Of a stretch of 26,545 bases of DNA, positions 1 through 26,545 are shown piece after piece; position 1 is the first letter of the stretch; every line of letters starts with the position of its first letter. Source of the stretch: a virus; the IMG/VR virus record IMGVR_UViG_3300042430_000262, positions 1-26,545 of that record. The stretch is one strand, 5' to 3'. The notes below the pieces were generated by a model. That model searched no databases, was not told where the DNA came from, and was given only the letters and a program-made list of their open reading frames with translations. The position numbers were made by a program, and so were the translations under genes.

Positions 1-748
1 CTGGGTTTTGATTAGTTGCTCCAAAGTTACGGAAATAAACAACCTTCTGACCAATGATTTGCAAGAAGCCATCGTGAAGTCTACGAACTCTAACCGTAGT
101 TGCAGGTATGTGTCCGATATATCCAATTTCACCTTCTACGCTTCTTCCTACTTCAATAAATCCATTTCCAGTTGCCTGAACATCTGTAAAAACCTTTTCC
201 ATAATCTTTGTAAAAGAATCATCGTCATTAAGGTTTTCTAACCAATCACGTATTTCAATTTTCATTCTTTCAACACGCTTGCGTGCACGCTTTACTTTGT
301 CTTCATCTTCGCTCATTTCAAAACGAAGAGATGTGCTATCTGTCATATCAAAACGATACCCAAGGCCAACAATGTTTTCTACCTTAGCGTCAATAGCGGC
401 GTGGTTAGCAAATGAGGTATCGTAAAAGTTTGCCAATTCATACATATTGTATGGTGGAGTAATAACGTCAAACAGACCGTAACCATTACGATATACAGTT
501 CCTGGGTTTATCTGCTTAGAACCAGAGTCTTGTCCAGATGGCATAGCATTGGCAGAATCTAGATATGCTTCATCTCCAATTGCCTTATTGACAACTCTAG
601 AAACTCTTCTTTTAAAGTTTTGATCAAGTCCAGAATAGTCCTTAAGACTTTCCCATGACTTAATAAAAGGGTCTTGGTCTTTAAAAAGATTTTCGGCTTC
701 TTCTTGTGTATTTAAACTTGCTTTAATTACAGGGTATTCGTTATTCAT
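1..748 (-). CDS. Phage portal protein, PBSX/HK97-like (partial)
   Basis: This gene is cut by the left edge, leaving the first 249 codons. The frame opens at an ATG (748) with MNNEYPVIKAS and contains NGYGLFDVITPPYNMYELA, then FANHAAIDAKVENIVGLGY and, at the edge, KVVYFRNFGATNQNP. These are the recognisable blocks of the PBSX-family portal, the dodecameric ring at the capsid vertex through which DNA is packaged and to which the tail attaches. A GAGGTG Shine-Dalgarno sits about 7 nt upstream. The start overlaps the end of the preceding gene by 8 nt (ATGAATAA), so translation is probably coupled. Upstream of it lie tail genes rather than the usual terminase large subunit. Family assignment is by motif recognition, and the C-terminal half is outside the window. 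Confidence 0.88.
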   Translation of the reverse strand, partial: MNNEYPVIKASLNTQEEAENLFKDQDPFIKSWESLKDYSGLDQNFKRRVSRVVNKAIGDEAYLDSANAMPSGQDSGSKQINPGTVYRNGYGLFDVITPPYNMYELANFYDTSFANHAAIDAKVENIVGLGYRFDMTDSTSLRFEMSEDEDKVKRARKRVERMKIEIRDWLENLNDDDSFTKIMEKVFTDVQATGNGFIEVGRSVEGEIGYIGHIPATTVRVRRLHDGFLQIIGQKVVYFRNFGATNQNP

Positions 749-1136
749 CTAATGCACCTCTGCCATACTTATCAACTGTATCCTGTGCAGCCTTCCAAGC
801 ACCAAGATCGTTCATTGAAGGAATTAATCCCTGCTTAAGTCTATCCATCTGCTCTGAATGCTCTTCATCGCTAATTCTAGTAAGTCCCGCAACAAAAACC
901 GCTTCGCCATCTCCAGGATCTCCAAAGTGTTTTGCGGCATTCTTAAGTTCTGCTATCTTAGAAATATCTCCACGCATTGACTCAATGTTAAGGACATTTC
1001 CCTCTCCATCAGTAAACCACTTACCTGTTGACTTCTTGTATACGTACAGCCCCCAGTTATATTGTTTATCTATGACCTTTTTGCGTACATTACTTACAAG
1101 AGGCTTGCCAGTTTTTTGACTAATTAATGGATTCAT
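741..1136 (-). CDS. Hypothetical protein upstream of portal (131 aa)
   Basis: A soluble, charged protein with no motif I recognise. It has no signal peptide or membrane segment. It lies directly before the portal gene and overlaps it by 8 nt, so a role in head or connector assembly is plausible but unproven. I chose the start at 1136 (MNPLIS), not the ATG two codons earlier. An extended -10 (TGGTATACT, 1152-1144) ends 7 nt before the 1136 ATG, the spacing expected for a leaderless mRNA, and there is no Shine-Dalgarno. The 1142 ATG would lie upstream of the predicted transcription start. Confidence 0.7.
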   Translation of the reverse strand: MNPLISQKTGKPLVSNVRKKVIDKQYNWGLYVYKKSTGKWFTDGEGNVLNIESMRGDISKIAELKNAAKHFGDPGDGEAVFVAGLTRISDEEHSEQMDRLKQGLIPSMNDLGAWKAAQDTVDKYGRGALDE

Positions 1137-1143
1137 AACCATT

Positions 1144-1152
1144 AGTATACCA
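1144..1152 (-). promoter_or_regulatory. Extended -10 promoter (TGGTATACT), leaderless
   Basis: TGGTATACT lies on the minus strand across the end of the 1198-aa gene, with 7 nt between the hexamer and the ATG at 1136. It would give the portal-side genes a transcript independent of the long tail gene. No -35 match was seen. Confidence 0.55.
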
Positions 1153-1154
1153 TA

Positions 1155-4100
1155 TTAGACTGGAGTGATTACAGAACTTGACCACTCAATAGTATCATAA
1201 ATCTTTAGTTTATCTGAGTCAAGGGTCATCCCTTGTTCATCATCTATTATAATCTTGTTTGTCCCAATATAGGTTTTGTATATTTCTGATGGATTTACCC
1301 CGTAAGTTGAGGAGGTTGATATTACCAACATTCCGTTCCAAGAGTAGTTGGTTTCCCAGTACTGCCAGTCAAAGTTGGTACCATCTTCGGTTTTTACATT
1401 TGCCCACGGTCTTTTAATAATACTTTGAATTTGTTGAAGGTCGCCTGCCTGATAATATGAAATATTATTAAATACTCCTGGACCATTGATATTTATTGAT
1501 CCCAAGAAGGAGTCAAATATTAAGGATGATCCAAAAGATATTCCAACAACAGTCCACTCTTTAATAGTTATGACTGGCTCTCTAACTATAGAGCCATTTA
1601 CATAGTAAGAGATTCCATTAACTTCTTCTCCTGTTGAGTTATTTATTGCATATATCTTTGCCCTGCTGCCAGAAGGGTTTGTTGATTTTGTATAAAACTT
1701 AATAGTTTCATTTTTATAATTAATTTCAAATAGTTGCACTGGATCGGTGCTGAAAGACTCATCGTCATTTCTATACCAGGTCTGAAATGCGCTAACCCGA
1801 TAGTTGTTTGCAAGAGTTGTATTTACTGGAAGGGATACTCCACGGTCTACTGAAACAGAGAACTCTCCCCTTACTTCAATTCCAGAATTTTTAGTCATAT
1901 ACAAATATGGGGTACTTCCTTTATATATACTAAAAGGATTCTTAGATTTATAATCATAATAAATTCCTGCTTTTTTGTATGGGAACAAATTATTTCCAAA
2001 CTTTGTTCCAATAGGATTAAAAGAGTTGTTATTTAAAACTTGAGATGATAGGGATAGGTTTCTCAACGTTATTGACTTTGTTGTGGTGCCGCGAATATTA
2101 AATTCTAGGCGATATACTATTGCAAGTTCACTAAAGTCTATAGTTTTACTTGGATAGATTAAAGTATTATTTACAACCTCAAACCTTGTTGTTAGCCATT
2201 GTGGATGATTATCTATATCTAAAATTTTTGTTTCTATTGGCTTGTCAATAGTAAGGAAATCGCTAACTGGTGAGTTTGCTCCTTCTGCCACATACTGAAA
2301 AGTTATATAACTTTTAACATCGGAGTTATCGGTATTATATATATAGGAAAGAACTGATTGCTCAGCCATATCTAAATAATCTTCCCATCCATTTATAAGC
2401 GAGTCGTCAAGATCTCCGTATGTTCTTTGTGTTGGCAAAGAGTATTCATCATATAAATCTAAATAAGAAAAAGACTCAACACCTACATTTTCTTGGGTAA
2501 CTGTAGATGGCTCTGGGTAGTCCAAGTTAAATTGAATAAAGTCTAGATCATAATATTCATTTCCAACATCATTTGTTACATATTGAGCAAAATACGAAAG
2601 TGGCATATAGTCTTCCCAATATCCAGAAATTCCAATGTCTAAGAAAAATGTGTTGTACGCTTCAGTTGGAAGCAAGGTATAACTTGCAGTGTGAACAATG
2701 AGTTCATCTCCAGAAGTTGCTATGGCTATTCCATTAGACATAAAGTGATCTGTCAACTCATTAATATTAAATGTAGTAGATATTCCAACAGTGTAAATAT
2801 ATCCAGGAAATGTTTTCGTCCCCGTTTTATCTCCACCAACATACAGCGTAAGTCCTCTTCTGTTTCCAAAGAAGGTTGCAATGTTTCCACCAAATGTTTC
2901 AATTAGTTTATCTATATTTATTCCAACGGCTCTTTTTGTATTTATAATAAGTTCATCTGTTGTAAATAACAGTTCTTCTTCGCCGTTATATGTAAAATAA
3001 TATTTTATTAAAAGTCCTTCTTTTACTGCACTTATTTTATTTCCAGTAAAGGTGTCTTGGATATCAAAAAGTATCTGTTGAGATGCACTGTTATCTACTG
3101 CTTGTACAACTAAATAAATCCCATGTACCTCATCATTTAATATGTCTAGTGTTGGGAAATTAATATACCCTTCTGTACCCTCCCAGTCATTATTAGGTTT
3201 TAAACAAATAAACTTTGTACTGCCAGACTGGATGGCATTATTGTCATTATAAAACTCAGTCATTGTTTTTGTTCCAATAGATATATCTGGAAGGTCATAG
3301 GATGGTGTCTGCAAAGATGTTGCTGTAGTCACAAGATTATCAAATGTTCCCTGTTGCCACTTAGCAAAACTAGGATAGGAGTAGTTGGCCGTATAGTCAG
3401 CAAAAGAATAGTCAATAAAAGCAGAAGTTCCTCCGTAAGCAGAGTTAATGCCTTCTGGAGACTCTACACCTTGACCATATACCCATCTTCGTTTAGCAAC
3501 AGTAATTGGAACCTGGTATGGATAGATTGCTACACAATCAATTTCTATTTCTGGAACATCCTGATATGAGTAAAATCCAAGCCAGTCTTGAGAGTCTTGA
3601 TTAGTCTCATTAAGCATTGCTGGAAGAGGGATTGTATCTGTATCAAAAGATAGAAAGATAACTTCTTCTCCGTTAATCAACAAACTTGCAGAATCTTTAA
3701 TAATACGAACATCAATGAGCATCGGTCTATACCATTCACCAACAAAGTGTGACCGAAAAGCATTTCCAATTTTTAACGTTATAAAACCTGACTCTACATA
3801 TATTCCATCTGAAGACGCTATAGGTCCAAAAATTTTTCGGGGTTGCGTAGCATCTGAATTAATTCTAGCCCAAAACTCAACAGTGTATTCGTTATATCTT
3901 CCCAGTTCATTTAAAAATCCTTGGCCTGGAATAATTAAAGATGGGTTCTCTCCATTGGGAGTAATTTTTGTTACATTAGATGCCCCATACACAAGTGGAA
4001 TGCTTGTATTTTTTGCAAACAAAGATGTTTCTGATGAAAGATAGTATCCATTGACTCCTGCTAGTCCATAAGGAAAAGCCTCAACAGCATAGTCTTGAGT

Positions 4101-4751
4101 TATTGCAATATTAGATGGAAATGCTGATATTGATGTTCCTAAAGATGTAGCATGAAATTCTTCAGCCCACTGCCCAGCGGTAATTCCATTTGTATAAAAT
4201 TCGTAATCAGATGATGTTGCTCCTCCAGCAATTGTAGAAATTTTAATCACTATTCTAAATGTTGCAACTTTGTCAGGAATAGAGAAAGTAGAAGATATAA
4301 AAGACCATCTGTTGTATAGTGGATCAGCAAATGTTTCTAGTTGTTCTACAACGGTAGACGTTGCTGGATCCGTATACTCAAAGCCAATAGATACTGAGTC
4401 TACATAAATACTATTTGAATAAAAATATGAACCAACCGAAAAAGATCCAAGATCAGAATTCATATTAGAAAAATTGCTTAGATTTGGACTAACCAACTTA
4501 ATTTCTGCTGTTGAGCCAGAGGGGACAGTTCCAAGAATGCTTGTTGACAGACTATCTTCAAAAGGAGGATCAACAGCGCCACTTCCAGGATCTGTATTAA
4601 CAGTTGCTCCTGTTACAGTCCACTGAGACTCTATATTTCTTTTAGCCTCTGTAATTAGACTTACATAGTCAGCCTTATCATCAAGTGCCCACATAGCCAG
4701 TGGGTGTTCTGAGAAAATCTTTTCTGCATATAGATTTGATGGGTTAGACAT
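1155..4751 (-). CDS. Large minor tail protein with LamG-like lectin domain (1198 aa)
   Basis: The largest gene in the window. The N-terminus (NLYAEKIFSEHPLAMWALDD) is the opening typical of phage tail proteins whose concanavalin-like domains begin with Y-A-E-x-hydrophobic and W-x-L-D-D. A LamG/jelly-roll-like segment spans roughly residues 235-415, with EYTVEFWARI, then LLINGEEV and a closing DCVAIYPYQV strand. The remainder is aromatic, Asn- and Ser-rich beta-type sequence without catalytic motifs I can name. A structural or host-binding tail role is likely. It has its own extended -10 (TGCTATAAT, 4777-4769) and a strong AGGAG Shine-Dalgarno ending 4 nt before the ATG. It lies between the ribonucleotide reductase and the small pre-portal gene. 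Confidence 0.72.
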   Translation of the reverse strand: MSNPSNLYAEKIFSEHPLAMWALDDKADYVSLITEAKRNIESQWTVTGATVNTDPGSGAVDPPFEDSLSTSILGTVPSGSTAEIKLVSPNLSNFSNMNSDLGSFSVGSYFYSNSIYVDSVSIGFEYTDPATSTVVEQLETFADPLYNRWSFISSTFSIPDKVATFRIVIKISTIAGGATSSDYEFYTNGITAGQWAEEFHATSLGTSISAFPSNIAITQDYAVEAFPYGLAGVNGYYLSSETSLFAKNTSIPLVYGASNVTKITPNGENPSLIIPGQGFLNELGRYNEYTVEFWARINSDATQPRKIFGPIASSDGIYVESGFITLKIGNAFRSHFVGEWYRPMLIDVRIIKDSASLLINGEEVIFLSFDTDTIPLPAMLNETNQDSQDWLGFYSYQDVPEIEIDCVAIYPYQVPITVAKRRWVYGQGVESPEGINSAYGGTSAFIDYSFADYTANYSYPSFAKWQQGTFDNLVTTATSLQTPSYDLPDISIGTKTMTEFYNDNNAIQSGSTKFICLKPNNDWEGTEGYINFPTLDILNDEVHGIYLVVQAVDNSASQQILFDIQDTFTGNKISAVKEGLLIKYYFTYNGEEELLFTTDELIINTKRAVGINIDKLIETFGGNIATFFGNRRGLTLYVGGDKTGTKTFPGYIYTVGISTTFNINELTDHFMSNGIAIATSGDELIVHTASYTLLPTEAYNTFFLDIGISGYWEDYMPLSYFAQYVTNDVGNEYYDLDFIQFNLDYPEPSTVTQENVGVESFSYLDLYDEYSLPTQRTYGDLDDSLINGWEDYLDMAEQSVLSYIYNTDNSDVKSYITFQYVAEGANSPVSDFLTIDKPIETKILDIDNHPQWLTTRFEVVNNTLIYPSKTIDFSELAIVYRLEFNIRGTTTKSITLRNLSLSSQVLNNNSFNPIGTKFGNNLFPYKKAGIYYDYKSKNPFSIYKGSTPYLYMTKNSGIEVRGEFSVSVDRGVSLPVNTTLANNYRVSAFQTWYRNDDESFSTDPVQLFEINYKNETIKFYTKSTNPSGSRAKIYAINNSTGEEVNGISYYVNGSIVREPVITIKEWTVVGISFGSSLIFDSFLGSININGPGVFNNISYYQAGDLQQIQSIIKRPWANVKTEDGTNFDWQYWETNYSWNGMLVISTSSTYGVNPSEIYKTYIGTNKIIIDDEQGMTLDSDKLKIYDTIEWSSSVITPV

Positions 4752-4768
4752 AATTCTCCTATCCCCTT

Positions 4769-4777
4769 ATTATAGCA
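4769..4777 (-). promoter_or_regulatory. Extended -10 promoter (TGCTATAAT) for the 1198-aa tail gene
   Basis: TGCTATAAT ends 17 nt before the ATG at 4751, leaving room for a short leader carrying AGGAG. It follows the palindrome CTAGACTCTAG, which spans the stop codon of the reductase gene. Confidence 0.6.
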
Positions 4778-4786
4778 GGCTAGAGT

Positions 4787-6820
4787 CTAGTAAAACTTAA
4801 TTTCACAAGCATCTGTAGAACAGTAGGCTTCACCTTCTGCTTCAAGATTTTCTACTCCATCATAAATAGCAGACCAATCAATCTTGCCAATCTTGCCTAC
4901 ATATGAGTTATATTCTTCTCTTGATATTTCTGTATATGGTTGCTGAGGATATGTTTTATTTCCCATTGGAAGAAATGAAACTGCCTTTAATTGACCTTCA
5001 TACATATTGAGGGCTGGGGCAACAAATTTCTTTTCTTCTTCCTTGTCAAATGAAAGTGTTACAGAAACACCATTGTCTGACCAGTATTTCTGAGCAGTTG
5101 CTGCCAAACCAATCTTTTCAAATAGGCTAACCTGCTTCTCTGCACGTTTGTGTCCAGATGCTACTGGAAAATAGACTACTGACGTGTTTGCTGATACTAG
5201 GTCTGCTTCAATTTTATATCCCGCTGCTTTAAACAAATGAAGCATTGGATCAGTGTTTCCAAAACGAATAGCACGAAGATAGAATTCTCCGCCAGGACCC
5301 CAGTGAACTCCAGGGGTAGCACCAGAAAGAAGTGATACAGATCCTGATGGCTTAACTGTTGTTACACGAACTGATTCACGAACGCAAAGCCATTCTGAAT
5401 ATGAATGATCATATTTACGAATTGTGTTGTATCCCTCATCCATCCACTCACGAGTTGTTGGTAGTCCGTAGGTATCTGCAAATGAAGCAATGCCAGTAAG
5501 AGATGTACCAATACGACGGTTTCTTTGCATAATACCGTTTGTTACCTGCCAATGTGTTGGCATCAAAGTAACAGTCTTTCCATAAAGATAAGCAAACTTC
5601 AATGTCTTGAGGAAGTCCTCCTTAGATTCATGACGATTTAGGTGCACTTCTACAAGTGTACAAAGTTCGTATGACTCTAATGGCTGCTCCGCACAAGGAT
5701 TGAAGCCCATAATGCGAGCATCTTTATAATCAGGTGCATCGGCAAGACGACCATAACTACGAGCAACATCTAGCCAGATAAAACCTGGCTCTCCGTTGTC
5801 TGCAATTAAATCTACATAGTCTTCATACTTTGTTCCAATTTCAGCAGAAATAGAATTATTACTCATCCATGCCCAACCTGGTTTTTTTGGATCGTATGAA
5901 TTTCTTTCTGGGAATACTTCTGGATTCTTAAGATTAATAAAACCTTCATCTTCTGGTGTGCCAAGTGCAAGGGTAGCAGAACGACGAACATTTCCAGAAA
6001 CAACACAGGTACCAATAAGATTAACAATGTCTACAATTGCACGGCTATCAAAGGTTTCTCCCGCTCTAGAGCCTATTACATTACGAATGCGTGTATGGAG
6101 ATCAATAAGTGGTGCTGGACCGCTAGCAACCCCTCCAAAGCCCTTAATAGGGGCACCTAGGGGACGGATGAGGTCATAGGTAAACTCTTGAATAGGTTGG
6201 TTTGCACGAAGGAATGAGTTAATAAGTAATCTAACAGACTCAACCCATCCCTCACGAGTATCTGGGATTTCATAAGTAGATGCTGGCTCTGTTGGCGCAT
6301 AAATAGACATTTGCTTGTCTTGTCCAAGGGTATCAAACCCTACACCAATACCCAACATTAATGCATCCATTACCCAAGCAAAAAGGGCACCTGGATCATT
6401 ACGATCAATATCACGAGTAGAGACCATTGCACAATTTTGAAGGGATGCTGAGTTACGCTTCTCCATAGTCATAGGAGTTCCAAATGCCCAGAGACCACGG
6501 CCTGGAGGAGTCCACTTTAATTCAAACATTCTTTGGAATGCTTCTTGTGCTGACTTCTGTGCCTTGTTATCATTCCAAGGTAGACGATTATCTTTAGCGT
6601 GATTTTTCTGAACTGAATACATGCCCTCGATTACACGACGGCAAACCTCATGCCAGCGTTCCTTTGTCCCGTCTTCTTTAACACGAGAATATGTACGAAT
6701 AAATGTTACCTCTCCCAACGAGTTAGATCCTGCATCTGAGAATCCAAATGGTGCTGGGATGGTTTGATATTTATTTACAAATTCTTCTGATAGACGAAAA
6801 GAGAATACGCTTTCTGACAT
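4787..6820 (-). CDS. nrdJ: Adenosylcobalamin-dependent (class II) ribonucleoside-triphosphate reductase, monomeric type
   Basis: This enzyme reduces ribonucleotides to deoxyribonucleotides using a B12 cofactor and supplies dNTPs for phage replication. At 677 aa it is somewhat shorter than the Lactobacillus enzyme (about 739). The catalytic set is intact. NPCAEQ supplies Asn374, the thiyl Cys376 and Glu378. Redox partners are Cys130 (LQNC) and Cys387 (ELCTL), with 11 residues between Cys376 and Cys387 as in the known enzyme. The C-terminal shuttle pair is Cys667 and Cys672 (CSTDAC). The motif VKPSGSVSLLSGATPG is also present. It has an extended -10 (6887-6879), a roughly 50-nt leader and an AAAGG Shine-Dalgarno. 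Its place between tail genes is unusual. No thioredoxin or glutaredoxin gene was seen. Confidence 0.95.
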   Translation of the reverse strand: MSESVFSFRLSEEFVNKYQTIPAPFGFSDAGSNSLGEVTFIRTYSRVKEDGTKERWHEVCRRVIEGMYSVQKNHAKDNRLPWNDNKAQKSAQEAFQRMFELKWTPPGRGLWAFGTPMTMEKRNSASLQNCAMVSTRDIDRNDPGALFAWVMDALMLGIGVGFDTLGQDKQMSIYAPTEPASTYEIPDTREGWVESVRLLINSFLRANQPIQEFTYDLIRPLGAPIKGFGGVASGPAPLIDLHTRIRNVIGSRAGETFDSRAIVDIVNLIGTCVVSGNVRRSATLALGTPEDEGFINLKNPEVFPERNSYDPKKPGWAWMSNNSISAEIGTKYEDYVDLIADNGEPGFIWLDVARSYGRLADAPDYKDARIMGFNPCAEQPLESYELCTLVEVHLNRHESKEDFLKTLKFAYLYGKTVTLMPTHWQVTNGIMQRNRRIGTSLTGIASFADTYGLPTTREWMDEGYNTIRKYDHSYSEWLCVRESVRVTTVKPSGSVSLLSGATPGVHWGPGGEFYLRAIRFGNTDPMLHLFKAAGYKIEADLVSANTSVVYFPVASGHKRAEKQVSLFEKIGLAATAQKYWSDNGVSVTLSFDKEEEKKFVAPALNMYEGQLKAVSFLPMGNKTYPQQPYTEISREEYNSYVGKIGKIDWSAIYDGVENLEAEGEAYCSTDACEIKFY

Positions 6821-6878
6821 TTATATACCTTTCAAAGTAAAATTAGATGAGTACTTCTTGATTTACGAAGTAGTCTTA

Positions 6879-6887
6879 AGTATATCA
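6879..6887 (-). promoter_or_regulatory. Extended -10 promoter (TGATATACT) for the reductase gene
   Basis: TGATATACT lies directly after the T-tract of the preceding terminator, so the reductase forms a separate transcription unit. The leader before the ATG at 6820 is about 50 nt. I see no B12-riboswitch B12-box in it. Confidence 0.6.
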
Positions 6888-6889
6888 CA

Positions 6890-6925
6890 AGTTTAAAAAG
6901 AAAAACACGCTCAATAAAAGCGTGT
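6890..6925 (-). terminator. Rho-independent terminator
   Basis: On the minus strand, a perfect 6-bp stem ACACGC/GCGTGT (6925-6920 and 6910-6905) with a 9-nt loop is followed by a T-rich tail (TTTTCTTTTT). It closes the operon ending at 6961. Confidence 0.85.
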
Positions 6926-6960
6926 AAGTCTTTACTTTAGAGTTAGTACTTTTGGTTTTG

Positions 6961-7326
6961 CTAAGCCTGTAGTTCACCTATTGGAAAACTATCATCAATT
7001 ACCCAATTCAAATCTTCTTCTACCCAAATCCAATGACCATCTTCTGTGGGATATGGTACTGGTGATTCCCAGTGACAGGTTTCTTCATTAAGAACCCAAG
7101 ATTCAAAAGGTTTTGGATGAATAAAAGCATCTCGCTCAGTATCATAAGTACCACCAACGATTGCGTAATTTTTTCTAATGTTTCTATTGTAACTTGTTTT
7201 GACCCAGGTACCACCAAGATTATCAATAATCCATTGATAGCCTTCGTCTCCATTTGGATCATTGTTGTCTCCAACAATTACACGAAGAACTTTGTTGTTA
7301 TTATCTAATTCTGCCCAATGACTCAT
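6961..7326 (-). CDS. Phage accessory tail protein, 'KPFxSW' family (121 aa)
   Basis: The layout is typical of a small protein family common in marine phages: an N-terminal hydrophobic strand (MSHWAELDNNNKVLRVIVG), a central R-K-N-Y-A-I-V-G-G-T-Y-D block, then PKPFESWVLNEETCHWESP and a Trp-rich acidic tail. The gene overlaps the stop of the glycine-rich adhesin gene (ATGA), which indicates coupled translation. A second family member (11034-11333) also adjoins a glycine-rich adhesin. I infer a fibre-assembly or fibre-cap role, by analogy with tail fibre assembly proteins, but no function is established from sequence. Confidence 0.65.
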   Translation of the reverse strand: MSHWAELDNNNKVLRVIVGDNNDPNGDEGYQWIIDNLGGTWVKTSYNRNIRKNYAIVGGTYDTERDAFIHPKPFESWVLNEETCHWESPVPYPTEDGHWIWVEEDLNWVIDDSFPIGELQA

Positions 7327-9083
7327 GCTAATGCACCTGTTTTCAAATATCGGAAAATAACTTTACCTGAACCGCCAGGACCTGAATAAATATTAGGCTC
7401 TGGACTGCGTTCGTATCCTGCGCCACCGCCTCCGCCACCAGTGCCTGCGCTGCCACCAAGTCCATAGTTTGAACCATAACTTACGTAGTAGTAACGACCA
7501 GAGGCTCCGCCACCAGTTGCTCCACCTGGATTGCGATTGATTTCGTAGGAATTAGCGCCTCCACCACCGCCACCACCGTAGTAGATACTTCCATTCCAAT
7601 CATTAAATGTGGTAGTTCCTTGACCTATACCTGGGCTATAGCCACTGCCATTGCCTCCGTTTGTTCCACCTGCACCACCTGGGCTACTTAAGCCACCTCT
7701 ACCGCCGCCGCTGCCGCCGTTGCCGCCAGCACCGTTGGAACCAGTACCGCCGCCGTTGCCGCCTGCAGCAGTAACCACTCCAGCAGATGACGCACCACCA
7801 GCACCGCCAGTATTATAATTAATTACTGCAGCACCACCAGCGCCTACTACAACTGGAATGGTTGCTGGAGATGTACTCCGACCTGTGGAAAGAGTTGTGT
7901 AACCGCCACCGCCTCCGCCACCTTGCGTGCCTCCGCCACCGCCACCGCCACCTGCAACGAATACATCATAATTCAAGGGTGAGTTTGTAACAGTAAAGTC
8001 TCCACTAGCAGTAAATGTTCTGTAATAATAGGTGGCATCAGAAGTAAGTGTTCCACCAGTAACCGTTGGTAGAGGGTTTGGAATTATTGTATTAGATGCA
8101 GAAGATTGAGCACTTGCACCGTTGGCATTTACTGCGGCAATAGTAATTGTATACTCAATACCTGATGCAAATGAGCCTGTAACTGTTAGTGGTGTTGAGG
8201 TGCCAGCAGAAACTGTAAGAGCAATAGACGGAGTAGAAGTTGCAGTATAACTTGTTATTGATGAGCCGCCTGTTGCGCCTGCAGTAAAGGGTATAGAAAC
8301 CGTAGTAGCGTTTGTTCTTGTAACAGTTCCAATAGTTGGAGCCTGTGGAACAGTAGATGGTGTTAATGAAGAAGACGAACTGGTTACCTCTGAGTTTCCA
8401 TTAGCGTTTGTAGCAACTGCCCTAAAAGTATATGATGTTCCAGAAGTTAATCCAGCAACTGTGACTGGGCTTGTACCACTTCCTACTAATGATCCTGGAG
8501 TTGAAGTAACTGTAAATCCAGAAACTGCTTTTCCACCTGTTGCATTTGCAGTGACTGGAACTGAAGCAGAAACGGTAGAACCAAATGCTGCACCAGTAAC
8601 ATTTGTTGGGGTGCCAATATTAGGTGTTTGAGGAACAGTAGTTATAGTTGCTGAGTTAGATGCTGAAGACGCCAATGCATTTCCATAACCATTAGTTGCT
8701 GTTACTGTGAATGTGGCTGAGGTTCCAACTGGAATGCTTGAAACTACGATGGGAGAGGATGATCCTGATGCAGAGTAACCACCACTTGTAGATGTAACAG
8801 TATAACTTGATACCAAACCTCCACCAGCGTTTGGTGTAAATGTAACACTTGCTGCACCGTTATCATATGCACGGCCTGTTCCTACGTCAGTTGCTGTTCC
8901 TATTGTTGCAGATAAAGGAATAACACCTAGTTGAGACCATCCAGCAGCGGTATATACTTCAATGTAGCCAGTTTCAGTATTTGAATAAATATCACCTAAA
9001 GTAGGAGATTCTGGGCGAGCAAGATTATTGCCTACTTCATATCCTTTTGGAAGTGCTGGCTCTGGAAAAATAAACTTTGCCAT
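7323..9083 (-). CDS. Tail fibre/adhesin: fibronectin-III-like repeats plus glycine-rich domain (586 aa)
   Basis: Probable receptor-binding fibre. Residues 1-60 resemble a virion attachment segment (ending YIEVYTAAGWSQLG). Residues about 60-340 hold three fibronectin-III-like repeats, each with a 'SGTSYTFRAVATNANG' type strand and joined by P-x-x-P-x-I-G-T linkers. From about 345 to the end is a glycine-rich domain with runs of up to eight Gly, framed by YDVFVAGG and GSGKVIFRYLK. This matches glycine-rich phage adhesin domains, in which Gly tracts form stacked polyglycine-II helices whose loops contact the receptor. It has an extended -10 (9129-9121) and an AAAGAGG Shine-Dalgarno. The plus strand over it shows only shadow ORFs. 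Confidence 0.8.
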   Translation of the reverse strand: MAKFIFPEPALPKGYEVGNNLARPESPTLGDIYSNTETGYIEVYTAAGWSQLGVIPLSATIGTATDVGTGRAYDNGAASVTFTPNAGGGLVSSYTVTSTSGGYSASGSSSPIVVSSIPVGTSATFTVTATNGYGNALASSASNSATITTVPQTPNIGTPTNVTGAAFGSTVSASVPVTANATGGKAVSGFTVTSTPGSLVGSGTSPVTVAGLTSGTSYTFRAVATNANGNSEVTSSSSSLTPSTVPQAPTIGTVTRTNATTVSIPFTAGATGGSSITSYTATSTPSIALTVSAGTSTPLTVTGSFASGIEYTITIAAVNANGASAQSSASNTIIPNPLPTVTGGTLTSDATYYYRTFTASGDFTVTNSPLNYDVFVAGGGGGGGGTQGGGGGGGYTTLSTGRSTSPATIPVVVGAGGAAVINYNTGGAGGASSAGVVTAAGGNGGGTGSNGAGGNGGSGGGRGGLSSPGGAGGTNGGNGSGYSPGIGQGTTTFNDWNGSIYYGGGGGGGANSYEINRNPGGATGGGASGRYYYVSYGSNYGLGGSAGTGGGGGGAGYERSPEPNIYSGPGGSGKVIFRYLKTGALA

Positions 9084-9120
9084 ATTTTAACCTCTTTCGT
9101 AGACTTAACAATATAAACAT

Positions 9121-9129
9121 ATTATATCA
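9121..9129 (-). promoter_or_regulatory. Extended -10 promoter (TGATATAAT)
   Basis: A perfect TGnTATAAT about 37 nt upstream of the ATG at 9083. The leader carries AAAGAGG. No -35 consensus is visible. Confidence 0.65.
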
Positions 9130-9148
9130 CCTATTTATCCTGGCAACG

Positions 9149-9988
9149 CTAAAAATCTCTTCCCTTGACCTTCATTGAGTAGCCATCTCTCCAAAACTCC
9201 ATATTAGAATACTTATGCTTAATATAATCAGACAGAACATCTACTGAGGTTGATGGCATTGATAGGGAATTTCTTATGGTATGAAAGTTTTCAGGGTATC
9301 CCATTTTTATATCATTATCTACCTCTAATTTTACTATATTATTAAAATCATGATCATAATCGGGTAACTCTAAAAACTTATAAATACCAGACATTGTTTC
9401 TTTAGGGTTTAATACTAAATTAGTATATTCAACAATATGAAAATTTCCTTTATTGTTTGGATTTACAGCAGAGGCAACAGAAACCAGACCCCTATCTATA
9501 ACACTACCCCCCTGCATTAGATATTCGCATATACAATCTTCACTAGAGCGATACATGTTATTAAAAGCATTGTTGGCAATAACATCACTTTTTAAGAGGT
9601 CAGAGTTTAAGCCGATAAAGGAGGCAAGAATCTCTAAAATATCACGTACTGTAATTATTATCTTAGGCTCATTTGTAATATATTTTTTTATTAAATTAAG
9701 ATTTTCTGGCATTCCCCAGTCTTTTTGCCTATCAATTATTACAGGTTTTTCTATATCCTCATAAAAATTATTAGAAAAATAAGAAAGAAGTCTCTCTCCC
9801 CTATTCTTGTTATCTTGATTGCGCTGTACGCTATCTAGATATTCTAAAGATTTTGAGTGGTGCCACATTAAATCAGGAAGTGGACTTAGTGGACTAGTAT
9901 ATATATTTGGATTTTGATTCAATATTGCTGATAACAGGGTGTTGCCACTTCTTGGTAAACCCGCTAAAAAATGATATGTTTTGTTCAT
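9149..9988 (-). CDS. Sulfotransferase-family protein (279 aa)
   Basis: Predicted to transfer sulfate from PAPS to a hydroxyl or amine acceptor. The N-terminal PAPS 5'-phosphosulfate loop is clear (FLAGLPRSGNTLLS, residues 7-20). The 3'-phosphate-binding region is KIIITVRDILEILASF (109-124), with its Arg and a following Ser. The length fits the bacterial Sulfotransfer_3 group. The gene lies alone between two glycine-rich adhesin genes. Its own promoter puts TATACT 6 nt before the ATG, and there is no Shine-Dalgarno, so the mRNA is probably leaderless. The acceptor is unknown. Phage fibre residues, host surface glycan or a small molecule are all possible. Confidence 0.83.
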   Translation of the reverse strand: MNKTYHFLAGLPRSGNTLLSAILNQNPNIYTSPLSPLPDLMWHHSKSLEYLDSVQRNQDNKNRGERLLSYFSNNFYEDIEKPVIIDRQKDWGMPENLNLIKKYITNEPKIIITVRDILEILASFIGLNSDLLKSDVIANNAFNNMYRSSEDCICEYLMQGGSVIDRGLVSVASAVNPNNKGNFHIVEYTNLVLNPKETMSGIYKFLELPDYDHDFNNIVKLEVDNDIKMGYPENFHTIRNSLSMPSTSVDVLSDYIKHKYSNMEFWRDGYSMKVKGRDF

Positions 9989-9994
9989 AAGATA

Positions 9995-10003
9995 AGTATA
10001 TCA
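9995..10003 (-). promoter_or_regulatory. Extended -10 promoter (TGATATACT), leaderless
   Basis: TGATATACT is separated from the ATG at 9988 by 6 nt (TATCTT). It makes the sulfotransferase an independently expressed insert inside the fibre block. Confidence 0.65.
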
Positions 10004-10032
10004 ACAAACTGGAATCATTGCAAGATTAAGCA

Positions 10033-11034
10033 TTAAAATCTAAAAATATAAACTACACCAGGTGCACCTATACCGCCTACGCCTGCATGTGGATAAGTTC
10101 CGTTTCCACCACCGCCGCCACCAGAGCCATAGCCTGTGCCGTTGCCTCCAGAACCAGACCCAACGCCGCCGCCGCCGCCTGTACCAATTCCTGATCCAGC
10201 GCCAGCGCCACCACTAGATTTAGAACCGCCGCCACCGCCGCCTGTAGTACCATTGACTACAAATGGATAAATTTTTGATGTTGCTATAGCAGCACCGCCA
10301 GCACCGCCGCCACCGCCGCCACTTGAACCGCCTTGGCCGCCAGAAGAAACTACTGTAGCGCCAGTTACGCCGCCCTGTCCAACTCCACCGCCGCTGCCAT
10401 ATGGCCCACCTCCTGCACCAAAAGCAGTAATTCCTGCAAAAGTTGTATTTCCTCCACCATTTCCGTTGCTATAGCCTCCACTTGGTGTTCCACCTGCTCC
10501 TATTACAACAGGCATAGAGCCAGTAAGTTGTACAAGTTTTCCTCCTACACCACCAGGACCTCCACCTCGTCCACCAAAATAATCACCTAGGCCTGTTCCA
10601 CCACTGCCTCCTCCACCTACAACAATTGCATATCCATATCCTGATGTACTTGTACCAGTATATGTCGAAGTTGCTGTAACTGTGTCAAGAGTTCCACTAA
10701 TAGCAGAATTTGAAATTGGAAAAGAAACCTTAGTTATTGTAACGGCAATGTCTGATCCTGTGTCTGTCCATGCACGAATAAAAGAAACGGTAGATGGTAT
10801 GTTTACACTAACTGTTCCACTTGCTGTAACAGCACTAGCAACAAGAGTTGCTACACCAGAATAAAATTCAATTGTTGTTATTGTTGAATTAACACATGTA
10901 ACTGTATAAATTGCTGGGTCAAGATTTACTGATCCTTGATTTATAGAATTAGCAGTAGCAATAGTAAATGTATTAAGATTAAGTGTTGACGTTACTGCTG
11001 CTGTTGTTGCTGCTGGAAATACTGAAATAGCCAT
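10033..11034 (-). CDS. Glycine-rich tail adhesin (333 aa)
   Basis: The N-terminal 115 residues are Thr/Val/Ala-rich beta sequence. From about residue 133 to the end the protein is a glycine-rich domain, opening with YGYAIVVGGGGSGG, containing MPVVIGAGGTPSGG and closing with GAPGVVYIFRF. This is the same domain type as in the 586-aa protein at 7323-9083, but on a shorter stalk, so the two may be alternative or paired receptor binders. The start overlaps the stop of the preceding gene (TAATG), so it is translated by coupling from the 11333-11034 gene. Confidence 0.75.
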   Translation of the reverse strand: MAISVFPAATTAAVTSTLNLNTFTIATANSINQGSVNLDPAIYTVTCVNSTITTIEFYSGVATLVASAVTASGTVSVNIPSTVSFIRAWTDTGSDIAVTITKVSFPISNSAISGTLDTVTATSTYTGTSTSGYGYAIVVGGGGSGGTGLGDYFGGRGGGPGGVGGKLVQLTGSMPVVIGAGGTPSGGYSNGNGGGNTTFAGITAFGAGGGPYGSGGGVGQGGVTGATVVSSGGQGGSSGGGGGGAGGAAIATSKIYPFVVNGTTGGGGGGSKSSGGAGAGSGIGTGGGGGVGSGSGGNGTGYGSGGGGGGNGTYPHAGVGGIGAPGVVYIFRF

Positions 11035-11333
11035 TACTCTACCTCAATTTCAACCCAGGATACTGAGTCTTCATCCCAACTGTAAGATTTTGGATTTTCA
11101 GCATCAACTTCTGGATAAGCGACTGGGGCAGTCCAACCAGAACCACCGTCTGTTACCCAACTAGGATATGGCTTACGAGTAATAAATGTTCCGTTAGAAT
11201 AAGTACCGCCAGGCTCTGCTGGCTCTGTTGTATATTCAACACAAGTTGCGCCAGTTACCTCTTCTGCAATAGCCTTAGATTCAGCAACAATGGTATTTAC
11301 TACAATGCCGTCTTCAATAATTGCAAAGTTCAT
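11034..11333 (-). CDS. Phage accessory tail protein, 'KPYPSW' family (99 aa)
   Basis: A paralogue of the 121-aa protein at 6961-7326. It shares an N-terminal I-x-x-G-I-V-V-N-T strand, then RKPYPSWV, W-x-A-P-V-A-Y-P and a Trp-containing acidic C-terminus (SWDEDSVSWVEIEVE). It is shorter because the central block is reduced. It has an AAGGGG Shine-Dalgarno and couples by TAATG to the glycine-rich adhesin that follows. The recurring adjacency to adhesins suggests a chaperone or cap role, which is inference. Confidence 0.65.
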   Translation of the reverse strand: MNFAIIEDGIVVNTIVAESKAIAEEVTGATCVEYTTEPAEPGGTYSNGTFITRKPYPSWVTDGGSGWTAPVAYPEVDAENPKSYSWDEDSVSWVEIEVE

Positions 11334-11344
11334 CGTTGTACCCC

Positions 11345-11647
11345 TTAAGAAATCTCTACACCGCTAATATGAAAGCGAACAGTAGTTGCTGATGCAAGAC
11401 CAGCAATGATCTTTGTGGTAGCAAGTACCTGCTTTAGATCAAATGCTGCTGTTGAGTTTGCGGCAATTGCTGCATCCTTAAATAGGTCAACAGAGTCAAC
11501 GGTGATTGTAAATGTAGCAGCAGTGGCTGCTGAGTTAGTTACCACAATATTGCTTATAACTGTAGTTGTATCAGCGGGTACTGTGTATAGTGTTGCACTT
11601 GATGTTGCTGCTGCTGTTCTAGCAAGAGCCTTTGTTAATGTAGCCAT
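11345..11647 (-). CDS. Small beta-rich virion protein (100 aa)
   Basis: An Ala/Thr/Val-rich protein with alternating hydrophobic strands (ATLYTVPADTTTVISNIVVT, then AATFTITVDSVDLF and a TAAFDLKQVL strand). This beta-sandwich pattern occurs in small phage fibre or decoration proteins. No catalytic motif is present. An AAAGG Shine-Dalgarno lies about 9 nt before the ATG. It sits just downstream of the 472-aa fibre gene in the same direction and is probably cotranscribed with it. Confidence 0.62.
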   Translation of the reverse strand: MATLTKALARTAAATSSATLYTVPADTTTVISNIVVTNSAATAATFTITVDSVDLFKDAAIAANSTAAFDLKQVLATTKIIAGLASATTVRFHISGVEIS

Positions 11648-11668
11648 TAGTTACTACCTTTCCGTAGT

Positions 11669-13087
11669 TTAGATTGCGCCCATAAGGAGCAAGGTTAGTT
11701 CGTCTTTTACACTTCCTGGACCGTTGAGTACAATATCTGTTAGTCCAGATAGTGTTGTTACTGTTGCACCTGAAGCAATTGATGTTGAACCAATTGTAGG
11801 AGCAGAGTATCCTGCAAGCGTTGCCCAAGAAGTTGAAGTTCCATCTGTTGTAAGGTACTTACCTGAATTGCCAGACTGTGCTGCAACTAGATCAGTACCG
11901 TTATACTTTAGTGTTTTTCCTGAAGCAAGATTGATATGCTCTGATGAAGTCCAGGCATCTGTAGAGTCTACCCAGTTAAAGGTCTTATCTGTTGCACCCT
12001 TTAATGTTATACCGCCACCATCTGCAGTTGTATCTGTAGGTGATGCTACATCTGCAAGAACGATATTCTTGTCTTCTACTACAAGATTCGTTGAGTTAAT
12101 ATTTGTTGTTGTTCCGTTTACAGTTAAATTTCCAGAAAGAGTTAAATCTGTTCCTGATACCGCTCCAGTAAATGTTGCTCCTGAAAGCGCTGCTACATTT
12201 GCAACTAAAGCAACTGTTCCTGATGCATCTGGAAGAGTAATTGTACGATCTCCTGTTGGTTCTCCAGCCTCTAAAGTTGTTTCAAAATCATCTGCTGTTG
12301 CACCTTCAAATATGATGTTATGTGGTGCTGGGAGATATATACCGTGAATGGTTGGTGTTTGTCCAGTAGCAGTGATTGTAGGTCCATTTATTGTTGGTGT
12401 AGTTAATGTTTTGTTTGTAAGGGTTTCTGTTCCAGCAAGTGTTGCTACATCTGCATCGCTAACTGCTGCATTTAATTCAGCAAGAGTTGATGTAACTGTG
12501 TTTGTAGCAAGCGAAATTGATTTATTTGTTAAAGTTTCAGTCTTAGATGCAGTTGACTTAGCATCTAACTGAGTTTGAATTGCTGAAGTAACACCATTTA
12601 AGTATCCAATTTCAGTATCAGAAACATCTGCTACACGAGCCTGAATAGTTGTTGTGTCTACTGCCAAAGTTAGTGTGTTTGCACCATCGTTATAAGTCTT
12701 TGTTATACCTGTACCCGCAGTAAGAGCGGAATCAATAGCATCTTGTGAAAGTTCTGAAATATCAGATGTTAGGGCTACTGTGCCTGTTGCATCTGGAAAA
12801 GTAATTGTACGATCTGCTGTAGGATCTGTTATTGCAAGGGTAGTTTCAAAGTCGTTAGCAGTTGCACCCTCAAATGTAATGCTTGAGCCAAAAGCAGGGT
12901 TTACTGTTGAACTAGCGTCAATAAAGTAATCAAGGTTAATCCAGTGATTTGTGCCATCACCAATTTTAAATTTATTTGTATCAGTCTCGTATCCAATTTC
13001 ACCTGCGTTGAGGATTGGACCATTACCAGTGTTTGTTGAAATCCATTGAGCAGCAGTACCTCTGCGCTGTTGCATTCTTGTTGCCAT
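11669..13087 (-). CDS. Repetitive tail fibre / virion structural protein (472 aa)
   Basis: The N-terminus (MATRMQQRRGTAAQWIS, then LNAGEIGYETDTNKFKIGDG) is a familiar phage fibre start in which a short adaptor precedes a G-E-I-G-x-x-x-D-T repeat. The module FEGATANDFETTL...DRTITFPDATGTVAL appears twice, and TLTNKTLTTPTINGPTI marks a beta-helical or trimeric shaft. Then comes NLTVNGTTTNINSTNLVVED and ADGGGITLKGATDKTF, shared with the 611-aa protein at 13615. A perfect extended -10 and an AGAGGAG Shine-Dalgarno precede the ATG. The long antisense ORFs opposite it are by-products of the Thr/Ala/Val repeats. Confidence 0.78.
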   Translation of the reverse strand: MATRMQQRRGTAAQWISTNTGNGPILNAGEIGYETDTNKFKIGDGTNHWINLDYFIDASSTVNPAFGSSITFEGATANDFETTLAITDPTADRTITFPDATGTVALTSDISELSQDAIDSALTAGTGITKTYNDGANTLTLAVDTTTIQARVADVSDTEIGYLNGVTSAIQTQLDAKSTASKTETLTNKSISLATNTVTSTLAELNAAVSDADVATLAGTETLTNKTLTTPTINGPTITATGQTPTIHGIYLPAPHNIIFEGATADDFETTLEAGEPTGDRTITLPDASGTVALVANVAALSGATFTGAVSGTDLTLSGNLTVNGTTTNINSTNLVVEDKNIVLADVASPTDTTADGGGITLKGATDKTFNWVDSTDAWTSSEHINLASGKTLKYNGTDLVAAQSGNSGKYLTTDGTSTSWATLAGYSAPTIGSTSIASGATVTTLSGLTDIVLNGPGSVKDELTLLLMGAI

Positions 13088-13119
13088 TTATAGTCTCCTC
13101 TTTCGTGGTGTCTTATAGT

Positions 13120-13128
13120 ATTATATCA
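13120..13128 (-). promoter_or_regulatory. Extended -10 promoter (TGATATAAT)
   Basis: TGATATAAT about 32 nt upstream of the ATG at 13087, just past the stop of the preceding gene at 13134. Confidence 0.62.
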
Positions 13129-13133
13129 GATAA

Positions 13134-13595
13134 TTAACTGAAATTATCTAATGGGCTTCCGCCATCGTAACTGTTAGTCCAGTATTCTGAATCATAAAAT
13201 CCTGCAATTTCAGTTGATGTAAAGATTGAATCATAAAAGCCTGCATCTTGGAATATTGAAACAATAAGTCCAGTTCCATCAATTGCAGTATCGTGGATGT
13301 GCTGTCTAAGATCAGCGGTATCTGAAAATGTTGCAATCATAATCCAGTCAGCCTGATCAGTAGAATATACTGATACATGGCGTGATACTGTATCAAACCA
13401 TAACTGCCCATTTACTGGGTTTGCTGGGGCTGTTGATGCTGGTGCAGCAACTGCTCCTTTGCTATCTACATAAAGTTTTGTTGCTGCATGTGTGTTTTCG
13501 GTAGGAGTAGCAACTGTAACAGTTCCTCCAAAAGTACCGCCTTGAGTTACATCTAACCCGTGCTTTACCTTAAAATCTTTATTTACAGTTGCCAC
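13134..13595 (-). CDS. Virion structural protein sharing the MATVxKDF adaptor (153 aa)
   Basis: Starts with GTG at 13595, supported by a GAGG Shine-Dalgarno. The first 16 residues (MATVNKDFKVKHGLDV) closely match those of the following 611-aa protein (MATVTKDFRVKAGLVV), so both probably dock to the same virion site through this peptide. It continues with TENTHAATKLYVDSKG and NPVNGQLWFDT, motifs of phage fibre proteins, and ends in an acidic aromatic tail with two D-S-I/E-x-x-x type repeats (AGFYDSIF, AGFYDSEY). Its function is structural by context. Confidence 0.65.
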   Translation of the reverse strand: MATVNKDFKVKHGLDVTQGGTFGGTVTVATPTENTHAATKLYVDSKGAVAAPASTAPANPVNGQLWFDTVSRHVSVYSTDQADWIMIATFSDTADLRQHIHDTAIDGTGLIVSIFQDAGFYDSIFTSTEIAGFYDSEYWTNSYDGGSPLDNFS

Positions 13596-13614
13596 TTCTA
13601 GCCTCTTTTCTTAA

Positions 13615-15450
13615 TTATGCTTTGATGTAGGTCTTGCTTATCTTAACGGCAGTGTCTGCTGCTGCTGCGGTTACTTGTAGAAGAACATCTCCTGCAGAAT
13701 AAACTACATTTGTTGTTCCTAGTTCTCCGTTGCTTTGTACATCAGCGTACTCTGTTAGATAAACATTTTCTCCAGTAACGGCAACAAGAAGTTCAATTAC
13801 TTCAATGTCAGCGCCCTTTTTCATTTGAACAATGTACTTAGCAGCAGTATATGTTGCTGCTGCAAATGTGTCAATTGTTGTTGCTGAAGTTCCAGCAGTT
13901 GCAGTTGCAGATCCTGTAAGGGTATCAGCAAATCCGATAGATGTTGCAGTTGCTGCGCCAAGTACTGGAGTAACAAGAGTTGGTGTATTAGCAAATACTA
14001 GTGAGCCAGTTCCTGTTTCATCTGTAATTGCTGAGATAAGGTTTGCAGAAGATGGTGTTCCAAGGAAATCGGCAATGCCAGTTCCAAGGGATGTGATTCC
14101 TGTACCGCCATTAGCAACAGGAAGTGTTCCTGTAACTCCAGTAGTTAGGGAAACATTTGAAATAGTGTTATTTGCGCCACTTATTGTCTTGTTTGTAAGA
14201 GTTTCTGTTGCATCCTTTAGCAATCCACCATTTAAATAGTAGTTTTTGCCAGAAGCAAGGTTAAGGTGTTCAGATGAGGTCCATGCATCAGTTGCATCTA
14301 CCCATGAGAAAGTCTTATCTGTAGCACCCTTAAGAGTGATACCACCACCGTCAGCGCCTGCATCTGTTGGAGATGCTACTGAACCAAGTGTAAGGTTCTT
14401 GTCGTCAATTGTGATTTCTGTTGAGTTAATTGTAGTTGTTGTACCATTAACTGTTAGGTCCCCTGAAAGAACCAAAGATGTACCAGTTGCAGCACCAATG
14501 TTTGGTGTTACAAGTGTTGGTGTGTTAGCAAAAACAAGTGCTCCAGTACCAGTCTCATCTGAAATAATTCCAGCGAGTTCTGATGAAGATGTTGCTGCAA
14601 GTGCGTTTAACTTATCTGTTGTTACAACAAGAGTCTTTGTGTTTGGAATAGTTGTACCATTGATAGAATCAGCAGTAGCAACACCAAGTGCTGGAGTTGT
14701 AAGTGTTGGGCTTGTAAGTGTCTTATTTGTAAGGGTCTGTGTGTTTGTTGTTCCAACTACCGCACCAGTTGCACCATGTGCTTCTGTTGCTCCTGTGTGA
14801 GTTGTAAGGTCTGATGCTGAAGCCTTAGCAGCAAGATCAGTAGTAAGACCTGAAATCTTAGACTGAGCAATCGCTGCTGATGCATTAATATCTCCATCAA
14901 CAATTGTTCCGTCTGCAATCATAGTGCTTGTAACAGTTCCAGTATCTCCAGTAGTTACAAAGTTAGAATCTGTAAGTGCAGCATTAAATTCTGCAGTAGT
15001 TCCAGTTACTGTGTTTGAACCAAGTGATATTGACTTGTTTGAAAATGTGTTTGTTGAAGATGCGCTAACTGTGATATCTGAAGTAAGTGCTACTGTACCA
15101 GTTGCATCTGGAAGTGTGATTGTGCGATCTGCAGTTGGGTCAGTTACTGCAAGTGTTGTTTCAAAATCATTTGCTGTAGATCCTTCAAACTCAATGCTTG
15201 TACCAAATACACCAACTGCTGCGGGTGCTTGCCACTCAACGCCGTATGTCGCACCTGAATTTGCTGTAAGTACTTGACCGTTTGTTCCAACGCCTAAACG
15301 AGCAACTGCATCGTCTGCGCTAGCAACAATCAAATCACCTTTAGCGTCAACGACACCTGCTGTGATAATATTCTTTCCATTAACGGTCGCTGTTGATCCC
15401 TCAACTACCAGTCCCGCTTTTACTCTAAAATCTTTTGTTACTGTTGCCAT
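13615..15450 (-). CDS. Modular tail fibre protein (611 aa)
   Basis: Recognisable modules in order: the MATVTKDF adaptor (1-16); AKGDLIVASADDAVARLGVG...LTANSGATYGVEW (36-73); FEGSTANDFETTL...TITLPDATGTVAL (88-122); TLTNKTLTSPTLTTPAL (239-255); two copies of the DETGTGxLVFANTPTLVTP block (about 298 and 477); ADGGGITLKGATDKTFSW (366-383); and a C-terminal domain (about 535-611) shared with the 148-aa protein at 15464-15910. A strong AAGGAGAT Shine-Dalgarno precedes the ATG. It is probably a trimeric fibre shaft with a distinct tip. The exact receptor role is unknown. Confidence 0.78.
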   Translation of the reverse strand: MATVTKDFRVKAGLVVEGSTATVNGKNIITAGVVDAKGDLIVASADDAVARLGVGTNGQVLTANSGATYGVEWQAPAAVGVFGTSIEFEGSTANDFETTLAVTDPTADRTITLPDATGTVALTSDITVSASSTNTFSNKSISLGSNTVTGTTAEFNAALTDSNFVTTGDTGTVTSTMIADGTIVDGDINASAAIAQSKISGLTTDLAAKASASDLTTHTGATEAHGATGAVVGTTNTQTLTNKTLTSPTLTTPALGVATADSINGTTIPNTKTLVVTTDKLNALAATSSSELAGIISDETGTGALVFANTPTLVTPNIGAATGTSLVLSGDLTVNGTTTTINSTEITIDDKNLTLGSVASPTDAGADGGGITLKGATDKTFSWVDATDAWTSSEHLNLASGKNYYLNGGLLKDATETLTNKTISGANNTISNVSLTTGVTGTLPVANGGTGITSLGTGIADFLGTPSSANLISAITDETGTGSLVFANTPTLVTPVLGAATATSIGFADTLTGSATATAGTSATTIDTFAAATYTAAKYIVQMKKGADIEVIELLVAVTGENVYLTEYADVQSNGELGTTNVVYSAGDVLLQVTAAAADTAVKISKTYIKA

Positions 15451-15463
15451 TTTATCTCCTTAG

Positions 15464-15910
15464 TTAAGCCTTCAAACCAATACGCAAATAGCGCAAGGTA
15501 ATCGGGGTTTGTCCACCCACTGGAACTACAGTTAATGAAACTGTATCTCCTGCTCTAGACACGGAGATGGTGCCAATATTCCCATCATTGTCTACCGTTC
15601 CATATTCGCTGACGCTTACATCTGTATTGTCAGGGACTATGGTTAATTCTGTGGCCCAATACTTATTTGCACCACCAGAAGTCTTTTTAATTGAGACCAT
15701 ATACTTTACTGATCTCCACTCACTTGCTAAAAAGTTATCAAAAATTGTTGAATTCTCAATGCCGTTAATTGTAACTTCATTGTTGCCATCTGAACCAAGA
15801 TCTGTTGATCTTGCAGAGGTACTGTCAATCAAATCTTCATAGTTTGTTTGACTTGGACGGTCTCCAGTCTGAAACAGAGACTTGATGCTTGCGATTGATA
15901 ATTTAGCCAT
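15464..15910 (-). CDS. Fibre-tip-like virion protein (148 aa)
   Basis: The N-terminal about 55 residues (MAKLSIASIKSLFQTGDRPS) look like a docking segment. Residues about 68-148 (VKYMVSIKK, TELTIVPDNTDVSVSEYGTV, GTISVSRAGDTVSLTV) align by pattern with the C-terminus of the 611-aa fibre (AAKYIVQMKK, VYLTEYADVQSNGELGT, VYSAGDVLLQV). It may therefore be a stand-alone tip, or a competitor for the same position. The gene is probably leaderless: TATAAT lies 6 nt before the ATG and no Shine-Dalgarno is present. Confidence 0.68.
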   Translation of the reverse strand: MAKLSIASIKSLFQTGDRPSQTNYEDLIDSTSARSTDLGSDGNNEVTINGIENSTIFDNFLASEWRSVKYMVSIKKTSGGANKYWATELTIVPDNTDVSVSEYGTVDNDGNIGTISVSRAGDTVSLTVVPVGGQTPITLRYLRIGLKA

Positions 15911-15916
15911 ACTGGA

Positions 15917-15925
15917 ATTATATCA
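15917..15925 (-). promoter_or_regulatory. Extended -10 promoter (TGATATAAT), leaderless
   Basis: A perfect TGnTATAAT separated from the ATG at 15910 by 6 nt (TCCAGT). Transcription should begin at or next to the start codon. Confidence 0.7.
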
Positions 15926-15931
15926 CATATT

Positions 15932-16153
15932 TTAAAGTATATAGTTAGAGAAACCAATAATCTGTAGCGGAATTGCTGGAATATTACCAAGGCTAGTTGG
16001 TATCTGTATTGCTGTAAATCTTATTCTAAATGGTAGCACGGAGTTTATACTTACCCCCCGATTTGGCTGAGTAATTTCTACACTGGGAAAAGAAACTCTT
16101 TCAATGGCTTTTGTAAAAACAGGGGTATTGTTATTTATAACAACTGATGCCAT
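15932..16153 (-). CDS. Hypothetical small virion protein (73 aa)
   Basis: A beta-type small protein (INNNTPVFTKAIERVSFPSV) with no recognised domain. Its ATG overlaps the stop of the preceding Ig-like gene (TAATG), so it is the third cistron of the coupled 17096-16566-16153 operon. A role in the tail is suggested only by position. Confidence 0.6.
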   Translation of the reverse strand: MASVVINNNTPVFTKAIERVSFPSVEITQPNRGVSINSVLPFRIRFTAIQIPTSLGNIPAIPLQIIGFSNYIL

Positions 16154-16566
16154 TAGTTTGTAACATCCTCAAGGAGAATGATCTTCCCTTGAGCAACTGT
16201 CCAAACAAGGGTGTTCTGTGGAAGACGTAATTCAATATCAAAAATATCATTTGTTCTTAGTTGTGCGGTTTGTGCTGCAGTTAGGTTAACCTTAAACTCG
16301 CCATCCTCATCTTCTAGGTCTTGCTCTGGTGTAATTGAAAAAATTAACGTTGAGGTATCTGTAATTATTTGAGGCTCAACTGGAGTAGTGGGTCTTTTAA
16401 ACTCTACCTCAATATCCCAGTCATCAATAGTTAAAGGTTCTTTAGCATCATCTGTTACATAAACACTAAAAGATGCTGTATCGCCCTTTACAATAGTCCA
16501 GTTAATAAATGGTGGGGCTTCACCAATATCATAATTAGATGCGCCCTGACCTCTATAAGTTGCCAT
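16153..16566 (-). CDS. Small Ig-like tail domain protein, paralogue 1 of 3 (137 aa)
   Basis: Contains INWTIVKGDTASFSVYV, then an L-T-I-D-D-W-D-I-E-V-E-F strand and the closing WTVAQGKIILLEDVTN. The same three-part pattern recurs in the genes at 22769-23125 and 23983-24399. The fold is probably an immunoglobulin-like sandwich resembling N-terminal domains of phage receptor-binding/upper-baseplate proteins (BppU type). I set the start at 16566 (MATYRGQG), where the ATG overlaps the previous stop as TAATG. The longer reading from 16596 would overlap the preceding gene by 31 nt with no support. Confidence 0.68.
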   Translation of the reverse strand: MATYRGQGASNYDIGEAPPFINWTIVKGDTASFSVYVTDDAKEPLTIDDWDIEVEFKRPTTPVEPQIITDTSTLIFSITPEQDLEDEDGEFKVNLTAAQTAQLRTNDIFDIELRLPQNTLVWTVAQGKIILLEDVTN

Positions 16567-17096
16567 TATGATAAACCCGCTTTCAGTGATCCCCAAGTCC
16601 CGTTACCCTTTGGTTGACCCACAAGGATAATTCCGCTTGATGCATTTTGTTTTAAAACTACCGCTACTGCTCCAGAGCCTGTTGTTGGAATTGTTGCAGT
16701 TAATCCCCCGCCATTGGCAACATATAGTTTATTTCCAACGGTATAAGAGTTTGTGTTAATATTTGAAAATACTCCAGACAAAAGAACAACTCCATCAGAA
16801 CTGTTAGATATAGCAGTTGTTGCTAGTCCTATTACAGGAAATGTTGTTAAATCATCAGAGTCACATTTTGACACTGCTGGCTTTAGTGTTCCATACCCTG
16901 AAATATAAACAGGATCGCCTTTAGCAATAGAAGATCCGCTATTATTTGTTACATCAAGGGTGTGGTATGCAGGACCAACTGTTGTAAGTAAGGACTCAAT
17001 GGTTTCAGCCAATGACTGAATATCTTCGTGAACATTTACTGGATCACTAGATAGTGGATAAGGGATATCATAATTTGTTGTTGAACCTGTAGCCAT
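16566..17096 (-). CDS. Virion fibre/decoration-type protein (176 aa)
   Basis: The N-terminal helix region (TTNYDIPYPLSSDPVNVHED, LAETIESLL) is a common fibre trimerisation start. It is followed by a beta domain with SGSSIAKGDPVYISGYGTL, VIGLATTAISNSSDGVVLLS and VGNKLYVANGGGLTATIP, a module seen at the ends of many phage tail proteins. I chose the ATG at 17096 (MATGSTTNYD). The ATG at 17108 falls inside the -10 hexamer and cannot be in the mRNA if that promoter is used. The leader is then only about 3-4 nt. Confidence 0.7.
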   Translation of the reverse strand: MATGSTTNYDIPYPLSSDPVNVHEDIQSLAETIESLLTTVGPAYHTLDVTNNSGSSIAKGDPVYISGYGTLKPAVSKCDSDDLTTFPVIGLATTAISNSSDGVVLLSGVFSNINTNSYTVGNKLYVANGGGLTATIPTTGSGAVAVVLKQNASSGIILVGQPKGNGTWGSLKAGLS

Positions 17097-17106
17097 AGTA
17101 TTTACC

Positions 17107-17115
17107 ATTATACCA
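17107..17115 (-). promoter_or_regulatory. Extended -10 promoter (TGGTATAAT), near-leaderless
   Basis: TGGTATAAT with 10 nt between the hexamer and the ATG at 17096. It decides the start by excluding the upstream ATG at 17108. Confidence 0.62.
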
Positions 17116-17162
17116 CTTCATAGAGATACTTTTATAACAATTTAATAAAAAATGTTAAAACT

Positions 17163-17192
17163 TTGACTTTTGGGGCAAAAACATGTTATACT
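17163..17192 (+). promoter_or_regulatory. Promoter of the lysin gene (-35 TTGACT, -10 TGTTATACT)
   Basis: TTGACT at 17163-17168, an 18-bp spacer and TATACT at 17187-17192 preceded by TGT. This is the most canonical promoter in the window. Just downstream, at 17202-17217, a 6-bp hairpin (CACCAG-ACAA-CTGGTG) lies in the leader about 11 nt before the AGGAGG. Confidence 0.75.
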
Positions 17193-17242
17193 TGGAAGTA
17201 ACACCAGACAACTGGTGCTTTTGTTTCTAGGAGGTTTATTTG

Positions 17243-17815
17243 ATGAGAAGAGACAAGATGGCTTGGATTGGAATCCTATCTTTAGTGGGACTACTTGCAC
17301 CCGTAAGTAATTCTGCTAATGCACTAACAACTACAACTGATAATAATTTACTAATTAATACGTCTAAGATTACCCCTGCCGACCCTAAGTCGGTTTTTTT
17401 GGTTTCTAAGCCAAAAAAAGTTTCAGTTTTGGCAAAGTATGAAAATGCTTCGTCTTTAACAGACTATGACCTAGTTCAACTATTGAAGGCTGTAGGCTTT
17501 ACTGGAAAAGGTCTTAAGACTGCTTGGGCTGTGGCCAAGGCAGAGTCAAACGGAAGACCTTTTGCATTTAATGGAAATGCTAAGACTGGTGACAGTTCTT
17601 ACGGGGTATTCCAAATAAATATGATTGGAATCTTAGGTCCTGATCGTAGAGAAAAATTTGACCTAAATGCTAACGCTGAGTTGTTTAACCCAGTAAAAAA
17701 TGCAACAATTGCATTCCACATGACCAAGGGTGGTACAGATTGGAAGTCTTGGAAATACGCTAAGACTGCTCCTGTACAAAAATGGTTAAAGAAATTTCCA
17801 CACAAGTACTTATAA
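17243..17815 (+). CDS. Exported lysozyme-like/SLT transglycosylase endolysin (190 aa)
   Basis: The only large plus-strand gene among the tail genes. MRRDKMAWIGILSLVGLLAP is a Sec-type signal peptide (basic start, hydrophobic core) with probable cleavage after ANA (residue 27). A linker follows. The lysozyme-like domain spans about 72-190, with VGFTGKGLKTAWAVAKAESN placing the likely catalytic Glu at 101, and SSYGVFQINM, the usual S-x-G-x-x-Q-I-N motif of SLT/goose-type lysozymes. It cleaves the peptidoglycan glycan strand. I chose the ATG at 17243, 8 nt after AGGAGG; a TTG at 17240 is less well spaced. The signal peptide implies export without relying only on a holin. A structural or entry role is the alternative. 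Confidence 0.85.
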   Translation: MRRDKMAWIGILSLVGLLAPVSNSANALTTTTDNNLLINTSKITPADPKSVFLVSKPKKVSVLAKYENASSLTDYDLVQLLKAVGFTGKGLKTAWAVAKAESNGRPFAFNGNAKTGDSSYGVFQINMIGILGPDRREKFDLNANAELFNPVKNATIAFHMTKGGTDWKSWKYAKTAPVQKWLKKFPHKYL

Positions 17816-17822
17816 TACTTAA

Positions 17823-17864
17823 AATAAAGAACCCCATTGGATTTCTCCTTTAGGGTTTTTTATT
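17823..17864. terminator. Bidirectional rho-independent terminator
   Basis: A 12-bp stem (AATAAAGAACCC / GGGTTTTTTATT, one G-U pair) with A-rich and T-rich flanks works in either direction. It separates the plus-strand lysin from the minus-strand operon ending at 17881. Confidence 0.85.
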
Positions 17865-17880
17865 TGCCTAAAACTAAATT

Positions 17881-18633
17881 TTATATTATCTTTTTTTGAT
17901 GGTCTTTATATTTTTCTCCAGACGTATGAACTCCCTTAAAATACCTTCTTCCTGACTGATGGGGCTTATCTACGTCTACGGTATTTCTCTCTACGCTCAG
18001 GTTCATAGACTCTAAAATTTCATTTTCATGAACTTCTATTGGAAAAAGGTCTTGAATAAACTTTAGGTCAAAACCTTCTACAAAGTTTCTAGGAATTGGT
18101 AAAAAGGCCCCCAAGGGGTCTCCTTTGCGAATACTAATTTTTAAATTTGGAACGGTAACTTTAAGATTAAAAGTAAAATCTCTTCTAATATTGTCTGTCT
18201 CAATAACACCTGTCATAGATACACATCCTGGAATAAACATATTTGGAGGCTGGATCGTCATTAGATTAATGCCTATGGGGGTCTTTAGGGCAAATCTATT
18301 CTGAATTGTAATAATACCACTGCCAAAACCAGTTTGAATAATTTGTTTATTACTATTGCTATTATCAATAAAAGTTATAATTGGATTACTTTCTGTACCG
18401 TCCCAGATTGCGTCAAAGTCAATTAATGACTTAATCATAAATCCGTATTGGTTACCAATTGTTAAAGGCAAACAATAGTAAAAATGAGAAGTAAACCAAT
18501 CTCTTTTTAGGTTTCCTTTTAATGGTTCAACTATTTCTTTGTAAAACCCATCATTGTCTAAAGCATGAGGAACAACAATAATTGTGTTCTCTGGCACCTC
18601 ATATGATGGATCGTTAAGGTGTGGGCCAGACAT
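17881..18633 (-). CDS. DUF6065 family protein (250 aa)
   Basis: The sequence fits the uncharacterised DUF6065 family. Family-typical blocks are HFYYCLPLTIGNQYGF, FGSGIITIQNRFALKTPIG with the following QPPN, TGVIETDNIRRDFTFNLK, and ISIRKGDPLGAFLPIPR. It has no membrane segment or signal peptide. Function is unknown; the all-beta look and conserved polar residues could fit a cupin-like or binding protein, which is speculation. I put the start at 18633 (MSGPHLND), preceded by AAAGG, overlapping the oxygenase gene by 20 nt. Longer starts at 18651 or 18669 are possible. As last gene of the hydroxylase/glycosyltransferase operon it probably shares their substrate or product. Confidence 0.78.
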   Translation of the reverse strand: MSGPHLNDPSYEVPENTIIVVPHALDNDGFYKEIVEPLKGNLKRDWFTSHFYYCLPLTIGNQYGFMIKSLIDFDAIWDGTESNPIITFIDNSNSNKQIIQTGFGSGIITIQNRFALKTPIGINLMTIQPPNMFIPGCVSMTGVIETDNIRRDFTFNLKVTVPNLKISIRKGDPLGAFLPIPRNFVEGFDLKFIQDLFPIEVHENEILESMNLSVERNTVDVDKPHQSGRRYFKGVHTSGEKYKDHQKKII

Positions 18634-19177
18634 GAGACCTTTCTTTTTCATATGTCCAGAAAGAGGCAATGGTATATCTCATGTCCCCTTCAATTTTTGT
18701 AACTCCGTGAAGATGCTCTGGATCTCCTGGATGCATTGCTAGTGTTCCTTGTTTTGGAACAATTTCAAAATTAAAATTTGGATAAAATGTGTGGCCTCCA
18801 GAGTAATTATTGTTTAAATATATAATAGTTCCAAAGACTCTGTGATCAAATCCGACAACATCTGTATTGCTCATATCATCTGCGTGAGGCCCTTGTTCCA
18901 TTCCTGGAAACCATCTAACAACTTGCAAGGTGTCTGAGTATATTTCTTTATCAAGACCATATTGTTTTTTAATTTGTTCTCCGCAACGAATGTTTGCATC
19001 AAGCATTATCAATGCAGACTTTTTATCGTAATTAATCATTTTATAATAATTAATTATTCGTCCATCCCAAAAATCACTTCCACCACTTTCCCACAGATTA
19101 GACTCTACAGCAACGCTAATCAAATAATCACAATCTTCTTTTGATAAAAAACTTTCTACAGTTTTTGCATTATTCAT
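18614..19177 (-). CDS. 2OG-Fe(II) oxygenase, prolyl 4-hydroxylase-like (187 aa)
   Basis: A non-haem iron dioxygenase that hydroxylates a substrate using 2-oxoglutarate and O2. The metal triad is visible: H98-A-D100 (QGPHADD) and distal His157 (EHLHGVTKI). Arg167 (MRYTIASFW), ten residues on, is the 2OG carboxylate ligand. FGTIIYLNNNYSGGHTFYPN before the distal His is the strand pattern of the P4H/EGL-9-like superfamily (L-N-x-x-Y-x-G-G-x-x-x-F). The length matches small viral and bacterial P4H domains. The gene overlaps the glycosyltransferase gene by 8 nt (ATGAATAA), indicating tight coupling. The substrate is not deducible from sequence. Prolyl hydroxylation is one option among protein, glycan or small-molecule targets. 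Confidence 0.87.
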   Translation of the reverse strand: MNNAKTVESFLSKEDCDYLISVAVESNLWESGGSDFWDGRIINYYKMINYDKKSALIMLDANIRCGEQIKKQYGLDKEIYSDTLQVVRWFPGMEQGPHADDMSNTDVVGFDHRVFGTIIYLNNNYSGGHTFYPNFNFEIVPKQGTLAMHPGDPEHLHGVTKIEGDMRYTIASFWTYEKERSHVWPTP

Positions 19178-20126
19178 CTCTACCCCTATCCATTAGTTCT
19201 TTTCTCCATTTACGCCAGCCATCGTATAACTCTCCTAAATTATGCCCAACGTGTTCGTAAAACTCTTTCATACTTCTTTCATAAAAAATATCACCATCTT
19301 GTATATCTTTACCTATTAGTATATCAATAATTCTGTCTGTTGTATAGTCTCTTTTAGGAAAATATTCTTCTGGAAAATCTTCGTGAAGTCTTGGCCTTCT
19401 TATTCTGTCTGAATATAAATGATAAATAGGTATATTTGACGGAACATACACATTCCATCCTGCAGTAAATGTTCTAAATCCGTTTAAAACTTCTTCTCCC
19501 CAAAATAAAACCCATTCTGGCTGGGGAATAGTTTTAAAGTATTCTGCAGGAGCAAAAATAAAATGCCCTGTCATATACCAATCACGAGCATACTCTTTTC
19601 CTTCTATAGGCTCCAAGATTGTTCCTCTTGGAGATAAGTCATAAGAATGAAGTAAATTTTCTTTTGTTGTATCTGTGTGCATTACAAAGGAAACTGGATA
19701 AGGTTGTTCTTTTTTTTCTTCTGTGCCATCTTCAAAGATATCAAAAACAGGCAAAGCCCCACTTAGTATTGGCTTTTTGTCATCTATTGACTCGATTAAT
19801 TTAATTAATCTTGTATCCCATCCTTGATCAAATCTAGAATGTGAGTCTATCTGAAGTATATAGTCATAAGTATCATCAAGCCATTTTAAACAACGATTTC
19901 TGCATGCTGTAACACTAAACATCTTACCAGCAAGTTCTAGGTCATATTGAACCTTTCCATCATAAGTTCTTTCTAGTTTTGATGACTCAATTTCGTGTTC
20001 TAGTGCATGAATAAAACATCCAACCATGATATTCTCTGGATAGTCTGCTTCACAAATTAATGAATCAATTGTGCCTTGTAAATATGGATCTCTATAAGAC
20101 GCTAAAGATACATATATTTTTTTCAT
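19170..20126 (-). CDS. Glycosyltransferase, Skp1 GlcNAc-transferase-like (PF11397 type), 318 aa
   Basis: GT-A-fold sugar transferase. The start MKKIYVSLASYRDP, the nucleotide-sugar/metal site LQIDSHSRF (Asp94-Ser-His96 in place of DxD), and the later FWGEEVLNGFRTFTAGWNVY and IYHLYSDRIRRPR are hallmarks of the family founded on the Dictyostelium Skp1 hydroxyproline GlcNAc-transferase. Bacterial and viral members are known by sequence. The usual G-P-x-x-A-R motif before the DSH is replaced by SVTACRNRC. No signal peptide is seen, so it acts in the cytoplasm. The ATG abuts the previous stop (TAAATG). Coupling with the adjacent P4H-like oxygenase suggests sequential hydroxylation and glycosylation. 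Donor sugar and acceptor are unknown. Confidence 0.85.
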   Translation of the reverse strand: MKKIYVSLASYRDPYLQGTIDSLICEADYPENIMVGCFIHALEHEIESSKLERTYDGKVQYDLELAGKMFSVTACRNRCLKWLDDTYDYILQIDSHSRFDQGWDTRLIKLIESIDDKKPILSGALPVFDIFEDGTEEKKEQPYPVSFVMHTDTTKENLLHSYDLSPRGTILEPIEGKEYARDWYMTGHFIFAPAEYFKTIPQPEWVLFWGEEVLNGFRTFTAGWNVYVPSNIPIYHLYSDRIRRPRLHEDFPEEYFPKRDYTTDRIIDILIGKDIQDGDIFYERSMKEFYEHVGHNLGELYDGWRKWRKELMDRGRDE

Positions 20127-20360
20127 TTACCATTTTCCTAAAGGGCACACTGCATCTTTAAGTTTTGTTTTTGCTGCCATAAAACACCCACATTTCTTAC
20201 ATTGAGATGTTAATTTTATTAATTCTGGACATGCTTTGCATAATTCAAATCTTGAATCAGAAATACTTGAATCTTCTAAATATTTATCAGGATTAACCAT
20301 ATCCCAAGGACGAGTATTTCCAATATTTTGTTTGTATTTTGACCAATTGCTATTAGACAT
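20127..20360 (-). CDS. Small Cys6 zinc-ribbon-like protein (77 aa)
   Basis: Cysteines at 41, 44, 54, 57, 59 and 72 (CKAC, then CKKCGCF, and VCPLGKW at the end) suggest a zinc ribbon. The N-terminal half carries RPWDMVNPDKY. A paralogue with identical cysteine spacing is encoded on the opposite strand at 25156-25353. Such 'CKKCGCFM...CPLxKW' proteins are common in phages of aquatic bacteria, but have no function known to me. I chose the ATG at 20360, overlapping the previous gene by 8 nt. A TTG five codons earlier is less likely. It is second in the modification operon. Confidence 0.75.
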   Translation of the reverse strand: MSNSNWSKYKQNIGNTRPWDMVNPDKYLEDSSISDSRFELCKACPELIKLTSQCKKCGCFMAAKTKLKDAVCPLGKW

Positions 20361-20529
20361 TGTAAGGTTGACCAATTACAAGAGAATCTGGACTATTTGT
20401 TATATCAACAAATATTGGATTACTTGTAAATAACGCCCAATTTCTTTCATCACACATAATTGTGTCTGCTACTTCTCCATCAACTACTACTGCAATTTTA
20501 TAATTTGTTACAACTTGATGTTCTGACAT
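20353..20529 (-). CDS. Small hypothetical protein, first gene of the modification operon (58 aa)
   Basis: The ORF runs from MSEHQVVTNYKIAVVVDGEV to VIGQPYNV and is below a 60-aa cutoff. It is supported by a perfect AGGAGG (20542-20537) 7 nt before the ATG, an extended -10 just upstream, and an 8-nt overlap with the next gene (ATGTCTAA). The pattern 'YKIAVVVDG.VAD', then 'ER..ALFTSNP.FVD', is a compact alpha/beta or beta protein of unknown role that I associate with phage tail regions. No cysteine pair or membrane segment is present. Confidence 0.72.
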   Translation of the reverse strand: MSEHQVVTNYKIAVVVDGEVADTIMCDERNWALFTSNPIFVDITNSPDSLVIGQPYNV

Positions 20530-20547
20530 TTTATTACCTCCTATCTT

Positions 20548-20556
20548 ATTCTATCA
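20548..20556 (-). promoter_or_regulatory. Extended -10 promoter (TGATAGAAT) of the modification operon
   Basis: TGATAGAAT, a one-base variant of the recurring TGnTATAAT, lies just upstream of AGGAGG and about 18 nt before the ATG at 20529. With the terminator at 17864 it defines a five-gene transcript. Confidence 0.55.
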
Positions 20557-20563
20557 TATAGAA

Positions 20564-21421
20564 TTATGTTTGGCAACATGAGTAGTACCATGTTCCAGTT
20601 GTATATGCATACCAAGATACAGACCCACAAGAGCCATTGCTGACGGTTTGATTTCCTGGAGGGCTTACATATATGCTGCCTGTATTTACAGTTGTTCCTG
20701 TAATACAATTTCCATAATTTGAACCTAAATCTGGACCTCTAGTTGTATAAGTTGCACCCGCAGCAAAATAATTCCACATTGTAAGATTAACGCTTGATCC
20801 TGATGAAACTACAGTTCCTGATGCAGGAGATTGACTTTGAACCTTGCCCTCATTTGCAGGATCAGAAGTGTTTGATCCAGTTGCAAAACTTCCTGTTGAT
20901 AGGCCTGCTGCTGTGATTGCAGACTGTGCTTGAGAAGATGTTAAACCAACAACATTAGGGACAGTATAGGTAATTGGTGGTGGCGTAGTTGGTGGTGGCG
21001 TAGTTGGTGGTGGCGTAGTTGGTGGTGGCGTAGTTGGTGGAGGAGTAGCAGGTGGAGGAGTAGCAGGAGGAGGAGTAGCAGGAGGAGGAGGTGGTGGAGG
21101 TGGTGGAGGTGGGGCTGCAGGGCTAACACTTGTTGAAGCAGTTGAAATATCTGAGGACACCCCATAAGGAGTATTAGCAATTACCGTAAATGTATACGCT
21201 GTACCATTTGATAAAGAACTTACAGTAATTGGCGAAGTGGTACTAGTGCCAGTTATACTTCCAGGACTTGAGGTAGCAACGTATGTTGCCTCACCAGTCT
21301 TGCCTTCATATGTTGGCTGGGTAAAACTAACAGTCGCTGATGCATTTCCAGCACTTGCGCTTACTGAAGTTGGAGGATTTGGTTTTTTTCCACCAGAACT
21401 GTTATTCCCAATTACTGGCAT
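20564..21421 (-). CDS. Virion protein: fibronectin III, polyproline stalk, PASTA domain (285 aa)
   Basis: A four-part fusion. Residues about 14-101 are a fibronectin-III-like domain (PPTSVSASAGNASATVSF, GTAYTFTVIANTPYG). Residues 102-150 are nearly pure Pro/Thr (eleven consecutive Pro, then PPPATPPPTT-type repeats), a stiff stalk. Residues 151-216 are a PASTA domain (YTVPNVVGLTSSQAQSAITA, VQSQSPASGTVVSSGSSVNL); in bacterial kinases and PBPs this domain binds muropeptides or peptidoglycan. The last 70 residues are Tyr/Gly/Ser-rich with Cys239, 265, 282 and 283, perhaps disulfide-linked. The start at 21421 uses TAATG coupling; the reading from 21451 would overlap the previous gene. It probably contacts the Gram-positive cell wall. 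Confidence 0.8.
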   Translation of the reverse strand: MPVIGNNSSGGKKPNPPTSVSASAGNASATVSFTQPTYEGKTGEATYVATSSPGSITGTSTTSPITVSSLSNGTAYTFTVIANTPYGVSSDISTASTSVSPAAPPPPPPPPPPPATPPPATPPPATPPPTTPPPTTPPPTTPPPTTPPPITYTVPNVVGLTSSQAQSAITAAGLSTGSFATGSNTSDPANEGKVQSQSPASGTVVSSGSSVNLTMWNYFAAGATYTTRGPDLGSNYGNCITGTTVNTGSIYVSPPGNQTVSNGSCGSVSWYAYTTGTWYYSCCQT

Positions 21422-22161
21422 TAAGCACTCAGATCGCCAAGTGCAATCCAAGTATTCTCGGCTCGTTTAATTAATGTACAAGAGGAATACTGTGTTCTTA
21501 ATTTTGCTGCATTTGTAGAAACTTGAGGTGTACAATTTAAAGTAACTCCAGCAGTTACCACCACTGTTGTTGCTCCAGTTCCAATTTGTACTATATTGAT
21601 TTGGGCGCCGATGGGATAAGCAACAGATGAATTTAGTGGAATGGTAAATGTATTAGCAGAAGAATTATTCATTTCAACTATTTTACCGTTGTCTGCAAGT
21701 ACTGAAGTATACGCGGTTCCAGTTTGAGCGTTAAGTGCAAGGTTGATAATTGGAGAAGTCAAAGTTTTATTTGTAAGGGTTGCCTCATTATTTAATGTAA
21801 CTTCTGGGGTTGTCCACTCAAGCCCTGTTGCTGTTGCGCTGTTTGCTGTAAGATATTTACCATTAGAGCCAACTGACAAAACAGATAAAGTGTCATTTGC
21901 TGATGCTGAAAGTAGGTCTCCCTTAGCATTAAAACTTGTTGCCTGGATTGCGCTGCCGCCAGTAATAGCGGTAATTTGTGTCTGAAGGTTATTAAGTGTG
22001 TAGGCTATTGATGGATTAATAAGGTTTGCAGCAACAGTTTCTGCTGTATTAAAAGTGTCACTTCCATAGTGATACGTTCTAAGGGCAACCTGAATGTCTG
22101 CCTGATCGGAAAGACCTGGAATTTTTGTTGGTACTAGGGTACCGATTGATTCTATTGCCAT
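21421..22161 (-). CDS. Tail fibre protein with TLTNKTLTSP motif (246 aa)
   Basis: The N-terminus MAIESIGTLVPTKIPGLSDQ and the helix IAYTLNNLQTQITAI resemble fibre attachment and trimerisation segments. FNAKGDLLSASANDTLSVLS with YLTANSATATGLEW is the same module as residues 36-73 of the 611-aa fibre. TLTNKTLTSPI follows, then a C-terminal beta domain with LADNGKIVEMNNSSANTFTI and IGAQINIVQIGTGATTVVV, a widespread phage fibre end. It has an extended -10 and a GAGGTG Shine-Dalgarno. Its stop couples to the PASTA protein gene. Confidence 0.75.
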   Translation of the reverse strand: MAIESIGTLVPTKIPGLSDQADIQVALRTYHYGSDTFNTAETVAANLINPSIAYTLNNLQTQITAITGGSAIQATSFNAKGDLLSASANDTLSVLSVGSNGKYLTANSATATGLEWTTPEVTLNNEATLTNKTLTSPIINLALNAQTGTAYTSVLADNGKIVEMNNSSANTFTIPLNSSVAYPIGAQINIVQIGTGATTVVVTAGVTLNCTPQVSTNAAKLRTQYSSCTLIKRAENTWIALGDLSA

Positions 22162-22178
22162 ATTTTCACCTCACCAAG

Positions 22179-22187
22179 ATTATACCA
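22179..22187 (-). promoter_or_regulatory. Extended -10 promoter (TGGTATAAT)
   Basis: TGGTATAAT about 17 nt upstream of the ATG at 22161, with GAGGTG in between. Confidence 0.62.
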
Positions 22188-22190
22188 TAA

Positions 22191-22769
22191 TTAGATAACT
22201 ACTGATATAAGAAGATGTACTGTAACCCCTCCTGTTAAGTTAGACCACGCACTACTTGTATATTTTGCTGCATTAAGATTAATTACTAGGTCTGTTCCTG
22301 CCCCTGCTAAGGCGGGGACTTCAATTGACGAAGCAATTGGTGCAGTATTCTCAATACTATATTGAACATTAAAGTTAGATGCTGTAAGTGGTGATCCAGA
22401 TACCGTGACTATGTTTGCAATTGGAATTAATATTGATGCTTCTCCAGAAGTAAATGTAACTGTATGTCTTTTAGAATAAAGAGTTGGAGAAATTTTTAAA
22501 ACTTGAACCCAAGTGTTTCCTCCAACTTCAGATATGTATTGGTAAAGATATCCATAATTGGTTCCTGGTGCAGAGTTAATATACATATCATAAAGATTAA
22601 TTGTTTCTGTAAAAATAGCACCGCTTGTAGTCAGAGAGTTTGGCTCTCCTGCTCCAACAAAAAACTTACTTCCTCTTTGTCCAGTTGGCCCGATATCTAC
22701 TAAAAGTTCTACAGTTTCTGGAGGTCCTAAAACTGTAATGTCATCATTAGATAATAGTACATCTGGCAT
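22191..22769 (-). CDS. Tail-associated structural protein (192 aa)
   Basis: MPDVLLSNDDITVLGPPETV and VDIGPTGQRGSKFFVGAG give a short collagen-like kink (G-P-T-G-Q-R-G), then N-L-Y-D-M-Y-I-N, GYLYQYISEVGGNTWVQVLK and a beta-rich C-terminus. The arrangement resembles actinophage tail proteins seen next to Ig-like fibre genes, from memory and without a search. It is coupled by TAATG to the upstream Ig-like gene. No enzymatic motif is present. Confidence 0.65.
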   Translation of the reverse strand: MPDVLLSNDDITVLGPPETVELLVDIGPTGQRGSKFFVGAGEPNSLTTSGAIFTETINLYDMYINSAPGTNYGYLYQYISEVGGNTWVQVLKISPTLYSKRHTVTFTSGEASILIPIANIVTVSGSPLTASNFNVQYSIENTAPIASSIEVPALAGAGTDLVINLNAAKYTSSAWSNLTGGVTVHLLISVVI

Positions 22770-23125
22770 TAAACGGCACCAGTAATATCATCTGTTACTG
22801 TAATTGTTCCAGTAAGTAGTGTAAAAATAACATCTGGGTTTGGTGTTGCATCTGTGATTTGAACATCATAGACATATGTTCCAGCAGCAAGTGTGCGGCC
22901 TACGGTTGGGGTAATCGTGCATGTAACAATATCGGTTGTTGTATTGACAACTGCGGAAGCCTGATACTGTGTTCCAGTTGAGCCACGCACATTTGCAATT
23001 GTAAAAGTTGCAGAATAATCTGTTAAATCAAAAGAAGATCCATCGTTTGCATTTTTGGGACGGGCTACAAACTGTGCCGTATCACCACGATAATAGTTAA
23101 AATTATAAATACTTGGAAATGCCAT
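22769..23125 (-). CDS. Small Ig-like tail domain protein, paralogue 2 of 3 (118 aa)
   Basis: YNFNYYRGDTAQFVARPKNA, FDLTDYSATFTIANV, an A-G-T-Y-V-Y-D-V-Q-I-T strand and FTLLTGTITVTDDITG match the three-part pattern of the genes at 16153 and 23983. The family resembles the N-terminal domain of BppU-type baseplate proteins. Its promoter (23151-23143) and AGGAGG Shine-Dalgarno are strong, and it is followed by the coupled 192-aa gene. Confidence 0.7.
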   Translation of the reverse strand: MAFPSIYNFNYYRGDTAQFVARPKNANDGSSFDLTDYSATFTIANVRGSTGTQYQASAVVNTTTDIVTCTITPTVGRTLAAGTYVYDVQITDATPNPDVIFTLLTGTITVTDDITGAV

Positions 23126-23142
23126 TAATATCCTCCTGATCC

Positions 23143-23151
23143 ATTATACCA
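23143..23151 (-). promoter_or_regulatory. Extended -10 promoter (TGGTATAAT)
   Basis: TGGTATAAT ends 17 nt before the ATG at 23125, followed by CAGGAGG as a Shine-Dalgarno. Confidence 0.65.
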
Positions 23152-23895
23152 CTAAGAAACCGATATATACATGCCTTTTAGCATAATAGTGCTTTCATTA
23201 TCTGCTCTTGCTTGAATTATTCCACCCTCTGATTTTATCTTTGAAAGATCTACATATAAGGTTTGGTTAATAGACATTTCATATGAATACTTATATTTAA
23301 GCATTCCTATATATCCCGTTGGAGATTCTACTCTTGGAATATACGTTCTTATCCAGGCTTCTGTGCTATTAGTGTCGGTACTAAGTGCTATATCATATCT
23401 TATGTCTATTCTAGCCCCAACCTTAAGTTGCTTAAAGTTAATCCTTTGAGTAACTGAGTTCCAAAGCGATACTGAACCTTCTGGAAGAAATTTTAAGATG
23501 TTGGCATCTGCATCATCATCCATCAATATATCTACCCAACCATCATCGCCTCTATCAGGTCCAAGAAATAATGGTTTTTTATTTTTGTTTTGATAATATG
23601 CCCAACCTGGATATTGACCTGAAGGACTTTCGTAGCCTTCTCCTCCACCTCTGCCAGCCTCACCTCTAGGTCCTTGTGGCCCTTGTGGTCCATCTTTACC
23701 ATCTTTACCTGGAATGCCTCTTTCGCCCCTTGGCCCCTCTGGACCTTGTGGACCTGCTGGACCTACCTCACCTTTTTCTCCTTGAATTCCTGGAACGGCA
23801 ATGTATTCGGTATTATTGGCTTCTATGCTTTTTGTTGACTTAACTGCTTCAGAATACTTTGTTTTTGGACCATCCATATTTTTTGATATGGCCAT
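23152..23895 (-). CDS. Collagen-like virion protein (247 aa)
   Basis: Residues 36-83 are sixteen unbroken Gly-X-Y triplets ([19 protein letters not shown] and so on), rich in Pro at X and in Lys/Glu/Arg/Asp. This predicts a short collagen triple helix and hence a trimeric fibre. Only one triplet (GIP) has Pro at Y, the position hydroxylated in animal collagen. The segment [20 protein letters not shown] follows, and then a beta-rich C-terminal domain (about 110-247), a likely tip. The ATG has only a weak GAAG Shine-Dalgarno, lying inside the end of the 27-aa gene just upstream, so coupling to that gene is likely. Confidence 0.8.
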
Positions 23896-23899
23896 ATTT

Positions 23900-23983
23900 C
23901 TACTTCTTTACTTTAAAAACAGTCCCATTAACTTTTATCAATGGTGGAAGTTTTGGGTTAGTATCCTTAATCTTAATTATCAT
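23900..23983 (-). CDS. Very small ORF (27 aa) bridging two virion genes
   Basis: A 27-codon frame from MIIKIKDTNPKLPPLI to VFKVKK fills the gap between the Ig-like gene and the collagen-like gene exactly. Its ATG overlaps the previous stop as TAATG, and its TAG ends 4 nt before the collagen-gene ATG. The lysine-rich peptide with a Pro-Pro turn is of unknown function. It may be a real micro-protein or mainly a translational link. Support is positional only. Confidence 0.5.
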   Translation of the reverse strand: MIIKIKDTNPKLPPLIKVNGTVFKVKK

Positions 23984-24399
23984 TAAGAGACTCCCCCGAT
24001 AGTATTTCTTGTATTCCCTGGAGAAACATCTCCCAGTACACAAATCGTTCCAATAACTGGTGTCCAGGTAATTGTTGATGCTCCGTCTGGAACTATTGCT
24101 TGCAAGTCAAAAGATAATTCTGCAACAACTGAGCGATACTTTAATCCCCAGTTTTCTGTCACCTCTGCTGGTGCGCTTACTGTTACTACTGACCCATCTA
24201 CAGAAACCTCTAACTCATCTAGAATGTCTGAGGTTGGATCATAAGCGGTGGCTGCAAAAGCCCACCCATCTGTATCAAATTCTGTAACTTCGTCATTTTC
24301 AAGAAATGAGACTGTAAATGAAGCATAGTCTCCACGAACAACAGTCCATTGAATATTTGCTGGGGTTGCCCCAAATTTTTCTATTGTCGGTGAGCACAT
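23983..24399 (-). CDS. Small Ig-like tail domain protein, paralogue 3 of 3 (138 aa)
   Basis: IQWTVVRGDYASFTVSFLEN, the acidic D-T-D-G-W-A-F-A-A-T-A-Y strand and WTPVIGTICVLGDVSPG reproduce the pattern of the genes at 16153 and 22769. It is probably an immunoglobulin-like baseplate or fibre domain. The mRNA is probably leaderless: TATAAT lies 7 nt before the ATG and no Shine-Dalgarno is visible. It heads the unit that continues into the 27-aa ORF and the collagen-like gene. Confidence 0.68.
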   Translation of the reverse strand: MCSPTIEKFGATPANIQWTVVRGDYASFTVSFLENDEVTEFDTDGWAFAATAYDPTSDILDELEVSVDGSVVTVSAPAEVTENWGLKYRSVVAELSFDLQAIVPDGASTITWTPVIGTICVLGDVSPGNTRNTIGGVS

Positions 24400-24406
24400 A
24401 TCATTG

Positions 24407-24415
24407 ATTATACCA
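24407..24415 (-). promoter_or_regulatory. Extended -10 promoter (TGGTATAAT), leaderless
   Basis: TGGTATAAT with 7 nt (CAATGAT) before the ATG at 24399. It begins directly after the T-rich tail of the terminator hairpin at 24425-24474. Confidence 0.68.
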
Positions 24416-24474
24416 TAAAATAAGGCTGGACACTCAAGACAGTCGGGGTGGGTAGAAAGATCTTGAGTGCCAGC
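24415..24474 (-). terminator. Long-stem terminator downstream of the holin-like gene
   Basis: On the minus strand, GCTGGCACTCAAGA pairs with TCTTGAGTGTCCAGC: 14 bp with one bulged T and a 21-nt loop, followed by CTTATTTTAT. The stem is unusually long and the loop is C-rich. A structured RNA is an alternative reading. Confidence 0.65.
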
Positions 24475-24700
24475 ACTTTAGATTATATATGATTATTTTA
24501 AATAAGCCAGGTATACAGGAATTGATAACAAAAAGTTATATAATTAATATCGTTATAAAAGAGTTATAAATGGATTCATACTATATGTCCGTTTTATCCT
24601 ATTAGTCCAGGGTATTGATAGTGTATACTTAAAATATATAAAGAAAAGAATATACTGTAAAAGTTATATACTTATATATAGTATATCTTCTATATAGTAG
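24475..24700. other. AT-rich non-coding gap with TATACT and GTTATAA repeats
   Basis: No ORF above about 11 codons is supported. On the plus strand the hexamer TATACT occurs three times (24624, 24651, 24667). Inverted ATAAC-N5-GTTAT lies at 24525-24539, and two GTTATAA copies at 24552 and 24563, 11 bp apart. It is the 3' region of the holin transcript on the minus strand. Operator or origin functions are possible but unproven. Confidence 0.4.
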
Positions 24701-24913
24701 TTACTTGTTATGATCTTTAATATGCTCGATCAATAGATCAAACATCTTGTCAGTTTTTTCTTCAAGCCGATTAACAGAGTCTTTCATACTAGACCCAGAA
24801 TTGGGTTTAAGTTCGCTCAAATAATGTTTTACGAGAAATTTAACTCCGCCGACAAGAATACCAAAAATTGTCAAACAAGTTAAAGCAAGTCCAGCCCAGT
24901 CTTGTGGAGTCAT
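24701..24913 (-). CDS. Holin-like small membrane protein (70 aa)
   Basis: One transmembrane segment (about residues 6-27, AGLALTCLTIFGILVGGVKF) is followed by a basic stretch and a charged, heptad-like helix (DSVNRLEEKTDKMFDLLIEH). A short N-out/C-in protein of this kind, near a lysin and tail genes, is typical of actinophage holins (DUF2746-like). The assignment rests on topology, not on a conserved motif. The mRNA is probably leaderless, with TATAAT 7 nt upstream of the ATG. It is followed by a long-stem terminator. Confidence 0.6.
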   Translation of the reverse strand: MTPQDWAGLALTCLTIFGILVGGVKFLVKHYLSELKPNSGSSMKDSVNRLEEKTDKMFDLLIEHIKDHNK

Positions 24914-24920
24914 AAAGATT

Positions 24921-24929
24921 ATTATATCA
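24921..24929 (-). promoter_or_regulatory. Extended -10 promoter (TGATATAAT), leaderless
   Basis: A perfect TGnTATAAT with 7 nt (AATCTTT) before the ATG at 24913. Confidence 0.68.
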
Positions 24930-24958
24930 TTATTTAAGATAATATAAATAGTTTTAAA

Positions 24959-25043
24959 TTTCGGCGGGATACAAAGCGAGCCGAAAATAGAGGTTATACA
25001 AACCTCCCCCTAGACAACATATGGGAGACACTCCCAAGTATGT
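24959..25043. other. Three consecutive hairpins between divergent genes
   Basis: Hairpin 1: TTTCGGC/GCCGAAA (24959-24986), 14-nt loop. Hairpin 2: GAGGTT/AACCTC (24990-25006), 5-nt loop. Hairpin 3: ACATA-TGGGAG/CTCCCA-TATGT (25017-25043), 11 bp with a 2-nt bulge and 3-nt loop. They lie between the holin promoter and the plus-strand promoter at 25074. They are too regular for chance alone. A small RNA, attenuator or protein-binding site are all possible. Confidence 0.5.
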
Positions 25044-25073
25044 CTACAATGGCTTCCAAACCCCTATATGGGC

Positions 25074-25079
25074 TATAAT
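25074..25079 (+). promoter_or_regulatory. -10 element (TATAAT) of the small plus-strand unit, leaderless
   Basis: TATAAT with 6 nt (AGGTAT) before the ATG at 25086. It lacks the TGn extension (GGC instead) and shows no -35 match. Confidence 0.5.
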
Positions 25080-25085
25080 AGGTAT

Positions 25086-25166
25086 ATGGATATATTCTTA
25101 GTATTGGTTTCTCCGATAATCATCGTAGCAGCCTTAGTGATGTGGATGTTTGAAAATGTCGGATGA
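25086..25166 (+). CDS. Single-span membrane micropeptide (26 aa)
   Basis: The frame MDIFLVLVSPIIIVAALVMW...ENVG is almost entirely one hydrophobic helix (residues 3-21). The ATG is 6 nt after a TATAAT, the leaderless spacing seen throughout this window. Its stop overlaps the start region of the 65-aa Cys6 gene by 11 nt, suggesting coupling. It could be a holin partner, an antiholin or another small membrane toxin-like peptide. Evidence is composition and spacing only. Confidence 0.48.
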   Translation: MDIFLVLVSPIIIVAALVMWMFENVG

Positions 25167-25353
25167 TGCAAAACCATGGGATCTTATAAATGGATCTCCT
25201 AGAGCGCCAGAAGATATTGCTGCTGAGCGTTTGGCGATATGTAAGACATGCGAATTCTTTCGTAAAGGAAACCAGAGTTGTAAGAAGTGTGGTTGTTTTA
25301 TGAAGTTGAAGACTCTTATAGATAAGGCTAAGTGTCCTATTGATAAATGGTGA
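25156..25353 (+). CDS. Small Cys6 zinc-ribbon-like protein, second copy (65 aa)
   Basis: Cysteines at 29, 32, 42, 45, 47 and 60 have exactly the spacing of the 77-aa protein at 20127-20360. KPWDL, CKKCGCFM, LKT and a final CPIDKW are shared. It begins MSDDAKPWDL at 25156; a TTG two codons earlier is less likely. It lies on the opposite strand from its paralogue and from nearly every other gene, behind a 26-aa membrane peptide. Metal binding is probable; its role is unknown. Confidence 0.75.
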   Translation: MSDDAKPWDLINGSPRAPEDIAAERLAICKTCEFFRKGNQSCKKCGCFMKLKTLIDKAKCPIDKW

Positions 25354-25401
25354 TTATTCGCCATACACCAGGTGAAGGTTTGTATCCCCTCGAATTTTTA
25401 A

Positions 25402-25420
25402 TTATAACAAACCGTTATAA
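25402..25420. repeat. Palindrome TTATAAC-N5-GTTATAA between convergent genes
   Basis: A perfect 7-bp inverted repeat with a 5-nt spacer, in the gap between genes ending at 25353 (+) and 25421 (-). The same half-site and spacing recur at 24525-24539. It could be an operator, or a weak bidirectional terminator. Confidence 0.45.
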
Positions 25421-25591
25421 CTAAATACCTAAAACCTCTTCGTCCAAACCTTGTTCTATGATTATAGGTTCACCCATATTGTTGGTTGCTACTATAGGTG
25501 TAGATTCATACTGGAATTCTGGATCCCAGGCTGACTCTGTTTTGAGTATGCCTAGGTCTATATATTCTTCAAAGTTGTCTAATATTCCCAT
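25421..25591 (-). CDS. Small acidic hypothetical protein (56 aa)
   Basis: It starts MGILDNFEEYIDLGILKTES and ends in an acidic Glu-rich tail (QGLDEEVLGI). No domain is recognised. I chose the ATG at 25591, 7 nt after TATAAT. The longer reading from 25642 would begin upstream of the promoter and has no Shine-Dalgarno. Palindromes upstream at 25645-25675, and a half-site inside the promoter spacer, suggest it is repressor-controlled. Confidence 0.6.
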   Translation of the reverse strand: MGILDNFEEYIDLGILKTESAWDPEFQYESTPIVATNNMGEPIIIEQGLDEEVLGI

Positions 25592-25598
25592 ACCGTCA

Positions 25599-25607
25599 AT
25601 TATACCC
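25599..25607 (-). promoter_or_regulatory. -10 promoter (GGGTATAAT), leaderless
   Basis: TATAAT (25604-25599) with 7 nt (TGACGGT) before the ATG at 25591. The T of the TGn extension is replaced by G. Confidence 0.6.
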
Positions 25608-25609
25608 CA

Positions 25610-25676
25610 AATCTGAAAAATTTTGTAAAACCAAAATAGCAAAAATCTGAATATTTTGTTCAGATGTATGATACAT
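25610..25676. promoter_or_regulatory. Operator-like palindromes upstream of the 56-aa gene
   Basis: ATCTGAA-N7-TTCAGAT is a perfect 21-bp site at 25645-25665. ATGTAT-G-ATACAT at 25664-25676 overlaps its end. A half-site AATCTGAA recurs at 25610-25617, inside the spacer of the promoter at 25599. Spacing and symmetry fit a dimeric repressor. Confidence 0.45.
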
Positions 25677-25682
25677 ATATTG

Positions 25683-25748
25683 TAAAAAATAAATAAGAAT
25701 AATTAGTGAGCACACTACGGAGATTTCTCTATGTAGTAGTACTCACTA
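25683..25748 (-). terminator. Probable terminator of the small-gene operon
   Basis: On the minus strand, TAGTGAG...CTCACTA (25748-25742 and 25710-25704) encloses an inner ACTAC/GTAGT stem. It is followed by a T-rich tail (ATTATTCTTATTTATTTTTT) down to about 25684. Confidence 0.6.
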
Positions 25749-25757
25749 GGTTAGTGT

Positions 25758-25829
25758 ACTGGTACCCGCAAATTTTTAGATACTAGTACGCCTAAATTTA
25801 TTTAGACTAGTACCCGCTAAATTTTGCTT
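25758..25829. repeat. Three 24-bp tandem repeats
   Basis: Units at 25758-25781, 25782-25805 and 25806-25829, consensus ACTAGTACCCGCTAAATTTT plus a variable TTAG-like end. The period is exactly 24 bp with no spacers. The last unit overlaps the final four codons and stop of the 59-aa gene. Each unit carries an ACTAGTAC-type palindromic core (the first has ACTGGTAC). Confidence 0.75.
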
Positions 25830-25996
25830 TCGCCTTGCAGGTATCCGTCTATCCCTAGTAGGTCGCACGTTACTTTCATACGCTGACTAGGTTGTAGCGT
25901 TGACTTAAACAATTCTATAAAGTCGTAGACCTCTTGCTTAGTTGAGAGATTGATATTGCGAGTGTTACCCGCCATTGAGGTTAGTGTTACTTTCAT
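25817..25996 (-). CDS. Small hypothetical protein (59 aa)
   Basis: A frame from MKVTLTSMAGNTRNINLSTK to GYLQGESKI. A strand-helix-strand layout is likely, with a central amphipathic helix (EVYDFIELFKSTL) and MKVT repeated near residues 1 and 40. It follows the 55-aa gene with no gap (TAAATG) and has AGGA a few nt upstream. It is the last gene of the operon from 26430. No family is recognised. Codon choice (CTA, GAC, AAC) looks less AT-driven than in the fibre genes. Confidence 0.62.
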   Translation of the reverse strand: MKVTLTSMAGNTRNINLSTKQEVYDFIELFKSTLQPSQRMKVTCDLLGIDGYLQGESKI

Positions 25997-26164
25997 TTAG
26001 TTTCCTACACTTTCTAATAGTTCTGCCATAGCGATTTGGATTTGATTGTATGCGTTAGCACAATCGTAGCAATATGTTTCTGTAGGGATACCGCCGAGCA
26101 TAAGGGCAGCGATTCCGCTATAGACTAGTTCTGTGTTTTCACAATGAATAACTTTGCATTTCAT
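25997..26164 (-). CDS. Small cysteine-containing protein (55 aa)
   Basis: MKCKVIHCEN and ETYCYDCANAYNQI give Cys3, Cys8, Cys32 and Cys35, a likely zinc-binding treble-clef or ribbon-type knuckle. It ends in a short helix (QIAMAELLESVGN). It has AAGGA about 11 nt before the ATG and abuts both neighbours with TAAATG junctions. Function is unknown. Such proteins are frequent in early regions of actinophages. Confidence 0.62.
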   Translation of the reverse strand: MKCKVIHCENTELVYSGIAALMLGGIPTETYCYDCANAYNQIQIAMAELLESVGN

Positions 26165-26260
26165 TTATTTATTTTCCTTTTTAGTTAGTAGAGATAGGGC
26201 TTGTGCAAGGCTTTCCTTGCGTTGCGCTTCTATATGCGCTTTGTATTCGTCAAGGTTCAT
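26165..26260 (-). CDS. Very small helical protein (31 aa)
   Basis: MNLDEYKAHIEAQRKESLAQ continues to a Lys-rich end and is predicted as one amphipathic helix. The ATG overlaps the stop of the previous gene (ATGA), and its own stop abuts the next ATG. It therefore fits an unbroken chain of coupled cistrons. No function can be inferred. Confidence 0.55.
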   Translation of the reverse strand: MNLDEYKAHIEAQRKESLAQALSLLTKKENK

Positions 26261-26430
26261 CGTGAAACCTTCCAATCTGTCCACATAGGTAGACGCTCTG
26301 GGTCGGTATCGTTATACCAACGCTCAATGTTATTCTCACAACTTTCGCAGAAAGTGTATTCGGTATCGTGTACCTCTGAGATAGCGGATAGATGAGGGGT
26401 ATGCTCTTTGCATATTGTTAGTGTAGTCAT
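26257..26430 (-). CDS. Small zinc-ribbon-like protein (57 aa)
   Basis: Cys7 with His10, then FCESC (Cys28, Cys31), suggests metal binding. A tryptophan-rich C-terminal half follows (ERWYNDTDPERLPMWTDW). An AAAGGTGG Shine-Dalgarno lies about 7 nt upstream of the ATG. It is the first gene of the four-gene operon and overlaps the 31-aa gene by ATGA. It may be a small regulatory or DNA-metabolism accessory protein, but nothing in the sequence says which. Confidence 0.65.
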   Translation of the reverse strand: MTTLTICKEHTPHLSAISEVHDTEYTFCESCENNIERWYNDTDPERLPMWTDWKVSR

Positions 26431-26479
26431 TTTTGACCACCTTTCTTTTTTTTCTTAATATTTATTTTCTTACTATGTA

Positions 26480-26508
26480 AGTGTAACACACAAAACCCGT
26501 ACTGTCTA
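26480..26508 (-). promoter_or_regulatory. Promoter of the small-gene operon (-35 TAGACA, -10 TGTTACACT)
   Basis: TAGACA (26508-26503), a 17-bp spacer and TACACT (26485-26480) preceded by TGT. Downstream is a purine-rich leader of about 45 nt with AAAGGTGG. The -35 follows directly on an AGTATACT palindrome (26508-26515). Confidence 0.65.
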
Positions 26509-26545
26509 GTATACTGGCTAGTAGTCTCACTATTTGGAGCGTGTG

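Follow-up and report, generated by a model that had tools for sequence, protein, structure and literature searches.

A putative fibre-stalk modification cassette with a GT60 glycosyltransferase, a prolyl-4-hydroxylase-like oxygenase and DUF6065 in a freshwater tailed phage

In Dictyostelium, a prolyl 4-hydroxylase (P4H) hydroxylates a proline of Skp1 and a GlcNAc-transferase of the PF11397 family caps it; mucin-type and hydroxyproline glycosylation by GT60 enzymes are known from eukaryotes, and we know of no Skp1 from phages or bacteria. The phage locus described here resembles the Skp1 pathway (PhyA together with Gnt1 of family GT60, in Dictyostelium and Toxoplasma) in that a P4H-type oxygenase and a GT60 glycosyltransferase, possibly acting on proline, are encoded together. 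It differs in presenting a fibre stalk with many repeated prolines and threonines and no Skp1 target, in having a DUF6065 partner, and in that the phage glycosyltransferase often occurs without an oxygenase. The GT60 members tested act on polypeptides, either on the hydroxyproline of Skp1 or on threonines of T. cruzi mucins, in which the acceptor is KPPTTTTTTTTKPP (PMC6939170, PMC9472816, PMC3769586). Mucin O-glycosylation in T. cruzi is carried out by TcOGNT, of the same GT60 family as the phage enzyme, and its acceptor (consecutive threonines flanked by prolines) is similar to the (A/T)TPPP tract of the present phage and to the Thr-rich stalks of its relatives, whereas the phage system is cytoplasmic, with no Golgi, and its glycosyltransferase activity is predicted from sequence.

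Glycosylation of virion proteins by phage-encoded glycosyltransferases has been described in mycobacteriophages (PMC12363180). In Che8, Corndog and Myrna these enzymes act on the phage's own structural proteins, and the host of the phage studied here is probably also a member of the Actinomycetota; their targets are the capsid and the tail tube, and no hydroxylase or DUF6065 is described in the excerpted text of that source (PMC12363180). The P4H of PBCV-1 is likewise encoded by a virus and was the closest solved relative of the phage oxygenase in a single-sequence PDB search (5c5t), but PBCV-1 is an algal virus and the excerpted sources describe no GT60 or DUF6065 partner for it. Cyanophages and pelagimyophages carry capsular-polysaccharide or metabolite clusters whose enzyme classes overlap with those seen here, but no link of these clusters to a stalk protein has been reported.

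The window, that is, the whole stretch of 26,545 nt that was analyzed, contains a minus-strand operon (20529-17881) of five overlapping or abutting genes, in the 5' to 3' order 58-aa ORF, DUF6171, PF11397/GT60 glycosyltransferase, P4H-like 2OG oxygenase and DUF6065, with the stalk gene directly upstream (Table 1). The ORFs and overlaps agreed with the operon of the original prediction, including the 8-nt overlap between the glycosyltransferase and oxygenase genes, and the clustering was seen again in many related contigs. The terminator placed at 17823-17864 also proved real, the fold z of 17810-17885 being -3.1 on the minus strand and -3.9 on the plus strand. The promoter placed at 20548 was not sustained, since the 21 promoter-like sites of the region were no better than chance (18.4 +/- 4.2 in shuffles); that site directly abuts the ribosome-binding site. 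The 58-aa ORF had no match in Pfam, and small ORFs in a similar position were found in relatives. Alignment with relatives placed the likely start of DUF6171 at the ATG at 20360. In most related loci the cassette was preceded by a DUF6171 homologue, and the order stalk, small ORF, DUF6171 and enzymes was seen repeatedly. A search of NCBIfam profiles gave no match. The host was assigned as probably Actinomycetota because the ribonucleotide reductase (RNR) was 60-61% identical to the RNRs of actinobacterial phages.

Table 1. Features of the operon and of the neighbouring fibre genes in the window.
Feature	Coordinates	Strand	Support or remark
Bidirectional intrinsic terminator, between convergent genes	17820..17864	both directions	fold z
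DUF6065 protein, dUTPase-like predicted fold	17881..18633	-	PF19541 3.7e-34
P4H-like 2OG-Fe(II) oxygenase	18614..19177	-	2OG-FeII_Oxy_3 (PF13640) 2.6e-7
PF11397 / CAZy GT60 glycosyltransferase	19170..20126	-	PF11397 2.3e-35
DUF6171 Cys-rich small protein	20127..20360	-	PF19668 1.7e-6
58-aa ORF, operon gene 1	20353..20529	-	good ribosome-binding site
Stalk protein with PASTA domain, candidate substrate	20564..21421	-	PASTA 1.8e-14; ATG start 21421
PASTA domain of stalk protein	20780-20968		
Pro/Thr tract of stalk protein, PPPPPPPPPPPATPPPATPPPATPPPTTPPPTTPPPTTPPPTTPPP	20975..21112	-	22 Pro in 30 residues, read directly
Collagen-like fibre with 18 GXY triplets in a row; less supported alternative substrate	23152..23895	-	PF01391 1.3e-7

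Both enzyme types named in the original prediction are genuine members of their families, with the catalytic residues preserved. The PF11397 match of the glycosyltransferase scored 123 bits (curated cut-off, 21), and among 11 phage members residues H96, E211, E212 and H236 were invariant and D94 nearly so; by analogy with GT27, we take the DxH motif, the EE pair and the distal His to be the GT-A metal and catalytic residues. A search against solved structures gave no match for this protein. In the oxygenase, the iron site (H98-x-D100 and H157) was invariant and R167 nearly so. Where collagen-type P4H has its 2OG-binding Lys, the residue is Arg (R167), which also occurs in PHD-, Tpa1- and P3H-type enzymes. 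The nearest solved relatives, retrieved by profile search at 1e-5 or better, were prolyl hydroxylases (3itq, 5hv0, 8k0e (P3H1), 2jig and 5c5t), with PiuC and lysyl hydroxylases as weaker matches, so that the oxygenase grouped with protein prolyl/lysyl hydroxylases and not with nucleic-acid dioxygenases. P4H-like relatives are also present in cyanophages. The PHROG label "DNA endonuclease (V)" carried by this gene was treated as a misannotation.

The constant partner of the cassette is DUF6065, overlooked as such in the original prediction. Its PF19541 match was above the curated cut-off, and its reading frame is open from a TTG at 18669, with a likely start at the ATG at 18633 (from alignment with relatives) that gives a 20-nt overlap with the oxygenase gene. 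Ten residues were invariant across 41 phage and bacterial sequences. When two DUF6065 models were searched with Foldseek, the top 50 PDB hits of both were all dUTPases or dCTP deaminases (best match, E 1.3e-4, prob 1.00; TM 0.5-0.65 by target and about 0.3 by query). The models therefore predict a trimeric dUTPase (beta-clip type) fold, a likeness of fold only. Sequence homology to dUTPases was not found by hhalign with a shallow dUTPase alignment, the five catalytic motifs of dUTPase were not preserved when inspected by eye, and the WSSV protein Wsv112, a dUTPase, matched only at E=1.2. A tblastn search found no DUF6065 in named phages, and the literature searched did not mention it.

The predicted fold, together with the RNR gene within the window, would suit a modification of nucleic acids or nucleotides in the style of base J, in which the oxygenase hydroxylates a base, the glycosyltransferase glucosylates it and DUF6065 handles the nucleotide. 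This is highly improbable, given that DUF6065 showed neither sequence similarity to dUTPases in the hhalign comparison nor, by eye, their catalytic motifs, that the oxygenase profile found protein hydroxylases and one JBP1/TET-type match at E 0.39 only, that GT60 is a family of polypeptide transferases and that the genes sit beside fibre genes.

The original prediction had also asked whether the P4H-like and GT60 genes co-occur. The pairing exists, but of the 83 viral GT60 loci in a GT60-seeded survey only 11 contained a 2OG gene, and only 10 had it adjacent on the same strand, so the pair was rejected as a recurring or obligate unit. Ten of the 72 loci with no 2OG gene nearby had both Pro stalks and DUF6065. 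DUF6065 lay closely downstream of the 2OG gene in 67/79 cases and of GT60 in 13 loci, and the oxygenase and DUF6065 diverged in step (r 0.92, partial 0.91).

Many related cassettes additionally carried GT4, GT61, UDP-sugar dehydrogenase or carbamoyltransferase genes, and epimerase genes were also found among them. The first four fit polysaccharide work and count against a fibre-stalk function. They favour, as do the epimerases, a remodelling of capsule, O-chain or wall glycan on the host surface in the course of infection, for instance to block superinfection, a role proposed for clusters of glycosyltransferase, 2OG and carbamoyltransferase genes in cyanophages and of glycosyltransferase genes in pelagimyophages (PMC7824862, PMC7029224). 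In two freshwater bacterial MAGs inspected by eye, moreover, the 2OG-DUF6065 genes adjoined a phosphoethanolamine transferase-like gene. Such remodelling is nonetheless unlikely: it leaves unexplained that the enzyme set follows stalk composition and that protein hydroxylases are the closest solved relatives of the oxygenase, and the tested GT60 members act on polypeptides. Bacterial neighbourhoods were discarded as a general guide to function, as DUF6065 is mostly standalone there.

The relation between enzymes and stalks was analyzed in 48 distinct stalk-plus-cassette loci. A mucin-like Thr-rich stalk lay upstream of GT60 without DUF6065 in 20/21 loci and a Pro-rich stalk upstream of DUF6065 cassettes in 18/21. 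Outside the stalk gene, no ORF of the same loci had such a tract (0/157 and 0/179). The window combines a mixed (A/T)TPPP repeat with all three genes (GT60, 2OG and DUF6065). In a cassette-neutral set of 107 loci, retrieved via a neighbouring gene and not via the cassette, a Pro tract was found in 21/28 loci with 2OG vs 10/79 (p=2e-9), and a Thr tract in 6/7 loci with GT60 but not DUF6065 vs 1/100 (p=3e-8); DUF6065 alone showed no link to Pro tracts in the cassette-neutral sets (p=0.13). In a fresh set, with thresholds set in advance, Pro repeats accompanied 2OG in 4/8 loci vs 1/36 (p=0.0024), half of the 2OG loci thus having no Pro stalk, and a Thr stalk was present at the sole GT60 locus and at 0/43 of the others. 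A contig whose GT60 was 89% identical to that of the window had no Pro/Thr tract.

The match could reflect shared ancestry only, one lineage carrying both stalk and enzymes while the enzymes act elsewhere. Tree-corrected tests went mostly in the predicted direction and were too small for significance: the independent pairs for 2OG and Pro tracts were 4 the same, 1 opposite and 7 undecided, and the GT60 tree consisted essentially of one Thr-stalk clade and one Pro-stalk clade. Against this, stalks varied in length (171-997 aa) and repeat (TTTTAAP, TTTTSGT, TTAAPG and others), yet remained Thr-rich throughout the GT60-only clade, and in 63/72 loci of related phages without the enzymes the same slot held no tract. 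We consider shared ancestry alone somewhat unlikely.

Among the targets suggested in the original prediction, the Pro/Thr stalk of the PASTA protein emerged as the best-supported candidate, on its sequence and on these comparisons, while the collagen-like fibre lost ground as main target (collagen repeats in 5/18 loci vs Pro stalks in 17/18). A strictly Skp1-like pathway, in which the oxygenase makes stalk hydroxyproline and GT60 caps that residue, with no Thr glycosylation, would accord with the adjacency of both enzyme classes in the window, with the dependence of Gnt1 on prior Skp1 hydroxylation (PMC6939170) and with the Pro-rich stalks upstream of GT60-DUF6065 cassettes. We judge it quite unlikely in view of the 72 GT60 cassettes without a nearby 2OG gene, including the ten with Pro stalks and DUF6065, and of the Thr-rich stalks of GT60-only cassettes. 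The latter stalks, which lie upstream of GT60 without 2OG or DUF6065, point no less to glycosylation of Thr than to that of hydroxyproline.

We give about an even chance to a reading in which this operon constitutes the enzymatic half of a cassette that modifies the fibre stalk of a tailed freshwater phage, probably one of actinobacteria. Enzyme families, catalytic residues, gene order, the predicted fold and the statistical match of enzyme set with stalk composition come from the analysis itself; substrate, sugar, order of reactions, role of DUF6065 and host are what we infer. The upstream gene encodes the stalk protein, whose long (A/T)TPPP tract would have its prolines hydroxylated by the P4H-like oxygenase. 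GT60 would add alpha-linked HexNAc to threonines of the tract, to hydroxyprolines formed there, or to both kinds of residue. DUF6065 may work alongside the two enzymes, possibly as a binder of either the proline tract or a residue once modified. Hydroxylation followed by glycosylation of the same proline, in the Skp1-like order, is possible. More tentatively, and with somewhat less than an even chance, we propose for this aquatic phage family fibre stalks with glycosylation of mucin-like and of hydroxyproline type: GT60 would start O-glycosylation on Thr-rich stalks, 2OG-DUF6065 would handle Pro-rich ones and phages with mixed stalks would combine both. Repeats and enzymes would co-evolve, and in DUF6065 a dUTPase fold would have become a peptide- or modification-binding partner.

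That the enzyme set tracks stalk composition in related phages suggests a chemical decoration of the fibres by the very phages that build them. Because stalk repeat and enzymes match, peptides and mass spectrometry offer a direct test of this idea. If true, GT60 would acquire a phage branch whose peptide substrate is obvious, and DUF6065, a domain of unknown function, would gain a fold and a context. The many P4H-like oxygenases and glycosyltransferases encoded by aquatic viruses, for the most part catalogued as auxiliary metabolic genes, would in turn gain a testable structural role.

The cassette enzymes of this 26,545-base IMG/VR virus record are encoded by a run of overlapping or abutting genes directly downstream of a fibre stalk gene, the product of which here combines a PASTA domain with an (A/T)TPPP tract. 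The 8-nt overlap of the glycosyltransferase and oxygenase genes was read in the window as originally predicted, and the promoter named for the run was within chance expectation. The DUF6065 gene and a lysozyme-like gene converge on a strong hairpin, where termination can occur in both directions. The sulfotransferase, whose cyanophage relatives bear the same annotation, is a further candidate enzyme for surface or fibre modification. The ribonucleotide reductase (RNR) shared 60–61% identity with its counterparts in Actinomycetia phage DSL-LC01 and Mycobacterium phage Gaia, and this resemblance suggests a putative actinobacterial host.

Features of the window and of two bacterial loci containing DUF6065
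Feature	Sequence	Position	Strand	Remark
Five-gene run	window	20529 to 17881	-	order: 58-aa ORF, DUF6171, GT60, 2OG, DUF6065
DUF6171 protein	window	20127-20360	-	Cys-rich, second gene of the run
Glycosyltransferase (GT60)	window	19170-20126	-	PF11397 (CAZy GT60), third gene
P4H-like 2OG-Fe(II) oxygenase (2OG)	window	18614-19177	-	fourth gene
DUF6065	window	17881-18633	-	fifth and last gene
Neighbouring gene	window	22769-23125		used to fetch cassette-neutral set 1
Sulfotransferase	window	9149-9988	-	PF00685 (7e-14), tail-fibre region
B12-dependent RNR	window	4787-6820	-	
Receptor-binding-type protein	window	11669-13087	-	Mtd N-terminal domain (5e-12)
DUF6065 locus	L122	6886-9088	-	bacterial
DUF6065 locus	L090	5403-8684	+	bacterial

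The residues H98xD100, H157 and R167 of the oxygenase were kept across its relatives. In single-sequence and profile searches its solved relatives were prolyl hydroxylases, including 5c5t (PBCV-1), 3itq (Bacillus anthracis), 2jig (Chlamydomonas) and human P4HA2, followed in rank by P3H1, PiuC and lysyl hydroxylases; the single-sequence search also gave one weak match to a JBP1/TET-type protein (E 0.39). The PHROGs families phrog_2297 and phrog_274 match this protein under the label “DNA endonuclease (V)”, apparently an annotation error that was propagated into records of cyanophages. In GT60, D94xH96, E211-E212 and H236 were kept, and no solved relative was found by sequence search.

In a DUF6065-seeded survey of 80 viral loci, 79 DUF6065 genes had an upstream 2OG gene, which overlapped in 63 cases, lay within 50 nt in 4 and was split off by inserted genes in 12. 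Of 83 loci positive for GT60, almost all of which were retrieved by that gene, 11 had a 2OG gene of this type (adjacent and on the same strand in 10) and 18 had DUF6065 (directly preceded by GT60 in 13). Hence, the GT60-2OG pairing of the original prediction exists, but as one combination among several and not as the recurring unit; the cassette is modular, and DUF6065 is the member common to the 2OG and GT60 kinds. The 2OG and DUF6065 sequences diverge in parallel (r 0.92; 0.88 after removing far paralogues), far above the co-divergence of either with DUF6171, and their partial correlation given DUF6171 was 0.91 (0.87 without far paralogues). Further members in relatives were cupin/JmjC-like and Asp/Arg-hydroxylase-like oxygenases, radical SAM-SPASM, GT61, GT4-type, carbamoyltransferase, UDP-sugar dehydrogenase and epimerase genes. 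Three phage loci (L263, L264 and L288) hold 6–7 2OG-type oxygenase genes each, with PPFFPPYF-type stalks.

Pro-rich tracts (12 or more Pro in 30 residues) were observed in 17 of the 18 2OG-DUF6065 loci whose upstream sequence was long enough, in 9/9 GT60-DUF6065 loci without 2OG and in 3/48 lone-GT60 loci (mostly large phages). To avoid cassette seeding, relatives were fetched by a neighbouring gene, and in the 63 loci of this set with 5 kb downstream the tract was present in 17/20 with 2OG versus 9/43 without (p = 3e-6; p = 5e-4 for 41 de-duplicated loci). It was noticed post hoc that all five loci of this set with TTTTAAP-type stalks had GT60 and lacked 2OG. Thresholds were written down before further loci were retrieved with a divergent version of the neighbour gene; in this fresh set, the Pro tract was found in 4/8 loci with 2OG versus 1/36 without (p = 0.0024). 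The only GT60 locus there, closely related to one seen before, had a 20-Thr stalk, while 0/43 others reached 15 Thr. Over both cassette-neutral sets (107 loci), 2OG coincided with Pro tracts in 21/28 versus 10/79 and GT60 without DUF6065 with Thr tracts in 6/7 versus 1/100. Anchoring on DUF6171 over all loci yielded 48 distinct stalk-cassette pairs, much of these data being seeded by GT60 or DUF6065, with a Thr-rich stalk in 20/21 cassettes having GT60 without DUF6065 and a Pro-rich one in 18/21 DUF6065 cassettes. Such tracts were absent from the other long ORFs of these loci (0/157 and 0/179). The stalks of L262, L283, L304, L432, L441 and relatives carry mucin-like tracts of up to 23 Thr in 30 residues. 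DUF6171 and a PF11397-type enzyme come after each of these stalks, and in L262, L283 and L304 the enzyme gene is preceded by a radical SAM-SPASM type gene.

The stalk-cassette loci are related to one another. On the tree of neighbour genes, 4 independent pairs linked 2OG and Pro tracts as predicted, 1 ran the opposite way and 7 were undecided, and the GT60 tree held essentially one Thr-stalk and one Pro-stalk clade, the window being in the latter. Since the independent pairs are few and the main GT60 clades only two, the agreement of enzymes and stalks may be a legacy of common descent rather than something maintained. One close relative of the window cassette (L006) lies on a contig without any tract. 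DUF6065 itself was not associated with Pro tracts in the cassette-neutral sets (p = 0.13), perhaps because its model also matches distant DUF6065-like proteins. In L258 and L261, distant DUF6065-like proteins occupy the same genomic slot with neither 2OG nor GT60 present, and their PKGTPIAQVIP motif resembles dUTPase motif 4.

Of 398 genomes sampled from the phylum of G001, 24 held DUF6065 at scores exceeding the Pfam threshold, in most cases as a gene standing alone, and the 2OG-DUF6065 pair was found in two freshwater proteobacterial MAGs. At the bacterial loci L122 and L090, the gene directly upstream of DUF6065 is a polyproline-containing ORF in one genome and, in Sinorhizobium medicae, an autotransporter gene about 10 nt away. 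Ten positions were invariant across 41 phage and bacterial sequences (R56, Y64, C66, P68, G76, W89, G91, T130, N143 and Y243). AlphaFold2 models from 18 and 41 sequences (pLDDT 78 and 86) had trimeric dUTPases or dCTP deaminases as their top 50 PDB matches (E 1.3e-4 for the second), and BFVD returned uncharacterised phage proteins, then dUTPases. TM-scores by query were low, about 0.3, because the match covers just part of the protein. Sequence comparison gave no support for homology to dUTPases, and their catalytic motifs, inspected by eye, were not preserved; the predicted resemblance is therefore limited to the fold, with no dUTPase activity claimed.

Two activities have been tested for GT60 enzymes, the transfer of alpha-GlcNAc onto hydroxyproline of Skp1, which needs a prior hydroxylase (PMC6939170), and onto threonine of T. 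cruzi mucins (PMC9472816), assayed with the acceptor KPPTTTTTTTTKPP (PMC3769586). TTTTAAP-type phage stalks resemble these threonine acceptors, and the window stalk offers both kinds of residue, proline and threonine. There are two viral precedents, the P4H encoded by PBCV-1 (cited in PMC9301287) and virion glycosylation encoded by phages (PMC12363180). Given these activities and precedents, most weight is placed on the cassette enzymes modifying the phage's own stalk, where Thr glycosylation and Pro hydroxylation would occur, perhaps in parallel; the strict hydroxylate-then-glycosylate order first proposed receives less weight. A serious rival is that the enzymes may modify the host surface, which has been suggested for other phages of aquatic habitats (PMC7824862, PMC7029224); the confidences given to the rival readings overlap and need not add up to one. 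In the literature searched, with most subscription journals outside its coverage, no mention of DUF6065 was found, nor any account of GT60 in phages or of a hydroxylase/GT cassette linked to a stalk. EGLN3-like proteins have been noted in phages of marine bacteria in a broad structural survey (PMC12774648). The proposed role of the cassette would be of an already known kind, the phage-encoded modification of virion proteins.
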